A stretch of 64,000 nucleotides of DNA. It comes from Belliella alkalica (GTDB taxonomy: Bacteria; Bacteroidota; Bacteroidia; Cytophagales; Cyclobacteriaceae). Under the pieces are notes generated by a model, which saw only the letters and a program-made list of their open reading frames with translations, had not been told where the DNA came from and did no database searches. Positions within the stretch are counted from its first letter, which is position 1, and each line of letters starts with the position of its first letter. Shown in pieces: positions 1 through 64,000 of this stretch. The stretch spans positions 394,101-458,100 of the forward strand of contig NZ_JAKZGO010000001.1 of the NCBI RefSeq assembly GCF_022549785.1, written 5' to 3'. The translations under genes were made by a program, and so were the position numbers.

Positions 1-625
1 TATAAGGTGTAGTAATGAAATGTCCCCAATGCTTGAAACTCGCTATGTCTTTAGTGATCATTTTGACCTTTCGATAAATCCCAGCTCCTGGATACCACCT
101 TGATGAAAACGCCTTGTTTTCTAATCTCACTGCTATTACATTTTCACTGCCTACTTTCAGTTCCTTTGAAATGTCAAAAAAAAAGTAACTGTAGCCATAA
201 GGCCTATTACCTATCTTTCGACCATTTACATAAACTTCTGCATTGGACATTGCTCCATCAAATGTCAAAATCACTTGCTTATCTGTATCATAATCGGGTC
301 TCACGATTTTTGTTCTATACCATCCTACTCCAATAAAAGGCAAAGAGCCTGTTCTACCTGTTTTCTCAGTTGCAATAGTTTCATTGTTTTGCTCTATTTT
401 GACTACCTGAAGATCAATTTCCTTATCAAATGGGCCTTTAATGGCCCAATCATGGGGAACAATTACTTGCTCCCACTCAGAATCATCAAAATTCAACTGA
501 CTCGCATGGCTTACATCACCCTGATAAAACTTCCAGTTTTTCAATTCTAAAACCTCTCTAGTTTGACTAAAAGATTGATTAACAACAATTAGGATAACAA
601 AAAAAGAAAATAATGTGCTTTTCAT
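1..625 (-). CDS. Glycoside hydrolase family 2 (beta-galactosidase-like), N-terminal part
   Basis: The gene runs off the left edge; 208 codons from the start are visible. Residues 1-20 form a signal peptide ending ...NQSFSQ, so the enzyme is exported. The rest matches the N-terminal jelly-roll sugar-binding domain of family GH2: an early VPHDWAIKGPFD segment, GVGWYRTKI, then FDGAMSNAEVYVNGRKIG and SSRWYPGAGIYRKV, all in the family order. GH2 enzymes remove beta-linked galactose, glucuronic acid or mannose; the catalytic TIM barrel lies outside the window, so the sugar cannot be named. The ATG at 625-623 is chosen because the signal peptide follows it directly. Family call is firm, substrate is unknown. 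Confidence 0.88.
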   Translation of the reverse strand, partial: MKSTLFSFFVILIVVNQSFSQTREVLELKNWKFYQGDVSHASQLNFDDSEWEQVIVPHDWAIKGPFDKEIDLQVVKIEQNNETIATEKTGRTGSLPFIGVGWYRTKIVRPDYDTDKQVILTFDGAMSNAEVYVNGRKIGNRPYGYSYFFFDISKELKVGSENVIAVRLENKAFSSRWYPGAGIYRKVKMITKDIASFKHWGHFITTPY

Positions 626-684
626 AGATTATTTAAATTTGTTAATTCTTTAACTTTCTCATCAGTAACCACACTAAACTAGGT

Positions 685-802
685 AAATACCTTAAATTCA
701 GCTGCTATCGACCTTCGACGATTATTAACGCGATTTTTGGTATCATTGCGGATAATCGTAAACCTTAAATCACACCTTGAATGGCAGCTGAACTCGGTAT
801 TT
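685..802. repeat. Large imperfect palindrome, MITE/REP-like
   Basis: Three nested inverted pairs share one centre: AAATACC (685-691) with GGTATTT (796-802), TTCAGCTGC (697-705) with GCAGCTGAA (784-792), and ACGATTAT (718-725) with ATAATCGT (752-759). The left arm 682-712 recurs in diverged form at 3288-3319. No coding sequence is convincing here. A non-autonomous mobile element or REP-like sequence is inferred; no target duplication was recognised. Confidence 0.5.
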
Positions 803-1204
803 TGATGCTAGGGTAAATACGTTAATGAACAGATACAGAATATAGTCCATTACTATAAGTATTAAATCATTTGCTTTAATATAGGATGTTATTTGCATGG
901 AAACGGAAAGAAGGCAGATCACAATCAAAATTAAAAATAGAAAATCAATCAACCATCCTGTACTTACATACTAAAGTCAATTTATATAAGCTGATATTAC
1001 ATCGTGATAAATTCGAAGGAACCAAGCTAGCTTAAAGATATACAATTTGATTATTGTCAAGATATCAAATACATATGTTAACTACTAAAGGATATAGCTG
1101 ATTATGATATCAAAAAATCTTAACATTATTATTTAAAATTAATTACAAAAAAAGTAAATAATGATAAAAAAAATTAGAATGCTTAAATTAAAAATTTGTG
1201 ATAA
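803..1204. other. Intergenic stretch without recognised gene
   Basis: Very A+T-rich DNA between the palindrome and the terminator of the DUF3078 gene. A possible 60-codon frame on the minus strand (952-770) is hydrophobic but starts inside the A+T-rich stretch and ends within the palindrome, so it is not called. The divergent GH2 promoter must lie upstream of 625, outside this stretch. Confidence 0.5.
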
Positions 1205-1235
1205 AAATAAAAAAGCAGGAGAAACTCTCCTGCCC
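1205..1235 (-). terminator. Rho-independent terminator of the DUF3078 gene
   Basis: GCAGGAGA (1215-1222) pairs perfectly with TCTCCTGC (1226-1233) around a 3-base loop, and on the minus strand the stem is followed by a run of T. It lies about 105 bp past the DUF3078 stop codon. Confidence 0.8.
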
Positions 1236-1341
1236 TTTATATGAAAACTAAACCAACTATTATTTTAACTACCACAATTAGAACAAAAATAGTATTTAAA
1301 AATAATATTCAAAATATTTTACAGAAAAAGTGTACAAACAC

Positions 1342-2259
1342 CTACTTTTTGTTGCTTACCTTATACAAAATACCTAATGCCAAAGCCTGAGAATATTGAA
1401 TTCCTGGATCCATATCCAAATCATAAACATTGATACTTGTGAATGTAACATCTACAAATCTAGTAATCTTGGCAATCAAAGTTACGTCTAGCCTGTGATC
1501 TATAGTTTTGAAAGCCAAAGTCTCATAATTTGCGAACATTTGATATCTTGATTTTACGGTCAAATTTTCTGTAATTTCTTTATCATAAGTAGCATAAAGT
1601 TGCAATGCTAGCCATTCTGTTCTCACTTTCTGACCAACAGGAACACCATAGTTTGTTGGTACATTTTGGATGATAGTCGGATCTGAAACAAATGTGAATC
1701 TTGGCGAAAAAGGAGCTATTCTTAGTGCAAAATCCTTATTGGGCTTATATTCCATACCAATACCAGATGTCAAAAATGCAGGTGAAAAGAAACCTGAAAT
1801 CAAAGAGCGTTGATCATCCGGTCCATACTCAAAACCATCAGTAAACTGTGTCATAAAATTTAATGAACCAAAGTAAGACCAATTTTTACTCGCTTTGTAT
1901 CCTACTTTGGAATCAAAAAATATCCTGTCATTAGATTTCCTTACTTGTTGACCTTCATTTTTTACAATCCCATACATCAATTCCAGTTGATTGTCCCAAC
2001 TTAATTTTCCTTTTGCATAATTTGCCTTGCCTGCTGCTATAGAACCAAAAGCAACAGAATTGACACCCCCTGCTTTCCAATTACCACTAAATGCAGCTTG
2101 GTTGAAATTCAATCCAACACTAAACTCATTTGTCCAATATGATGTGTCTTTTACAACCAACTGTGCCAAAGAGTCAACAACAATCGCCGAAGTCAAATCT
2201 TGACTAAAACTATGATAACCAAACGTCAAAGAAATTATAATCGTAAATATTTTTTTCAT
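1342..2259 (-). CDS. DUF3078 domain outer-membrane-type protein
   Basis: 305 residues with a signal peptide (1-19, cut after ...YHSFS). The body has the DUF3078 pattern: FSVGLNFNQAAFSGNWKAGG near residue 46, then alternating strands with NQLELMYGIVKN, ND(R)IFFDSKVGYK and a C-terminal LALGILYK. Short alternating polar/aromatic strands suggest a beta-barrel in the outer membrane. The family is common in Bacteroidota and its role is unknown. It is a single-gene transcript: a terminator lies downstream and a 340-bp gap upstream. Start ATG at 2259 fits the signal peptide. Family call is secure, function is not assigned. Confidence 0.85.
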   Translation of the reverse strand: MKKIFTIIISLTFGYHSFSQDLTSAIVVDSLAQLVVKDTSYWTNEFSVGLNFNQAAFSGNWKAGGVNSVAFGSIAAGKANYAKGKLSWDNQLELMYGIVKNEGQQVRKSNDRIFFDSKVGYKASKNWSYFGSLNFMTQFTDGFEYGPDDQRSLISGFFSPAFLTSGIGMEYKPNKDFALRIAPFSPRFTFVSDPTIIQNVPTNYGVPVGQKVRTEWLALQLYATYDKEITENLTVKSRYQMFANYETLAFKTIDHRLDVTLIAKITRFVDVTFTSINVYDLDMDPGIQYSQALALGILYKVSNKK

Positions 2260-2600
2260 TGATAAAGATTTTGAAGTTAAAATTTTGACAAAAATGATAA
2301 TTAATTATAAAGATTAAAACCAAATATAGATTCTTTTACCATCTATTGTTTCTTGGTCTTTAATTAACAGCTAGCACGATACAATTATCCTAGTAGTTGA
2401 ATTATCAAATAAATTCATGCAAAACATCGTTATTGGCCAATTAATTACTAATGAATCAAATGACTTAAAATTAAATCAATTTGCAAGGCTATTGATGGGA
2501 TAGAGGATACACATATTCCACTATATTTAAAAAAGGAAATCAAATATATCAGTTTATCGTTCATATATTTATTGAGAATTAGTGATTAAATAATGACAAT
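2260..2600. other. Divergent promoter region, no gene
   Basis: This gap holds the 5' regions of the divergent DUF3078 (minus) and DUF4136 (plus) genes. It is A+T-rich with stop codons in all frames; I recognise no clear operator. Confidence 0.5.
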
Positions 2601-3164
2601 ATGCAAAAAGCAACCCTGATCTTTCTTTCACTTGTAACCATGTTTTTATCATCATGCAGCTCCATAGAGTTGTTCAAAGAAAGAACCGAAGTTAAACCCT
2701 ACAAAGAATATACTTCTTTTGTTATAGTCAATAAAGAAATAGGAGTTAAGAGTTTTAGTGACGAATTACTTGATGCAAAAGTATCAAATGAGATAGAAAT
2801 TAAAATGAAAGAATTAGGACTTATATATGATAGAGAATCCCCAGAGTTGGTGATCAGATATAGCTCTAACGAAGAGCCTCGACAAAGGGAAATATACAAC
2901 AATCAGTATCCAATGTGGGGAATGCGTGTTTGGGACCCATGGATGTTTGACCCTAGATTTATGGGAAGGCAAAATATGACTTCAACAAAAAATTATGAAT
3001 TGCTTCAATTGATCGTAGATTATATAGATCCAAAGCAAGATAAAATGCTAATGACAATAACAGCAGTTAGTGAAGCAAGTGGAACTAAGTCGAAAAATAA
3101 AAACTTAATAAAATCTGCGAGGAAAGTTGTGGGTGCCTATAAAGATCATGTAAAGGCTAATTAA
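2601..3164 (+). CDS. DUF4136 family lipoprotein
   Basis: 187 residues. The N-terminus is a lipoprotein signal (MQKATLIFLSLVTMFLSSC, lipid-attachment Cys19). The mature part follows the DUF4136 plan: an aromatic-rich segment (PYKEYTSFVIV), a helical segment KVSNEIEIKMKELGLIYDRESPELVIRY corresponding to the 'i.~~l~~kGl....~DlvI.Y' core, and a later TKNYELLQLIVDYIDPKQDKMLMTITAV strand region. The family is made of periplasm-facing lipoproteins of unknown function found in many Gram-negatives. The usual C-terminal part is kept (SARKVVGAY). Stand-alone gene. ATG at 2601 gives the signal peptide directly. Confidence 0.82.
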   Translation: MQKATLIFLSLVTMFLSSCSSIELFKERTEVKPYKEYTSFVIVNKEIGVKSFSDELLDAKVSNEIEIKMKELGLIYDRESPELVIRYSSNEEPRQREIYNNQYPMWGMRVWDPWMFDPRFMGRQNMTSTKNYELLQLIVDYIDPKQDKMLMTITAVSEASGTKSKNKNLIKSARKVVGAYKDHVKAN

Positions 3165-3518
3165 TTACAAATACCTTTTATAAGTATTGTAAATTAAATT
3201 TTCGTTATAATTAAAATATCAGGTGACTACTCGGAGGCACACAATCGTCAATAATAGATTGTTGACAATTTCCATAATTTTTAATAAGGTATATACCTTC
3301 TAGTTCAACTACTATCGACAGTAATCCGTCAATGATTTCGTGTATGATTATATTTGAAAACTCACTTTCAAGCGCTATTGAAGATAATTTTAATACATAT
3401 TAAAATAAATTACAACTCATAAATTAATTTTTATGCAGTTTACCTATTGCTTTCTAACTGTATTTTTGTATTTTTGTATAAATTTTATTGTATTTCACCA
3501 CAACTATTGTGCACTTCA
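3165..3518. other. Intergenic; contains a diverged half-copy of the 685-802 palindrome arm
   Basis: Bases 3288-3319 match 682-712 at about 26 of 32 positions (GGTA.ATACCTT......CTATCGAC), the left arm of the upstream palindrome. The rest is A+T-rich and I see no gene. The receiver gene promoter is presumably in the last 100 bp. Confidence 0.45.
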
Positions 3519-3875
3519 ATGCTTAAAATAGTACTCATAGATGATGATCCGATCAGCACTTTTGTGACTGAAAAACTTATTTCTAAGAACATAAAAGTTC
3601 CTTTCACAATATTTAAGTTTCAAAGTGCAACTGATGCTCTAAAAGATATTTCAAGTATTCATCCAAACTATTTGTTTTTGGATCTAAATATGCCTGAAAT
3701 GACTGGCTGGGATTTTTTGGAGGAGTTTGATCCATACGATTATAAACCAGAGGTTTATATCCTTAGTAGTTCTGTGGATGAAAGAGACATCAACAAAGCA
3801 AATAACTATTCGTTGGTAAAACAATACCTATCAAAACCTTTGATAAAAAAATATATAAAAACAATTTTTAATTAA
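3519..3875 (+). CDS. Single-domain response regulator (receiver only)
   Basis: 118 residues from the ATG at 3519; an in-frame extension back to 3447 adds a Cys/Phe-rich run that does not belong to the fold, so it is rejected. The CheY-like fold is complete: acidic pocket D8/D9/D10, phospho-acceptor D55 in LFLDLNMPEM, hydroxyl residue near S83 and K106 in YLSKPL. There is no output domain, so it must work by phospho-relay or protein contact. No kinase is adjacent; a separate HPt protein is encoded at 33606-33938 and a histidine kinase at 51541-53460. Short lengths like this are usual for CheY-type relay proteins. Function in a particular pathway is unknown. Confidence 0.9.
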   Translation: MLKIVLIDDDPISTFVTEKLISKNIKVPFTIFKFQSATDALKDISSIHPNYLFLDLNMPEMTGWDFLEEFDPYDYKPEVYILSSSVDERDINKANNYSLVKQYLSKPLIKKYIKTIFN

Positions 3876-4275
3876 ATGATTTAATTTTTTTTTGAGTGTC
3901 AGCAATTAAAACATTCGGATAGTATTGGTTTACACAAACACCCACGAGAATATACTAGTCTATTTATAACTGTACTGTACGTCAATACACATTTTGGTGT
4001 CATTTCTAGTACTCCATTTAATTTCATTTAGAGATCTTTTACAAAGCGTGTAATTTTTTTTTGTTGAATTCTTCGGTTAACTATCAACAAAGTAATTTCT
4101 TTCGATTTTGTTAAGTTTCTTTTCATATTATCCATTTATTAATCTCATTTTTCAGAATCATAAATTAATCTAAACAAGTTGTTATTAAACCGTCACAATT
4201 TTTTATAAAAAAAATAAACTTGCTCTCGATTGATTAGTTATATTCCTTGTATGGTAGATTAAACATAAAAAAATC
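3876..4275. other. Intergenic, no gene seen
   Basis: A+T-rich, with stops in all frames. A weak palindrome right after the receiver stop (around 3874-3895, followed by a T run) may act as its terminator, but the stem is all A/T and the call is poor. Confidence 0.35.
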
Positions 4276-4773
4276 ATGGCTACAGCAAATTTAAAACTTA
4301 TAAAAGCTTTTCGAGGAACAATAGATAAATTAAAAAATGGAGCAACATACCAATGGGGTCATATGGGTGCTTGTAATTGCGGAAACTTGGCACAAGAAAT
4401 TACACAGTATACAAAAGGAGATATTCATCGATATGCAATGGAAAGGCACGGGGATTGGAACGATCAATTAATCGATTATTGTCCTACAAGCGGTTTGCCA
4501 ATGGATGAAGTCATTGACCAACTTCTAAGTGCTGGATTGACACTATCAGATTTGGCCCACCTCGAAAAGTTGACTTCTCCAGAAGTTCTAAAAGAAATGC
4601 CTCTTTCTAAAAGAAACAACTTAAGGAAGAATGTTAAAGAAGATGTTATCTTTTATATGGAGGTTTGGGTAAATATATTAGAAGAAAAATGGATGCAGCA
4701 ACAAAATATAAACCTGAATATCAACGAGATAAAAATGTTCCATAAAAATAATGATGAGGCAGTCTTGGCTTAA
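4276..4773 (+). CDS. Conserved hypothetical protein with CxCG motif
   Basis: 165 residues, soluble, no signal peptide. I recognise it only as a Bacteroidota-type conserved hypothetical. Notable parts: YQWGHMGACNCGNLAQEITQ (residues 25-45), with a CNCG pair that could bind metal, followed by HRYAMERHGDWNDQLIDYCPTSGLPMDEV, where several His, Trp and Cys residues are packed, then a helical tail. A DLAHLEKLTSPEVLK segment resembles helix-turn-helix spacing but is not enough for a call. The next gene, 71 bp downstream on the same strand, encodes the acidic protein and shares the terminator at 5057, so the two are probably cotranscribed. Start ATG 4276 is the first in frame. Confidence 0.75.
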   Translation: MATANLKLIKAFRGTIDKLKNGATYQWGHMGACNCGNLAQEITQYTKGDIHRYAMERHGDWNDQLIDYCPTSGLPMDEVIDQLLSAGLTLSDLAHLEKLTSPEVLKEMPLSKRNNLRKNVKEDVIFYMEVWVNILEEKWMQQQNINLNINEIKMFHKNNDEAVLA

Positions 4774-4844
4774 ATAAAAATTTTACGGTATTTAGTATTT
4801 ACCAAAAACATTCAATCAATTTAGCAACAATTTATTATCAAAAA

Positions 4845-5045
4845 ATGGACGATTTAGAAGATGAATTTGATGATTTTGATGATTTCGAAGAAGATGACGA
4901 AGATTTTACGGAAGACTTCCAAGACGAGGTTTATGACCTTGAGGAAGAAAGCGAGTTAATCGATGACAACTTCATAGATTTCGACGATGATGATGATGAC
5001 TTCGATGATGATGACTTTGAAGACTTGGACGATGACATAGATTAA
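4845..5045 (+). CDS. Extremely acidic small protein
   Basis: 66 residues, of which most are Asp or Glu with scattered Phe; there are no Lys, Arg or Cys residues. The sequence is built from repeated DDFDDF/EEDDEDF-like blocks, so the DNA is a GAT/GAC/GAA low-complexity run. It is bracketed by a gene 71 bp upstream and by a good terminator 11 bp past its stop, which supports real expression. Such proteins can mimic nucleic acid, bind cations or act as chaperone-like tails, but no family is recognised. Expected to be disordered. It could be an expanded repeat rather than a functional gene, though the frame is intact and has a clean ATG. Confidence 0.7.
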   Translation: MDDLEDEFDDFDDFEEDDEDFTEDFQDEVYDLEEESELIDDNFIDFDDDDDDFDDDDFEDLDDDID

Positions 5046-5056
5046 TTGTCCAAAAT

Positions 5057-5089
5057 AAAAGCAGGATTTCTCTTTAATCCTGCTTTTTT
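5057..5089 (+). terminator. Rho-independent terminator after the acidic protein
   Basis: AAAAGCAGGATT (5057-5068) pairs with AATCCTGCTTTT (5076-5087), with a 7-base loop and a T tract on the plus strand. Confidence 0.88.
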
Positions 5090-5167
5090 ACAAACCAATT
5101 TTGTCATAAAAGTTCTGTGTGCTATCTTGCATAAAATTATTTGAAATAAATCTAATCTTAATATATC

Positions 5168-5317
5168 ATGCTATTACAAATATTCAATTCACCTATTGCT
5201 CCTGGTGCACAATTATTTTTATTGATTGTATGTATTTTAATTGGCCTAGGTGCTGGAATTTCGGCTGTAGATGTGAGGAGTACTCTATTCAAGAAAAAAT
5301 CTGAAGACAAACATTGA
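5168..5317 (+). CDS. Small single-span membrane protein (49 aa)
   Basis: A 49-codon frame beginning ATG at 5168 (MLLQIFNSPIAPG...) contains one transmembrane helix (about residues 14-34, LFLLIVCILIGLGAG) and a basic-then-acidic cytoplasmic tail (FKKKSEDKH). It ends 64 bp before a strong hairpin terminator. A longer frame overlapping it has Cys/Trp-rich, non-protein-like content, so this short one is the more likely gene. No family is recognised; it resembles many Bacteroidota small inner-membrane proteins. Confidence 0.55.
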   Translation: MLLQIFNSPIAPGAQLFLLIVCILIGLGAGISAVDVRSTLFKKKSEDKH

Positions 5318-5378
5318 TTAGTATACATTGATCAATTAGAAATAAGGCTTGATTCTTATTTCACTTTATATAAAAAAT

Positions 5379-5411
5379 AAAAAGCTATCTCTGGAAAAGA
5401 TAGCTTTTTTT
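5379..5411. terminator. Bidirectional terminator hairpin
   Basis: AGCTATCT (5383-5390) pairs with AGATAGCT (5398-5405), with A runs on the left and T runs on the right, so it can stop both the 49-aa gene on plus and the IorB gene on minus, whose stop is about 180 bp away. Confidence 0.75.
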
Positions 5412-5589
5412 ATTGATCAAATATCCCCTACTTATCAATATTTGAAGTTTAGCCATACAGATTTAAGCTTTTTAGTGATCACTAAATTAATACAAAATTT
5501 AAAGCTATATCAGGCTCGTAACTTTACTTTTTTATTTTTATGTTTTGCAAAGCTTTTTGCTCTACTTATACCACATTTCAAATAAACAA

Positions 5590-7752
5590 TCACCCTCTCC
5601 TAATCTCCAAATTCATATCTGAATATTCTTTTTGCTCTACAAAAGGCTGACTTCTTAGTCTTCTGCCTGTAGCTGCAAAAATTGCATTGGCAATAGCTCC
5701 TCCAGTAGGTGGTAATGCTGGTTCTCCCAATCCTGTTGGATCATAGCCACTATCTACATAATGTAATTCAACCTCAGGAACTTCCTTCATCCTTATTAGT
5801 CTGTAAGAATCAAAGTTTTTCTGTTTTGGAAGTCCATTTTCGAAAGTTAGGTTTCCGAACATTGCATGCCCCATTCCATCTACTATCCCACCTCTTACTT
5901 GATGATTTGCTCCAGTTGGGTTTACTACGATCCCACAATCTGTACTTGCGATGATTTTTTTGAGAACTGGCTGATTGTTTTCCATTTCTATATTTGCCAC
6001 CTGAGCTACATAAGATCTATGGGAAAAGTAAACTGAGAATCCTTGTTTTACATTACTGTTTTTTCCCCAATTTGACTTTTCAGCTACATCTTTGATCACT
6101 CCGATCATTCTATCCACATCATAGTTGACTGACCCAACCGGTGAGTTTTTGGCTTTCTGCAATAGATCAAGTCTAAACTTCACAGGATCCTTTTGAACTT
6201 CTAATGCTACTTCATCCAAAAATGATTGTTCAGCATAAGCCAAGAAATTAGTAATCGGCGCTCTCCAAGCATTGGTTGTTACCGAAGATTCATAATTGAC
6301 ATTTTCAATCAATACATTTTCCACTGCACCTGAAGGAAAATTATCCTGTCTTACAGAATTTCCTGCATTCATTCCTACTCCTCTGAGTTTGTAGCCTATC
6401 ATATTCCCCTCCTCATCCAATGCCGCAGAAAATCTATATCTAACTGCTGGTCTATAAGCTCCACCTGTCATATCATCTTCCCTACTCCAAGTCACTTTTA
6501 CAGGTGCTTCCATCTTTTTGGAAATTTGCACAGCTTCTAACACATAATCAGCCCTCAATCTCCTTCCAAATCCACCACCAAGCCTAGTGATTTCCACACT
6601 AATATTTTCTTTTGGGATACCCAATAAATTTGCAGTCTGAACTCGTGCTGAATCTGGAGTTTGTGTAGGACCTATAAGCTCAACTTGATCTTCTTTCACA
6701 TGAGCGAAAAAATTCATCGGTTCCATTGGAGAATGCGATAAAAATGGGCATTGATACTCACTTGTGATTACTTTTGATGCATTTTTGAATGCAACATCCA
6801 CATTACCATCCTCACGCATCACTCTTGCTTCTTTGGAATCTAAAAGTTCTTTGAAAATACGGTCATGATCAGCTGTACTTTCTACATTCCCATCAGGTTC
6901 ATATGAGATTTTCAGGAGTTTTTTGGCTTTCATGATCGGCCAAGTAGAAGATCCAACAAGGGCAACGTTATTATCATATACGAATACCTCTTGGATTCCT
7001 GAGACATTACGTGCTTCAGTATCATCGACAGATTTGATTTTCATGCCAAAAGGTGGTCTTTGTACCATTGCATGAAGCATGCCTTCTCTGTAAAAATCCA
7101 ATCCGAAAAGAGGCTTTCCTGTAAACATTTCCTGATTGTCCACATTTTTGATTGGAGTTCCTATGATTTTGAAATCTTTTGGGTCTTTGAAAATCACTTC
7201 ATCCGGAGCTTCCAATTGCGCTGCATCCAGCACCACTTCCCCATAATTCAGTTTTTTGCCACTTGATTTATGGTAAATCACTCCTTTTTCTGTAGTGAGA
7301 GAGTTCTTATCTACTTCCAAACGAGTTGCCGCAGCAGTCAAAAGAAGGTGTCTTGCCGTTGCTCCAGCTTTCCTTAGTCTCTCCCAAGAATGTGGCATGG
7401 CCCCTGATCCACCTGTCAATTGTCTTTCAAATTTATCAGTATCCAATGGTGCTTGCAAAACTCTAACCCTAGACCAATCAGCATCCAATTCCTCTGCTAC
7501 CACCATTGGAAATGAAGTTTTGATGTTTTGTCCCAATTCAGGATTTGGGGAATAAATGACTACATCGCCATCGAGAGTAATTGAAAGAAAGCTATTGAAA
7601 TCTGTAGCTTTGGCTAGTATTTCTTCATTGCTGAGAACTTGCATCTTTGGCGAATCACAGCCCGACCAGTAGAAACCAATAAACAATCCACCTGTAGCAG
7701 TAGCTGCCAATTTTAGGAAATCTCTTCTGTTTGTTTTAATTATCTCTGCCAT
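5590..7752 (-). CDS. Molybdopterin-binding subunit of an aldehyde/isoquinoline oxidoreductase
   Basis: 720 residues, large subunit of a xanthine dehydrogenase-family molybdenum hydroxylase of the IorB/aldehyde-oxidase type. A Tat signal (NRRDFLKLAA, twin Arg 9-10) leads to Cys32 (SGCDSP), so it is exported folded, perhaps lipid-anchored. Visible family parts: MNFFAHVKEDQVELIGPTQTPDSAR, EITRLGGGFGRRLRADYV, MIGYKLRGVGMNAGNS, IASTDCGIVVNPTGANHQVRGGIVDGMGHAMFG and the C-terminal GLGEPALPPTGGAIANA with the expected catalytic Glu677. Stop of the small subunit gene is 3 bp upstream of this start, so they form a two-gene operon. No FAD subunit is present, so electrons probably leave to a cytochrome or quinone. 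Substrate unknown. Confidence 0.9.
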   Translation of the reverse strand: MAEIIKTNRRDFLKLAATATGGLFIGFYWSGCDSPKMQVLSNEEILAKATDFNSFLSITLDGDVVIYSPNPELGQNIKTSFPMVVAEELDADWSRVRVLQAPLDTDKFERQLTGGSGAMPHSWERLRKAGATARHLLLTAAATRLEVDKNSLTTEKGVIYHKSSGKKLNYGEVVLDAAQLEAPDEVIFKDPKDFKIIGTPIKNVDNQEMFTGKPLFGLDFYREGMLHAMVQRPPFGMKIKSVDDTEARNVSGIQEVFVYDNNVALVGSSTWPIMKAKKLLKISYEPDGNVESTADHDRIFKELLDSKEARVMREDGNVDVAFKNASKVITSEYQCPFLSHSPMEPMNFFAHVKEDQVELIGPTQTPDSARVQTANLLGIPKENISVEITRLGGGFGRRLRADYVLEAVQISKKMEAPVKVTWSREDDMTGGAYRPAVRYRFSAALDEEGNMIGYKLRGVGMNAGNSVRQDNFPSGAVENVLIENVNYESSVTTNAWRAPITNFLAYAEQSFLDEVALEVQKDPVKFRLDLLQKAKNSPVGSVNYDVDRMIGVIKDVAEKSNWGKNSNVKQGFSVYFSHRSYVAQVANIEMENNQPVLKKIIASTDCGIVVNPTGANHQVRGGIVDGMGHAMFGNLTFENGLPKQKNFDSYRLIRMKEVPEVELHYVDSGYDPTGLGEPALPPTGGAIANAIFAATGRRLRSQPFVEQKEYSDMNLEIRRG

Positions 7753-7754
7753 GA

Positions 7755-8213
7755 TTATTTAGTTTTTGCTGCTAATGCTACTGCTTCCCTGATTTTATGA
7801 TAAGTTCCACAGCGACAAATGTTTCTATTCATGGCCTCATCAATTTCATCAAAAGATGGTTTTGGATTTTTATTCAAGAATGAAGCAGCATTCATGATTT
7901 GACCAGCTTGGCAATAGCCACATTGTGCTACATCAATCTCGTTCCATGCTTTTTGGACTGGATGGTCTCCATCTTCTGAAAGTCCTTCTATCGTAGTCAC
8001 TTTATCATCTCCGATACTCGAAACAGGCAGAACGCAAGAAAATGTAGCTTCTCCATTGATATGAACTGTACATGCACCGCATTGTGCTATCCCACAGGAA
8101 TATTTGGTTCCGACAAGTCCAAGATGATCTCGCAACACCCAAAGCAAAGGAGTGTCCTCTTCAACATCTACTTCATACTTCTTACCGTTTACTCGAAGAT
8201 TATAGTTTGCCAT
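7755..8213 (-). CDS. [2Fe-2S] subunit of the same oxidoreductase (IorA type)
   Basis: 152 residues, the iron-sulfur subunit of the adjacent molybdenum hydroxylase. The plant-ferredoxin-like cluster uses C40, C45, C48 and C60 (CGIAQCGAC...FSC); the second four-helix cluster uses C98, C101, C133 and C135 (CGYCQAG and NICRCGTY). It passes electrons from the molybdopterin site of the large subunit. There is no Tat signal of its own, so it probably rides out with the large subunit, as is known for IorAB-like pairs. It is first in the operon, with the large-subunit gene starting right after its stop. Length is normal for the family. Confidence 0.92.
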
Positions 8214-8707
8214 TGTTTCTTTTGATTGATTAAGCCTTTTAATTTAAGCATTTAAAATACTCAAACTAAGCCAGTTCATATTTTGTTGAATTTTTTTTGA
8301 TAAACCGCAGTATTGAAATTTAAATGGAAAGACATATTTGATTAAATAATCCACTATCTCGTTCTGAAAATAGTTGACACTTTTTTTATACATATACTCT
8401 CGTTTTAAAGACAAGTCATTTCGACTAAAGGGAGAAATCTCATACTGAATTTCACTCCCTAACTTCAATTTTAACTTTCCAGTTTAAAAACGGATCGCGA
8501 CCTCTCCTGTCGTCGAGGTGACGTAGTCGTAGACACTAGCTTCTCGCATCTTAATCTCATATCTCACGTCTATTTCGATCTTCTAAAATAATCTATTGAA
8601 TCTAATCTCTAGTTGAAGAAAATCTGGAGATTTAAAGGTTAAAAAAAGATCTTAGCTTATATTTATTTTTTAGAATCTATTCAATTTACAAACTATCAAA
8701 CCTTAAT
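8214..8707. other. Divergent promoter region, with one G+C-richer patch
   Basis: Contains the upstream regions of the IorAB operon (minus) and the Gfo/Idh/MocA gene (plus). Bases about 8488-8590 are richer in G+C than their surroundings and consist of gtcg/gacg and tctc-type words; I see no reading frame, tRNA fold or clear hairpin in it. A 74-codon minus frame at 8468-8244 looks non-coding. Confidence 0.4.
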
Positions 8708-9853
8708 ATGAAAAAAATACAAGCTGCAATCGTTGGTACTGGATTTATAGGACCAGCTCATCTGGAAGCATTGAGAAGATTGCCAAACATGGAAGTAGTT
8801 GCTCTTTGTGAGGTCAATATTGATTTGGCAAGAGAAAAAGCAGCCATTCTTGGAATTCCAAATGCATATACTTTTGAAGAAATGCTTCAAAATCCTGAAA
8901 TAGATGTAGTCCATATTTGTACGCCAAATTTTCTTCACTACTCCCAATCTAAAGCTGCATTGTTAGCTGGCAAGCATGTAGTTTGTGAAAAACCACTTGC
9001 AACAAAGATTGAAGAAGCCGAAGAGCTTGTAGCATTGGCTGAAGAAAAAGGTCTAGTGAATGCTGTCCACTTTAATCTTCGCTATTACCCAATGGTGAGA
9101 CAAATGAAAACCATGCGCGAAACTGGTGAATTGGGTGATATTTATAGCATTATGGGTTCATACCTTCAAGATTGGTTGTTTTTACAAACTGATTACAACT
9201 GGAGATTGGAGCCTGATAAATCGGGAGACTCTAGAGCAATAGCTGATATTGGATCACATTTATTGGACTTGACTGAGTATGTGACTGGTTTGAAAATAAC
9301 CGAAGTTATGGCTGATTTCTCTACAGTGCACAAGACAAGGTTGAAGCCCCTGAAACCAATTGAAACTTACTCAGGAAAAATGCTCAGCCCATCTGATTAT
9401 GCTGAGGTTCCAATCAATACCGAAGATCATGCAACAGTTCTTTTGAGATTTGACAATGGAAACAAAGGTTCTGTGACTGTTTCTCAAGTAAATGCAGGTC
9501 GTAAAAACCGTCTGAACATAGAGATCGCTGGAAGCAAATCAAATTTTGAATGGTGTTCAGAAAAACCAAATGAAATGTGGATTGGAAAAAGAGAATCCGC
9601 AAATCAGCATCTGATGAAAGATCCTGCTCTTTTTTCTACAGAAGCAGCAAGATTGATAAGTTTTCCTGGTGGGCACAATGAAGGATTCCCTGATACCTCC
9701 AAACAAATGTTTAAGGAAGTATATGCTGCTGTAAGAGAAGGAAAACAACCATCAGCACCAACTTTCCCAACTTTCAAAGATGGACTTAGAGAACTATTGA
9801 TTTGTGAAAGGATTATTGAAAGCCATAAAAAGCAAGCTTGGGTGAAAATTTAA
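8708..9853 (+). CDS. Gfo/Idh/MocA family NAD(P)-dependent oxidoreductase
   Basis: 381 residues. The N-terminal Rossmann fold begins AIVGTGFIGPAHLEAL (GxGxxG type, residues 7-22), followed by CTPNFLHY and the family signature CEKPLAT near residue 97 whose Lys is catalytic. The C-terminal domain carries HFNLRYYPMVRQMK, ELGDIYSIMGSYLQDWL and ADIGSHLLDL (His of the active site). This family oxidises or isomerises sugars, inositols and related compounds in the cytosol. The next gene is a DUF2911 protein about 100 bp downstream, not obviously related. The ATG at 8708 starts exactly before the Rossmann strand. Family call is firm; the sugar is unknown. Confidence 0.9.
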   Translation: MKKIQAAIVGTGFIGPAHLEALRRLPNMEVVALCEVNIDLAREKAAILGIPNAYTFEEMLQNPEIDVVHICTPNFLHYSQSKAALLAGKHVVCEKPLATKIEEAEELVALAEEKGLVNAVHFNLRYYPMVRQMKTMRETGELGDIYSIMGSYLQDWLFLQTDYNWRLEPDKSGDSRAIADIGSHLLDLTEYVTGLKITEVMADFSTVHKTRLKPLKPIETYSGKMLSPSDYAEVPINTEDHATVLLRFDNGNKGSVTVSQVNAGRKNRLNIEIAGSKSNFEWCSEKPNEMWIGKRESANQHLMKDPALFSTEAARLISFPGGHNEGFPDTSKQMFKEVYAAVREGKQPSAPTFPTFKDGLRELLICERIIESHKKQAWVKI

Positions 9854-9951
9854 GTTCAAATACGAGATGTGAAATTTTATCTTGTTATAATTAATAAAAC
9901 AGACTAAATTTCAACAGTCTAAATAACTTATTTTAAACTCAAATAAATAAT

Positions 9952-10467
9952 ATGAAAAGATCAATCTTTAAAAAATTTGGCTTGCTGACCTTATTGTTTG
10001 CTACAGTTAGTCTTTTTGCAAATGCGCAAGATGAAAAGCCTAGTCCAGCAAAAACAGCCGAAGGTGAAATCAATGGTGCAAAAATCACCATCAACTATAG
10101 CAGCCCTGCTGTGAAAGGTAGAACCATCTGGGGTGATTTGGTACCTTTAGGTCAAGTTTGGAGAGCAGGAGCAAATGACGCTACGACTATTGAATTCAGT
10201 AAGGATGTCAAAATCCAAGGTAAAGATTTGCCTGCAGGAAAATACAGTTTCTTTGTAATTCCAGGAGAAATGGAATCTACTTTCATCTTCAATAAAGTAG
10301 CAAAACAATGGGGTTCTTATTCTTATGACCAAGCAGAAGATGCTTTGCGTGTAAGTGTACCATCAGGCCAAAGTTCTACAATGGAAGAAAGATTGGTGTA
10401 TGAAGTTACTGAAGGTGGATTCGAAATTCGTTGGGAATATGGAAGAGCTGCTGCAAGAGTAGAGTAA
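9952..10467 (+). CDS. DUF2911 family exported protein
   Basis: 171 residues with a signal peptide (1-25, ...ATVSLFANAQ). The rest follows DUF2911 closely: SPAKTAEGEINGAKITINYSSPAVKGRTIWGDLVPLGQVWRAGANDATTIEFS, then AGKYSFFVIPG and a C-terminal EIRWEYGRAAARVE. The family is a beta-sandwich of unknown function, very common in Bacteroidota, with conserved WR.GANDATT and GKYSLF segments. Its transcript ends at the strong hairpin starting 22 bp after the stop. Start ATG at 9952 fits the signal peptide. Confidence 0.88.
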   Translation: MKRSIFKKFGLLTLLFATVSLFANAQDEKPSPAKTAEGEINGAKITINYSSPAVKGRTIWGDLVPLGQVWRAGANDATTIEFSKDVKIQGKDLPAGKYSFFVIPGEMESTFIFNKVAKQWGSYSYDQAEDALRVSVPSGQSSTMEERLVYEVTEGGFEIRWEYGRAAARVE

Positions 10468-10488
10468 ATACATGATCAATTTATATGA

Positions 10489-10536
10489 AATCCGCTTTCT
10501 ATAGATTCTTTGGGGTCAGAAAGCGGATTTTTTTTA
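10489..10536 (+). terminator. Rho-independent terminator after the DUF2911 gene
   Basis: AATCCGCTTTCT (10489-10500) pairs perfectly with AGAAAGCGGATT (10518-10529), followed by eight T. The loop and tail overlap the presumed hrpB promoter, so termination and initiation are packed together. Confidence 0.9.
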
Positions 10537-10542
10537 TCTTTG
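10509..10542 (+). promoter_or_regulatory. Candidate Bacteroidota-type promoter of hrpB
   Basis: TTTG at 10509-10512 and TATCTTTG at 10535-10542 match the Bacteroidota -33 TTTG and -7 TAnnTTTG boxes with a 22-base spacer. Transcription would begin near 10548, about 16 bases before the TTG start codon. Confidence 0.45.
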
Positions 10543-10563
10543 CCCCTCTCAAAATAGAAAGAT

Positions 10564-13044
10564 TTGAACTTTGATCCATTTTCAATAGACCTACCCGTAA
10601 GGGAAATTATTCCACAGGTCATACAAGAACTGAATACCAACAACACATTGATCGTGCAAGCTCCTCCTGGTGCCGGAAAAAGCACACTTTTACCTTTAGC
10701 TTTGCTTGAGCAACCATTTTTGAAAGGAAAGAAAATCTTAATGCTGGAACCAAGAAGGCTTGCTACGAAATCGATAGCCTTGAGAATGTCTGAACTTTTG
10801 GAGGAAAAAGTTGGGCAGACGGTTGGATATAGAATTAGATTTGAAAGTCAAGTTTCTACCAATACTAGGCTCGAAGTATTGACTGAAGGAATTCTTACCA
10901 GAATGCTCCATTCTGACAATGCATTGGAGGATGTTGGATTGGTTATTTTTGATGAGTTTCATGAGAGAAATATTCACGCAGATGTAGCTATGGCTCTTTG
11001 CCGAGAAGCACAGCAACTGCTGAGACCTGACCTTAGAATCATGGTAATGTCTGCGACATTGGATATGCAGCAACTTTCATCGCTTCTTAAAGCGCCTGTC
11101 ATTTCGAGTGATGGAAAAATGTTTCCGGTAGAAATCAAATACGCTGGAGATATCGATCCATGGTTGATGCCTGAAATGGTTGCAAAAAGCGTCATAGATG
11201 CAAGTAAGAATGATAAAGGTGATATCTTGGTATTTTTGCCTGGTCAAGGCGAGATCAAGAAAGCAGAAGCCATTTTAAGAAAGCAATTACCCGAATTTTC
11301 CATCCATCCGCTATATGGTCAACTTTCACCTACTGCACAGTATCAGGCCATTATGCCAAATCGATCTGGCAAAAGGAAGGTAGTCCTTTCGACTTCGATA
11401 GCAGAAACAAGTTTAACTATTGAAGGAATCACAATTGTGATTGACTCAGGATATGGACGAACATCAAAATTTGACCCAAAGTCAGGTTTGAGTAGATTGG
11501 AAACAATTAGGATAGCAAAGGACTCTGCGGATCAGCGAGCTGGTCGAGCAGGACGACTTCAACCCGGTACTTGCTATAGACTTTGGTCGAAAGCTACACA
11601 TGCCAACCTAGCTGAATTTAGAACTCCTGAAATATTGGAAGCTGATTTGGCATTTATGGTATTGGATATGTTGGAATGGGGCATCAAGGACATCAGGGAA
11701 TTGACATGGCTTACACCACCTCCAGTAGGGACTTTGGCTCAGGCTTTTGATATTTTGACTCAGCTAAATGCCGTAGAAAATGGCAAAATCACTCCACATG
11801 GAAAGAAAATTCATGCAATTCCGGCACACCCTAGAATTGCCCACATGCTAGTGATTGCTGAAAATGAAGATAAAATTTCCTTGGCAGCAGATATTGCAGG
11901 ACTTTTGGAAGAAAGAGACCCATTAGCTCCAGACACTGGAGTAGATATCAACCTCCGCATTGATGCATTAAGGAGAGCTAGAAGGGAAAATCTATCAATC
12001 AAAGGATTGAATAAAATAGAAAAAATTGCTTCAAATTATCGCAGGCTTTTCAAAGCAGAGATTGACAATTCGATGGTAGATTCCTTCGAGACAGGCTCGC
12101 TAATCGCTTTAGCCTATCCCGAAAGAATAGCTTATGCGAGGCCAGGCAACAATGCTCAGTTTCAATTGGCAAATGGCAAAATTGCTATGATTGGCCATAA
12201 AGATGATTTGGCAAATGAATCATGGTTAGCAATTAGTCATATTGATGCTCGAGAAGGAATGGGTAAGGTATTCTTAGCTTCCCCTCTTAACCCAAAAGAC
12301 CTTGCCCCATTTGTCAAAGAAAAAAGAAAAGTACTTTGGGATAGTAAAAAAGGAGGATTGGTGGCAAGCTTGGATCTAAGCATTGGAAGTATTGTTCTAA
12401 GGTCCACTCCAATTAGGGACTTATCAGAAAATGATTTGATGGAAGCACTTTCCAATGCCATACATCAAGAAGGACGCAAACTTCTTGATTTTTCGGAAAA
12501 GGTGGTCACTCTTCAAGCCAGAATGCAAAGCCTTAGAAAATGGAGGCCAACTGAAAATTGGCCTAATTGGTCAACTGAAAAGATCATTGAAAACCACAAA
12601 AGTATTTTGGGGCCCTATCTGAGTGAAGTTAGAAAACCTGAAGATTTCAAAAAGCTTGATTTAGCCTCTATCCTATATCATTCCCTAACATTTGACCAGC
12701 AAAATACATTCAACAAATTGGTTCCTTAAAAGATTGAGGTTCCAAGTGGCAGCAATATCAAAATTGAATATTCAGATCATGGCGACAATCCTGTACTTTC
12801 AGTAAGACTTCAGGAAGTATTTGGTTGGATGGAAACTCCTCGCATCAACGATGGAAGTGTGAACCTACGTTTGCATTTATTATCACCTGGATTCAAGCCT
12901 GTTCAGGTTACAGAAGATTTGAAAAGTTTTTGGGAAAACACATATTTTGAAGTTAAAAAAGAGCTAAAAAGGCGATATCCAAAACATTCATGGCCTGATA
13001 AACCGTTGGCGGCGGTGGCTGTCAGAGGAGTAAAAAAAAATTAG
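10564..13044 (+). pseudogene. hrpB: ATP-dependent helicase HrpB, interrupted by an in-frame TAA
   Basis: DEAH-box helicase of the HrpB family. Codons 1-721 (to 12729) hold Walker A APPGAGKST (33-41), DEAH-type box DEFHE, SATLD and QRAGRAGR. A TAA at 12727-12729 then stops translation, but the same frame stays open to 13044 and continues with the HrpB C-terminal domain: KIEVPSGSNIKIEY, PVLSVRLQEVFG, LLSPGFKPVQVTEDLKSFW, RRYPKHSWP. Reading through the stop gives about 826 codons, normal for the family. One base change (such as GAA to TAA) explains it; a sequencing error or readthrough is possible. The start is TTG at 10564: a TAG lies just upstream at 10555 and no ATG precedes Walker A. If the stop is real, a truncated protein with all helicase motifs may still be made. 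Confidence 0.88.
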
Positions 13045-13078
13045 AAAATTTGCAGATGCTATATTCGAATTAGGTAAC

Positions 13079-13696
13079 TCACAAATTCTCTAGATGTGCC
13101 AACAAATTCAAAAAACTTGCAAGGGTAAATGGAGTGACCATCATTTCTTCGAGTTTGTCAAGATATGCTTTCTTAGTGAGTTCGTATTCTTTTGAATTAT
13201 ACAATTTGCATATAGTAATTGCGCGTGCAGATCTATAGGTGAAATTCTGAGTAATAAGCTCTTGATCCGGATTATTATTGAATAAAAACTCCAAATTTTT
13301 GGGATTGGAATAGTAATCCAGCCATTTGAATCCATCTTCAATGAAGAAAGTTTCAATTTTTCCAAAAATTTTGTTCAAATCTAAATTGTCTTGTAAAAAA
13401 TATCTCCTTGGAAATTCCCTATTGATTTGATCAATTGGTACAACATGGGTAATACTCCTATCTTTGAAATCTCCCAAAGATGGAAGAAATCCATTAATGA
13501 TATTTTCTACTCTATCCAATCTCACACCTAATTGATATTCAATGTAGTTAGCATCGGGATTTTGGATATGATGAAAAAAAACAACTTGCTTTCCTTCGGG
13601 TATTGATTTGGTAAAATAGAACTGTATGGGATCAAAAACAAACCCAAAATCCACAAAAAAATCTTGATGAAGTGATATGATTTTTTCTATTCCCAT
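13079..13696 (-). CDS. Hypothetical soluble protein
   Basis: 205 residues with no signal peptide or membrane span. I do not recognise the family. The N-terminal part (FFVDFGFVFDPIQFYF..., IEYQLGVRLDRVENIINGFL) has the look of a mixed alpha/beta domain often seen in DUF4304-like and immunity-type proteins, but the match is too weak to assign. The C-terminal third is helical and rich in Tyr, Lys and Glu. It follows the HEAT-like gene on the minus strand with a 35-bp gap, so the pair is probably cotranscribed. It ends 34 bp from the hrpB end, convergent with it. ATG at 13696 is the first good start. Confidence 0.65.
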   Translation of the reverse strand: MGIEKIISLHQDFFVDFGFVFDPIQFYFTKSIPEGKQVVFFHHIQNPDANYIEYQLGVRLDRVENIINGFLPSLGDFKDRSITHVVPIDQINREFPRRYFLQDNLDLNKIFGKIETFFIEDGFKWLDYYSNPKNLEFLFNNNPDQELITQNFTYRSARAITICKLYNSKEYELTKKAYLDKLEEMMVTPFTLASFLNLLAHLENL

Positions 13697-13731
13697 AATT
13701 TATTTAAACTCTCATAAGTTTGAAAGGTTGG

Positions 13732-14274
13732 TCAATCTTCAAGAAAAAGATCTTTGATTTCCTGAAGTATTGTTTCCACTTCATCTTTTTTGATCAAGAA
13801 ATCATCACTATCATGGGACACATTATTTTCATAATGCTTCCAATGTTTTTCAGCTTTTTTGAGAACTCGCGGGGTTAGTTCAAACTCAACATAATCCAAA
13901 TAATATTTTGCTAAATTTGAAGATTTAAAATTTCCAAACAAGTAAATTCTAAATAAATCAACAAATTTATTACTTAAATCAAATCCCTCAAGCGCTTGAA
14001 CAAATTGTCCATTTTTGTTTTTATTGTTATTGTCATGAATTGCTTCTAGGATTGGATCGAGTGCTTTTTGATTGTTTTCAATCTTACTTAATGCTCTGGC
14101 AGCTAAATATGCATTGTCTAGATCCTCCCCTTTTATGATTTCAATCAATAGATCTACAACTTCTTCAGTACCAATCTCTGCCAGCTTATCTGCATAATCA
14201 AAAGCCTCGCTTTCAGATTTATCGCACATTTTCTCTAGTAGATATGGTATTTTATTATCCATGCTTTTATACAT
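13732..14274 (-). CDS. HEAT-repeat-like protein
   Basis: 180 residues, acidic and all-helical. Residues about 15-85 read as two HEAT/Armadillo-type helix pairs (ESEAFDYADKLAEIGTEEVVDLLIEIIKG and LDNAYLAARALSKIENNQKALDPILEAIHD), the usual scaffold for protein-protein contacts. The C-terminal half continues helical (KFVDLFRIYLFG, EVETILQEIKDLFLED). Start may be ATG 14274 or the ATG four codons later at 14262. It is first of two minus-strand genes and divergent from the VLRF1 gene, 50 bp away. No specific function is known. Confidence 0.68.
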   Translation of the reverse strand: MYKSMDNKIPYLLEKMCDKSESEAFDYADKLAEIGTEEVVDLLIEIIKGEDLDNAYLAARALSKIENNQKALDPILEAIHDNNNKNKNGQFVQALEGFDLSNKFVDLFRIYLFGNFKSSNLAKYYLDYVEFELTPRVLKKAEKHWKHYENNVSHDSDDFLIKKDEVETILQEIKDLFLED

Positions 14275-14324
14275 TAGTGTTTTGGCAAATATAAGACCTT
14301 TATCAGGTCTTTATTAAAATATTT

Positions 14325-15044
14325 ATGATGAAAGTAGAAGGATTCGATAATAGTTTGATTTTCAGTTTTATTGAATTTATGAAATCTAAGGGTGCTACCC
14401 TCGAATATAATAATAAAAAACATCAACTTGATTTTTTAATAGAAAAAGAAGTTATCATTATAATTCGACTTCCTCTAGATTTCGAATTAGATTTTGAAAA
14501 ATTAAAGCCAAAAGAAGCAGATTTCAAAAACTATGTATTAGTAATGATTCGCTCAGGAATTGCCTCTGTAGGCTTTTTTGAAAATTTCGAATGTCATCAA
14601 CATAAAGTTTTCCGTGCCTACATGACTCGAAAGAAACAAGGAAAAAGCCAAATCAAACATCTGAAAACCAAAGGAAAATCTAGGGCAGGTTCAAGGATCA
14701 GGTTACAAGAAACCCTGGAGTTCTTTGACCAAATAAACGAGCGGTTACAAGAACATTTTGATGAATTTAGAATCGATAAAATCGGTATAAGCTGTTCAGA
14801 AACCTTGATTCCCTATTTTTATGGAGGAAAAATCAAAACTCCATTTGATAAACAAGATCCCAGAATCTTCAAAATCCCAAAGCATATTCAGAATCCAACA
14901 TTTGAGGAATTGATTGCAACAAACAAATTCCTCTTGCAATCCGAGATCAGAATTTCAGAAAGTGGAGCATTAATTTATCAGGATTTTATAAAGGAGATAA
15001 AACTGAAAAACTCTTCACTAGAAGAGAACAATGATGATTGGTAA
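14325..15044 (+). CDS. VLRF1-type (Vms1-like) release factor, bacterial bVLRF1 family
   Basis: 239 residues, cytosolic. Residues 70-145 read like the catalytic domain of eukaryotic Vms1/ANKZF1: a strand region YVLVMIRSGIASVGFFEN, KVFRAYMTRKKQGKSQ, then KGKSRAGSRIRLQETLEFFDQINERL. In Vms1/ANKZF1 the matching loop is a GxxQ motif whose Gln is needed to cut peptidyl-tRNA on stalled 60S subunits; here it is G106-K-S-Q109. The following basic AGSR segment is also kept. From residue 150, DKIGISCSETLIPYFYG is a Rossmann-like helix/strand pair seen in release-factor-1 folds. A Bacteroidota family called bVLRF1 is described for such proteins. Ribosome rescue is inferred, not shown. ATG 14325 is followed at once by a second Met. 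Confidence 0.8.
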   Translation: MMKVEGFDNSLIFSFIEFMKSKGATLEYNNKKHQLDFLIEKEVIIIIRLPLDFELDFEKLKPKEADFKNYVLVMIRSGIASVGFFENFECHQHKVFRAYMTRKKQGKSQIKHLKTKGKSRAGSRIRLQETLEFFDQINERLQEHFDEFRIDKIGISCSETLIPYFYGGKIKTPFDKQDPRIFKIPKHIQNPTFEELIATNKFLLQSEIRISESGALIYQDFIKEIKLKNSSLEENNDDW

Positions 15045-15131
15045 GGAATATGGAATAGTTATTGATCATTTGAAATTTTCTTTAAAGGAAAAACTAAACC
15101 CAAAGATTTACAATCACTTATAAATTAGAAT

Positions 15132-15740
15132 ATGATTCAAAAATTCACAGCTTTTCTCCTTTTATCTTTCTTTCTATTTTGCAGTAATGGGTCCTTTGCT
15201 CAGCGCTATGGGACAGCTGCTGGGTTGAGACTAGGTTCTAACGATTTTAGCAGGACAGTAGGAATCACTGCTCAGCAAAGAATCTTAAAACATGTTACCT
15301 TGGAAGGCATCATTCAATCTGACTTTAGTAGAAATACTACTATGCACCTTTTAATTGAAAAGCATAAACCTATAATTTCCAAAAGATTCAACTACTATTA
15401 TGGATTGGGGTATTCTTTAGGCTGGGAAGAAAGCAATGTCAAAAATCCAGCAACAATGGAAATTGTTACTACTTATGGCAATAATACCAATGGGATTGAT
15501 CTGATAGCGGGAATTGAGATGACTGTGTTAAACACCACGATTTCCCTAGATTACAAGCCAAATTTCAACATGTCTGGTAGAGAGGAATTTTACAGAGGCC
15601 AAGTTGGGATTTCGGCAAGAACGGTGATCGTAAAAAGTAAGGTACAAGACAAAAAGAGAAGAAAAAAAGCCCGTGCAAAGAGAAAAAAGAATAGAACACC
15701 AGTTTTTGAAGGATTGAGAGAGAAATTTAAAAGGAACTGA
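15132..15740 (+). CDS. Putative outer-membrane beta-barrel protein with basic tail
   Basis: 202 residues with a signal peptide (1-24, ...FCSNGSFA). The mature part has alternating amphipathic strands (GTAAGLRLGSND, HVTLEGIIQSDF, FNYYYGLGYSLGWEE, GIDLIAGIEMTVLNTTISLDYKPNF, GQVGISARTVIV), like a small eight-stranded barrel. After the last strand comes an unusual tail, residues 169-202, with a dense Lys/Arg run (KKRRKKARAKRKKNR). A barrel usually ends in Phe or Tyr at the membrane; here the tail would hang in the periplasm and could bind peptidoglycan, nucleic acid or LPS. No family name is certain. The gene is 87 bp downstream of the VLRF1 gene on the same strand. Confidence 0.65.
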   Translation: MIQKFTAFLLLSFFLFCSNGSFAQRYGTAAGLRLGSNDFSRTVGITAQQRILKHVTLEGIIQSDFSRNTTMHLLIEKHKPIISKRFNYYYGLGYSLGWEESNVKNPATMEIVTTYGNNTNGIDLIAGIEMTVLNTTISLDYKPNFNMSGREEFYRGQVGISARTVIVKSKVQDKKRRKKARAKRKKNRTPVFEGLREKFKRN

Positions 15741-16176
15741 AGCCCCTAAAAATTATCCAAGATTACTTCAGGACAAATATATAAAAACTCGATTTTTAAC
15801 AATAATTGCGAACTGTCGACAGCTATCAATCAAAAGAAATAGATTGCTACATTTTCGGCCGTAGCCAAAGGCATAGAAATGGAAACTCATAAAGTCCATT
15901 CATATAAATATTTTCAGAATAATGTTTTAAATTTTTTATCTTTATTTTAGATTAAGTTGTTCTCTTTATACTAGAAAAGAATTTATTGGATGCAGCAATT
16001 ATCTCTAAAAATTTTTAAGAGTTTTAAAATATTGATTAAATAAGAATGCCTTATTCAAAATATACCAAATGTTGAAAGTAAAAATATAAACAGTTTTATA
16101 AAAGACTCAATTTATCGAATGATTAGTTGTATTTGCCTAAATTCAAAAACCACCCAATTAAAACTAAAATCCTAAT
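15741..16176. other. Intergenic, no gene seen
   Basis: A+T-rich with stop codons in every frame. A short near-palindrome at about 15812-15822 (CTGTCGACAG type) and a ggccgtagcc word near 15859 are present, but they are too short for a call. The S15 hydrolase promoter should be in the last 60 bp. Confidence 0.4.
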
Positions 16177-18051
16177 ATGAAAAAATTTTATTTCTTACCT
16201 CTCTTGTTCTTACTTTTTGGGCAAGTTATTGCTCAAGAAAAATCTGTATTGCAACAACTCGATGAGATTGCAATCATTGACCAAAAAGTGATGATGCCTA
16301 TGCGCGACGGAGTTCGGTTGGCGACTGATATTTATCGTCCAAAAGGAGATACACCTGTCCCAATTATTTTTTCTAGAACTCCATACAACTTCAATTCATA
16401 CAGAGATGGAGAATTGACTACGAGAACTTTACAAAGTGCATTGGATGCCGTACAAAAAGGTTATGCTTATGTTGTTCAGAATGAAAGAGGAAGATTCTTT
16501 TCAGAAGGGGAATGGGATATTCTAGGTACACCATTGACAGATGGATATGATGCATTCGACTGGATGGCAGCACAAGAATGGAGCAATGGGAAAATCGGTA
16601 CAATCGGCTGTTCATCTACTGCGGAATGGCAGATGGCTGTAGCTGCTATGAACCACCCAGCACATGCAGCATTGGTTCCTCAGGGATTTGGTGCTGGAGT
16701 TGGTAGAATCGGTGATTACTTCGAACAGGGGAACTGGTACCGTGGTGGTGCTGGTCAAATGCTATTTACTACCTGGCTTTATAGCACTCAACATGATCCA
16801 ATGGCGCCAAGATTGCCAGAAGGAATCGAACAGGAGGATTTATTGAGATTACAAAGGTTCTATGACATGGCACCAAGATATCCAAGAGTTGATTGGAAAG
16901 AAGGATTAAATCATTTACCAATACAGGATATCATCAAAAATGTAAATGGTCCAAAAGGAATCTATGAAGAAATGATCACCCGAAAGCCAAATGATCCAAA
17001 ATGGTTTGAAGGAGGGCTCTTTCATGATGATATGGAATTCGAAAAACCAAGTTTCTGGTTTGTGTCATGGTATGATGTAGCTACTAGTCCAAACTTGGCT
17101 TTGTACAATCATGTGAGAGATAACGCAAAAGATCCGAAAATCAGGGAAAACCAATATTTGGTGATAGCTCCTACCCTACACTGCGCATATACACGAGCTA
17201 CTGACAATACGATTGTTGGGGAAAGATCTGTCGGGGACGCAAGATTAAATTATAATGAACTGACTTATGCTTGGTTTGACTTCTGGCTAAAGGGTGAAAA
17301 AAACCAGATCAAAGAAGAAATGCCGAAAGTGCAATATTTCACAATGGGTTCCAACAAATGGCAATCTTCAGATACTTGGCCACCAAAAGAAGCAGAAATG
17401 ACAACATTCTATTTGGATAGTAAGGGCAAGGCAAATTCCAGATTGGGAGACGGTTCATTGACTAAGAAAAAGCCAAGCAAAGACAATCCTGACTCTTTCA
17501 AATATGACCCAATGAATCCAGTGAATTCTTATGGAGGAAATGTATGCTGTACAGGAAATGCTATACAAGGAGGCTCTTGGGATCAACAAGAAATGGAATT
17601 GAGAGAAGACATTCTGGTTTACACTTCAGAAGTCCTTGAAGAAGGAGTTGAAATTAGTGGATTTATAGAATCAAAATTGTTCCTTTCTACTGATGTAAAA
17701 GACACTGACCTTACGATCAAACTGATTGATGTTTATCCTGATGGAAGTGCCTACAACCTCGATGAAACAATCCAGAGAGTTAGGTATAGAGAAGGATACG
17801 AAAAAGAGGTTTTCATGGAAAAGGGAAAAGTCTATGAAGTAAATATGACCCCTATGTCCACTTCTAACTATTTTGAAAAAGGACATAAAATCAGAATAGA
17901 AGTATCATCTTCTAACTTCCCTAGATTTGACAGAAACATGAATACTGGAGGAAATACTTATGATGAGACAGAGGGAATAGTTGCCACCAACAACATCCAT
18001 CATTCAAGCAAATACCCTAGCAGCATCACATTACCGATCGTAAAGAAATAG
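16177..18051 (+). CDS. CocE/NonD family (peptidase S15) exported hydrolase
   Basis: 624 residues with a signal peptide (1-19, ...FGQVIA). The family core is clear: [70 protein letters not shown]. The nucleophile is expected at S146 in GCSSTA. Then GPKGIYEEM..., the [14 protein letters not shown] segment with the likely active-site His, and a C-terminal jelly-roll (from about 400) with [28 protein letters not shown] and [20 protein letters not shown]. Members hydrolyse esters, alpha-amino-acid esters or acyl-peptide bonds. Length is normal. No neighbouring gene gives a substrate. Confidence 0.9.
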
Positions 18052-18065
18052 CACGATTCAAAAAA

Positions 18066-18230
18066 GGGGCGTTAGCCCTATTATCTTCGTAGAAAATTTC
18101 ATAACACCCCCCCTACTAGGGGCGTAGCCCTGAATTCTCACATTTATCTGCAGGAATTTAGAAAACAGGGCTACGCTCCTTAATTTTTGATTTCTAATAC
18201 CTAATTCTACGAAGAACTAAGGGTTCTTCC
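18066..18230. repeat. REP-like nested palindrome element
   Basis: CTTCGTAGAA (18085-18094) pairs with TTCTACGAAG (18205-18214), and GGGGCGTAGCCCTG (18119-18132) pairs with CAGGGCTACGCTCC (18166-18179) with one mismatch. The core GGGC-GTA-GCCC is also a self-hairpin, and a third related word GGGGCGTTAGCCCT lies at 18066-18079. It is far richer in G+C than its surroundings. A non-autonomous mobile or REP-like sequence is inferred. Confidence 0.6.
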
Positions 18231-18243
18231 ACTGAAATTCAAA

Positions 18244-18280
18244 CAAAAGGAGCTTTTTATTTACAAAAAAGCTCCTTTTG
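18244..18280. terminator. Hairpin terminator before the next gene
   Basis: CAAAAGGAGCTTTTT and AAAAAAGCTCCTTTTG flank a short A/T loop; the stem is about 14 bp. It likely ends the S15 hydrolase transcript; its right arm lies immediately before a TATATTTG box (18283-18290). Confidence 0.7.
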
Positions 18281-18293
18281 TTTATATTTGAGT

Positions 18294-18743
18294 ATGAATA
18301 AATGGCTTTTATCAGCAGGATTTATCACAGCACTTATTTCTATTTTACACATTGGGATTGTAATTGGAGGTGCTGAATGGTATATATTTTTTGGTGCGGG
18401 TTCAGAAATGGCAAAACAATCAGAAGCTGGGATGATTGAACCGGTTATCACAACTTTGGGAATTGCATTTATTCTTGGTATGGTGTCTCTCTTCACTTTT
18501 TTTGCAGCAAAAAGAAAAGGAAAATTATCACTGATCAACTTTTTGCTATATGGATTTGCAGTGGTTATGATCATTAGAGGATTGGTAGGCTTACCGTTGG
18601 TTTACCTAGTAGCGCATCCATATTTCAATGAATTAGCTGCGAGACCTTTATTTATGATAGTAAGCTCCTTGTTTTGCCTGAGTCTGGGAAGTATCTATTT
18701 GGTAGGATTAAAAAACAGGAGATCAAGAAATCCATATCGATGA
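18294..18743 (+). CDS. Small four-span membrane protein
   Basis: 149 residues with four transmembrane helices (about 2-22, 48-70, 82-104, 115-137) and short loops, ending in a basic tail NRRSRNPYR. I do not recognise a family; it looks like the many small integral membrane proteins of Cytophagales. Start is ATG at 18294; an in-frame TTG two codons upstream is less likely. A TATATTTG box at 18283-18290 fits the -7 consensus and would place the transcript start near the ATG itself, implying a leaderless mRNA. The gene is convergent with trmH. Confidence 0.68.
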   Translation: MNKWLLSAGFITALISILHIGIVIGGAEWYIFFGAGSEMAKQSEAGMIEPVITTLGIAFILGMVSLFTFFAAKRKGKLSLINFLLYGFAVVMIIRGLVGLPLVYLVAHPYFNELAARPLFMIVSSLFCLSLGSIYLVGLKNRRSRNPYR

Positions 18744-18755
18744 TCTATTAAAAAT

Positions 18756-19442
18756 TTATTGACTATAGTTTTTCAAAAACTCTTTTTCGTGAATCTCTGA
18801 ATACTTGACTATTTCCCTGTACCATTTTGATCTTAAGAGTTCTTTTTCTGATTCACCAATGTAAAAATCAGGGATATTTGATGCAGAGGCTTTTCTTTGC
18901 AGGTCAAACAAAAAAATCGATGCCGCTACAGAAATATTGAAACTCTCTGTAAAGCCATCCATAGGAATATGAACCAATCCATCTGCCTGTGAAATCATCT
19001 CTTCACTCACCCCTTCATGTTCATTACCAAATACTAATGCGATTTTTTCATCTACTTTCAAATCATGGATTGAGATACTATCTTCACGCGGGCTGGTTGC
19101 GTAGATTTTGAAACCTTTGCTCTTCAAGTCAGAGACACAACATTCCACGGCATTCCCTCCATAATTACTATAGCGATGTATATCTACCCATTGGGCTGCT
19201 CCTCTGGTTACATAGGGATTTACTTTGTACTCTTGACTCTTTTCGACAATATATACATCTTGAATACCAAAGCAATCAGCCGTCCTAAGAACGGCTGAAG
19301 CATTGTGTGGCTTGTAGATATCTTCTAATACAACTGTAAAATAGCGTGTTCTTTTTGACAAGATCTCTTCCATCAGTGCCAGCTTATGAGGTGTAATATA
19401 GCCACTCAAATAAGCCAAGAACTCTTTTTCAATTGAATCCAT
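18756..19442 (-). CDS. trmH: tRNA (guanosine-2'-O-)-methyltransferase, TrmH/SpoU family
   Basis: 228 residues. The SPOUT knot motifs are all present: motif 1 NASAVLRTADCFG (residues 47-59), motif 2 ALVFGNEHEGVSEE and motif 3 IPMDGFTESFNISVAASIFLFD, which form the S-adenosylmethionine pocket; the motif 1 Arg (R53) is the expected catalytic residue. It is longer at the C-terminus than a minimal SpoU protein, as expected for TrmH, which methylates the ribose of G18 in the tRNA D-loop. Position 30 bp downstream of parC on the same strand suggests a shared transcript. The tRNA position is inferred from the family. Confidence 0.85.
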   Translation of the reverse strand: MDSIEKEFLAYLSGYITPHKLALMEEILSKRTRYFTVVLEDIYKPHNASAVLRTADCFGIQDVYIVEKSQEYKVNPYVTRGAAQWVDIHRYSNYGGNAVECCVSDLKSKGFKIYATSPREDSISIHDLKVDEKIALVFGNEHEGVSEEMISQADGLVHIPMDGFTESFNISVAASIFLFDLQRKASASNIPDFYIGESEKELLRSKWYREIVKYSEIHEKEFLKNYSQ

Positions 19443-19471
19443 AAATCTAAATTCAGATGATATATCGATTT

Positions 19472-22108
19472 CTAAAACAATCCAAGTTGATCCTCATCTT
19501 CCTTTTTGATATTCAAATCAATTGTTGATCCTATTTCCAAGGAATCGTCAGGATCATCAGAACCTGAATCATCGTCACTAAATTCCTGATCTATCACTTC
19601 CGGCTCAGGCGCTTTCTTTGGTTGGATCAATTCCATTTCCAATACTTGATGCGAGGAAAATTTATTTCCTACAGATTTCCATCCTTTGACATCAATCAGC
19701 ATATCCAAATCATATTCATTCTCTTCTACTTCTTTGCCTTTCTGAAGTTTAGCTTTCACCTGAGGCTGTTTTTCTGTAGATATGATCTTCAAATAGGATT
19801 GCTTGTGGTCTGAAATGAAACTAAATTTCTTGTTGATAGTCGATGTTTCAATTAGGAATCTCTTTACGAAGTAAGTTTTGGAAATTCCATCATAATAGAT
19901 TGCTGACACCACTTTTTGCGCATCAAATTTCTCGATCAGAAGTACATTTTGAGCTTCATATCTATTTGTCAATTCAAAAGTGGTCAATTCATATTCACCA
20001 TTTTTGTAGAAAACGACGATCCTATCTTCTCCGAGGAAATTACCTATCAAAACCCCTCTTTGATCTGTATTCAACCTACCAACTGACTTATCGAAGTAAA
20101 TGTCTAGGCCGCCAAGTGTAGATACACCTTCCATCTTGAGTTGGATCTTTCGGATAGGATATCTAGTGAGAATATTTCCTCCTGCTCCCCTACCTTTAAT
20201 CTCTATTGAACTAAAGTCAAAATCAAATACTTTTACCCTGGCTTTTGCCCCTTGGGTTAAATAGATTGTAACAATCTCTGCTTCTCCATTTGGATTGGCT
20301 GTGAAATAGAGGACTTTAGAGCCTTTGGTGCCTTTGGTAAGTTCATATTCACGATCTCTAGTAACTGCTAGTACCTGAAATCTTTTGACCATTGCCCTAC
20401 CTGTCACACCATCGAGATAGATAAGGTTATAAACCATTCTCTCATCCCCTTTTCTAAAGACTGCAACGTGAAGGATATCTTTGCCAACAAATCCTTTCTC
20501 CTGAATTCTGCTAACAATACATTTTCCATCTTTTCTGAAAACAATGATATCATCCAGATCAGAACAATCGCAGACAAACTCATCCTTTTTCAAACCATAG
20601 CCAACAAATCCGTCAGCTCTATTTACATAAAGTTTGGCATTGTTTGCTGCTACGACTGTGGCCTCAATTTGGTCAAATGTTCTAATCTCAGTTTTTCTTT
20701 CTCTTCCTTTTCCGTACTTCGTCAGCAAGTTTTCATAATACTTGATTGCATAAGCAGTAAGATGCTTCAGGTTGTAATTAACCTCTTTGAGCTCCTCTTC
20801 CAGTTTGCGCATCAATTCATCCGCCTTGAAAGCATCAAATTTCGAGATCCTCTTGATCTTGATTTCAGTTAATCTGACAATATCTTCGGTTGTGATATCT
20901 CTGTAAAAATCTGGTTTGAATGGATCCAAACCTTTGTCGATTGTTTGAATTACGGCATCCCATGTTTCACACTCCTCTATATCTCTGTAGATTCTATTTT
21001 CAATGAATATTTTTTCCAAAGAAGAGAAAAGCAATTTCTCCATCAATTCAGCCTTACGGATTTCAAGCTCCCTTTTGAGAAGCTCTTTGGTCTGTTTGGT
21101 ATTGTATTGTAGGATGTCATTTACTGACAGGAATACAGGCTTGTCCTTGATGATCACACATGCATTTGGCGAAATGCTTACTTCACAATCCGTAAATGCA
21201 TACAATGCATCAATAGTCATATCCGGTGATTGACCTGGAGCCAATTGGATCTGAATCTCTACATCTTTGGCAGTATTATCTACTACTTTTTTGATTTTTA
21301 TCTTTCCTTTATCATTTGCTTTGATAATGGATTCAATCAATGAATTAGTCGTAGTCCCAAATGGTATATCCTTGATTAAAAGTGTTTTATTATCCCCTTC
21401 TTCAATTCTTGCTCTAACCTTTACACGACCACCTCTTTGTCCTTCATTATACTCTGAAAAGTCAGCTAATCCACCTGTAGGAAAATCTGGTAAAAGGTAA
21501 GGTCGTTCTCCTTGCAGGATTTGAATTGACCCATTGATAAGTTCAATAAAGTTGTGAGGAAGAATTTTTGTAGATAATCCCACAGCAATCCCTTCCACGC
21601 CTTGTGCTAGCAACAAAGGGAATTTGACAGGTAAAGTGACAGGTTCTTTTTTCCTTCCATCGTAAGACAGTTGCCACTCTGTAGTCTGTGGATTGAAAAC
21701 TACTTCTAAGGCAAATTTGGACAATCTCGCTTCAATATAACGTGAAGCAGCAGCGCCATCTCCTGTTCTGATATCTCCCCAGTTTCCCTGCGTCTCGATC
21801 AATAATTCCTTTTGCCCCAAATTGACAATGGCATCACCAATGGACTGATCTCCATGAGGGTGATATTGCATAGATTGACCAATAATATTGGCTACTTTAT
21901 TGAATCGTCCATCGTCCATTTCCTTCATGGAATGAAGGATTCTACGTTGAACAGGTTTCAAACCATCTTCTATTGCGGGTACAGCTCTTTCTAAAATTAC
22001 ATAAGAAGCATAGTCCAAAAACCACTCTTTGTACATTCCTGTAACTGGAACTGATTCATGCAGACCTCCTTCTTTGTCTTCTGGTTTATCGTTGATTTGA
22101 TCGCTCAT
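19472..22108 (-). CDS. parC: DNA topoisomerase IV subunit A
   Basis: 878 residues. The winged-helix/tower core runs from residue 35, with DGLKPVQRRIL (49-59), QYHPHGDQSI (81-90) and the catalytic Tyr124 in AAASRYIEARLS. The second half holds beta-pinwheel blades of the GyrA/ParC C-terminal type (for example DRIVVFYKNGEYELTTFEL, RGAGGNILTRYP). The last 50 residues are an acidic tail (EFSDDDSGSDDPDDSLE...). The parE gene lies upstream with a 34-bp gap, so the pair is an operon encoding the A2B2 enzyme that unlinks chromosomes. Linkage to a parE-like rather than gyrB-like gene supports parC. Length matches Bacteroidota ParC. Confidence 0.93.
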   Translation of the reverse strand: MSDQINDKPEDKEGGLHESVPVTGMYKEWFLDYASYVILERAVPAIEDGLKPVQRRILHSMKEMDDGRFNKVANIIGQSMQYHPHGDQSIGDAIVNLGQKELLIETQGNWGDIRTGDGAAASRYIEARLSKFALEVVFNPQTTEWQLSYDGRKKEPVTLPVKFPLLLAQGVEGIAVGLSTKILPHNFIELINGSIQILQGERPYLLPDFPTGGLADFSEYNEGQRGGRVKVRARIEEGDNKTLLIKDIPFGTTTNSLIESIIKANDKGKIKIKKVVDNTAKDVEIQIQLAPGQSPDMTIDALYAFTDCEVSISPNACVIIKDKPVFLSVNDILQYNTKQTKELLKRELEIRKAELMEKLLFSSLEKIFIENRIYRDIEECETWDAVIQTIDKGLDPFKPDFYRDITTEDIVRLTEIKIKRISKFDAFKADELMRKLEEELKEVNYNLKHLTAYAIKYYENLLTKYGKGRERKTEIRTFDQIEATVVAANNAKLYVNRADGFVGYGLKKDEFVCDCSDLDDIIVFRKDGKCIVSRIQEKGFVGKDILHVAVFRKGDERMVYNLIYLDGVTGRAMVKRFQVLAVTRDREYELTKGTKGSKVLYFTANPNGEAEIVTIYLTQGAKARVKVFDFDFSSIEIKGRGAGGNILTRYPIRKIQLKMEGVSTLGGLDIYFDKSVGRLNTDQRGVLIGNFLGEDRIVVFYKNGEYELTTFELTNRYEAQNVLLIEKFDAQKVVSAIYYDGISKTYFVKRFLIETSTINKKFSFISDHKQSYLKIISTEKQPQVKAKLQKGKEVEENEYDLDMLIDVKGWKSVGNKFSSHQVLEMELIQPKKAPEPEVIDQEFSDDDSGSDDPDDSLEIGSTIDLNIKKEDEDQLGLF

Positions 22109-22142
22109 ACTTGTTTTTGTATTTCAATACTATTGCCTTCGG

Positions 22143-24041
22143 TTACGCTGCTTCTTCTTCGTTTTCTTTTTGATCTTTCTCAGGATCATTATGTACAATG
22201 TCCTTTTCAATTTTCAAATTATCAATGATAAAAGTCTGTCTATCAGGAGTATTTTTTCCCATATAGAATCCTAGAAGATCAGCTATTTTGGTCTCTTTGT
22301 TTAGGATGATTGGTTCTAACCTAATATCCTCACCAATAAATGTCCCAAATTCTCCTGGGGAAATTTCACCAAGACCTTTGAACCTAGTGATCTCAGCTGT
22401 TTTCCCCAATTTATGGATAGCTCTTTGGCGCTCTTCGTCCGTGTAGCAATAGATTGTTTCTTTTTTGTTCCTCACCCTGAATAATGGCGTATCTAATATG
22501 TATAAATGCCCATTTTTTACTAAATCTGGAAAGAATTGCAAGAAGTAGGTCATGATCAACAAGCGAATATGCATACCATCAACATCTGCATCTGTGGCGA
22601 TTACGATCTTTCTATACCTTAGATTTTCTATTCCATCTTCTATATTTAAAGCGTGTTGAAGAAGGTTAAATTCCTCATTTTCATACACTACTTTTTTGGT
22701 CATACCAAAGCAATTCAAGGGTTTTCCTCTCAAAGAAAAAACTGCCTGTGTTTGAACGTCCCTCGACTTTGTAATAGAACCTGAAGCAGAATCCCCTTCA
22801 GTGAGGAAAAGCATCGTATTATTCCTTTTGTCCTCATCACCTTTGGCATCATCATAGTGGACTCTACAATCTCTAAGTTTTTTATTGTGAAGATTCGCTT
22901 TTTTTGCTCTTTCATTTGCAAGCTTTTTGATACCTGAGATCTCTTTTCTCTCTCTCTCAGATTGCAAAATTCTTTTCAACAAGGCATCTGCAACAGCAGG
23001 ATTTTTATGTAAATAATTATCAAGTTCAACCTTGAGGAAGTCATTTACAAAAGTCCTTAATGTCGGCCCATCTCCACCGATAGTTTGAGATCCAAGTTTT
23101 GTTTTTGTCTGGGATTCGAAAACGGGTTCTTGTACCCTTACAGCAATTGCCGCTACGACACTTTGGCGAATATCTGAAGCGTCATAATCTTTTTTGTAGA
23201 ACTCTCTTATGGTTTTTACAATAGCTTCTCTAAAGGCCGCCAAATGCGTCCCCCCTTGGGTGGTAAATTGACCATTTACAAATGAGTAATATTCCTCTCC
23301 ATATTGGTTGCTATGTGTAAGCGCAACTTCTATATCATTGCCTTTGAGGTGAATTATTGGATATCTAGCACTTTCTTCATCTACTTTTCTTGTCAACAAA
23401 TCATAAAGTCCTCTTTCAGAGAAAAACTTCTTGCCATTGTAATTGATCGTAAGACCTGCATTAAGAAATGCATAATTCCAAATTTGGTTTTCTAGGTACT
23501 CAGGGATAAAATGGTAATTTTTGAAAACACTGGAATCTGGTGAGAAAATGATTTTTGTACCATTTCTGTCAGAAGATTTCTCTATTTTTCTATCTTCGAC
23601 AAGAATCCCTTTTTCGAATTGAGCAACTTTCGTTTCTCCATCTCTATATGATTGAACTTTGAAAAAATCAGAAAGTGCATTTACAGCTTTGGTACCTACT
23701 CCATTCAGACCAACTGATTTTTGGAAAGCTCCTGAATCATATTTTCCACCAGTGTTGATTTTTGAGACACAATCGATCACCTTTCCCAATGGAATTCCCC
23801 TCCCATAATCCCTCACTTCTACTTTATGTTCAGAAATCTTGATATCAATGGTTCTGCCATAACCCATCATGTGTTCATCGATACTGTTATCGAGAATCTC
23901 CTTTACCAATACATAGATACCATCATCTTGAGCACTACCATCACCAAGCTTTCCGATATACATCCCTGGCCTAAGCCTGATATGTTCTCTCCAATCAAGT
24001 GATTTGATACTGTCTTCGGTATATTGAACGTTTTCTGCCAT
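22143..24041 (-). CDS. parE: DNA topoisomerase IV subunit B
   Basis: 632 residues. The GHKL ATPase domain shows [10 protein letters not shown] (E48, N52), [10 protein letters not shown] and [14 protein letters not shown]. The transducer domain follows, then the TOPRIM domain with [12 protein letters not shown] (metal-binding Glu) near residue 415 and [12 protein letters not shown] near 493. It ends with a short acidic tail. It provides ATP-driven gate opening for ParC. First gene of the parE-parC-trmH set on the minus strand; a small membrane protein gene lies just upstream with a 29-bp gap. The length is that of ParE, shorter than proteobacterial GyrB with its insert. Confidence 0.93.
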
Positions 24042-24070
24042 TTGAAATAGTTACTAATTATTGGGAAATA

Positions 24071-24568
24071 TTATATACTGTTGGCTTGAACAGCCTTAAA
24101 TTTCTGAATCAAAATCCAGAAAAGACCTCCTATCCATACCACAAACAACACTGGAATGAGATAGAAAAAAACATTGTATTGACTTGAAGCAATTTCATTT
24201 TGATTATTGATACTGTGGATAAACAACGTCATTATCGTCAAGGAAATATTGATAATACCTACAAAACTGTATATCCATGCGATCATGACATCACTTAGAA
24301 ACTCTCCTTTTGGGAAAATTCTTTTGAGGTTTGTGGTACTTCCATTCTCAATCATTTTTCCTGGTACTATCATGAGCACATTCAAAACTATAAACAGGAT
24401 AATTCCAGAATAAAAAAAGGTTTCTTTTGGGACACTTTTCAGGAAGCCACCATTTTCATCCAATTGATACGCCACGACATCTGATAATGAGGCGTAGATG
24501 TACAAAAATGATAGGGTGAATACCAGAACTGATATAAAATGAAATACTTTTCCAAATCGGTAATACAT
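24071..24568 (-). CDS. Four-span membrane protein upstream of parE
   Basis: 165 residues with four predicted transmembrane helices (about 10-30, 52-72, 96-118, 134-156). The start MYYRFGKVFHFISVL and the segment LDENGGFLKSVPKETFFYSGI recall Cyclobacteriaceae conserved hypotheticals; no domain is recognised. It lies 29 bp upstream of parE on the same strand, so it is probably the first gene of that transcript. No link to topoisomerase function is evident from the sequence. Confidence 0.72.
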   Translation of the reverse strand: MYYRFGKVFHFISVLVFTLSFLYIYASLSDVVAYQLDENGGFLKSVPKETFFYSGIILFIVLNVLMIVPGKMIENGSTTNLKRIFPKGEFLSDVMIAWIYSFVGIINISLTIMTLFIHSINNQNEIASSQYNVFFYLIPVLFVVWIGGLFWILIQKFKAVQANSI

Positions 24569-24692
24569 ATGATGATAGTTTTAAGGCGCTAATATAAAGA
24601 TTTATGCTTAGCAAAATCGAATAGGTTTTTTCCTTTATTCAGTTTTTATCAGTAGTTTTCAAGCAGAATTTACCCAATAACCTGAATGTAAG

Positions 24693-25943
24693 ATGAATCT
24701 GAGTCCAGTAATAATTGCCATTCCAATATATTTTCTTTTGATGGGAATAGAGTTGATCGTCTTGAGATTTCAAAAAAATCCAAGCTACAGGATGAATGAT
24801 GCTATTACGAATATTAACCTTGGAGTGGTCTCACAAGTTTCAGGTGTGTTTATAAAAGTTCTTTCAATTGGTGTTTACACTTTTCTTTACGAGCAATTTG
24901 CTTTTTTTGAGATTCAAAACAATATCTGGACCTTTTTCATCCTGTTTTTTCTCTATGATTTTTGTTATTATTGGGCACATAGAAAATCCCATGAAATCAA
25001 TCTCTTTTGGGGTGGACATGTAGTACATCATTCGAGTGAGGAATACAATTTGTCAGTAGCTTTACGACAAAGTTCTACACAGACTATTTGGACATTTTTC
25101 TTCTATCTCCCTTTGGCCTTTATAGGTTTTGATCCAGTTTTCTTGGTTTTGGTATCTGGATTGAATCTTCTTTATCAGTTTTGGATCCATACAGAAGCAA
25201 TTGGAAAAATGGGTTTTTTGGAAAAATTCATGAATACACCTTCACATCACCGGGTACACCATGGAAGAAATCCAAAATACATTGACAAAAATCACGGAGG
25301 GACTTTTATCATCTTTGACAAATGGTTTGGGACTTTTCAGGAAGAAGAAGAAAAACCAACTTATGGCATTACTGTTCCTGTAAATAGCTGGAATCCTGTA
25401 TGGGTCAATTTGTCGCATTACGCTACGATGAAAGAGGAAATGAAGCAAATCCCAAATTGGTCGGACAAAATAAGGTATATGTTCAATAAACCTGGATGGC
25501 TGCCAGATTATCTGGGAGGATATAGAGGTGTAAAAGAAGTAGATGAAAATTACAGAAAGTTTGACACAACTGTTCCAAAAGCATTGAACTATTATGTGTT
25601 TTTTCAATATGTGGTTTTGATGGGAATCACAGCTTACTTTCTTTTTAATTTAGAAAATTTTGATTGGCCTTTGAAAGTTGGCTTGTCTTTTCTTATTGTT
25701 TGGAGTACAGTTAGCTTTTCTGGTATTTTTGAACAAAGTCGTATGTATCATGTTCAAGAAATTGCAAGAGTTGCATTGTTTCTAATAGCAGCTTGGTATA
25801 TAGGTTTGGATTTCTTACCTCAAAATATAATCATCATTGTGCTTTCTATGTATGGATTCTCCTCTTACTTTTGGCTTTGGAAAAACGAAAATGTCGTCAA
25901 AAAATTCCAAAAATCCATCACCAATGAACAGCAACATGCGTAA
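24693..25943 (+). CDS. Sterol desaturase / fatty acid hydroxylase family membrane protein
   Basis: 416 residues with several membrane helices. The di-iron histidine clusters of the family are clear: WAHRKSH (H96, H100), GGHVVHHSSE (H109, H112, H113) and NTPSHHRVHHGRN (H185, H186, H189, H190), with WIHTEAIGKM between. The enzyme inserts oxygen into or desaturates a lipid C-H bond using O2. The C-terminal 120 residues add three or four extra helices, as seen in Bacteroidota members. It overlaps the start of the next gene by 8 bp. Substrate (fatty acid, carotenoid or hopanoid) cannot be read from the sequence. Confidence 0.88.
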   Translation: MNLSPVIIAIPIYFLLMGIELIVLRFQKNPSYRMNDAITNINLGVVSQVSGVFIKVLSIGVYTFLYEQFAFFEIQNNIWTFFILFFLYDFCYYWAHRKSHEINLFWGGHVVHHSSEEYNLSVALRQSSTQTIWTFFFYLPLAFIGFDPVFLVLVSGLNLLYQFWIHTEAIGKMGFLEKFMNTPSHHRVHHGRNPKYIDKNHGGTFIIFDKWFGTFQEEEEKPTYGITVPVNSWNPVWVNLSHYATMKEEMKQIPNWSDKIRYMFNKPGWLPDYLGGYRGVKEVDENYRKFDTTVPKALNYYVFFQYVVLMGITAYFLFNLENFDWPLKVGLSFLIVWSTVSFSGIFEQSRMYHVQEIARVALFLIAAWYIGLDFLPQNIIIIVLSMYGFSSYFWLWKNENVVKKFQKSITNEQQHA

Positions 25944-26322
25944 CACATTTTACCTATTAATTTTCATATTAGGTTTGGGTACATTTTCCTGCTCAGGAAA
26001 ACTAGAAGTAGGAAGTCTTGATATTGAAAATTGGAAAAAGGACAGATATGGCTGTAATGGTTTGAGGATTCAGCAAATAGATGAAATCCAAAGGATAAAA
26101 AATGATTTCTTGGGTGCGAATAACCAACAATTAATCAAAACATTTGGAAGGCCAGATAGGGTAATGCTTGTTGACAAAAGCCAGAGTTTCTTTTTTTACT
26201 TCCTCGAACCGAGCGATAACTGCGACAATCATGATGAATCTAAACAACCTTTGAAGGTAATGTTTCGACTCAATGCCATCAACAAAGTCAGTGAAGTCAC
26301 GATAAGTAGATTGGATCCATAA
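25936..26322 (+). CDS. Small lipoprotein
   Basis: 128 residues from the ATG at 25936, which overlaps the desaturase stop by 8 bases; an alternative ATG lies four codons earlier at 25924. Lipoprotein signal MRNTFYLLIFILGLGTFSC with lipidated Cys19. The mature part contains KTFGRPDRVMLVDKSQSFFFYFLEPSDNCD, which resembles the SmpA/BamE-type turn-strand pattern (G.Pd.v...~~~.~~Y), but the match is loose and I do not assign it. Cotranscribed with the desaturase and ended by a terminator 6 bp after the stop. Confidence 0.72.
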   Translation: MRNTFYLLIFILGLGTFSCSGKLEVGSLDIENWKKDRYGCNGLRIQQIDEIQRIKNDFLGANNQQLIKTFGRPDRVMLVDKSQSFFFYFLEPSDNCDNHDESKQPLKVMFRLNAINKVSEVTISRLDP

Positions 26323-26327
26323 AAATT

Positions 26328-26363
26328 AAAGCCTTTGAAAATGATTTTTCAAAGGCTTTTTTA
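26328..26363 (+). terminator. Rho-independent terminator
   Basis: AAAGCCTTTGAAAA pairs with TTTTCAAAGGCTTT around a short loop and is followed by T. It ends the desaturase-lipoprotein transcript. Confidence 0.88.
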
Positions 26364-26574
26364 TTTCATTGAAATAAGTCTTTTTATATAGGGTAAATAA
26401 ATACTTTTGAGAATCAATAAAATTAAACATGCATTCTGGCACTTAACTGTAACCAAATAAATTGATGTATTTTAAGTCAATTGATGCACTAAAAACTAAT
26501 CAACTAATAACAATAATCTGTATTATTTAGTCGGCAAATTCACCTATTGGTGTAATTACCGATAATCAAACTTT

Positions 26575-27501
26575 TTAATCTTCCATAAAACACAATGCAG
26601 CAGCACCGAGCGTACCTGCATTATTTTCCAAGGTTGCTTTGCTTAACTGCAAGTCTTCAACATAATACTTGGTCAAAAACTGTCTTACAGTTTTATCCAA
26701 AGCTGGCATCATGAATTCCAAGCCTGCGGAAATTCCACCACCAAAGTAAACTTCTGTCACATCTAAAATCCGGATTGTAGAAACAATCGCTTCTCCCAAA
26801 ACCCTGGCTACTTCTTCAAAAACCATCAATGAAACTTGGTTTCCTTTTTTGGCAGTATCTACTAGAAGGTGTGTACCCAATTCCTGACCTACCAATTCTC
26901 CAGCAAGATCGGGATAAGCACGAATCATTCTATCCATGATTCTCAAAATCCCATCTCTACCAATGATTCGCTCCAATCCTTCGTTTCCTCTAGAAAGCAT
27001 GTGCCCCATTTCCATGGCATTTCCTCTAGATCCTTTGAATACCTCTCCATTCAAAATCAATGCGCTTCCGATCCCGGTACCCATGGTAATGAATAGAAAG
27101 TTATCTGAAGGATTTGATGTTCCATAACGGAACTCACCCAAAGCGGCAGCTGCAGCATCGTTTTCGAGGAAAAACTTTGTGTTTGGATATTTCTCCAACA
27201 GTCCTTGTTTGAGATTGAATCCATTCAAAGCTGGGATGGCTGGAATTTCCAATGTAGTGGTTCTGTCTTTTGAAATAAGACCTGGTAGTCCTATACCAAC
27301 TTTTTTTACTTCAGGATATTTTTCGAGATACTTCCCTACTCCCTCAATAAAACAGGTGTTAAATCCCCTCGGGTCATCTCTATAGGGTGTGGTATCTTCT
27401 TTGTCAAAAGAAACAATCTCACCTTTCTTGTTTACCAAGCCGATTTTCAAATGGGTGCCTCCAACGTCAACACCTAAAAAATGCTCTTCTTTATTATCCA
27501 T
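26575..27501 (-). CDS. ROK family sugar kinase
   Basis: 308 residues. The actin-like ATPase fold shows LGVDVGGTHLKIGLV (phosphate loop), GIGLPGLIS, LENDAAAAALGEFRYG (sugar-binding Asn-Asp, catalytic Asp) and ITMGTGIGSALI. Most ROK proteins carry a zinc-binding CxCGxxGCxE after EMGH; here the segment reads EMGHMLSRGNEGLERIIG, so all cysteines are gone while GH and the final Glu remain. Some polyphosphate-type glucokinases share this loss. It probably phosphorylates glucose or a related hexose in the cytosol; substrate unproven. The YkgJ-like gene lies 48 bp upstream on the same strand. Confidence 0.88.
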   Translation of the reverse strand: MDNKEEHFLGVDVGGTHLKIGLVNKKGEIVSFDKEDTTPYRDDPRGFNTCFIEGVGKYLEKYPEVKKVGIGLPGLISKDRTTTLEIPAIPALNGFNLKQGLLEKYPNTKFFLENDAAAAALGEFRYGTSNPSDNFLFITMGTGIGSALILNGEVFKGSRGNAMEMGHMLSRGNEGLERIIGRDGILRIMDRMIRAYPDLAGELVGQELGTHLLVDTAKKGNQVSLMVFEEVARVLGEAIVSTIRILDVTEVYFGGGISAGLEFMMPALDKTVRQFLTKYYVEDLQLSKATLENNAGTLGAAALCFMED

Positions 27502-27549
27502 AGTTATTCTTCAATAGGTTTAAAGCCCTAAAATAGTAAAGTCTTAGCT

Positions 27550-28038
27550 TTACTTCCTAAAATCTTTGCCAAAGTCTTGAAAAATTTCAAAGACTGCTGG
27601 ACAAACAAGTGTATTTTGAAGCGAAAGATTAAGAATTCCCTGCATGTTTTTTCTATTTGTGTGCGGATACTCCCTACATGCTTTTGGTCTTTCTTGATAT
27701 ACAAAACAGGTATTATCATCATTCAAGAAAGGACATGGTGAACTTTTCAATACATAATCTCCATCATCGTCTCTATAAAGATAGGTATCAATAAAATCTG
27801 ATGATTTCATCCTGAAAACTTTCGCCAATCTATCAATATCAGTCTGAATGAAAATTGGACTTGTAGTTTTGCAGCAATTGGCACAAGAGAGACAATCAAT
27901 TTTTTCAAACTTTTCATCATGAGACTTTTCAAACATCACATCAAGTGTTTTTGACTTGATGTTTTTCAGCTTCTCCTTGGTCTTTTTGTTGCTGTTGTAC
28001 TCAGCCTTACTTTTTATATTGAAACTTTCTAAATCCAT
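27550..28038 (-). CDS. YkgJ-family cysteine cluster protein
   Basis: 162 residues from the ATG at 28038 (an in-frame TTG at 28047 is less likely). The Cys pattern CLSCANCCK (residues about 50-58), SPCPFLNDDNTCFVY and ACREYP, with a later CPAVFEIF, is that of the YkgJ/Fliw zinc- or Fe-S-binding family. The N-terminal 45 residues are Lys-rich. Function is unknown in general. Upstream of the ROK kinase on the same strand. Confidence 0.85.
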   Translation of the reverse strand: MDLESFNIKSKAEYNSNKKTKEKLKNIKSKTLDVMFEKSHDEKFEKIDCLSCANCCKTTSPIFIQTDIDRLAKVFRMKSSDFIDTYLYRDDDGDYVLKSSPCPFLNDDNTCFVYQERPKACREYPHTNRKNMQGILNLSLQNTLVCPAVFEIFQDFGKDFRK

Positions 28039-28146
28039 TATCAACAATCACATATATAACATACTGCTACTGAAAATAAAATAATCATTTAATTTTGATT
28101 TAACTTAGAATAACACTATATTAAATTTCAATTAATCAATAAAATC

Positions 28147-28506
28147 ATGAAAATGCACCCAAACGAACTGTTCTTTTACTACAATCCTACACATAGTGTT
28201 GATAAGCAAGTAAGAGCCTATGCGCATGCAGTAGCAAACCATGTAAATTTAATTGACATGGATAAGGAAAAGATCACTACAACTGGTTGGAGGTCAATTC
28301 TTGATAAATTATCCATGCGTCCCAAGGATCTTCTTAATAGAGCACACCCTGACTATCAAAATCATATTGCCGGCAAAACCTGGGATGATGATAGCTGGTT
28401 GCAGATCTTAGTGCGATATCCACATTTGATAAAGGCTCCTATAGCCATTATGAAAAACAAAGCAGTGCTTTGTACTTCTCCAAATCAAATACTCAAATTA
28501 AATTAG
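28147..28506 (+). CDS. ArsC-like thioredoxin-fold protein without the catalytic Cys
   Basis: 119 residues. The ArsC/Spx fold is visible: LFFYYNPTHSVDKQVRAYAHA at the start, TTGWRSILDKL, then DDDSWLQILVRYPHLIKAPIAIMKNKAVLC, matching the usual '...W..LL...P.LIKRPI' segment. In active arsenate reductases the first loop is N.rCskSr; here it reads NPTHSVDKQ with no Cys, so redox arsenate chemistry is not expected. A protein-binding, Spx-like role is possible. Its stop overlaps the CvfB stop by 4 bases, convergent. Call of the fold is fairly good; function unknown. Confidence 0.75.
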   Translation: MKMHPNELFFYYNPTHSVDKQVRAYAHAVANHVNLIDMDKEKITTTGWRSILDKLSMRPKDLLNRAHPDYQNHIAGKTWDDDSWLQILVRYPHLIKAPIAIMKNKAVLCTSPNQILKLN

Positions 28507-29330
28507 ACAAGTTCAATCCCATTATCTAAAATTTTGATTATCTTAGCTTTATACAATTGACCAATAGATTGCTTAAAGTGCTTTTTACTCATTCCCAATA
28601 ACTCTTTGATGGATTCAGGGGATGATTTATCATGAAGGGGCAAAAATTTCTTTACTTTTAAAACAGAAAGGATTTTTTCAGCCCCTTCCTCGTATTTTTC
28701 CCTCCCGATAGGTTCCAATCTCAAATCCAATTTCCCATCTTCTCTCCTCTTTTTGACAAAAGCTCTTACCTTATCGCCCAACTCAATTGTTGTAAACACT
28801 TCATTTTTATAGATTAAACCCTCAAAGGCATTCTCAATCAAAGCTTTGAAACCCAAATCTGTCTCGGCAAAAATCAATGCCTCTACTTCTTGCCCTTCCT
28901 CAAATCCTCTAGTCTCCAGCTCCAAAAAGTCTTCATACTTACTAACTCCTATAAGTCTGTCAGTTTTGAAATCCATGCATACACGAACTAGGTACTTTTC
29001 ACCTTCCTCCATGTCTACATGCATTTCCGATTTGGGAACGAATAGATCTTTGGGTAAGCCCCAGTCCATAAATGCACCAAATCGGGTGATTTCTTTGGCT
29101 TCCATCACTGCAAATTCATCCAACAATGCTACTGGTCGGTTAGTTACTGCAACTGGACGATCTTCACTATCTGTATATACAAATACTTCAACTTCCTGAC
29201 CTTCTTTGAAATCTTCCTGTAAATAGCTCTTAGGTAATAAAACTTCCTCACCATCGTGAAGTGCCAAATAAGCCCCGTTGGCTGTAAACCTATTGATCAA
29301 TAGGCTATTGATTTTCCCCAATTCTTTCAT
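28503..29330 (-). CDS. cvfB: S1 RNA-binding protein, CvfB family
   Basis: 275 residues with the CvfB plan: three S1-type beta-barrels (about 3-60, 68-135, 145-205) and a C-terminal winged helix (about 215-275; GMSKKHFKQSIGQLYKAKII). Typical segments are GAYLALHDGEEVLLPKSYL, RFGAFMDWGLPKDLFVPKSEMH and GFKALIENAFEGLIYKNEVF. CvfB binds RNA and affects virulence factors and rRNA processing in some species; here that is only family knowledge. Divergent from the hydroxyacyl-CoA dehydrogenase gene. The full length is normal. Confidence 0.85.
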   Translation of the reverse strand: MKELGKINSLLINRFTANGAYLALHDGEEVLLPKSYLQEDFKEGQEVEVFVYTDSEDRPVAVTNRPVALLDEFAVMEAKEITRFGAFMDWGLPKDLFVPKSEMHVDMEEGEKYLVRVCMDFKTDRLIGVSKYEDFLELETRGFEEGQEVEALIFAETDLGFKALIENAFEGLIYKNEVFTTIELGDKVRAFVKKRREDGKLDLRLEPIGREKYEEGAEKILSVLKVKKFLPLHDKSSPESIKELLGMSKKHFKQSIGQLYKAKIIKILDNGIELV

Positions 29331-29429
29331 ATCCCAAAGGTAATTAAATTACTTGAAGTAGAAATTGGAAAAGGAGGCGAATCGATTTAGATTTGAAAAT
29401 CGAAAAGATCATATAAACCCATTTTATAC

Positions 29430-30320
29430 ATGAAAAATATAGCAGTAATCGGATCAGGAACCATGGGCAATGGTATAGCACACGTATTTGCCCAGCATGG
29501 ATACAAAGTCTCGATGATAGATATCAATCAGAATGCTTTGGAGAAAGCATTAGCCACTATCAGCAAAAATCTTGACCGTCAAGTTTCCAAAGGATTGCTT
29601 TCTGAAACTGATAAGGCAAACACTTTAGCAAACATTGAAACATTCACTTCTACTGAAGAAGGGGTGAAAGATGTCGATTTGGTAGTCGAAGCAGCGACTG
29701 AAAACGTCAATATCAAATTAGACATTTTCAGGGAATTGGATAAATTATGTCCTGAACATACCATTTTAGCTTCCAATACTTCGTCGATCTCTATTACCAA
29801 AATAGGCGCGGTTACTTCAAGACCAGATAAGGTAATTGGAATGCATTTTATGAATCCAGTTCCAGTGATGAAGTTGATCGAAGTAATCAGAGGCTATGCT
29901 ACCTCAGATGAAGTGACAGAGCAAATAATGGAATTATCTCGAAAGCTGGAGAAAGTCCCTGTCGAGGTAAATGACTATCCTGGTTTTGTAGCAAACAGGA
30001 TTTTGATGCCAATGATCAATGAAGCAATCTACACCCTCTATGAAAGTGTAGCTGGTGTTGAAGAAATCGATACTGTGATGAAATTGGGAATGGCACATCC
30101 AATGGGCCCTTTGCAACTGGCAGATTTCATTGGTTTGGATGTATGTCTTTCTATATTGAGAGTGCTTCATGAAGGCTTTGGTAATCCTAAATATGCCCCA
30201 TGCCCTCTTTTGGTAAATATGGTTGAAGCAGGATTCAAAGGAGCAAAAACAGGAGAAGGATTTTATAAGTACATAGCAGGAAGCAAAGAGGTAGTTGTTT
30301 CTTCACAGTTCAAAAAGTAA
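29430..30320 (+). CDS. 3-hydroxyacyl-CoA (3-hydroxybutyryl-CoA) dehydrogenase
   Basis: 296 residues, of the PaaH/Hbd single-domain type. NAD-binding GSGTMGNGIA (residues 8-17), the NTSSISITKIGA and GMHFMNPVPVMKLIEVI strand (catalytic His), then KVPVEVNDYPGFVANRILMPMINEA and GMAHPMGPLQLADFIGLD in the C-terminal dimer domain. It oxidises (S)-3-hydroxyacyl-CoA to the 3-keto form with NAD+, in fatty-acid or amino-acid breakdown or in reverse. No hydratase or thiolase gene is adjacent, so the chain length is not known. ATG at 29430 is immediately before the dinucleotide-binding strand. Confidence 0.9.
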   Translation: MKNIAVIGSGTMGNGIAHVFAQHGYKVSMIDINQNALEKALATISKNLDRQVSKGLLSETDKANTLANIETFTSTEEGVKDVDLVVEAATENVNIKLDIFRELDKLCPEHTILASNTSSISITKIGAVTSRPDKVIGMHFMNPVPVMKLIEVIRGYATSDEVTEQIMELSRKLEKVPVEVNDYPGFVANRILMPMINEAIYTLYESVAGVEEIDTVMKLGMAHPMGPLQLADFIGLDVCLSILRVLHEGFGNPKYAPCPLLVNMVEAGFKGAKTGEGFYKYIAGSKEVVVSSQFKK

Positions 30321-30492
30321 AATACAATTATCCTAAATGGCACCTGAAGGTAAGATCAACACTTAGTAAAATCATGCGGATAAATTCAACTGTCAACTGA
30401 AAACAGCATCTAAAAGTATTGTAAACACATTACTTAAGTTGCTACAGGTATCTAGTTGGAAATACAAAAAATAGAATCATACAGAATTATTA

Positions 30493-30619
30493 TTCAATGT
30501 CGTTTAGTTAAGAAAACAGACCTGCCAGATTTAAATCTTTTATTGGTCTTCCCTGACAAATTAGAGACCTTTACTAATTTAATAGAAAACCTGGCAGGTC
30601 TTATCTAAATGGCATTGAA
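30493..30619. mobile_element. MITE-like palindromic element (127 bp)
   Basis: The two ends are inverted repeats: the first 20 bases (30493-30512) match the reverse complement of the last 20 (30600-30619) at 17 positions. Just inside, ACCTGCCAG (from 30520) pairs with CTGGCAGGT, with a 7-base insertion on the left arm. The interior carries no gene. This has the build of a miniature transposon or REP element; AGACCTGCCAG words of this type recur in other Bacteroidota genomes in my memory, which I cannot verify here. No target duplication was recognised. Confidence 0.6.
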
Positions 30620-30627
30620 ATGTTATT

Positions 30628-30654
30628 AAAGAGACCATTATAAAAGGTCTCTTT
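30628..30654. terminator. Hairpin before the kinase gene
   Basis: AAAGAGACC (30628-30636) pairs with GGTCTCTTT (30646-30654). It is 19 bp upstream of the kinase start codon and may end the transcript arriving from the left or sit in the kinase leader. Confidence 0.55.
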
Positions 30655-30672
30655 CAAATTTATTTTAAGGAA

Positions 30673-31290
30673 ATGCATATAGCGGTATCAGGAAATATTG
30701 GTAGTGGAAAAACTACCCTAACAGAAAAACTTGCCAAACATTATGGCTGGAAAGCTGAGTTTGAAGCAGTGGACAACAATCCATACTTGGCAGATTTTTA
30801 TGAAGATATGAAAAGGTGGTCATTCCATTTGCAGGTTTATTTTCTTAATAGTCGCTTCAATCAGATCAATTTGATCCAAAATAGCAATATTTCCATCATC
30901 CAAGATCGGACGATCTATGAAGATGCCTATATTTTTGCAGCCAATCTTTACAAATCCAATTTGATCAGTCAGCGAGACTATGACAACTATCTTAATCTAT
31001 TCCATTCGATGATCAATTTTGTGAAAGCTCCGGATTTATTGATCTATCTGAAAGCTGATATCCCGAAACTTGTCGGACAAATTGAAAAAAGAGGAAGAGA
31101 TTATGAGAACGCTATCAGAATTGATTATCTAAAAAACCTCAATTCACATTATGAGGATTGGATCGCTGCCTATGACAAAGGTAAATTGTTGATCGTAGAT
31201 GTAAATGATATGGATTTTGTAGCAAATCAAGAAGATTTTTCTGCCATTGTTGGACAAGTCGATCGTGAGATTTTCGGTTTATTTTCCTAA
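30673..31290 (+). CDS. Deoxynucleoside kinase
   Basis: 205 residues, cytosolic. P-loop SGNIGSGKTT (residues 6-15), FEAVDNNPYLADFYED, the WSFHLQVYFLNSRF helix, the DRTIYEDAYIFAANL motif (ERS/DRT catalytic motif of deoxynucleoside kinases) and a lid region KRGRDYENAI. It phosphorylates deoxyadenosine/deoxyguanosine-type nucleosides for salvage. Length is normal. The ATG at 30673 precedes the P-loop by five residues. The preferred base cannot be deduced. Confidence 0.88.
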   Translation: MHIAVSGNIGSGKTTLTEKLAKHYGWKAEFEAVDNNPYLADFYEDMKRWSFHLQVYFLNSRFNQINLIQNSNISIIQDRTIYEDAYIFAANLYKSNLISQRDYDNYLNLFHSMINFVKAPDLLIYLKADIPKLVGQIEKRGRDYENAIRIDYLKNLNSHYEDWIAAYDKGKLLIVDVNDMDFVANQEDFSAIVGQVDREIFGLFS

Positions 31291-31294
31291 AATT

Positions 31295-31340
31295 GGTTAT
31301 CAGTGAATAGTGGATTGGGTTATCAGTGAATATTGGATTG
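31295..31340. repeat. Two tandem 23-bp repeats
   Basis: Copies at 31295-31317 and 31318-31340 are adjacent and differ at one base; both begin GGTTATCAGTGAATA. A partial third follows. The rest of the gap to 31565 is a low-complexity run of ...caactaa.../...taactaa... words with no gene. Confidence 0.7.
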
Positions 31341-31565
31341 AGTGATCAGTCAATTAGGGAATAGTAAATTGAGATATAGAGTTATATGAGTTGATAGTTT
31401 TCTAAATTATTGGTCGATTAGTTACTAAATCATCTACTCAAAAACCAATCAACTATTTTATTTAATTAACCAACAACTAAATCAACTATTTCACTGAATT
31501 AACTAATAACTAATTATTAAATAAAGTAAGTCTTGAAAACTAATCCAAAGCTTATAAATTCATCA

Positions 31566-32213
31566 TTAAACCAACTTCCTAAACAACCAATTCTTAATTG
31601 TTTGATAAGTTTCTTCTTTTGGGTTAAGGAGCAAATCATCAATTTTTTTCAAACTACCTCCTGTCATGATATTTTCATAAACAGGGATTCTTATAAGTTT
31701 GTAACCATGTAGTCTTGTCAGCAAATCGTATTGGGCATCATTGTATGCATTGAGCTTCCATCCTGCGGAGCCATTGCCTGACAAGTCCCCTGGCTCTTCA
31801 GATTTTCCAAAAACCTTCGACGCTATGGGAGGTCCAAACCAAATCCTTTCCTGTAATCCTGCTTTCAAACAGTCCTTTTCAAATGTTCTGCAAAGTCGCT
31901 TGTACCCATCAGACCATGAATATGAAAATGTATCATAAAGATCTGTTTTCAAAGTAGATAGCCTGTATCTATTGAAGTGAACTTGATCGTCATAAACAAA
32001 CAAAAATCTGTTTATTTTAAAATCAAACTTTAATCTTTCTAACATAGGCAAATGGTGACCATCTCCTCCTAAGGTTTCAAAAATCTCTGCAAGTAAAACT
32101 TCACCTTTTCCATTGAGATATTCGTTATTTACCTCAATATAGAAGTCCTCTTCTATCTGAAATTCAGAATCTTTTAAAATTTGGATAAGATTATTTACTT
32201 TAATTTGATGCAC
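31566..32213 (-). CDS. Hypothetical soluble protein (GTG start)
   Basis: 215 residues. Start is GTG at 32213, six bases after the DUF2452 stop; the next Met is at residue 57, too far in. No domain that I can name. Conserved-looking segments are YDDQVHFNRYRLSTLK, GYKRLCRTFEKDCLKAGLQERIWFGPPIASKVFG (basic and aromatic), SGNGSAGWKLNAYNDAQYDLLTRLHGYKLIRIPVYENI. It is the last gene of the minus-strand series 58-aa protein, DUF2452, this one. Function unknown; a nuclease-like role is only a guess from the basic aromatic middle. Confidence 0.7.
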   Translation of the reverse strand: MHQIKVNNLIQILKDSEFQIEEDFYIEVNNEYLNGKGEVLLAEIFETLGGDGHHLPMLERLKFDFKINRFLFVYDDQVHFNRYRLSTLKTDLYDTFSYSWSDGYKRLCRTFEKDCLKAGLQERIWFGPPIASKVFGKSEEPGDLSGNGSAGWKLNAYNDAQYDLLTRLHGYKLIRIPVYENIMTGGSLKKIDDLLLNPKEETYQTIKNWLFRKLV

Positions 32214-32219
32214 TTTTTG

Positions 32220-32690
32220 TTAGGAGTTAGATGTACCCTCCCGCAAGATTTCCCATGTATGGTCAGCGAGAAGTTTGATTTCTGCCACAAAGCTAGCAAA
32301 ACCTTTTTTCCTACCCCATTCTTCTGGTGCAATCATGCTCAAAAAATCTGTACCATCCTCTTTTTCATATAAATAATAAATATGATTGATCAATGGCTCA
32401 AAACTTATACTTGCTTGATAAATTCTCTCTGAAACCTCTACCCTTTTTTGGATCAATTTTGCTTGATCAGCCAAAAGCTGCATTTGCTGATAGATTTGAG
32501 CCATTTGCATGTCTGTTTGGGAATGCATGGCTGCTACTGCTCTACCAGTAATCTTCCCTTTGTCCTCAGGCCTGATGATCGCACCACCGGAAGTGTGTGC
32601 ATAAGGCAACAATCCCGGATTCTCGGTAGTCATTTCCTTCATCCTATCGAGATCAATTTTATCTACATCAATTTTTTGTTTTTTGCTCAT
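32220..32690 (-). CDS. DUF2452 family protein
   Basis: 156 residues. The family pattern is visible in NPGLLPYAHTSGGAIIRPEDKGKITGRAVAAMHSQTDMQMAQIYQQMQLLADQA and ISFEPLINHIYYLYEKEDGTDFLSMIAPEEWG. No signal peptide or membrane span. Its start ATG lies inside the 3' end of the 58-aa gene (23-bp overlap), and the next gene begins 6 bases after its stop, so the three are translated together. Function of the family is unknown. Confidence 0.85.
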   Translation of the reverse strand: MSKKQKIDVDKIDLDRMKEMTTENPGLLPYAHTSGGAIIRPEDKGKITGRAVAAMHSQTDMQMAQIYQQMQLLADQAKLIQKRVEVSERIYQASISFEPLINHIYYLYEKEDGTDFLSMIAPEEWGRKKGFASFVAEIKLLADHTWEILREGTSNS

Positions 32691-32844
32691 CTACTTTTAG
32701 GCTATCACTTGGAGCTATTCTTTCTTTTAAGTTTCCTTTTGCACCAGGAAATGTGGTTCTGGAAGAAATATCATAACCAATCCATAACATGGCTAATAAA
32801 AATAATCCTGCGATTATCAGAAAGATCAGCTTATTCTTGTTCAT
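32668..32844 (-). CDS. Small membrane protein overlapping DUF2452 (58 aa)
   Basis: 58 codons from the ATG at 32844. One membrane helix (residues 6-23, LIFLIIAGLFLLAMLWIG) and a periplasmic or cytoplasmic tail YDISSRTTFPGAKGNLKERIAPSDS. The stop lies 20 bases inside DUF2452, so the genes are coupled. A frame on the opposite strand overlaps it but lacks protein-like content. It looks like a conserved Cytophagales small protein; no family name is recognised. Confidence 0.7.
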   Translation of the reverse strand: MNKNKLIFLIIAGLFLLAMLWIGYDISSRTTFPGAKGNLKERIAPSDSLKVDEQKTKN

Positions 32845-32932
32845 AATTATTGGTATCCTAACAGCTTATTGACGTATTCGGTTTTCAATTGTGCAAAAAT
32901 AGTACAATCAAGATGGATAAAAAACTCAAATG

Positions 32933-33502
32933 TCAGACTTTTCTGCTCATCCAAAATGCCGTGACGACACCCACACATGCTCCTGCTAAATGTGATTCCC
33001 ATGAAATTCTACCATTACTTGGAAGTACTCCATAAATGATACTTCCATATAGTAAAATAATGAAAATGGAAATAATGATTGTTTTATATGTCCCTTTGAA
33101 CAAGCCTAAAAAAATCATAAAAAAAACCAATGCGTAAACTAATCCACTAGCGCCAATATGATAGTAGGGTCTTGCACTTAACCATACAATCATGTTAGTT
33201 ACAAACAAACAGCTTAAAAAAACTTGATTGGCTACCTTTTCATAAAAAAAATATAGCATAGTAGTCAATACAAAAAATGGAAATAAATTCGTCAATAAAT
33301 GACCAATATTACCATGCAAAAATGATGAAAACAGTATTCCTGGTAAATGTATAACACTAAGAGGTAATATCCCCAAAAAACTTAATTTGAGATTAAGACT
33401 AACTTCAAGTAAAAATACAAGAATCATCAACAATGCTAATCTTGTTGGCACCACTAAACTCTCATTTAATTTTTTTAAAAATTTTTGTTTGTGAAATGCC
33501 AT
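32933..33502 (-). CDS. Rhomboid-family intramembrane serine protease
   Basis: 189 residues with six membrane helices. The rhomboid marks are present: HGNIGHLLTN (H63, H68, N72), active Ser119 in HIGASGLVYAL and catalytic His171 in SWESHLAGACVG. These enzymes cut membrane proteins inside the bilayer. The N-terminal 20 residues are basic and cytoplasmic. Divergent from the HPt gene. The membrane protein it cuts is unknown. Confidence 0.88.
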   Translation of the reverse strand: MAFHKQKFLKKLNESLVVPTRLALLMILVFLLEVSLNLKLSFLGILPLSVIHLPGILFSSFLHGNIGHLLTNLFPFFVLTTMLYFFYEKVANQVFLSCLFVTNMIVWLSARPYYHIGASGLVYALVFFMIFLGLFKGTYKTIIISIFIILLYGSIIYGVLPSNGRISWESHLAGACVGVVTAFWMSRKV

Positions 33503-33605
33503 ACTACTTTTTTTTAAAAAAATGATTATCTTCCGTTCTGTTCTTATTATTTCTCAACACCAAACATTCTAACAATTTTGAATGTTTTCAATTTCCTTTA
33601 CAAAT

Positions 33606-33938
33606 ATGTACCAATATATTAATCCACAATCAATTTTTCAGTACTTCGGGGATGATGACAAGGAAATGATAAGAGAAATGATTCAAATAATTTTAAAGAC
33701 AAACTTACATGAACTTAAGCAAATGCAAGATCAGTATGATGTTAATGACTTTGGTACTATTCAAAAAAAATGTCATAAAGCGAAACCATGCATGAGCTAC
33801 ATAGGAGCATTAGAAACAAAAAAAATCCTCGAAGTAATAAATGAAGATTCAGAAAATTCTCTCGAACATTACCAACAATTAAGAAGTAACATTGAAATTA
33901 TTGAAAAAGAGTTAAATGATTTTCTTGAGAAGTTGTAA
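33606..33938 (+). CDS. Stand-alone HPt (histidine phosphotransfer) protein
   Basis: 110 residues from the ATG at 33606 (an in-frame ATG at 33582 would add eight residues of doubtful value). All-helical, with phospho-accepting His57 in KKCHKAKPCMSYIGA, the HPt motif (H-K/x-L/x-K-G/P...). No kinase, receiver or other domain is attached. It could relay phosphate between a histidine kinase and a single-domain receiver such as the one at 3519; no kinase is adjacent. Divergent from the rhomboid gene. Confidence 0.82.
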   Translation: MYQYINPQSIFQYFGDDDKEMIREMIQIILKTNLHELKQMQDQYDVNDFGTIQKKCHKAKPCMSYIGALETKKILEVINEDSENSLEHYQQLRSNIEIIEKELNDFLEKL

Positions 33939-34021
33939 ACTCTTCTGTTATTTCAACCATCCATAATTTTTTTTCTCTTTTTGATTTCAGGAATTATTAT
34001 TTTTAAAGAAAAAATTAACAC

Positions 34022-36385
34022 ATGAGGAAATTATCAATAATTGCTTTCGCATTATTCTATTTTTCATTTCTTGGGTTTGCTCAAGAAAGTTTGACAATAG
34101 AAAAAATAATGAAAGACCCCAAGTGGATGGGAAACTTCCCTTCAAATGTAAGATGGGATGAACAAGGAAAACATGTTTTTTTTAATTACAACCCTGATGG
34201 GAATCCGTCTGATTCTCTTTACAAAATAGCTATCAACAAGACTGATCAAATAGAAAAGGTGAGTTTGGTTGAACAACGCCAATTCATACCGAATTTTGCA
34301 AACAAAAACCAAGATCAAAGCAAAAAACTATTTGTGAGAGATGGCGAAATCATCCTATTTGAAGTTGCTACTGGTAAAAAAACAACACTCTTGAATTGGG
34401 GAGATAGGATTGGAACTCCCAAATTTTTAGCCAATGAAAATCGCATTTCCTTTGAATCTGGAGGAAACATGTATGTCATGGATATAGAAAGTGGTAAAAT
34501 CAACAAAATCACCAATATCAAATCTGGAAACAAACTCATATCAAGAGAAGGCGTTCAAATTAAAGATCGTGAGCTTTGGTTGAAAGAAGATAATCTAGAA
34601 CTTCTTCAGGTAGTGAAAGAACGAGAAGAGAAAAAAGAACTATCAAAAGCCTACAGAGAAGCTACCACAGAAAAAGAAACTTTTGCTTATTATTTAGGTG
34701 ATAAATCAGCCACATCACTTCAGTTGAGTCCAGATGAAAAATACGCTACATTCAATTTGGTCACAAGAACTGATGGTAAAAGAACTGTAGTACCTGACTA
34801 TACCCATGCTTCGGGGTATACTACAGATATCAACACAAGATCAAAGGTTGGCGACGACCCAACGAAAGTTGAGTTGGCACTTTATGATTTGGAAAATGAA
34901 AAAGTCACCATCATCGACGTAAGCAAGCTGGAAGGTATACAAGATTTACCTGATTACACCAAAGACTATCCAGAAAAAACATGGGAAGAAAAAGATAGAA
35001 TTGTTACAATATCATCCCCAATTTTTTCCAATGATGGCAGATTTGCTATTGTAAATATCAGGTCAGCTGATAATAAAGATAGATGGATTGCACAACTTGA
35101 CTTGAAATCAGGAGATCTAAAAGTTCTCGATAGACAAAGAGACGAAGCCTGGGTGGCTGGCCCAGGTATTGGATCTGCTTTTGGCGGAGGCACGTTAGGT
35201 TGGTTACCTGACAATAAGCACATTTATTTCCAATCTGAAGTGAGTGGCTATTCACATCTTTATCTACTAGATGTTACTACTGGCAAGAAAAAAGCACTTA
35301 CAAGCGGTGATTTTGAGGTTTTCAACCCTTTTATTTCTAAAGATCAAAAGTCTTGGTACTTGACTACATCAGAAATACATCCTGGTGAGAGACATTTCTA
35401 CAAAATGTCTTTAATGGGTGGCAAGATGGAAAAATTGACAACTATGACAGGAAATAATGATGTCAGTCTTTCCCCAGATGAAAAGCACATTGCAATCCTT
35501 TACTCTTACAGCAATAAGCCTTGGGAATTGTATCTCAAACCAAACAATGCTAAGGAAGAAGCCAAGCAGCTAACTTCAGGTCAATCAGAAGAATTCAAAT
35601 CCTACAATTGGAGAGAGCCAGAATTAGTGAACTTTACTGCTCAAGATGGAGCGTCAGTCCCAGCAAGGTTATACAAACCTACTTCTGAGAAAAGCAATGG
35701 CGCAGCAGTAATATTTGTGCATGGAGCCGGTTATTTGCAAAATGTCCATAAATGGTGGTCTAGTTATTTTAGAGAATACATGTTCCATAACCTTCTAACT
35801 GATTTGGGATATACAGTTTTGGATATCGACTATAGAGGATCCGCAGGATATGGAAGAGATTGGAGAACGGGAATATATAGACATATGGGGGGCAAAGATC
35901 TTTCTGATCATGTCGATGGAGCCAAATATTTGGCTGATAATCATGGAGTAGATCCTGAAAGAGTGGGAATCTATGGTGGAAGCTACGGTGGATTTATCAC
36001 ATTAATGGCTCTTTTCAATGCACCTGAAAGTTTCAAATCCGGGGCAGCCTTGCGCTCGGTTACTGATTGGGCTCATTACAATCATGGCTATACTTCCAAT
36101 ATTTTGAATGAACCATTCAATGACCCTATTGCTTACAAGCGCTCCTCTCCTATTTATTTCGCTGAAGGATTGAAAGGTAATTTATTGATCGCACATGGCA
36201 TGATCGATACCAATGTTCATTTTCAAGATGTAGTAAGACTTGCACAAAGATTGATCGAGCTTGAAAAAGACAACTGGGAAATGGCAGTTTATCCTGTTGA
36301 AGATCATGGATTTGTAGAACCAAGCAGTTGGACAGATGAGTATAAGAGAATTTTAAAGTTATTTAATTCAACATTGTTAAATTAA
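34022..36385 (+). CDS. S9 family serine peptidase (DPP-IV / prolyl oligopeptidase type), exported
   Basis: 787 residues with a signal peptide (1-19, ...FFSFLGFAQ). N-terminal beta-propeller repeats of the DPP-IV type (LSPDEKYATF, ISSPIFSNDGRFAIV, GTLGWLPDNKHIYF, LSPDEKHIAIL) are followed by the catalytic alpha/beta hydrolase: GIYGGSYGGFITLM (Ser654), GMIDTNVHFQDVV (Asp729) and PVEDHGF (His762). It removes dipeptides or cleaves at Pro in the periplasm. The transcript ends at a 13-bp hairpin after the stop. Length is in the family range. Confidence 0.9.
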   Translation: MRKLSIIAFALFYFSFLGFAQESLTIEKIMKDPKWMGNFPSNVRWDEQGKHVFFNYNPDGNPSDSLYKIAINKTDQIEKVSLVEQRQFIPNFANKNQDQSKKLFVRDGEIILFEVATGKKTTLLNWGDRIGTPKFLANENRISFESGGNMYVMDIESGKINKITNIKSGNKLISREGVQIKDRELWLKEDNLELLQVVKEREEKKELSKAYREATTEKETFAYYLGDKSATSLQLSPDEKYATFNLVTRTDGKRTVVPDYTHASGYTTDINTRSKVGDDPTKVELALYDLENEKVTIIDVSKLEGIQDLPDYTKDYPEKTWEEKDRIVTISSPIFSNDGRFAIVNIRSADNKDRWIAQLDLKSGDLKVLDRQRDEAWVAGPGIGSAFGGGTLGWLPDNKHIYFQSEVSGYSHLYLLDVTTGKKKALTSGDFEVFNPFISKDQKSWYLTTSEIHPGERHFYKMSLMGGKMEKLTTMTGNNDVSLSPDEKHIAILYSYSNKPWELYLKPNNAKEEAKQLTSGQSEEFKSYNWREPELVNFTAQDGASVPARLYKPTSEKSNGAAVIFVHGAGYLQNVHKWWSSYFREYMFHNLLTDLGYTVLDIDYRGSAGYGRDWRTGIYRHMGGKDLSDHVDGAKYLADNHGVDPERVGIYGGSYGGFITLMALFNAPESFKSGAALRSVTDWAHYNHGYTSNILNEPFNDPIAYKRSSPIYFAEGLKGNLLIAHGMIDTNVHFQDVVRLAQRLIELEKDNWEMAVYPVEDHGFVEPSSWTDEYKRILKLFNSTLLN

Positions 36386-36397
36386 CCTTTATCAAAT

Positions 36398-36437
36398 ATG
36401 GTTTACAATCGCTATTGGGTGATTGTAAACCATTTTG
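36398..36437 (+). terminator. Rho-independent terminator after the S9 peptidase
   Basis: ATGGTTTACAATC (36398-36410) pairs with GATTGTAAACCAT (36421-36433), 13 bp, followed by TTTGAACATTTATTTTA. It separates the peptidase from ggt. Confidence 0.8.
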
Positions 36438-36473
36438 AACATTTATTTTATTAAAACTAAAATTTTGAAAATT

Positions 36474-38174
36474 ATGAAAACCAAATCATTTTTCGGATTA
36501 GTGCTGATTACTTTTTTATGTTTATCAGCCTGTAAAAACGTACCAACCAAAGAAGTGCAGACTGGCTTGATTGCAGAAAAAGCAATGATAGTCTCAGCAA
36601 GAAAAGAAGCTTCTGAAATAGGTATTTCCATATTAGAAAAAGGTGGTAATGCATTTGATGCCATGGTTGCGACAGAGCTTTCCTTGGCTATTGCATTTCC
36701 TTTTGCTGGGAATTTGGGTGGTGGAGGCTTTATGGTTTATCGACAGCCTGACGGGAGTATCGGATCGATAGATTATAGAGAAAAAGCTCCTTTGGCGGCA
36801 ACCCGAGATATGTATTTAGACGAAAATGGTGAAGTAATTCCTGGACTGAGTACCACAGGAGCACTTGCAGTGGGTGTTCCTGGTACTGTCGCGGGAGTTT
36901 TGGAAGTACATAGGAAATTTGGGTCCTTACCCTTGGAAGAAATATTGGCTCCAGTTATTGCTTTTGCTGAAAAAGGTGCCATTGTAACAGAAAAACAAGC
37001 ATCTGGACTTCGATACAATAGGAGAATCATAGCTGAAGTTAGTGGTGAAAATTCACTTTTTGCTCAAGAATTCAATGTAAATGATACCATTAAATATCCT
37101 GCTTTGGCCGAAACACTCCGAAGAATCTCGAAAAATGGCAGAGATGAATTCTACAAAGGAGAAACCGCTCAAAGATTAGTGAACTTTATTCAGGAAAAAG
37201 GCGGAATAATCACAATGGAGGATTTGGCTAGTTATGAAGCACAATGGAGAGATCCTATTGTGTTTGATTATAGAGGTCATAGGCTTATCTCAATGGCACC
37301 ACCAAGCAGTGGTGGTATTACTATAGCCCAGATAATGGGTATGATTGAAGAATTTGATCTAAAATCAATGGAGCATAATTCTCCTGAATACATACAAGTA
37401 TTGGTAGAAGCTGAGAGAAGAGCATATGCAGATCGTAATTTTTATTTGGGTGATCCTGATTTTGTAGAAGTTCCATTGGCAAAAATGATGGATAAGAATT
37501 ACCTGAAAGATAGAATGTCCACTTTCAATAAAGAAAAGGCAACACTTTCTTCAGATGTCTCGCACGGAGATATTCAGTTTCAAGAAAGTGAAGAGACAAC
37601 CCACTACTCCATTATGGATCAATTTGGGAATGCTTTAGCTATCACCACCACGCTCAATGGTGCTTTTGGTTCAAAATTGTTTTGTGATGACTTGGGTTTT
37701 TTTCTTAATAACGAAATGGATGATTTCTCGGCAAAAGCAGGCGTTCCCAATATGTTTGGGTTAATCGGTGCAGAAGCCAACCAAATAGAACCTGGAAAAA
37801 GAATGCTCAGCTGCATGTCTCCTACTTTGGTAGAAAAAGACGGGGAAATATTGATGATAGTAGGAACACCAGGAGGATCAACTATTATGACTTCAGTAGT
37901 ACAGACTATCCTAAATGTCCTTGAATTTGACATGAGTATGCAAGAAGCAGTTAATGCACCTAGATTCCATCATCAATGGCTCCCTGATGAAATCAGATTT
38001 GAGAAAGATGTATTTACAACAGAAACTTTGGAAGCATTGAAATCAAAAGGATATTTGATCAATGAATCCCCATCTCCAATTATTGGTAAAGTAGATGCGA
38101 TTTTGGTTATGAAAGATAGGAAACTAGAAGGAGGAGCAGATCCAAGGGGTGATGATACAGCCGTGGGTTACTGA
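36474..38174 (+). CDS. ggt: Gamma-glutamyltransferase lipoprotein
   Basis: 566 residues from the ATG at 36474; an in-frame ATG at 36435 lies before a non-signal segment and is rejected. Lipoprotein signal MKTKSFFGLVLITFLCLSAC (Cys20). Family core: GGNAFDAMVATELSLA, the GNLGGGGFMVYR substrate loop, the autocatalytic cleavage/nucleophile Thr375 in EETTHYSIMDQFGNALA, and GTPGGSTIMT. The precursor self-cleaves into two chains and transfers or hydrolyses gamma-glutamyl groups of glutathione and peptides in the periplasm. Normal length. The transcript ends at a palindrome right after the stop. Confidence 0.93.
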   Translation: MKTKSFFGLVLITFLCLSACKNVPTKEVQTGLIAEKAMIVSARKEASEIGISILEKGGNAFDAMVATELSLAIAFPFAGNLGGGGFMVYRQPDGSIGSIDYREKAPLAATRDMYLDENGEVIPGLSTTGALAVGVPGTVAGVLEVHRKFGSLPLEEILAPVIAFAEKGAIVTEKQASGLRYNRRIIAEVSGENSLFAQEFNVNDTIKYPALAETLRRISKNGRDEFYKGETAQRLVNFIQEKGGIITMEDLASYEAQWRDPIVFDYRGHRLISMAPPSSGGITIAQIMGMIEEFDLKSMEHNSPEYIQVLVEAERRAYADRNFYLGDPDFVEVPLAKMMDKNYLKDRMSTFNKEKATLSSDVSHGDIQFQESEETTHYSIMDQFGNALAITTTLNGAFGSKLFCDDLGFFLNNEMDDFSAKAGVPNMFGLIGAEANQIEPGKRMLSCMSPTLVEKDGEILMIVGTPGGSTIMTSVVQTILNVLEFDMSMQEAVNAPRFHHQWLPDEIRFEKDVFTTETLEALKSKGYLINESPSPIIGKVDAILVMKDRKLEGGADPRGDDTAVGY

Positions 38175-38199
38175 TAGGTTAGAGAGAATTACCAAATGC

Positions 38200-38239
38200 A
38201 AAATTTAAAATGGATCAAAAGAGATCCATTTTAAATTTT
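38200..38239. terminator. Hairpin after ggt
   Basis: AAAATTTAAAATGGATC (38200-38216) pairs with GATCCATTTTAAATTTT (38223-38239) around a 6-base loop; the stem is A/T-rich and 17 bp. Confidence 0.65.
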
Positions 38240-38675
38240 CATACACCTTCCTTTAAGGAGTAATCCAAGTAGGATCAATATTTTTTACCCACTGACTTAT
38301 TTCTAATTAATTTTTACAAGATTCCTCTTAGAATCGACATTTGTTAGCCCCATTTTAGCTAAGATTTTGAAAATCTAAATTTTATTTTTTTTCATTGTCA
38401 TTTTGAATGGCCTATAGGTGATTTTGAATACTCTTAAGCAAGTTTGCCCTCAAAAAAGCCTGCAATGGCAGTAGCAAGATCAGCGTTCAATTTGGTTTAT
38501 TTCCATTAGGAATTCTGAAGCTGACATGACTGACAATGTTATAAAAAGGCTTTCAGATATCGAAATTTACATATATATTGAACCTTAATTTTTAGTGATA
38601 CAGATACAGGTTTTGATGAGAATTGTAACAAACATGGTCATCTTTAAAATATTTGACAGATAAAAAGAAAAAATC
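38240..38675. other. Intergenic, no gene seen
   Basis: A+T-rich with stop codons in all frames; no repeat family or hairpin of note was recognised. The DUF3784 promoter should lie at the right end. Confidence 0.45.
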
Positions 38676-38978
38676 ATGGATGCATTGATGGCAGGAGTTC
38701 TTTATTTAATCATTGGTTTTGTGGTACGAGTTTATCCTGATATTCTCGCTGGTTATAACAGTTTATCCCAAAGGGATCAAGAAAGAGCTACGAATAATGG
38801 ATTGCCGCTTTTTGCTTTTGTTCTATTCTGTATAATGGGAGTTTGCTGCATTATCTCTTATCCAGCATCTATCTGGCTTGAAATGCCCAATTTGACTACG
38901 GTAGTTCCGATATTTGTAACCTTGCTTGGTGTAGTGATATTTATCATATTTGGAAATTTATTAGCAAATCGTAGATAA
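38676..38978 (+). CDS. DUF3784 family membrane protein
   Basis: 100 residues with three transmembrane helices (about 3-20, 44-64, 74-94) and the DUF3784 features: a first helix followed by PDILAGYNSLSQRDQERATNN, a second pair of helices and a short basic end NRR. The family is small, integral and of unknown function. Stand-alone gene. ATG at 38676 starts at the first helix. Confidence 0.82.
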   Translation: MDALMAGVLYLIIGFVVRVYPDILAGYNSLSQRDQERATNNGLPLFAFVLFCIMGVCCIISYPASIWLEMPNLTTVVPIFVTLLGVVIFIIFGNLLANRR

Positions 38979-39172
38979 TTCCATAGAACCAAGGAAAAAC
39001 TAGAATAGCATTTTTTAAAGTTCTAAATAAGATTGATTTGAACCATTCTTGTTCATTTTCATCTTCAATATATCTTACAAGACTTTTTAATTAATTCATA
39101 CTTTTAACACTATTTTTTGGAATTAAAACCAATCCAACAATTTCCCTTTACGTATTTAGCGGCTAAATCCTA

Positions 39173-40570
39173 TTACTGCTTTTTAATAAATTCGAGAATA
39201 TCAGAGAGTACTTTTTCATTGAAACTCTCTTCTATGGTCCCATATTCATTAGTACCCCCTGTTTTGGCGGTTTGGAATAAATGATTCAAATTGTCATATA
39301 CTTTTAGCGTGAGTAAATCAGATTTCCCTTCAAACAACTCTATCAATCTATTTCCATTCTGACTCGCTACAACTTGCAAATCCTTTGAACCAAAACCTGC
39401 AAAAACTGGTACATCAATTTCTTTGATATAGTTTTCGGGATTTATTTTCAAAAAATAAATCATTGAAGGAGTCAACTGATGTTCATATGCTTCCTGAGAT
39501 TTAATGATTGCATTCGGCCATTGACTTTCAGGTATATTCAGTTCCTTCAGTGATGCTTCAAAAATTGGTTTCAGTGCAGCTTTCCACTCTTCATCTGATT
39601 TACTGTCAATTACTGCCTGATAAATTTTTCTGTTTTTATTTGTCTCTGATTTTACTAATAACTCCGGTGCTCCAGAGACTTTTACAAGTTCTTCTGTCTG
39701 TTTAGTCATCAAATCCTTGATAGGGACTACAGGACCTGCCAAAGAAACCAAAAAGGATAAATCATGGCCTTCCGAGCCAAGAATCCAAGTAATCAAGCCA
39801 CCTTCACTATGTCCTACAACTCCTATTTTCTCCAAATTTACTGAAGGATGTTTTTTCAAAAATTCAATCCCTGAAACCACATCATTCTTTAAGTCTTCTA
39901 TGTTAGCGGTAGAAAAATCCCCATTAGATTCCCCCACTCCTCTTTCATCATATCTCAATACAACTATGCCGTTTTTTGTCAAGTAATCTGCCATTACCCA
40001 AAAAGGTTTATGCCCAACCATTTCATGATCTCTATTGTGAGGCCCAGAACCAGTCACTAAGATGACTGCTGGAAATTCCCCTTCACCTTTGGGCTTTGTC
40101 AGTGTTCCTGCTAGTTTTATGTTATCAGAAGAATTCTCAAAACCAACCTCGACAACATCATAATCAAATGGTCCAACGGGTAATTGAGGTCTTTTTGGCC
40201 CTAATTCTTCCAGTTCCCCAGAAGTCACTCTTTTTAGATCAAGTGGAAATTTCATCCCTCCTTGCGAAAAATTCCCTTTGATTTCATCTCCTTGCATAAC
40301 TCCCTCGTAAGAAGCGTTCATCACACTCATTTCAAAGCTTACCATAAGTTGGTTTGCAAGAACTTTTTTCATCGGAATTCCCATAGCTCCTTGGTTTGGG
40401 CTATCCATTGTACCTATCCACTCTCCATCTACTTCTTCAAAGTGCGTGATCAGCGGAATGGTTTGTCCCATTACTTTCAAATCACCTTTCCAACTTCCCG
40501 CAATATCTTGCGAAAAACTATTGAAGTTTATAAAAATTAGCAAACCCAAAATGCAGAATAGATATTTCAT
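39173..40570 (-). CDS. Exported alpha/beta hydrolase (dienelactone hydrolase-like)
   Basis: 465 residues from the ATG at 40570; an in-frame ATG at 40633 adds 21 residues without a signal pattern, so the shorter form is preferred. Signal peptide 1-20 (MKYLFCILGLLIFINFNSFS). Residues 25-115 form a small beta domain (SWKGDLKVMGQTIPLI, ASYEGVMQGDEIKGNFSQGGM), then the hydrolase: VILVTGSGPHNRDHEM, VVLRYDERGVGESNGDF, nucleophile Ser255 in GVVGHSEGGLITWI, and a late NHLFQTAK with the likely His. Type seen in Bacteroidota periplasmic esterases. Substrate unknown. Confidence 0.85.
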   Translation of the reverse strand: MKYLFCILGLLIFINFNSFSQDIAGSWKGDLKVMGQTIPLITHFEEVDGEWIGTMDSPNQGAMGIPMKKVLANQLMVSFEMSVMNASYEGVMQGDEIKGNFSQGGMKFPLDLKRVTSGELEELGPKRPQLPVGPFDYDVVEVGFENSSDNIKLAGTLTKPKGEGEFPAVILVTGSGPHNRDHEMVGHKPFWVMADYLTKNGIVVLRYDERGVGESNGDFSTANIEDLKNDVVSGIEFLKKHPSVNLEKIGVVGHSEGGLITWILGSEGHDLSFLVSLAGPVVPIKDLMTKQTEELVKVSGAPELLVKSETNKNRKIYQAVIDSKSDEEWKAALKPIFEASLKELNIPESQWPNAIIKSQEAYEHQLTPSMIYFLKINPENYIKEIDVPVFAGFGSKDLQVVASQNGNRLIELFEGKSDLLTLKVYDNLNHLFQTAKTGGTNEYGTIEESFNEKVLSDILEFIKKQ

Positions 40571-40979
40571 GATAGTGTAAATTTTATTTTTCGGATGTAA
40601 TATAAAAAATTTGATTATCCTTAATGACACCATTAGTTGAATATCGCAAAAAAAAACATATGGATAATCTTTATTAATTAATAGTCAATCAGTTAATTAA
40701 ACATATATTGACTTAAGTTATAGCAAATTGTTTGGGTAAAGGTAAGAAAGCGAGTCAATAGTTATAATTTTTGAATCTATTCTAATTTTGAGGTTTGAGA
40801 TTTTTGGACATCGATTAATTCCCAAAGTTATGCTTGTGTCGAGTTTCTTTCCTTCGGATTTTTGGGCTTTGTCACCTAAAACTAATAGGTTATATTGCAG
40901 TTCACTATATTTTTTAGAGTAATTCCTTAAATGTTCAATTGCAAATAGCCATTTGAAAAAGTTATACTAATTTTACCCT
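40571..40979. other. Divergent promoter region, no gene
   Basis: A+T-rich with stops in all frames; it holds the upstream regions of the hydrolase (minus) and the DUF3820 gene (plus). No repeat or hairpin of note. Confidence 0.45.
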
Positions 40980-41198
40980 ATGGATAAAGAAATTTTGATG
41001 GATTTGGTAACTAAAAAGATGCCTTTTGGAAAGTACAAAGGAAAATTACTATGCGATATCCCTGAGCACTATTTGGTTTGGATGCATGGAAAGGGTTTTC
41101 CAGAAGGAAAATTGGGGATGTGGCTTCATACCCTTTACGAAATCAGACTGAATGGTTTAGAGGATATTTTGTATCAATTGAAAAGAATATCAAAATAA
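40980..41198 (+). CDS. DUF3820 family small protein
   Basis: 72 residues with the DUF3820 pattern: MPFGKYKGKLLCDIPEHYLVWMHGKGFPEGKLGMWLHTLYEIRLNGL. The same domain occurs in exonuclease-related and quorum-linked proteins, but the free-standing form has no known role. Stand-alone gene closed by a terminator that starts at its stop codon. Confidence 0.88.
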   Translation: MDKEILMDLVTKKMPFGKYKGKLLCDIPEHYLVWMHGKGFPEGKLGMWLHTLYEIRLNGLEDILYQLKRISK

Positions 41199-41226
41199 AA
41201 GTCTGACCAGTTTTGATCAGACTTTT
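41197..41226. terminator. Rho-independent terminator (both directions)
   Basis: AAAAGTCTGA (41197-41206) pairs with TCAGACTTTT (41217-41226). A on the left, T on the right, so it can end DUF3820 on plus and the S8 peptidase on minus. Confidence 0.82.
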
Positions 41227-41249
41227 GAATAAATCATTTTTTAAAGCTT

Positions 41250-42473
41250 TTACCTTGTGATGATCGGATCAGGATTTCCATCAGGATCACCAATCACAAA
41301 ACCATCGGTATTTGGATTTCCCCACATCAAAACTCCAGCAGCATGAGGAGCGGCCATAGAAGTGCCACTTATAGATCTATAACCACTACTAATCCATGTA
41401 GAATTGATACTCACACCAGGGGCACAATAATCAATAGGTGGATTTCCAAAGTTTGAAAATGAAGCCCAAGAGTCCGAACTGTTCATAGCCGATATTGTGT
41501 AAATATTTGCTCCATTCACTCTAGCTGGTGAAAAATTGTTCGAGTCTGCTCCTGAGTTTCCTGCGGCTATTACAAATTTGATCCCTTTGTTCGAGGCTGA
41601 TATCACCGCATTATCAAGAGCTGTAGAAGCCCCACCTCCTAAGCTCATGTTTGCAACGTCACCACTATTTGCATTTGCAGAAACAAAGTCAACACCAGCT
41701 ATAACTCCAGCGTTAGACCCTGAACCTCTTGAGTCTAAAACCTTAATTGGAACTACAATTGCTCCTGCAGCTACACCCACCACTCCTATATTGTTGTCGA
41801 TTGCGCCTATAGTTCCAGCTACATGAGTACCATGTCCATTTTTGTCATCAAAACCAGCATCCTTTCCCTTTGTAAATGCAGAAAAACCAATCGTTTGATC
41901 AACATTTAGGTCTGGATGATTCAATTGAATACCTGTATCGATCACCCAAGCTTTTTTCGTACCAGTGTAAGTTTGACCACCACCAACTCTTGAAATCCCA
42001 TATGGTATTGTTTGGGAAGGTGAAGTACTTCCTCCTCCGCCTCCTGGCCTACCTTGTCCTATTGTTATAATTTGATCTGGTTCAATAAATGCAACTTGAG
42101 GATCTTTTGATAAGGTAGATAATTCTGAATCAGTCAATTTTACAGCAAAACCATCTATCGCAGAGCCATATGACATTTCTAACTTATTAATTGAAATTCT
42201 ATGTTTTGATAAAATACTTTCTGCATTCTTCCTTGCAAGAGCATTGACATCAGCATATGAGCCATCTTTTCTAAAAGTGATGCTACTTGGATTCAAGACT
42301 ACTATATAGCTGCCAGGAATAATTTTTCCTCTATCTTCTAAAGAGGCCAATTCCAAATCACTATTTAAATTAGGCTCCTCTATTGTCTCCTGACAAGATG
42401 AAGCAACTAAACCAAAGAAAAATGCCGCAATCATGACATTCCTACCATTAAATTTGTACCAGTTTTTTCTCAT
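41250..42473 (-). CDS. S8 family subtilisin-like serine protease, lipoprotein
   Basis: 407 residues from the ATG at 42473; a TTG two codons upstream at 42479 could also be used. Lipoprotein signal ending LVASSC (Cys27). Residues 55-135 form an inhibitor I9-type propeptide (GSYIVVLNPSSI, AVKLTDSELSTLSKDPQVAFIEPDQ). The catalytic domain has Asp179 (VIDTGIQLNHPDL), His217 (GHGTHVAGTI), oxyanion Asn306 (AAGNSG) and Ser372 (SGTSMAAPHAAG). A Gly-rich linker (GGGGG) lies between. The C-terminus is short, GNPDPIITR, with no sorting domain visible. Anchored at the cell envelope and able to degrade proteins. Confidence 0.92.
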   Translation of the reverse strand: MRKNWYKFNGRNVMIAAFFFGLVASSCQETIEEPNLNSDLELASLEDRGKIIPGSYIVVLNPSSITFRKDGSYADVNALARKNAESILSKHRISINKLEMSYGSAIDGFAVKLTDSELSTLSKDPQVAFIEPDQIITIGQGRPGGGGGSTSPSQTIPYGISRVGGGQTYTGTKKAWVIDTGIQLNHPDLNVDQTIGFSAFTKGKDAGFDDKNGHGTHVAGTIGAIDNNIGVVGVAAGAIVVPIKVLDSRGSGSNAGVIAGVDFVSANANSGDVANMSLGGGASTALDNAVISASNKGIKFVIAAGNSGADSNNFSPARVNGANIYTISAMNSSDSWASFSNFGNPPIDYCAPGVSINSTWISSGYRSISGTSMAAPHAAGVLMWGNPNTDGFVIGDPDGNPDPIITR

Positions 42474-42690
42474 AATCAAATAGGGTTTTAATTTTTTTCT
42501 TCAATTTAAATATTCCATTAACAAAAACAAACATTACTGAAATTCATATGACTAATATATAATTTTGCGTACATATATTAAAGAAGAATATAAAACTATT
42601 AATATACGAAATTATAAAATTCAAATATTTCTATATTCTCAAATGAATTATGTCAGGAATTCGACTGTTTAAACATAATATTTAATTTTA

Positions 42691-42705
42691 TGCAACTTTG
42701 TTTCA
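42691..42705. promoter_or_regulatory. Candidate regulator site in front of the TonB receptor
   Basis: TGCAACTTTGTTTCA has the form TGCAA-N5-TTtCA, one base from the two motifs found before the DUF4625 gene (45161 and 45183). It is upstream of a TAATTTTG -7-like box (42735-42742) and the receptor start codon. Confidence 0.4.
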
Positions 42706-42761
42706 TTTGATTAGTGTTTGATTGATATTACTCTTAATTTTGCATTTTACTTCAATTTCCC

Positions 42762-45140
42762 TTGCATTACGTAAAATACCAATCATACTTAATTATAATC
42801 CTAATTCTATTTGTTGGACATCATACAAATGGTCAAATATTGGATTTCAAACTCTCAGGCCGCATAATTGATGAGTCTGGCGAGGGTTTAATGGCATCGA
42901 TTTTTATACATGAATTGGGAAAAGGAACTGCAGCTGACATTGATGGAAATTATGAAATCGACAAGCTAAGGCCTGGCAACTACCACCTTCACATTACTCA
43001 TATAGGTTACAAGTCCCAAAGCAAGACTCTTTTAATTAAGGATGCTGATGTGGAATTTTCAACCGAAATGATCGCCTCAGCTATTCAATTAGAAAGTCTA
43101 ACCATAGAAGCTAATCCATTCAAAAATGGACCCCTGGAACAATCACAAACAATTTTGGTGATCGATAGGGATTATATTGAGAAAAACAATGCTGGGACAT
43201 TCGCAAATACGATTGAAAAACTCCCAGGAATCAGCACAATCAATACAGGTGTTGGAATATCAAAGCCTGTGATTAGAGGTATGAGTTTCAACAGGATTTT
43301 GATCAATGATAGAGGAATCAAACAAGAAGGACAGCAATGGGGAACTGATCATGGTTTGGAAATTGACCCTTTTGATGTAGATCGAGTAGAGATCATCAAA
43401 GGCCCAGCATCTTTGATGTATGGCTCGGACGGGATGGCTGGTGTAATCAATATCTCACCTCCTGCATTCAAACAGAATGGTGAAATTGAGGCTAGCATTA
43501 ACAGTATGTATAGAAGCAACAATGACATGATCTCAAATTCCGCATCTTTTGCAGGAAATGAAAGTGATTTTGTCTTCAGCGGCAGGTTTACAATGCAAGA
43601 CTTTGCCGACTACAGAGTACCCGCTGAGAATTTTAATTATGCTGGTTTTATACTGCCCATTTTTGAAAACAGACTAAAAAATACTGCTGGTTCAGAGAGG
43701 CATTTTTCTGCAATGGCTGGAGTAAAAAAACAATGGGGTTACTCCACAGTAACTGTAAGCAGGTTTCAACAAAAAGCCGGATTGTTTGTAGGTGCAGTAG
43801 GGGTGCCAAGATCCTACAACCTTAGACCAGACGGAAACTCAAGAAATATTGACATTCCAAGGCAAGAAAGTTCGCATTTGAAGGTAATCTGGAATAATAG
43901 CATTATGCTGGATGACAGATGGCTTGAGTTGGATTTTGGTTATCAAAAGAATATCAGAGAAGAATATTCACTACCGCATTCACAAGAAGTAGCACCTGAT
44001 AACCCATTTGGCAACTTGGCACTTTCCTTGAATTTGGATGTTTTTACCGCCAACGCAAGAATAAGTCAACAAAAAAATGATAAAGGACAAGCTATCCTTG
44101 GCTTCAACACGCAGTTTTCCAGAAATCAGCATAGTGGATTTGAATTTCTATTGCCAAACTATGAATCTATTCAAGGAGGGCTTTTCTACTTTAGGGAAAT
44201 CAAATTTTCCCCAAACCTAATTTTCAATACCGGCGCAAGAATCGATGGAGCATATCATGATATTCAAGAACATTTACAACCAATTTACCGAAATTCCAGG
44301 CCAACAGGTGAAATAGATCAGCGAAATCCAGATATTCAAAAATCATTTGTAAACTGGAGTGCTTCATCTGGTTTATCATGGGTTTTTAAAGAAAACTACA
44401 ATTTAAAAATCAATCTTGGTTCTGCTTTCAGGATTCCAACTCCTATTGTACTCTCCTCAAATGGTGTCCATCATGGCAACTTCCGACACGAAATTGGCAA
44501 TCCTGAGCTTGAAAGCGAAAGAAGCTATCAAGCTGACCTTAATTTTGCTTTCTCAAATAGAAAAGTCTCTATTAACCTTAGTCCTTTTGTTGGATATTTT
44601 GATGGCTACATTTACCTGGCTCCTTCTGCTAGGTTTTCTACCTTACCAGGATCAAGTATTCTTTGGGAATACAGACAAAATGATGCGATTTTTCTTGGTG
44701 GTGAATTGAGTGCTGATATAAACATTGTAAAAGACCTTTCATTAAATATAGGCTCTGAATATGTCTATAATCAAAATTTAGATACAAGCTTGCCTCTTCC
44801 ATTGACACCTCCGTTTAGTACATTTGCAGCAATAGAATATCGCCTACCTTTAGATTCGAAATTCATTTATAACATGAGAATCTTTGTAGATGGAAGATTG
44901 GCAGCAGATCAAAATCGAGTTGATAGAAATGAAAGAACAACAGCTGGATACAAACTTTTAGGAGCTGGCTTGAGCTGGGAAATGAAATTGAAAAGTCAAA
45001 AACTTCAATTTCAAGTAGCAGGTCAGAATTTGACAAATGAATTCTACTTAAACCACTTAAGTAGATACAGACTTTTGAATCTTCCTGAACAAGGAAGAAA
45101 TGTTACTGTAAACTTGAAAATCCCTATTTCCATAAGATAA
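42762..45140 (+). CDS. TonB-dependent outer-membrane receptor
   Basis: 792 residues, TTG start at 42762 (an in-frame stop lies just upstream, and no ATG precedes the signal peptide). Signal peptide to about residue 24. A carboxypeptidase-regulatory-like domain follows (LSGRIIDESGEGLMASIFIHELGKGTAADIDGNYEI), then the plug (GTFANTIEKLPGISTIN, PVIRGMSFNRILIN, DPFDVDRVEIIKGPASLMYG, GMAGVINI) and a 22-strand-type barrel ending in NVTVNLKIPISIR. A barrel loop reads SNGVHHGNFRHEIGNPELESE. The family imports metal complexes, vitamin B12 or other small ligands with TonB energy. The His-rich neighbours suggest a metal, possibly zinc; this is inference. Confidence 0.9.
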   Translation: MHYVKYQSYLIIILILFVGHHTNGQILDFKLSGRIIDESGEGLMASIFIHELGKGTAADIDGNYEIDKLRPGNYHLHITHIGYKSQSKTLLIKDADVEFSTEMIASAIQLESLTIEANPFKNGPLEQSQTILVIDRDYIEKNNAGTFANTIEKLPGISTINTGVGISKPVIRGMSFNRILINDRGIKQEGQQWGTDHGLEIDPFDVDRVEIIKGPASLMYGSDGMAGVINISPPAFKQNGEIEASINSMYRSNNDMISNSASFAGNESDFVFSGRFTMQDFADYRVPAENFNYAGFILPIFENRLKNTAGSERHFSAMAGVKKQWGYSTVTVSRFQQKAGLFVGAVGVPRSYNLRPDGNSRNIDIPRQESSHLKVIWNNSIMLDDRWLELDFGYQKNIREEYSLPHSQEVAPDNPFGNLALSLNLDVFTANARISQQKNDKGQAILGFNTQFSRNQHSGFEFLLPNYESIQGGLFYFREIKFSPNLIFNTGARIDGAYHDIQEHLQPIYRNSRPTGEIDQRNPDIQKSFVNWSASSGLSWVFKENYNLKINLGSAFRIPTPIVLSSNGVHHGNFRHEIGNPELESERSYQADLNFAFSNRKVSINLSPFVGYFDGYIYLAPSARFSTLPGSSILWEYRQNDAIFLGGELSADINIVKDLSLNIGSEYVYNQNLDTSLPLPLTPPFSTFAAIEYRLPLDSKFIYNMRIFVDGRLAADQNRVDRNERTTAGYKLLGAGLSWEMKLKSQKLQFQVAGQNLTNEFYLNHLSRYRLLNLPEQGRNVTVNLKIPISIR

Positions 45141-45160
45141 ATACAGTAAACTCTTTTTAT

Positions 45161-45197
45161 TGCAACCTTATTGCATTATATTTGCAACATAATTGCA
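45161..45197. promoter_or_regulatory. Two tandem TGCAA-N5-TTGCA operator-like motifs
   Basis: TGCAACCTTATTGCA (45161-45175) and TGCAACATAATTGCA (45183-45197) are 22 bp apart, two helical turns. A TATATTTG box (45177-45184), matching the -7 consensus TAnnTTTG, lies between them and touches the second copy. Such a layout would let a bound repressor block RNA polymerase. Regulator is unknown; a metal-sensing Fur-family protein is a guess. Confidence 0.6.
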
Positions 45198-45223
45198 TAC
45201 GAGTTTATAACAAACATACCACA

Positions 45224-46168
45224 ATGAAAAAATTACCAATTTTATTATCATTCAGCTTACTTGCATTGAGCTTTTCATGTACAGATGATCAAGATCCTAG
45301 CGTTACTGATCTTGACGCCCCAGTAATCGGATTTGCAGAAGGAAGAGATAGCTTCAGACCTATGGCAAACGAAGTACGTGCTGCTACTACTGACCACATG
45401 CATATCAGATTTAGTGTTACTGATGAATCAGGCATCGGACAAGTATTAGTTGATATACACAATACATTTGATGGCCATACTCATGGAAGACTTTCAAATA
45501 CTTTTGAGAAATTAAGTGTAAAAGATATCTACAGTGCCAATGCAGAGAATCCAATATTTAGATTCCCAGTAGGTGCCAAAACATTGAATGTTGATAATTC
45601 TTCAACTGATATTTATTGGGCAGGTCCTACTTCAAGGGTTGAAGGAAATGTATTGGCAGGACCTTATGACATAATTATATCTGCTGTTGATATTCATGGA
45701 AACCAAACAGGTTTTGCAGATGAAAGCAATTATATTACAACCTTCTTTATCGAAAGAGCTTATGCGCCTGTGACAGAAGTGACAAACTTACATGATGGAG
45801 AAATAGAAGGAGAAGCTGGTGAAGCTTTAGCTGTAGAAGGATCTATTAGCAAAGGAAATCATGAGTTGAGCTCAGAAATCAAGTTCGTTTGGATCAGATT
45901 AGTAGAAGAAGATGATCATCAAGGACATAACCATGGAAGAATCAAGGATGGTGAATTTTATGAAAAAATGTGGGGTAAATCTACATGGAGACAAGGATTA
46001 GAGGGAGAAGACTTACCTAATAACACTTCCTTAAACTTATCAGAAATTCTTTCGGGTGAAAATGCTATCATACTTCCTGCTGGAGAAGATCACCTAGAAT
46101 TGATTATCTGGGTAGAAGATGTCCAAGGGAATGTTACGCAAAAGACTTATGAAGTTCACATAGATTAA
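45224..46168 (+). CDS. DUF4625 family His-rich lipoprotein
   Basis: 314 residues from the ATG at 45224; an in-frame TTG at 45182 precedes the promoter motif and is rejected. Lipoprotein signal MKKLPILLSFSLLALSFSC (Cys19). Two immunoglobulin-like DUF4625 repeats: an early DAPVIGFAEGRDSFRPMANEVRAATTDHMHIRFSVTDESGIGQVLVDIHN and a later VTNLHDGEIEGEAGEALAVEG. His pairs (DHMHIRF, FDGHTHGRL, DDHQGHNHGRI) are unusual and could bind metal. It follows the TonB receptor with an 83-bp gap holding the tandem motifs, so it probably has its own promoter. Confidence 0.82.
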   Translation: MKKLPILLSFSLLALSFSCTDDQDPSVTDLDAPVIGFAEGRDSFRPMANEVRAATTDHMHIRFSVTDESGIGQVLVDIHNTFDGHTHGRLSNTFEKLSVKDIYSANAENPIFRFPVGAKTLNVDNSSTDIYWAGPTSRVEGNVLAGPYDIIISAVDIHGNQTGFADESNYITTFFIERAYAPVTEVTNLHDGEIEGEAGEALAVEGSISKGNHELSSEIKFVWIRLVEEDDHQGHNHGRIKDGEFYEKMWGKSTWRQGLEGEDLPNNTSLNLSEILSGENAIILPAGEDHLELIIWVEDVQGNVTQKTYEVHID

Positions 46169-46189
46169 TATAATTTATGCTTTATATTT

Positions 46190-46217
46190 AGAGGAAAATC
46201 CATTCGGTTTTCCTCTT
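46190..46217 (+). terminator. Rho-independent terminator after the DUF4625 gene
   Basis: AGAGGAAAA (46190-46198) pairs with TTTTCCTCT (46208-46216), followed by T. Confidence 0.78.
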
Positions 46218-46252
46218 TTTCGTTTCCAGAAAAAATCAAATCAACCAAAATA

Positions 46253-46699
46253 ATGAACACTATCTTCAAAACAATCAACATCCTAATTTTCTCTGCAGTT
46301 ATCTTCTTTGCATGTAACAGCAAATCAAGCCACGATCACAATCATGAAGTGGTAGAAGATGAAAATCTAATTGAAGCAAATAGATTTCACCAAGCTTCCC
46401 TAGATCTCAGAGAGGAGTTGTTAGCTGTTGAAAAACAACTCAAGGAAGCAAATATCGAATACTCTGAATTGAAGGAAGAACTTAAAATCTGGGATAAGGA
46501 TATTATTGAAGTTCCAGGATTCGAGCATTCTCATGATGATGAAGTCCAAAGAAAATATCATGTTCACAATCCCATGAAAGAATTTTCAAATGAAGAGCAT
46601 AAAGCATATCAGCAAGTAATGCATAGTGAAATTCTCGATCTACACGAAAGGTTTACTAGAAAATTGGTTCCAGAAGTAATGGAAGATTCTAATTCTTGA
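46253..46699 (+). CDS. His-rich helical lipoprotein
   Basis: 148 residues. Lipoprotein signal (MNTIFKTINILIFSAVIFFAC, Cys21) followed at once by NSKSSHDHNHEVVEDEN, then a coiled-coil-like helical region (REELLAVEKQLKEANIEYSELKEELKIW) and a second His-rich part FEHSHDDEVQRKYHVHNP. I do not know a family name. The HDHNH and HSHDD clusters resemble periplasmic zinc-binding loops. It is the third plus-strand member of this presumed metal cluster, ended by the long hairpin at 46712. Confidence 0.72.
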   Translation: MNTIFKTINILIFSAVIFFACNSKSSHDHNHEVVEDENLIEANRFHQASLDLREELLAVEKQLKEANIEYSELKEELKIWDKDIIEVPGFEHSHDDEVQRKYHVHNPMKEFSNEEHKAYQQVMHSEILDLHERFTRKLVPEVMEDSNS

Positions 46700-46711
46700 T
46701 AAAAAAGCATA

Positions 46712-46779
46712 CTTGATTATCAACAGGCGTATTTAGAATTGTATCTCAATTCACTTGTTGATAATCAAGGTTTTTTTTT
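46712..46779 (+). terminator. Long hairpin terminator
   Basis: CTTGATTATCAACA (46712-46725) pairs with TGTTGATAATCAAG (46756-46769), 14 bp without mismatch around a 30-base loop, followed by nine T on the plus strand. Confidence 0.85.
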
Positions 46780-47290
46780 AATATGCAGGTGTGCAAATTG
46801 CCATTTCTTGCAAGTTGAAGGCAGCTGATGAATTATCATTCTGACCAATGTTCCCAGCTGATAGTATTACAGCATAATCAGGGCCACTTTCTGCAAGATG
46901 AATTTTTACATGGCCATCAAAACTTTTAAAATCTTCAAAAGTCAAAGTGTTGCTATTTGATAATGTTCCAAGGACTGTCGTACTTTTTAAGTCACGGATA
47001 TCTACCGGGTTTAACATAAATGCGATTGGTGAATCTGGATTATCATACTGTCCAAAATGCAAATGCGCTGGAAAAAAATATGGGTCCGATTCTTTTTTCC
47101 CTTCCAGGATTACAGTCAACTCTAGCTGGCCTGAAGTCAACTCTCGTACAGTTAATTTTCCTTCATAATCAAAATCAGAACTTTGATAAAGGTTATATTC
47201 TATGGAATTGGTTGTATATTTCTCTTCTTTATCATCGCTGCAGGCAAAAAAGAATGGAATGGTCAACAATAGAAGGATTAACTTTTTCAT
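46778..47290 (-). CDS. CHRD-like domain lipoprotein
   Basis: 170 residues. Lipoprotein signal MKKLILLLLTIPFFFAC (Cys17). The mature part reads like a CHRD / Cu-Zn superoxide-dismutase-type beta-sandwich: SGQLELTVILEGKK, the FFPAHLHFGQYDNPDSPIAF strand with its HLH pair, then FDGHVKIHLAESGPDYAVILSAGNIG. The H-x-H and FDGHVKIH segments keep some of the dismutase copper-ligand spacing but a full set of ligands is not seen. Convergent with the preceding gene. Role unknown; possible metal binding. Confidence 0.68.
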   Translation of the reverse strand: MKKLILLLLTIPFFFACSDDKEEKYTTNSIEYNLYQSSDFDYEGKLTVRELTSGQLELTVILEGKKESDPYFFPAHLHFGQYDNPDSPIAFMLNPVDIRDLKSTTVLGTLSNSNTLTFEDFKSFDGHVKIHLAESGPDYAVILSAGNIGQNDNSSAAFNLQEMAICTPAY

Positions 47291-47432
47291 GGTAAATGCT
47301 GTTTGTAATTCAATAACGGAATTAATTTTAAAATAGTTAATTCATAATCTAAATTTAAAGAATAATTATCAATCAATACGTGAATAAAGTCACAGAATGA
47401 TGTAATTCCCTAATTATTTCACAACAAAATCC

Positions 47433-49025
47433 ATGAAGCTTTTTACCTCCTTATATTCCAAGCTAGATCAAAGCAACAAAACCTCTGACAAATTGAAGGC
47501 TTTAGAAAGCTATTTGGATCAAGCTTCAGATGAGGATAAACTTTGGACGCTCGCATTATTTACTCACAAAAAACCCAAAAGAGCCATCAACACAAAGCAA
47601 TTAAGAACTTGGTGTCTTGAGATTGCCAAAATCCCCGAATGGCTATTTGAAGAATCTTATCAAACAGTTGGGGATTTGGCGGAAACTATAGCCTTACTCC
47701 TACCCAATCCAACTGCTACTTCAGACTTTAGCTTAACTTATTGGATTGAGTTTTTGAAATCACTTCATGAAATGGATGATATGGAAAAGAAATCCAATTT
47801 ACTGGCTGCATGGTCATCTTTGGATTCCCAAGAGCGTTTTGTTTTCAATAAAATTATAACTGGAGGATTCAGAGTTGGAGTAAGTCAAAATCTAATTACC
47901 CAAGCCGTAGCAAATGTTTTTGAAATGGAAAAAACAGAAGTGGCACATAGGTTAATGGGAAATTGGACACCCGAAAACACCAGTTTTCAGGAATTGATAT
48001 TGTCAAAAAATTTCTCAGATGATCTTTCGAGGCCATATCCCTTTTACTTGGCTTATCCAATAGAAGGTGAAGCTTCGGATTTGGGTGATGTAAATGATTG
48101 GCAGATTGAATGGAAATGGGACGGGATCCGTGGCCAAATTATTCAAAGAGAAAATGAGGTATTCATTTGGTCAAGAGGTGAAGAATTGGTGACTGATAAA
48201 TTCCCTGAGCTATTGACCATAAGTCAAAGACTACCGAAAGGAACTGTTTTGGATGGAGAGATTATTGCAATGCAAGCAGGTTCTCCTCTTCCATTTTCTT
48301 TGTTGCAAACCAGAATTGGAAGAAAAACAATAGGAAAAAAATTGCTTTTGGATGCACCTGTTGGATTTATAGCCTATGACTTGTTGGAAATGGATGGAAA
48401 AGACATCAGAGATCAACCAATCGGTATAAGGCGAAAGAAGCTGGAACAGATCATAGCAAATCTACACGAAGAAAACTTTAAGATTTCTCCACTTGTAAAT
48501 ACTGAGACATGGGAAGGGTTGTCTTTGCTTCATCAGGAATCCAGAAAAATGCTTGCAGAAGGGTTTATGCTAAAACATAAAAACTCACAATATGAAGTTG
48601 GGAGAAAAAAAGGAAATTGGTGGAAGTGGAAAATTGCTCCATTGACAATAGATGGAGTAGTTTTGTATGCACAAAAGGGTCATGGCCGTAGAGCTGATTT
48701 ATATTCTGACTACACCCTCGCTGTTTGGGAAAATGAAAAACTGATACCCTTTGCAAAAGCATATTCTGGTCTTACTGATGCTGAAATGAAAGAAGTAGAT
48801 CAGTATATCAAAAAGAATACATTGGAAAGATTTGGACCAGTTCGGACAGTAAAACCAGGTCTGGTTTTTGAAATTGCATTTGAGGGAATACAAGAAAGTC
48901 CAAGACACAAATCTGGAATAGCATTAAGGTTTCCTAGGATTCAGAGATGGAGAAAAGACAAGCCAATAGCAGAAGCCAATACTTTAGAAGACTTAAAAGC
49001 ATTACTTTCGCTCTATGGTGGATAA
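47433..49025 (+). CDS. ATP-dependent DNA ligase (ligase-associated damage-response type)
   Basis: 530 residues. N-terminal helical domain (1-200), then the nucleotidyltransferase core: catalytic Lys228 in EWKWDGIR, VLDGEIIA, FIAYDLLEMDGKDIRD, EGFMLKHKNSQYEVGR and WWKWKIAPLTIDGVVLYA, and an OB-fold at the end (VFEIAFEGIQESPRHKSGIALRFPRI). It seals nicks with ATP, a type seen in bacterial DNA-repair clusters. The helicase gene overlaps its end by 11 bp, the arrangement known for the ligase-associated DNA damage cluster, but neither the exonuclease nor the phosphoesterase partner is in the window. Confidence 0.92.
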   Translation: MKLFTSLYSKLDQSNKTSDKLKALESYLDQASDEDKLWTLALFTHKKPKRAINTKQLRTWCLEIAKIPEWLFEESYQTVGDLAETIALLLPNPTATSDFSLTYWIEFLKSLHEMDDMEKKSNLLAAWSSLDSQERFVFNKIITGGFRVGVSQNLITQAVANVFEMEKTEVAHRLMGNWTPENTSFQELILSKNFSDDLSRPYPFYLAYPIEGEASDLGDVNDWQIEWKWDGIRGQIIQRENEVFIWSRGEELVTDKFPELLTISQRLPKGTVLDGEIIAMQAGSPLPFSLLQTRIGRKTIGKKLLLDAPVGFIAYDLLEMDGKDIRDQPIGIRRKKLEQIIANLHEENFKISPLVNTETWEGLSLLHQESRKMLAEGFMLKHKNSQYEVGRKKGNWWKWKIAPLTIDGVVLYAQKGHGRRADLYSDYTLAVWENEKLIPFAKAYSGLTDAEMKEVDQYIKKNTLERFGPVRTVKPGLVFEIAFEGIQESPRHKSGIALRFPRIQRWRKDKPIAEANTLEDLKALLSLYGG

Positions 49026-51465
49026 GAGATTCGTTCAGGCAAATAAGTATTTTAAATCTAAAGGCTGGAAACCTTTCCCTTTTCAGGAAGAAACTTGGAA
49101 AGATTATTTGGATGGGAAATCCGGCTTGCTCAATGCACCTACTGGTAGTGGAAAGACATTTGCACTATGGATGCCTGTGATTTTGGAATACATCAATCAA
49201 AATCCATCAACATGGCAAAAACCTCAAAAAAACGGACTTCAAATAATATGGGTTACTCCATTGCGCGCTTTGGCACAGGATATTGCCCTTGCCATGCAAG
49301 AAGTATGTGATCAGCTAGGCTTACCTTGGCGTGTAGAAGTTCGAAATGGAGATACAACTGACAAGCAGAAACAGGCACAAAAAAGAAATCCACCTGAATG
49401 CCTTGTCACTACTCCAGAAACCCTTCACATATTATTGGCTCAAAAAGACAACTCAAAGCTTTTCCAAAACCTAAAGACAATTATAATTGATGAATGGCAC
49501 GAATTGTTGGGCAACAAGAGGGGCGTTCAAGTACAATTAGCATTGGCTTTTATCAAAAGTAGATTAAATGATTCTCTCAAAATATGGGGGATTTCTGCAA
49601 CAATCGGGAATTTGGAAGAAGCTTGCAAGATCCTATTGGGAAAAGAAGCTGAAACTCACATTGTAAAAGCTGAAATAGATAAAAAAATAGATATAAAAAC
49701 AGTCTATCCAGATGAACTGGAAAAATACCCTTGGTCAGGACATTTGGGCATACAACTTATTGATAAAGTCATCCAGATAATTGAAGATAAAAGTTCTGTG
49801 CTATTATTTACAAATACGAGGGCTCAAACAGAAATTTGGTATCAAAAGATCATGGAAAAGCGCCCAGATTGGGCGGGATGGGTTGCTATCCATCATGGAT
49901 CACTGGATCAGGCAGTAAGAACGTGGGTTGAAGAATCACTCCATTTGGGCAAATTAAAGCTAGTCGTCTGTACATCAAGTTTGGATCTTGGGGTTGATTT
50001 TAGGCCTGTAGAATCGGTGATCCAGATTGGAAGTCCAAAAGGTGTGGCGCGATTTGTCCAAAGGGCAGGTCGGGCAGGACATCGACCTGGTGTCGCAAGC
50101 GAAATATATTTCGTCCCTACCAATTCTTTAGAACTTGTAGAAGCTGCTGCCTTGCGACAAGCAGTGGCGACAGGTGAAATGGAAAGTATCCCCTGCCCTA
50201 TTTTGACCTATGATGTATTGATTCAGTTTTTGGTAACATTGGCTGTTGGTGAAGGTTTTTTTCCAAAAAATCTCCTTGAGATCATAAAAAACACTTTTTC
50301 TTTTTCAACAATCACAGAAAGTGAATTTCAGTGGGTCCTTGCTTTTATTACCCAAGGAGGAGAAAGTTTGCAGAGCTATGAAGAGTTTTCCAAAGTGGAA
50401 ATCCAAGAGAATGGATTTTACAAAGTAACGGATAGAAAAACCGCTATGAGACATAGGCTTTCGATGGGAACCATCGTTTCTGACCCTATGCTCAAAGTCA
50501 AATTAAGGAATGGAGCATTCTTGGGAATGATTGAAGAATACTTCATATCTAAGTTAAAGCCAGGTGATAGGTTCTTTTTCTCAGGAAGAAGTTTGGAGTT
50601 TTTGAAAATCAAAGATCAATTAGTACAGGTTCAGCTTTCTACAAAGAAGACCAAAAATATTCCTGCATATATGGGAGGAAGGATTTCCCTAACTTCAAAA
50701 CTTGCTGGAAAGATCAGAGCTATATTGGAAGATGCCTCTAATGGGATTTTGGCAACAGAAGAAATTGAATTTATTGCTCCATTGCTAGATTTACAACAAA
50801 AGCTATCGTTGATTCCAGATGACAATACATTTTTGATCGAAAAAAACATCTCCAAAGAGGGTTATCATGTTTATTTCTATCCATTCGAAGGAAGAATGGT
50901 ACATGAGATTCTTGGTGCTTTGGTAGCATATAGGATCAGTGTGAGCTATCCGATTACCTTCAGCATTGCGATGAATGATTATGGATTTGAACTGCTTTCT
51001 GACAGTGATATACCTATCGAGGATATACTTGAAGAGGATTTATTTACAGAAAAAGGATTACTGGATGACATCATTTCTTGTATCAATGAAAGCGAAATGG
51101 CAAAACGGAAATTCAGGGATATTGCAACTATTTCAGGCTTGGTTTTTCAAGGTTTCCCAGGAAAACCTATGAAATTCAAGCATCTTCAGTCTAATTCATC
51201 CATACTTTATGGTGTCTTTGAAGAGTACGATTCCGAAAATCTTTTGTTGAAACAGGCGCAAAGGGAAGTTTTGGATATGCAGATGGAAAAATTTAAAATT
51301 CTAAATATTATTCAAAAAATCAATCATCAGCATATCATTGTTAAAAAACCAGGCCAATTCACTCCTTTTTCTTTTCCAATCATGGTAGATAGATTGAGGG
51401 CTACTTTATCATCCGAGAATTTGGAAGATAGAATAGCGAAAATGAAAGCTAACTTAATTAACTGA
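49015..51465 (+). CDS. Ligase-associated DEXH-box DNA helicase (Lhr-like)
   Basis: 816 residues. Walker A APTGSGKT (41-48), WVTPLRALAQDIA, the box IDEWHE, ISATIGNLEEA, VCTSSLDLGVDF and QRAGRAGHRPG, then a winged-helix and Lhr-type C-terminal region. ATG 49015 overlaps the ligase stop by 11 bases, so the two are translationally coupled. The enzyme is a 3'-5' helicase of the Lhr core type in DNA repair. Length is normal for the ligase-associated type. Confidence 0.92.
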   Translation: MVDKRFVQANKYFKSKGWKPFPFQEETWKDYLDGKSGLLNAPTGSGKTFALWMPVILEYINQNPSTWQKPQKNGLQIIWVTPLRALAQDIALAMQEVCDQLGLPWRVEVRNGDTTDKQKQAQKRNPPECLVTTPETLHILLAQKDNSKLFQNLKTIIIDEWHELLGNKRGVQVQLALAFIKSRLNDSLKIWGISATIGNLEEACKILLGKEAETHIVKAEIDKKIDIKTVYPDELEKYPWSGHLGIQLIDKVIQIIEDKSSVLLFTNTRAQTEIWYQKIMEKRPDWAGWVAIHHGSLDQAVRTWVEESLHLGKLKLVVCTSSLDLGVDFRPVESVIQIGSPKGVARFVQRAGRAGHRPGVASEIYFVPTNSLELVEAAALRQAVATGEMESIPCPILTYDVLIQFLVTLAVGEGFFPKNLLEIIKNTFSFSTITESEFQWVLAFITQGGESLQSYEEFSKVEIQENGFYKVTDRKTAMRHRLSMGTIVSDPMLKVKLRNGAFLGMIEEYFISKLKPGDRFFFSGRSLEFLKIKDQLVQVQLSTKKTKNIPAYMGGRISLTSKLAGKIRAILEDASNGILATEEIEFIAPLLDLQQKLSLIPDDNTFLIEKNISKEGYHVYFYPFEGRMVHEILGALVAYRISVSYPITFSIAMNDYGFELLSDSDIPIEDILEEDLFTEKGLLDDIISCINESEMAKRKFRDIATISGLVFQGFPGKPMKFKHLQSNSSILYGVFEEYDSENLLLKQAQREVLDMQMEKFKILNIIQKINHQHIIVKKPGQFTPFSFPIMVDRLRATLSSENLEDRIAKMKANLIN

Positions 51466-51540
51466 AAAATATTCTAAGCATAGGTTGTAGATTCAATACA
51501 ATGAATTAATTTTAAATATTATTCTATCTTCAATAATATA

Positions 51541-53460
51541 ATGCTAAAACATAACTTGTTTAGATCTAAAATTATATTTTATTTTCTAGTATGCTTTTTA
51601 TGCTTTTGGTCGCCACAAGTAAATGCTTTTCAACATGATATACATAAAGTAAAAGCAGATAGCATTTTTAAAATTTATCAAAAAACAACTGATGATAGCA
51701 GTAGACTTTTGTTGCTATCAGAACTTGTTCATGAAATCCATTATTCTGATTCTGCTTTAAAATATTATGAAGAAGCCATTTTTTTATCAGACAAACTAAA
51801 CAATAAGGAGCTAAAAGCTCAAAACATGAACAGGCTTGGGGTATATTATAGAAATATGAATCTACAAGAAGAAGCTTTGAACATGTATGAATTAGCTTTA
51901 GAACTGAGCTTAGGATCTGGAGAGAAGATACAGATTGGACACTCTTATAACAACATTGGTCAAATGTATTTTTACAAAGATTATTATGATGAAGCTCTAG
52001 ACTATTATGAAGAAGCCGAGAGAATTTTTTTGAAAGTCGATGATCAAAATGGACTTGGATACAACTTAACAGGCATGAGTTTAGTCTTGAGTGAACTTGG
52101 AAGATATAGAGAGGCTTTGGAGAAAATCAATAAGGCAATTGAAATTAGAGAAATGCTTGGTCAAACAAGACAAGTAATGGTTTCAAAATTCAATAAAGCT
52201 GATATTTTGATGGATTTAGGTGCCTTTGAAGAAGCTGAAAATGACATCTTAAAGCTTTATGAATATGGTATAACCAATGATAAAATAAGGGCTATCAACG
52301 CTTTAGAAAAAATGGTTGAACTAAAAATCAAAACTGGAGACCAACAAGCAGCAATCAAATATGCAAATTTAGCTCATGACATTCATTTAGAAAAGCCATT
52401 TTCAGAATCCATGATTCATATTTACCAAATGATGAATCAAGTATATTTTAATCTAAATGATTTAGAAAATGCTCAAAAATATCAATCCTTGCTACAGGCA
52501 GAAAGAAATATTATAAAATCCGAGAGGACTAAAATCCAACTTGCTGGCTTGACAATCAAAAAACAAAAAGAAGAAATTGATTTTCTAAACAGGCAAAAGG
52601 ATCTCATAGAACAGAATGAGCAGTTTAAAATGTTTCTTTCTTATGGCTTAGTGATAACTCTTTTAATAATTACCATTGCATATTTGACTGTATACAGAGC
52701 CTTGCAAAGAGAAAAAATAAATTTAACCAAACTATCAGAACAGAATAAAAAAATAGAGATTCAATCTCAGGATCTAGAAAAGCTAAATAAAATGAAAGAT
52801 AAAATTTTTTCAATTTTGGCACATGATCTCAAAGGTCCACTTAATTCACTTAGCGGTCTTGTAAAACTTATTCAAGAAGACAACTTGACCAAAGAAGAAT
52901 TTATATCATATATACCAATCCTTGCAGAAAACTTAGGTAGCAATAATATATTGCTCGAAAACCTCCTTGTTTGGTCTAGAAGTCAAATGAATGGGCTTGA
53001 AGTGAACAATACAAGAATTGATATACAAAAGCTTGTACAAAAAAACATTGAATACTTGTATCATTCAGGTTACTACAAAGGTCAAATTATAATAAATGAT
53101 GTGGATTCTGATGCTTGGACTGTGGCTGATAAAAGTATGATTGAGATTGTAATTAGAAATTTGGTTTCAAATTCATTGAAATTCACAAAGCAAAATGATC
53201 AGATTATTATCAGCACATATTATCAAAATGATAAGGTTATAATTAAAGTAAGTGATGAAGGAATCGGTATAAAGAGAAAAAACCTTGATAGGTTGTTCGG
53301 TTCAGAATTTTTCAGCACGCTAGGTACACATCAGGAAAAAGGCACTGGTATAGGACTAATACTAACTAAAGAACTGATTAAAATCAATAAAGGTGAAATT
53401 TGGGTTGAAAGTGAATATGGTTCAGGAACTACCTTCTTTGTAGAGTTACCTAAGGCTTAG
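51541..53460 (+). CDS. TPR sensor histidine kinase
   Basis: 639 residues. Signal peptide 1-29. Six to seven tetratricopeptide repeats (residues about 75-320; AQNMNRLGVYYRNMNLQEEALNMYELAL) are periplasmic; one membrane helix at 363-386; a coiled linker; then the kinase. HisKA motif HDLKGPLNSLSGL with phospho-His428, N box NLVSNSLKF, G boxes DEGIGIKRK and GTGIGLILTKEL. No receiver or regulator gene follows. The adjacent trkH on the opposite strand overlaps its stop by 4 bases. Confidence 0.92.
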   Translation: MLKHNLFRSKIIFYFLVCFLCFWSPQVNAFQHDIHKVKADSIFKIYQKTTDDSSRLLLLSELVHEIHYSDSALKYYEEAIFLSDKLNNKELKAQNMNRLGVYYRNMNLQEEALNMYELALELSLGSGEKIQIGHSYNNIGQMYFYKDYYDEALDYYEEAERIFLKVDDQNGLGYNLTGMSLVLSELGRYREALEKINKAIEIREMLGQTRQVMVSKFNKADILMDLGAFEEAENDILKLYEYGITNDKIRAINALEKMVELKIKTGDQQAAIKYANLAHDIHLEKPFSESMIHIYQMMNQVYFNLNDLENAQKYQSLLQAERNIIKSERTKIQLAGLTIKKQKEEIDFLNRQKDLIEQNEQFKMFLSYGLVITLLIITIAYLTVYRALQREKINLTKLSEQNKKIEIQSQDLEKLNKMKDKIFSILAHDLKGPLNSLSGLVKLIQEDNLTKEEFISYIPILAENLGSNNILLENLLVWSRSQMNGLEVNNTRIDIQKLVQKNIEYLYHSGYYKGQIIINDVDSDAWTVADKSMIEIVIRNLVSNSLKFTKQNDQIIISTYYQNDKVIIKVSDEGIGIKRKNLDRLFGSEFFSTLGTHQEKGTGIGLILTKELIKINKGEIWVESEYGSGTTFFVELPKA

Positions 53461-54908
53461 TTTGCTCTCCAGAAGAAAGGTGTAAACACTATCAGGATTG
53501 TAAATAATTCCAATCTACCCAATAGCATTAAGAAGCTTAAGAATATTTTTGCTGATGGACTGAAAAATGCAAAGTTGTCCAATGGACCTACGCGTCCAAT
53601 TGCAGGACCAACATTTCCTAAGCTAGTAGCAACAGCTCCAAACGAAGTAAGTATATCATAGCCCATCAACGTCATTACAATAGAACCAATTACAAATATC
53701 ATCAGATAAATCAAGAGAAAATTCATAATATGGGTTATGATTTTTCCTGTAACCCTATCCCCATTGATCTTTAGGGGGACTACAGCTCTTGGGTGTACTA
53801 TTCTTTTGAATTCCAACCATGTGTTTTTCACAAATGTCAAATGACGTACAAACTTTATTCCACCAGCAGTAGAACCAGCAGAACCTCCCAAAAACAACAT
53901 CATGAAAAACAACAAAGTCAATCCCTGATGGTATGAAGTATAATCAGCAGTCACATATCCTGTAGTCGTGATAAGAGAAACGATTTGGAACAAACCATCC
54001 CTAAATGATTTTTCGAAGTCCTGTCCACTATAATAGAAAATTGGAGCTGCAAAAGATATTGCCAAAACTACTGTTACTAACAAATAGGTTTTGAATTCAT
54101 CAGACTTCCAAACGCGGTTGAACTTCCCAATCAGCCCGAAGTATATGATAGTGAAATTAGTACCTGCCAAAAACATAAAGACAATTGCTACATACTGAAT
54201 GAATGCACTATCAAAATACGCCATGCTGGCATTTTTAGTAGAAAATCCGCCAGTGGCCATAGTTGTCAAGGCATGGTTTATAGCATCAAAAATCGTCATT
54301 CCACCCAAATGATATAAAATCCCAACCAAAACTGTTAAACCTAAATAAACAAACCATAGCCGCTTGGCTGTTTCCCGGATTCTGGGGTGGAGCTTATCAG
54401 ATGTAGGACCTGGAGATTCTGCTACAAACAATTCAATACCCCCTATTCCCAAAAGTGGTAAAATTGCCACCGTCAAAACAATAATTCCCAATCCACCTAT
54501 CCACTGGGTCATACTCCGCCAAAATAGAATTCCAGCAGGCATTGCCTCAATATCATTCAAAATACTTGCTCCAGTTGTCGTCAATCCTGAAACTGTCTCG
54601 AATATAGCATCTGGGATATTTTGAATCGAACCACTCAGAATATAGGGTAGCATCCCAAAAATTGACATAAACAACCAACTCAAAGAAACAATCAAGTACC
54701 CTTCCCTTTTCCTGATGTTTTGATCCTGCTTCGAAAATGAAAAATATAATGTAGCTCCTACCACAAATGATATGAATGCTGAACCTATTAAGGCCATTTC
54801 GTCTTGACTCCCAAAATAGAATGAAAAAGCTAATCCAGGAAGCATTAGAAATGCCAGTAGCATCAATAAAGCTCCCATGATTTTACCAATTGCTTTGTAA
54901 TGAATCAT
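53457..54908 (-). CDS. trkH: Trk potassium uptake protein, membrane subunit
   Basis: 483 residues, ten or more membrane helices. Pore-loop glycines of the four KcsA-like repeats are visible: ETVSGLTTTGASIL, ALTTMATGGFSTKNAS, SLITTTGYVTADY and VATSLGNVGPAIG. It moves K+ inward with the TrkA ring. The trkA gene is 3 bp upstream on the same strand; the two are coupled. Convergent with the kinase gene. Confidence 0.93.
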   Translation of the reverse strand: MIHYKAIGKIMGALLMLLAFLMLPGLAFSFYFGSQDEMALIGSAFISFVVGATLYFSFSKQDQNIRKREGYLIVSLSWLFMSIFGMLPYILSGSIQNIPDAIFETVSGLTTTGASILNDIEAMPAGILFWRSMTQWIGGLGIIVLTVAILPLLGIGGIELFVAESPGPTSDKLHPRIRETAKRLWFVYLGLTVLVGILYHLGGMTIFDAINHALTTMATGGFSTKNASMAYFDSAFIQYVAIVFMFLAGTNFTIIYFGLIGKFNRVWKSDEFKTYLLVTVVLAISFAAPIFYYSGQDFEKSFRDGLFQIVSLITTTGYVTADYTSYHQGLTLLFFMMLFLGGSAGSTAGGIKFVRHLTFVKNTWLEFKRIVHPRAVVPLKINGDRVTGKIITHIMNFLLIYLMIFVIGSIVMTLMGYDILTSFGAVATSLGNVGPAIGRVGPLDNFAFFSPSAKIFLSFLMLLGRLELFTILIVFTPFFWRAN

Positions 54909-54911
54909 TTT

Positions 54912-56258
54912 TTAATGGAATAGTTTTTCTAAAGAATTCTTTGCTCCAGGAAGCGCAAAAACAATCACTTTATCATCTTTTTGCATGACAAAATCTCCAT
55001 CCGGAATAAAAACTTCCTCACCACGGATGACTCCTGCTACCATAGCACTTTCAGGAAAATGTAAGTCCTTTAGCGCTTTTCTTGTAATCCTGTAGTTTTT
55101 TGTAATTACATACTGAACAAATTCAGCATCCACCCCATAGATTCCCGAAACAGCTTCCACATTCCCTTTTCTTAAAAATCTAGTGATTTGGTTTGCCGCC
55201 ACAAGCTTTTTATTAATCAAAGAATCTACTCCAATACTATGAGAAATATGGATGTATTCCCTGGTATCCACATGGGCAATTGTCTTGTAAACACCATGAT
55301 TTTTAGCAGAAAGACTTGTAATTATATTTGTTTCTGAAGATTCTGTGACAGAAATAAACGCTTCCATTTGCTCCAAACCCTCTTCAATCAAAAGATCAAT
55401 ATTTTTATAGTCACCATTGATTACCAGCGTCTTATCAAGTCTTTCAGAAAGCCATTTACATCTTTCTTTGTCTTTATGAACAAGTGTCACCCTATAAAAA
55501 TCCTCAAGCTTCAAAGCTGTGGCATAGGCCATATCATCTCCTCCAATAATCATTACATTTTTGATTGTAACTTCTTTTTGGCCAAGAAGATCTAAGATCG
55601 ATTCTACAGCCTTTTTGTTGGAAATAAAAAATACATGGTCATTGTTTCTGATGATTGTATTTCCCCTGGGGATGATGGTCATTTGATCTCTTACTATCGC
55701 AATAATTTTGATATCCCTAAACAAAATGTTTTGGCTCATATCAGAAATCGCTTTGTTGACCAAGCTGCTATACTGATCTAGGGTGATCCCCACCACGTTC
55801 AACTTACCTTCTTCAAATTCAAAAACATCCGTAAATGAAGAGTTTTTGAGCATTCTCTTTATCTCTGAACTGCATAACATTGAAGGGGAAATAATATTGT
55901 CGATCCCAATGTTTTTGAAATATACATCATTCTCCGGATCCAAATAATCATGGTTTCGAACCCTTGCAATCACCCTTTTTGCACCAAGTTGTTTTGCCAA
56001 AACTGCAGTCACGATGTTTGACTTTTCTGAAGTTGTTACAGCCATGACCATCTCAGCGTCGTTGACACCGGCATTTTTCAATACTTCCAAAGAAGTGGAA
56101 TCTCCGACAATGGTAAGTACGTCCAAGTGTGAGGATACATTGTCCAAAACATCCTTGTCAGTATCGATCATGACAATGTCCTTGTTATCAAAACTCAATT
56201 GCTGTGCAAGATGGTACCCCATATCCCCTGCCCCTGCAATGACTATTTTCATTCCCAT
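54912..56258 (-). CDS. trkA: Trk potassium uptake regulatory protein
   Basis: 448 residues with two tandem RCK modules: a Rossmann fold at 1-130 (IVIAGAGDMGYHLAQQLS) and a second at 230-360 (VMIIGGDDMAYATALKL), each followed by a TrkA-C domain. The first GxGxxG-type loop binds NAD(H); the second reads GGDDMA and is degenerate, as in many Bacteroidota TrkA proteins. It gates TrkH. First gene of the trkA-trkH pair. Confidence 0.92.
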   Translation of the reverse strand: MGMKIVIAGAGDMGYHLAQQLSFDNKDIVMIDTDKDVLDNVSSHLDVLTIVGDSTSLEVLKNAGVNDAEMVMAVTTSEKSNIVTAVLAKQLGAKRVIARVRNHDYLDPENDVYFKNIGIDNIISPSMLCSSEIKRMLKNSSFTDVFEFEEGKLNVVGITLDQYSSLVNKAISDMSQNILFRDIKIIAIVRDQMTIIPRGNTIIRNNDHVFFISNKKAVESILDLLGQKEVTIKNVMIIGGDDMAYATALKLEDFYRVTLVHKDKERCKWLSERLDKTLVINGDYKNIDLLIEEGLEQMEAFISVTESSETNIITSLSAKNHGVYKTIAHVDTREYIHISHSIGVDSLINKKLVAANQITRFLRKGNVEAVSGIYGVDAEFVQYVITKNYRITRKALKDLHFPESAMVAGVIRGEEVFIPDGDFVMQKDDKVIVFALPGAKNSLEKLFH

Positions 56259-56389
56259 AAAGGTGAAATATCATTTGATTTGATCACAAATGTAATGACT
56301 TAGAATGAATTAATTGGGAGAAAGGGATTGGAAGATTGCAATATTTAAAAATTAAAGAAAAATTGCCTTTTGATTCATCTAGTCTAAAT

Positions 56390-56670
56390 CACCATCCCTA
56401 TTCATTAAAACCCTCTAAAACATGATATGATTCTTTCCTTTTGAATTGCATCATATATTTAGATTTGCTCCTGTGTTTAGATTTGGCCCTGTATTCAATT
56501 CCCTCCTGCTTTAGCTGGAGAAACATGATAGAATAATGTGCATTTCAGGCTTTAGCCAAAAATAAATCCCTAGATCCTTTCAAATTAGGATTGGTTAATT
56601 TCAGATTTGATCAAAAAAATTCGGCTAAAGCCTGAATAGAAACTCTAATCTTTTTTTGGATGGGCTAAAG
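56390..56670. repeat. Palindromic repeat unit A, transposase-associated
   Basis: A 281-bp unit starting CACCATCCCTATTCATT. Inside, CTCC...GGAG forms a hairpin around GCTTTAGC (56503-56520), and TTCAGGCTTTAGCC (56544-56557) pairs with GGCTAAAGCCTGAA (56623-56636) over a 65-bp interval. Near-identical to unit C and continuous with unit B. Confidence 0.85.
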
Positions 56671-56806
56671 CACCATCCCTATTCATAACAACCCTTTAAA
56701 ATATGATAAGATTCTTTCCTTTTGAATTGCATCATATATTTAGATTTGCTCCTGTGTTTAGATTTGGCCCTATATTCAATTGTCTCCTGCTTTAGCTGGA
56801 GGAAAT
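56671..56806. repeat. Palindromic repeat unit B, left half, before the transposase
   Basis: Starts directly after unit A with the same CACCATCCCTATTCAT. It follows units A and C to the first hairpin (ctgctttagctggagg), then the sequence switches to the 3' end of the transposase gene. A matching end (cggctaaaa) occurs at 57387-57395, past the transposase 5' end. Confidence 0.75.
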
Positions 56807-56814
56807 AAAAGGTT

Positions 56815-57267
56815 TTAATCATGAAATTTAGTAAACCCAAATTTATTGATGAATTCATCAAACTCTTCTTGATAAGTTTTCTTTTTATGGTGCTCTTCCT
56901 GTTTTTTTATATAGTTCCTTACTTTCTCAATCATAGATTCTGAAACTGAAACAGCAAAATATTCATCTTGCCACTCAAATTTTTTTCCACCCAAAGTAGG
57001 AACAATTATATCGTTTCTATTTATCCAAAATGATGATTCTCCCTTTATTAATTGCATTACTTTTTGAATATTTTGATCTACCCCCAAAGAAAACAAGCAA
57101 TGGCAATGGTCTGAATATCCATTTACAAAATCGATAAATATCCCTTTTTTCTTTGCATTCTCTTGAATATGGCTCCACACCATTTTCCTTATTTCTTTTG
57201 TTACAAGCTGAGGCTCTCTGTTTTTCGTGCTCCAAACAAAATGTATGTAAACTTTTATGTAAGACAT
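56815..57267 (-). CDS. REP-associated tyrosine transposase (IS200/IS605-like TnpA, RAYT)
   Basis: 150 residues, Y1 transposase. The start MSYIKVYIHFVWSTKNREP is typical; the HUH metal motif is H54-C-H56 (DHCHCLFSL), and the catalytic Tyr is Y119 (VRNYIKKQEEHH), with KGESSFWINRN and GGKKFEWQDEYFAVSVS between. These enzymes cut and join single-stranded DNA at hairpins. No TnpB or Q-pathway gene is present. It is surrounded by 280-bp palindromic repeats and embedded in one of them. Length is full, so it may be active. Confidence 0.92.
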   Translation of the reverse strand: MSYIKVYIHFVWSTKNREPQLVTKEIRKMVWSHIQENAKKKGIFIDFVNGYSDHCHCLFSLGVDQNIQKVMQLIKGESSFWINRNDIIVPTLGGKKFEWQDEYFAVSVSESMIEKVRNYIKKQEEHHKKKTYQEEFDEFINKFGFTKFHD

Positions 57268-57395
57268 AAATAAAAATTAAGGTTGAACGATTAAAACAAT
57301 TTTAAAATCAAAATTTACATTTAGTTTTTTTCGAATCCAAATTATTTTTGAAAGACTAAAATCCAAATTAGAATTTCTTTTAGTATCGGCTAAAA

Positions 57396-57680
57396 CACCA
57401 TCCCTATTCATTAAAACCCTCTAAAACATGATATGATTCTTTCCTTTTGAATTGCATCATATATGTAGATTTGCTCCTGTGTTTAGATTTGGCCCTGTAT
57501 TCAATTGCCTCCTGCTTTAGCTGGAGGAAAATGATAGAATAATATGCATTTCAGGCTTTAGCCAAATAATAAATGCCTAGATGTTTTCAAATTAGGATTG
57601 GTTAATTTCAGATTTGATCAAAAAAAGAATTCGGCTAAAGCCTGAATAGAAATTCTAACCTTTTTTTGGTTGGACTAAAG
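57396..57680. repeat. Palindromic repeat unit C, transposase-associated
   Basis: A 285-bp unit nearly identical to unit A with the same two palindromes (cctcctgctttagctggagg; caggctttagcc ... ggctaaagcctg). Bases 57681-57700 begin a further partial unit, ending beside the TPR gene. Confidence 0.85.
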
Positions 57681-57713
57681 TACCATCCCTATTCATTACC
57701 ATCCCCTATTCAA

Positions 57714-58373
57714 TTATTTACAAAATGAACTGAGGTATCTGTCAACAGATTTACTTCCCAATCTCCTTGCTGCATTCCAATCTTCACAGGCTTTTTCAGC
57801 ATTTTTGGCTTGATAATGACTTGTTCCTCTATTGGTCAAAATATCTGAGTTGTCGGGGCTCAGCTTCAAGGCATAATCATAATCAGAGATAGCTCTTTCA
57901 AATTTTTTAATTTTCAAATGACAATTGCCTCTATTGAAATGATAAGCCCAAACAATTGGAAAATCTTCACCATTAATTTTACTATAAGCTATTGCTGAAG
58001 AATAAGCTTTGATTGCCGCATCATATTGCTTTCTTTCTTGGTAAATATTTCCCAAATAATAGGCTAATTCATCATCTTCCTCAAATATTTCCATTGCTGA
58101 TTTCAGGGCTTCAATCAATTTATCTGTTTTTTGAGGGATATTCCTGATGGCATTATAATAATTGACATAGGCTGGGTGAAATGTTGGGTCTTTCTCTATC
58201 ACAGGTTCCAAAATTTTAGATGCCGTTTCATAATTTCCTTTTGAAATCATGTCTTGGGCTGTTTTTGCTATGACGATAGAATTATTTCTTTCTTCTGGAT
58301 CTACCTCATATACTTCTTGAGCTTGGATACCCAAAGCCTGAAAAAACAAAACTATTGCAATTACATATTTCAT
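57714..58373 (-). CDS. Exported TPR protein
   Basis: 219 residues with a signal peptide (1-18, ...FFQALGIQA). Tetratricopeptide repeats run from residue 35 (MISKGNYETASKILEPVIEKDPTFHPAYVNYYNAI, DDELAYYLGNIYQERKQYDAAIKAYSSAI, NRGNCHLKIKKFERAISDYDYALKLSPDNS). The repeats end with CEDWNAARRLGSKSVDRYLSSFCK. The scaffold is likely periplasmic; partners are unknown. Upstream of it on minus is rmuC, 41 bp away, possibly one transcript. Confidence 0.86.
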   Translation of the reverse strand: MKYVIAIVLFFQALGIQAQEVYEVDPEERNNSIVIAKTAQDMISKGNYETASKILEPVIEKDPTFHPAYVNYYNAIRNIPQKTDKLIEALKSAMEIFEEDDELAYYLGNIYQERKQYDAAIKAYSSAIAYSKINGEDFPIVWAYHFNRGNCHLKIKKFERAISDYDYALKLSPDNSDILTNRGTSHYQAKNAEKACEDWNAARRLGSKSVDRYLSSFCK

Positions 58374-58414
58374 AAATTCATTCTTAATTTAAACTAAAAC
58401 TACTGCATATTTTC

Positions 58415-59665
58415 TTAATCCAATAGTTTTTTCCCTTCTTCTTCGGGCAGTTCTTCTATTTCCTTTAACTTCCTTTGGATCACTCTTGTTCTGGTACCAA
58501 CCAAAGTATCCAAATCAGTACTTGCCTCTGTAATCTTCTTTTGAGCTTTACTAATCAAATCTCCAAATTTTGAAAATTCTGCTTTCACTGCTCCCAAAAC
58601 TTTCCAGACTTCACTACTTCTTTGTTGGATTGCTAGGGTCTTGAACCCCATTTGAAGGCTATTCAACATCGCTGCCAAAGTTGTAGGTCCTACCAAAATG
58701 ACTTTATACTCTCTCTGCAATAGCTGTGCTAGATCTCCATCTCTGATGATCTCAGCATAAAGACTTTCCATTGGAAGAAAAAGTATGGCAAAATCTGTAG
58801 TATAAGGAGGGATAATATACTTGTTGCTGATATCTTGTGCTGCTTTTTTGACTGCTTTGAACAATTCTATTTTCGCAGTATCGATTAGTACTTTTTCACC
58901 TAAATCATACGCATCAAGCAATCTATAATAGGACTCTTGGGGGAATTTAGCATCAATTGGTAGATATACTGGTCCATCATCGGAATTCCCTGGCATTTTG
59001 ATAGCATATTCTACCCGTTCAGTGATTCCTTTTTTCAGTTGAACATTGTTTTCATATTGATCTGGTGCCAGTACATTTTCCAAAATTCCCTGCAATTGGT
59101 ATTCACCAAGCACACCACGTGTTTTCACATTACTCAATACCCGCTTTAGATCCCCTACCCCTGTGGCAAGATTCTGCATTTCGCCCAAACCTTTTTGAAC
59201 TGCCAAAAGCTGTTTAGTCACAAGTTCAAAAGATTGACCAAGTCTAGTTTCCAGTGTTTTTTGAAGTTTTTCATCAACAGTTTCACGCATTTTCTCAAGA
59301 CGCTCTTCTGTAGATTGAAGCATACGTTCCTGTCTTTGGATCAATTCTTGAAATTTCTCTCTTTGGAGCTCATTGAATTCCTTGACATTTTCCCTAAAAA
59401 GCTTCCCAAAATCCCTCAAAACTTCTGATTGCTCTTTGCTATTGGCGCGCAAAGATTCGAAAACCAATCCAAACTGATGCATTAATCCTTGATTGATCTC
59501 TGCTCTGTTAGATTGCATTTGTTTGTTCAGTTCACTTTTAAGATCTTGAAATTCAGCTTTTCTTTCTTGATCGCCTCTTCCTTTCTGACTTTGTTTATAA
59601 ATTAGGTAGCAAAGAAGAAATGTCTGAATTAACAAAAGGAAATAAATTGTATTCTCTACCGACAT
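58415..59665 (-). CDS. rmuC: DNA recombination protein RmuC
   Basis: 416 residues. One N-terminal membrane helix (5-22), a long coiled coil (40-150), then the RmuC nuclease-like domain: GVLGEYQLQGILENVLAPDQYENN, PVYLPIDAKFPQESYYRLLDAY, FAILFLPMESLYAEI and VILVGPTTLAAMLNSLQMGFKTLA. RmuC limits DNA rearrangements at inverted repeats, which is of interest given the palindromes nearby. Its 5' end overlaps the hydrolase gene by 71 bp on the same strand. Confidence 0.9.
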   Translation of the reverse strand: MSVENTIYFLLLIQTFLLCYLIYKQSQKGRGDQERKAEFQDLKSELNKQMQSNRAEINQGLMHQFGLVFESLRANSKEQSEVLRDFGKLFRENVKEFNELQREKFQELIQRQERMLQSTEERLEKMRETVDEKLQKTLETRLGQSFELVTKQLLAVQKGLGEMQNLATGVGDLKRVLSNVKTRGVLGEYQLQGILENVLAPDQYENNVQLKKGITERVEYAIKMPGNSDDGPVYLPIDAKFPQESYYRLLDAYDLGEKVLIDTAKIELFKAVKKAAQDISNKYIIPPYTTDFAILFLPMESLYAEIIRDGDLAQLLQREYKVILVGPTTLAAMLNSLQMGFKTLAIQQRSSEVWKVLGAVKAEFSKFGDLISKAQKKITEASTDLDTLVGTRTRVIQRKLKEIEELPEEEGKKLLD

Positions 59666-60671
59666 GACTATAATATTTGGGAGCTGAAAAGTAGTCGATA
59701 TTCGATTGAATCCCTAGAAATGACAAATATTCTGCGACAGTCTCTGTCGGTATTTCTTCCATTGGTACATGACCAGCTTGATCGAAAACCTTCAGTTTGG
59801 AACCGGGAATAGCTTCCGCCAATTTTTTTCCATTTGCCAAAGGAATCCATGTATCTTCCCTTCCCCAAGTGATCAAAACAGGCATTTTTATCTTTTCGAA
59901 ATCTATTTCCAAAGGTTTCCTAAAGGTAAGACGATCGATTGTAGCCTGTCTATTTCCCTCTCTTCGCATCAATTCATAATATCGTGTGACTTGTTGAGGC
60001 TTGATTTTTTTCTGATCATAATAGACCTGCTTGAGATTTCTTCTGAACAAAAATTCCGGGGTACATTTCAGAAGTATTTTTGAAAATAGTGGCGTTTGAG
60101 CCAGTCGAATAATTGAAGGTGTTGTATTTTTGCTTTTGGCTTTTGGTTCTGAATTTTCAGAAATTTGTCTAGGTGCACCAGAAGAATCAATTAAATTCAA
60201 TGAAAGTACTCGCTCAGGCTTATCTGACGCCATTTTTAAAGCTACTCCACCACCCATAGAATTGCCTGCTATGTGAAATTCCTCCAAACCCAAGTTATCA
60301 GCCAATTCAAAAAGTAAGCTTGCGTAGTCATTGACATTGTAGCGCTTTTGGGAATCAGGGCCTGTCAAGCCATGGCCAGGTAAATCCATGGAAATTGTCA
60401 TAAAATATTGTGAAAGTTCTTCTTCCCAATCTTGCCAAGCATGGAGTGATGAAAAGCTCCCATGAATCAAAAATATAGGCTCTCCTTCCCCTTTCACCTT
60501 TACATGTAAGTCGATGCCATCTACGTGGACAAAATAGGAAGATTCGCTTGAATATTTCTCCACTAAAACTTCTGGATCGATATCTGATCTATAACTTAAT
60601 AGAATAGCTAGTCCAATCAAAAAGATTAGCGAAGCAACAATTTTGAAAATCAATACGAAGAGTTTTAGCAT
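59595..60671 (-). CDS. Membrane-anchored alpha/beta hydrolase
   Basis: 358 residues. A membrane helix (4-25) is followed by the hydrolase: oxyanion HGSFSS (70-75), nucleophile Ser138 in AGNSMGGG, Asp273 in WGREDTWIP and His301 in QAGHVP. The normal fold ends near residue 320 (EYLSFLG); a further 38 residues read through into the rmuC start region, giving a 71-bp overlap. Substrate unknown; members split esters or epoxides. Confidence 0.88.
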   Translation of the reverse strand: MLKLFVLIFKIVASLIFLIGLAILLSYRSDIDPEVLVEKYSSESSYFVHVDGIDLHVKVKGEGEPIFLIHGSFSSLHAWQDWEEELSQYFMTISMDLPGHGLTGPDSQKRYNVNDYASLLFELADNLGLEEFHIAGNSMGGGVALKMASDKPERVLSLNLIDSSGAPRQISENSEPKAKSKNTTPSIIRLAQTPLFSKILLKCTPEFLFRRNLKQVYYDQKKIKPQQVTRYYELMRREGNRQATIDRLTFRKPLEIDFEKIKMPVLITWGREDTWIPLANGKKLAEAIPGSKLKVFDQAGHVPMEEIPTETVAEYLSFLGIQSNIDYFSAPKYYSHVGREYNLFPFVNSDISSLLPNL

Positions 60672-60773
60672 TTTTGAAGAGATATTAGCAAGTTTCCATA
60701 AATTAAGGCTTAATTTTCGAATATTAAAAAATGTGTTTATCTACTTTTACCACATCTAATCGAAATTATCATT

Positions 60774-61877
60774 ATGCTAAAACGAATGCAGAAATCAATT
60801 CTTTCAATTATCTTTCTAATGACGATCATTTTTTCTTGCCAAAAACCAGAACCGAAAGAAGAAATCGAAACTATTCAATTGACAATCCAAGAAGCAAATA
60901 GGCTTGCAAAAATGCCTCTTCATTGTCTGCAAGTAGAATACCCAAACAAGCTCAACCAAACTTTGGCTTCTGAAGATTATCTAAAAGGTCCAAAAGAACT
61001 TCATCCAGCATTCTATGGTTGTTTTGACTGGCATTCAAGTGTTCATGGTCATTGGATGTTAGTCAGTTTGCTTCGTCAATTTCCCGATTTGGAAGGTAAA
61101 GAAGAAATAAAAGAAATTCTGTTGGACAATATCAGTTATCAAAACATTCTTGCTGAAGTAAATTACTTTTTTCAACCTCAAAATTCAAGTTATGAGAGAA
61201 CTTATGGCTGGGCTTGGGTATTGAAATTGGCTGAGGAACTTTACCTATGGGACGATCCAGTTGCAAAGCAATTGGAAAGGAATCTTCAGCCACTGACTGA
61301 TCTAATGGTGAAAAAATATATCGACTTTCTTCCCAAATTAAACTATCCAATTCGCGTAGGAGAACACAGTAATATTGCTTTTGGGATGTCACTTGCATTT
61401 GATTATGCCGAAACTGTCAATGAAAAGAAATTGTCAGAAATGATCCGTCAACGTGCCAAAGATTGGTTCTTGAATGATGAAAACTGCCCTTTGGATTGGG
61501 AACCTAGCGGATATGATTTTTTATCACCCTGCTTTCAGGAATTGGATATCATGCGAAAGGTTTTGGAAAAAGAAGAGTTTGACAAATGGGTAACGAAATT
61601 TATGCCTGAACTTAAAAATAAAGATTTTCAGCTGGCACCTGGTGAAGTAAGTGATAGAACAGATGGGAAATTAGTCCATTTAGATGGATTGAATTTTAGT
61701 AGAGCTTGGTGTATTTACGGACTATCCAGAGCATACCCACATCAATATGGGCATTTGGATGTCATTGCTAACGATCATATCAATTATTCGCTTCCCTCCA
61801 TTGTAGATGACAATTACGAGGGTACACATTGGCTCGGAAGCTTTGCAGTGTATGCCTTGCAACAAGGTGCCAAATGA
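60774..61877 (+). CDS. DUF2891 family lipoprotein
   Basis: 367 residues. The N-terminus (MLKRMQKSILSIIFLMTIIFSC) is a lipoprotein signal, lipidated at Cys22. The DUF2891 pattern is clear: HPAFYGCFDWHSSVHGHWMLV, ERTYGWAWVLKLAEEL, YPIRVGEHSNIAFGMSLAFDYA, DWEPSGYDFLSPCFQELDIM and GLNFSRAWCIYGLS, a toroid-like helical fold with several conserved His and Trp. Role unknown, perhaps sugar-related. ATGA overlap links it to the next gene. Confidence 0.88.
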   Translation: MLKRMQKSILSIIFLMTIIFSCQKPEPKEEIETIQLTIQEANRLAKMPLHCLQVEYPNKLNQTLASEDYLKGPKELHPAFYGCFDWHSSVHGHWMLVSLLRQFPDLEGKEEIKEILLDNISYQNILAEVNYFFQPQNSSYERTYGWAWVLKLAEELYLWDDPVAKQLERNLQPLTDLMVKKYIDFLPKLNYPIRVGEHSNIAFGMSLAFDYAETVNEKKLSEMIRQRAKDWFLNDENCPLDWEPSGYDFLSPCFQELDIMRKVLEKEEFDKWVTKFMPELKNKDFQLAPGEVSDRTDGKLVHLDGLNFSRAWCIYGLSRAYPHQYGHLDVIANDHINYSLPSIVDDNYEGTHWLGSFAVYALQQGAK

Positions 61878-63085
61878 GTTGGAAGAAATATATAGGACCT
61901 GGGCCCTTGGTCGCTGCTGCCTTTATTGGTCCAGGTACAGTGACTGTTTGTACACTTGCAGGAGTCAACTTTGGCTTTGACTTATTATGGGCATTGGGGC
62001 TATCGATTGTCGCTACGATTGTACTGCAAGAAATGGCCGCTCGAATAGGATTGTTAGCCCAAAAAGGCCTCGCATCAGTAATTTCTGACACAATCCATAT
62101 TGGGGTTGTTAGATATTTTTCGATTTCCTTAGTGATGCTTGCAGTAGTTCTAGGAAATGCTGCCTATGAAGCTGGAAACATCTCTGGAGGTGCTATGGGT
62201 GCTGAATTGATTGTATCATTGCCTAATTTGAATATCGGTCAATTTAAGGTAAAGTTGCTCAACCTCGTCATTGGTGCGATAGCTTTACTACTTTTGATGC
62301 TGGGAAGTTTCAAAACTATCAGCAAATATTTGACAGTGTTGGTCATATTGATGAGTCTTGCATTTATCACAAATGCAATTGTCCTTGGTCCAAATTGGAG
62401 AGATTTAATGACTGGTTTCGTACCAAAAATTAATACTGAAAATATAATAACAATAGTAGCATTAATCGGGACAACTGTTGTTCCCTACAACCTTTTCCTT
62501 CACTCATCTTTGGTTAGTCAAAAATGGAATACATTATCTGAACTAAAGTATATTCGATTTGATACCATTATTTCAGTTGTTTTGGGAGGCATCGTTTCAA
62601 TGGCTATCGTGGTGACTGCTGCTTCGGGTAAAGCTATAGATGTTAATTCAGCTGCTGATTTAGCGATTGGGTTAGAAGGATTACTTGGTGTTTTCGCAAA
62701 GTACTTTATGGCATTTGGGTTGTTTGCTGCAGGGGTTACATCGGCAATCACAGCACCTTTAGCTGGCGCTTTGGTAGTCTCCGGCTGTTTCGGTTGGTCT
62801 ACGAATATCAATAGCAAGCCTATGAGACTTAGCATTATTTTCATTTTGGGACTAGGGCTAATTTTCTCCTCTTTGGGAATCAAACCCATTCAGTTAATCA
62901 CTTGGGCACAAGTCGCTAATGGAATATTGCTTCCACTTTTAAGCGCCTACATACTTTGGATAATCAATAAAAAGTCTGTCATGAAAAATCATGTCAATTC
63001 GATGTTTCTAAACATTGTTGGAGGAATAATCTGGCTAATCACCTTGTTTTTAGGCGGATGGAGTATCTTCAAAGTACTTAATTAA
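61874..63085 (+). CDS. Nramp-family transporter lacking canonical metal ligands
   Basis: 403 residues from the ATG at 61874, which shares ATGA with the DUF2891 stop; a longer frame back to 61829 overlaps that gene and is rejected. Ten or eleven membrane helices. In classical Nramp transporters helix 1 carries DPGN and helix 6 carries MPHN; here they read GPGT (AAFIGPGTVTV) and VPYN (TVVPYNLFLHSS), so the Asp, Asn, Met and His that hold manganese or iron are replaced. The rest of the family (LLWALGLSIVATIVLQEMAARIG, GNAAYEAGNISGGA, LFLHSSLV) is kept. The transported ion is therefore uncertain. Confidence 0.85.
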   Translation: MSWKKYIGPGPLVAAAFIGPGTVTVCTLAGVNFGFDLLWALGLSIVATIVLQEMAARIGLLAQKGLASVISDTIHIGVVRYFSISLVMLAVVLGNAAYEAGNISGGAMGAELIVSLPNLNIGQFKVKLLNLVIGAIALLLLMLGSFKTISKYLTVLVILMSLAFITNAIVLGPNWRDLMTGFVPKINTENIITIVALIGTTVVPYNLFLHSSLVSQKWNTLSELKYIRFDTIISVVLGGIVSMAIVVTAASGKAIDVNSAADLAIGLEGLLGVFAKYFMAFGLFAAGVTSAITAPLAGALVVSGCFGWSTNINSKPMRLSIIFILGLGLIFSSLGIKPIQLITWAQVANGILLPLLSAYILWIINKKSVMKNHVNSMFLNIVGGIIWLITLFLGGWSIFKVLN

Positions 63086-63485
63086 GTAAAAATTATCCTA
63101 GATATTTAAATTACAAGTGTCACAAATAACATAGATATACAGAACTTTATCACTAATAAATTTGACAACTACATTTTCTGCTTTACAAGAATATAACTGA
63201 TATCGGATACTCCACCTCAATTAAGTTACAATTGGATAATTACTTGCGGTAAGATAATTATCCCAAAATATGATGGTACCGGCAAATAGTCATTTAATCA
63301 AAAATAAAAACATGAATATTTACACTGATATTATAGCTATACTGCTTGTTGAATTATAAATCTATTTAAAACTTGAAAAAAAATACCCCATAATTTCATA
63401 TGAAAAATGCACTTTCTGATGCTATTTCGAACAATCATTTTACTAAACGTCTAAAAATTCAATAATAACATAACCCAAAGAATCT
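63086..63485. other. Intergenic, no gene seen
   Basis: Strongly A+T-rich; stop codons in all frames and no hairpin of note. The penicillin-acylase promoter should lie near its right end. Confidence 0.45.
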
Positions 63486-64000
63486 ATGAAAAAACTATTG
63501 ATTTTATTAACATTTTTATTCTTGGCTTCACTTATTGGTTTTCAAATAACTAAAAAAATATTTGCTCCAGAATACGATGGAAATAAAGAATTACTCGGGC
63601 TAAACACAAATGCAGAGGTCTATTTCGATGATTTTGGCATTCCTCATATCTATGCTGAAAATGAAATTGATGCTTACCTGACACTCGGATATATCCACGC
63701 ACAAGATCGGCTTTTTCAGATGGAAATGATGCGAAGAGTTGGTTCTGGGACATTGGCAGAGCTTCTTGGTGAGGATTTGGTGGATGTCGATAAATTTTTC
63801 AGAACCTTAGGCATTCCTAAACATGCCGAATGGAGCACAGAAGAATGGAATCAAGAACATAACTCAAGTTCGAAATCAGCCACAGAAGCTTATATAAAAG
63901 GTGTCAACCAATTTATAGAAAATGGGAAATTGCCATTGGAATATACATTACTGGGAGAAAAACCACGACCGTTTACCATCAATGATGTACATAGTATAGT
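63486..64000 (+). CDS. Penicillin acylase family protein, N-terminal part
   Basis: 171 codons to the right edge. A membrane or signal segment (MKKLLILLTFLFLASLIGFQ) is followed by the alpha-chain start of the Ntn-hydrolase family: VYFDDFGIPHIYAENEIDAYLTLGYIHAQDRLFQMEMMRRVGSGTLAELLGEDLVDVDKFFRTLGI, then AYIKGVNQFIENGKLPLEYTLLGEKPRPFTINDVHSI. The catalytic Ser of the beta chain lies outside the window. Members cleave amide bonds, such as acyl-homoserine lactones or beta-lactams, or lipoyl-type amides; the substrate is unknown. Confidence 0.88.
   Translation, partial: MKKLLILLTFLFLASLIGFQITKKIFAPEYDGNKELLGLNTNAEVYFDDFGIPHIYAENEIDAYLTLGYIHAQDRLFQMEMMRRVGSGTLAELLGEDLVDVDKFFRTLGIPKHAEWSTEEWNQEHNSSSKSATEAYIKGVNQFIENGKLPLEYTLLGEKPRPFTINDVHSI

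Follow-up and report, generated by a model that had tools for sequence, protein, structure and literature searches.

A probable REPtron-like locus with a subclass 1.2-type TnpA-Y1 transposase and tagged, inverted hairpins in Belliella alkalica

We analyzed an array between trkA and a TPR gene in a 64,000-nucleotide stretch of Belliella alkalica DNA (the window). The locus is best explained as a REPtron-like system run by a TnpA-Y1 transposase of subclass 1.2, whose signals would be AT[TA]G-tagged hairpins together with a second palindrome, gamma. From the sequence comparisons described below, we give this reading a chance of roughly three in four. The repeats have a recurring anatomy, accompany the gene in its relatives, are dispersed in several genomes, and show covariation in their stems.

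The trkA gene (54912-56258, minus strand) and the TPR gene (57714-58373, minus strand) bracket three related repeat units, whose direct repeats start at 56359, 56640, and 57365 (spacings of 281 and 725). Unit C was 94% identical to the 282-bp unit A across positions 1-281, and the left 134 bp of unit B were 93% identical to unit A. A first-pass annotation had called A and C almost identical; they are similar, with a difference of 6%. Palindrome arms were located at 56544-56560/56620-56636 and 57550-57567/57629-57646. Unit B is split by the gene of a 150-aa Y1 transposase (56815-57267, minus strand); the end on one side of the gene is of the alpha type (56776-56801), and that on the other side is of the beta type (57385-57409). 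The proposal that the transposase lies inside a repeat unit was therefore borne out, as these are the two end types that bound the empty units. The unit phase proposed with it, starting at CACCATCCC, cuts through a hairpin.

Unit A (56495-56685, plus strand) is REPIN-like, with alpha-gamma on the plus strand, beta-gamma on the minus strand, and the tags facing outward. Repeat model R1 matched its arms at 56495-56560 (plus strand, 58.8 bits) and 56620-56685 (minus strand, 39.5 bits). The alpha hairpin of unit A, CTCCTGCTTTAGCTGGAG (56503-56520, plus strand), has a T-T mismatch in its stem, and its tag is ATTC, departing from AT[TA]G. The gamma arm, GGCTTTAGCC, lies at 56544-56560 (plus strand), and the gamma' arm at 56620-56636 (minus strand) reads GGCTAAAGCC on the plus strand. 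The beta hairpin with its tag, AATAG-GGATGGTGCTTTAGCCCATCC on the minus strand (56658-56685), had a fold of -5.9 kcal/mol. Unit C (57501-57695, plus strand) is likewise REPIN-like, with alpha-gamma on the plus strand and beta-gamma on the minus strand; its arms matched R1 at 57501-57566 (plus strand, 70.1 bits) and 57630-57695 (minus strand, 31.6 bits). Its alpha hairpin (57509-57526, plus strand) carries the tag ATTG, and its beta hairpin is a weak fold (-1.8 kcal/mol). The T-T mismatch is present in both window alpha stems (56503-56520 and 57509-57526), at a position unpaired in 11 of 46 aligned units, and recalls the bulge described for E. coli REPs (PMC8266576).

Around the transposase gene, both kinds of end were found, but only one of them still folds. 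A tagged alpha hairpin without gamma (56776-56801, plus strand) stands directly 3' of the gene and belongs to an R1 match at 56776-56835 (44.8 bits). On the 5' side, the beta end at 57385-57409 (minus strand) retains the tag and half of the stem and forms no hairpin (0.0 kcal/mol); it is broken likewise in a sister species (G002). The sequence at the left edge of the array, before unit A, also contains half a beta end, consisting of the tag ATAG and half a stem (56390-56405, minus strand).

The recurring piece is a bipartite hairpin of about 65 nt, composed of a tag (usually AT[TA]G), an imperfect stem of about 8 bp with a TTYA loop, a stretch of about 25 nt, and GGCTTTAGCC. Alpha and the related beta are the tagged hairpins, and gamma is the small palindrome about 25 nt after them. 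Two bipartite hairpins in inverted orientation, tags outward, form the REPIN-like unit, which is about 190 bp long here and about 135 bp in several named relatives. The palindromes seen in the first pass are real and are the conserved parts, with shorter copies found elsewhere. We extracted 54 units from gamma'-bearing loci with a hairpin next to gamma, so that high pairing and an invariant gamma are partly due to selection, whereas neither tag nor loop entered the selection. At the foot of the hairpin, the 4-mer was ATTG in 39, ATAG in 10, and another sequence in 5, with no GTAG or GTGG; the loop was TTTA or TTCA in 48 of the 54.

For covariation, alignment A2 combined 44 of these units with 2 window units, after near-duplicates and poorly registered rows were excluded (L102, L109, L113, L114, L132, L133 (mis-registered), L152, L166, L168, and L171). 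Changes on both sides of the stem occurred at all eight alpha pairs, with 51 such cells against 10.4 in shuffles. Coevolution between enzyme and stem was weak (Mantel r 0.33, reached by 3 of 2,000 permutations, with shared ancestry kept in), and alpha classes showed no sharp split by enzyme clade. At one locus (L183 in G126, C29), a single region mixes hairpins of different families with a long run of AGGAACGTTCTACC-like repeats.

The first-pass annotation regarded the 280-bp units as non-autonomous derivatives and proposed counting their copies. Scoring 40 of 49 candidates in the 4.95-Mb genome revealed no further full 280-bp unit, and the only match to unit A off the array was a 65-bp piece with 78% identity on a different contig. 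Among 59 genomes including this one (best 12 candidates each), a full-length relative was found only in G002, at the same locus; the copies seen dispersed are of the bipartite hairpin of about 65 nt. Weak matches in other genomes covered mostly unit positions 101-185, and a few covered 82-132 or 224-282 (best 12 candidates per genome). The G002 array is larger: one side holds two full units plus a partial unit, and the other holds four pieces covering unit positions 103-282 with a 263-bp period. In G002, units on opposite sides of the gene have the REPIN core in common and not the spacer, and we therefore read the 280-bp period as REPIN plus spacer duplicated locally in tandem. Occupancy of the trkA-TPR locus differs between members of the genus: G001 carries a degenerate unit remnant without the gene, G003, G004, and G007 carry no unit of any sort, and G005 and G006 have a different neighbour gene.

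On comparing silent divergence from G002, the transposase had a dS of 0.039 (150 codons, few silent changes), while trkH, trkA, TPR, and rmuC had values of 0.91, 0.84, 0.47, and 0.34, respectively; values of 0.19 and 0.23 were obtained for the next two genes. The transposase value is far below those of all six neighbours with a usable dS (0.19-0.91), as would fit a segment that was exchanged recently or whose silent sites are unusually constrained. As to the recent spread suggested in the first pass, units A and C differ by 6%, against which stands this low transposase dS. A histidine kinase gene (51541-53460) was too diverged for a dS value. Its protein is 74% identical to that of G002, compared with 96-99% for trkH, trkA, and rmuC and 92% for TPR, and this gene is likely a local replacement.

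The transposase protein matched Pfam Y1_Tnp (E 3.8e-28) and carries the motifs DHCH, WQ, and YIKKQEEHH. In the TnpA-Y1 survey of Quentin et al. (2018), subclass 1.2 is described by an HUH motif of the DH[IV]H type, WQ, Y---Q--HH, a length of about 148 aa, low copy number, and occurrence in Bacteroidetes (PMC6006769). The window protein agrees in HUH type, WQ, Y---Q--HH, length (150 aa), low copy number, and Bacteroidota host, and was assigned to the subclass by these features; the third HUH residue is C where subclass 1.2 has I or V. Y---Q--HH was present in all 28 homologs read out of 33 fetched loci (L040, L052, L059, L060, and L062 were left out). We further examined a set of named loci, the best 80 of 535 confirmed clade loci, among which L156 and L105, at least, coincide with the loci of G046 and G123. 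These were found with two protein patterns, one containing WQ, so that WQ is no independent test there; Y---Q--HH was present in 79 of the 80. The first pass spoke of a REP/RAYT array; a canonical RAYT with a GTAG REP (class 2 REPtron) was rejected: the class 2 motif Y---NP was found in 0 of 80 named loci and a GTAG or GTGG tag in 0 of 54 units.

An AlphaFold model of the protein (pLDDT 89.5) was closest to the ISDra2 and IS608 transposases, with the REP-bound structure 4er8 at rank 30. The NCBIfam model for IS200/IS605 scored above its cut-off (64 vs 55), and REP_Tyr_transpos scored below (34 vs 80). The transposase is present as a single copy in its own genome, where the nearest relatives are 36-38% identical. 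Three more transposases of subclass 1.2 type occur in this genome (L006, C10:48765; L007, C95:19945; L008, C1:81429), and the flanks of each hold repeated hairpins of its own. Across 291 genomes of the order, the clade transposase (E 1e-35 or better) was found in 39. Three clade transposases (L094, L106, and L157) are apparently broken genes, each interrupted by a stop codon within the matched part.

The same two ends, in the same order, on the empty units and the transposase unit, a Y1 fold nearest to ISDra2 and IS608, and the IS200/IS605 name given by NCBIfam would all be expected of an IS200-type insertion sequence that is autonomous and has given rise to MITE-like derivatives of 280 bp, which is how the first-pass annotation viewed the element. 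However, 37 of the 39 carriers have one transposase match and the other two have two, unlike a typical multi-copy insertion sequence, and several near-identical whole elements were found neither in the own genome nor in the 39 carriers. Full 280-bp units were confined to the array locus here and in G002 (best 12 candidates per genome), the beta end adjoining the gene is broken, and WQ and Y---Q--HH stand in place of the W[TS] and Y[IV]ENQ given for IS200 (PMC6006769). We consider this explanation unlikely, and it was rejected as the main reading because of the low copy number of the gene and the absence of units elsewhere.

Of the same 291 genomes, 18 had the alpha pattern (at most one mismatch), and the reversed pattern gave no match. 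Fifteen of the 18 have the clade transposase (Fisher p 3e-12, uncorrected for ancestry), and 24 of the 39 carriers were without the pattern. G123 contained 255 copies, 110 on the plus and 145 on the minus strand, with none in the reversed-pattern control. In G027, G046, G192, G279, and G285, every copy listed adjoins the gene, so the pattern in these genomes reflects flanking repeats and not dispersal.

With model R1, 12 matches (E 0.01 or better) were found in six places of the own genome, with five of the 12 matches in the array; the other sites appear intergenic, as judged by eye. Among 40 hand-chosen genomes, at least three R1 matches were present in all 16 with the gene and in 8 of 24 without a close transposase (G001, G003, G007, G008, G086, G208, G234, and G264), a comparison (Fisher 1e-5, uncorrected for ancestry) whose counts are lower bounds from the best 133 candidates and whose three-match threshold was set after the counts were known. 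All 31 named carriers had R1 matches, with lower bounds of 3-113 each (best 150), where one match per carrier is expected since most of the units from which R1 was derived flank these genes. Pairing among the best 150 matches comprised 15 facing pairs at 69-80 bp, 6 diverging pairs at 93-278 bp, and 2 same-strand pairs about 200 bp apart. The dispersed copies are bipartite hairpins of about 65 nt, single or in inverted pairs. An array of alpha-gamma-gamma'-beta' units was also observed in G007 (L070, C14:326434-328716), where a search at E 0.001 gave no relative of the window transposase. The search for an empty-site pair for a single dispersed REP gave none; the site followed (G002 C14) is common to C11 of the own genome, and the G002 C8 sites are common to own C24, as judged by eye.

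The apparently intergenic position of the dispersed copies would also be expected if the hairpins were transcription terminators or RNA elements gathered near the gene by chance and the array a plain tandem duplication, and such duplication does occur, with a period of 281 bp here and 263 bp on one side in G002. We found no Rfam match, and no terminator-like site in the array, which is weak evidence given 0.6 expected by chance. This explanation accounts neither for the tag and its outward orientation nor for the constant placement past the stop codon, and we regard it as quite improbable.

Hairpins beside the gene were examined in the 80 named loci. In 71 of them, strong hairpins lay no farther than 500 bp from the gene. 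Hairpin density was 4.3/kb over the 250 bp that follow the gene, 1.85/kb over the 250 bp that precede it, and 0.19/kb at 2 kb or more. In 61 of 80 loci, the start of GGCTAAAGCC fell between -6 and +23 nt relative to the stop codon end, as opposed to 0 of 2,504 background windows, and in 46 of these 61 it stood 3-6 nt past the stop codon. A tagged hairpin was found within 150 nt downstream in 51 of 80 loci (background, 18 of 2,504), at 31-44 nt past the stop codon in 38 of the 51, with the tag outward only in 44 and inward only in 7. Upstream, 20 of the 80 loci had tagged hairpins (15 outward, 4 inward, and 1 both).

Of the 28 homologs read, 21 are subclass 1.2 genes outside the close clade; 18 of these have a hairpin within 400 bp, at a density of 2.8/kb vs 0.55/kb far off, and a 14-mer is common to both flanks in 14 (controls, 0 of 21). 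In the clade set, a shared 14-mer was found in 39 of 74 loci vs 1 in the far control, where loci with short far flanks were scored negative. The idea that the repeats belong to another transposase and that subclass 1.2 genes insert into REP arrays already present, for which the eight of 24 chosen genomes with at least three R1 matches and no close transposase could speak, is scarcely credible in view of the near-constant position past the stop codon (GGCTAAAGCC in 46 of 61, tagged hairpin in 38 of 51) and of the own flank repeats of 14 of the 21 genes beyond the clade, which random landing would not lead one to expect.

In a REPtron-like system, the subclass 1.2 enzyme would bind, cleave, and move the repeats, as suggested by the anatomy, the fold, and reports on REP and IS608 enzymes (PMC8266576). 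Most likely, the hairpin is bound by the enzyme as a folded single strand, the tag directly 5' of the stem would serve as guide, and Tyr119 would nick the DNA. Under the guide rule reported for REPs (PMC8266576), ATTG would be predicted to select CA, and ATAG to select CT or CA. The repeats would be moved in trans, and the transposase gene itself would remain low copy inside one inverted pair.

More broadly, subclass 1.2 could represent a separate REP-spreading lineage across Bacteroidota that turned into a REPtron separately from class 2 and has a distinct repeat grammar of AT[TA]G tag, TTYA-loop hairpin, and GGCTTTAGCC as second palindrome; to us the odds of this wider proposal seem about even. 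The published classification places subclass 1.2 apart, as a group with neither the properties of insertion sequences nor REPs. If subclass 1.2 genes do run a REP system, a gap in the published classification would close, many intergenic hairpins of Bacteroidota would gain an origin, and the change from an insertion-sequence transposase to a REP-maintaining enzyme could be followed in a lineage near IS200. The gene occurs together with 30-113 R1 matches in several named strains, the 113 being those of the non-pathogenic Adhaeribacter soli.

Among known systems, IS200/IS605 elements (subclass 1.1; IS608 and ISDra2) share with this one the fold, the HUH motif, the catalytic Tyr, and hairpin ends that have a guide on the 5' side of the stem (PMC8266576). 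They differ in that here the gene is not multi-copy in the carriers searched and the repeats occur gene-free. Class 2 REPtrons of E. coli, Stenotrophomonas, and Marinomonas resemble the locus in a low-copy Y1 gene with tagged hairpins that are also dispersed, and differ in the GT[AG]G tag and Y---NP, as opposed to mostly AT[TA]G and a bipartite repeat with GGCTTTAGCC here. As to inverted hairpins on both sides of the gene with tags outward, one end is broken in the window, and outward-only tags were found downstream in 44 and upstream in 15 of the 80 named loci. Dispersed REPs together with a low-copy gene, as in a REPtron, were found in several genomes. Pseudomonas REPINs reportedly consist of inverted pairs of short hairpins as a unit. 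Two inverted REPs recur as a unit here as well (the window pairs and the 15 facing pairs among the best 150 matches), with a different enzyme class, a different tag, and an extra inner palindrome pair. The beta-type hairpin of clade loci, AATAG-GAATGGGCTTTAGCCCATTC, is closely resembled by the H. influenzae REP GTAGGGTGGGCTTYAGCCCACC (PMC2817692).

The closest comparison is with subclass 1.2 itself. The survey describes this group as closely related to IS200 transposases and generally without the typical terminal IS200 secondary structures, and its Table 1 enters 'no' for REPs (PMC6006769). As described there, its automatic REP search used a GTAG or GTGG tag, which would miss AT[TA]G-tagged hairpins, and some classes were also inspected by eye (PMC6006769). 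Among the matches listed in the open-access PMC literature, there was no report linking subclass 1.2 to REPs. The present system is like subclass 1.2 of the survey in length, WQ, Y---Q--HH, HUH type, low copy number, and Bacteroidota hosts, and unlike it in that the group was published without REPs (PMC6006769), whereas most of the loci examined here are flanked by hairpins. The comparison suggests a REP-spreading role for a group recorded as REP-free.
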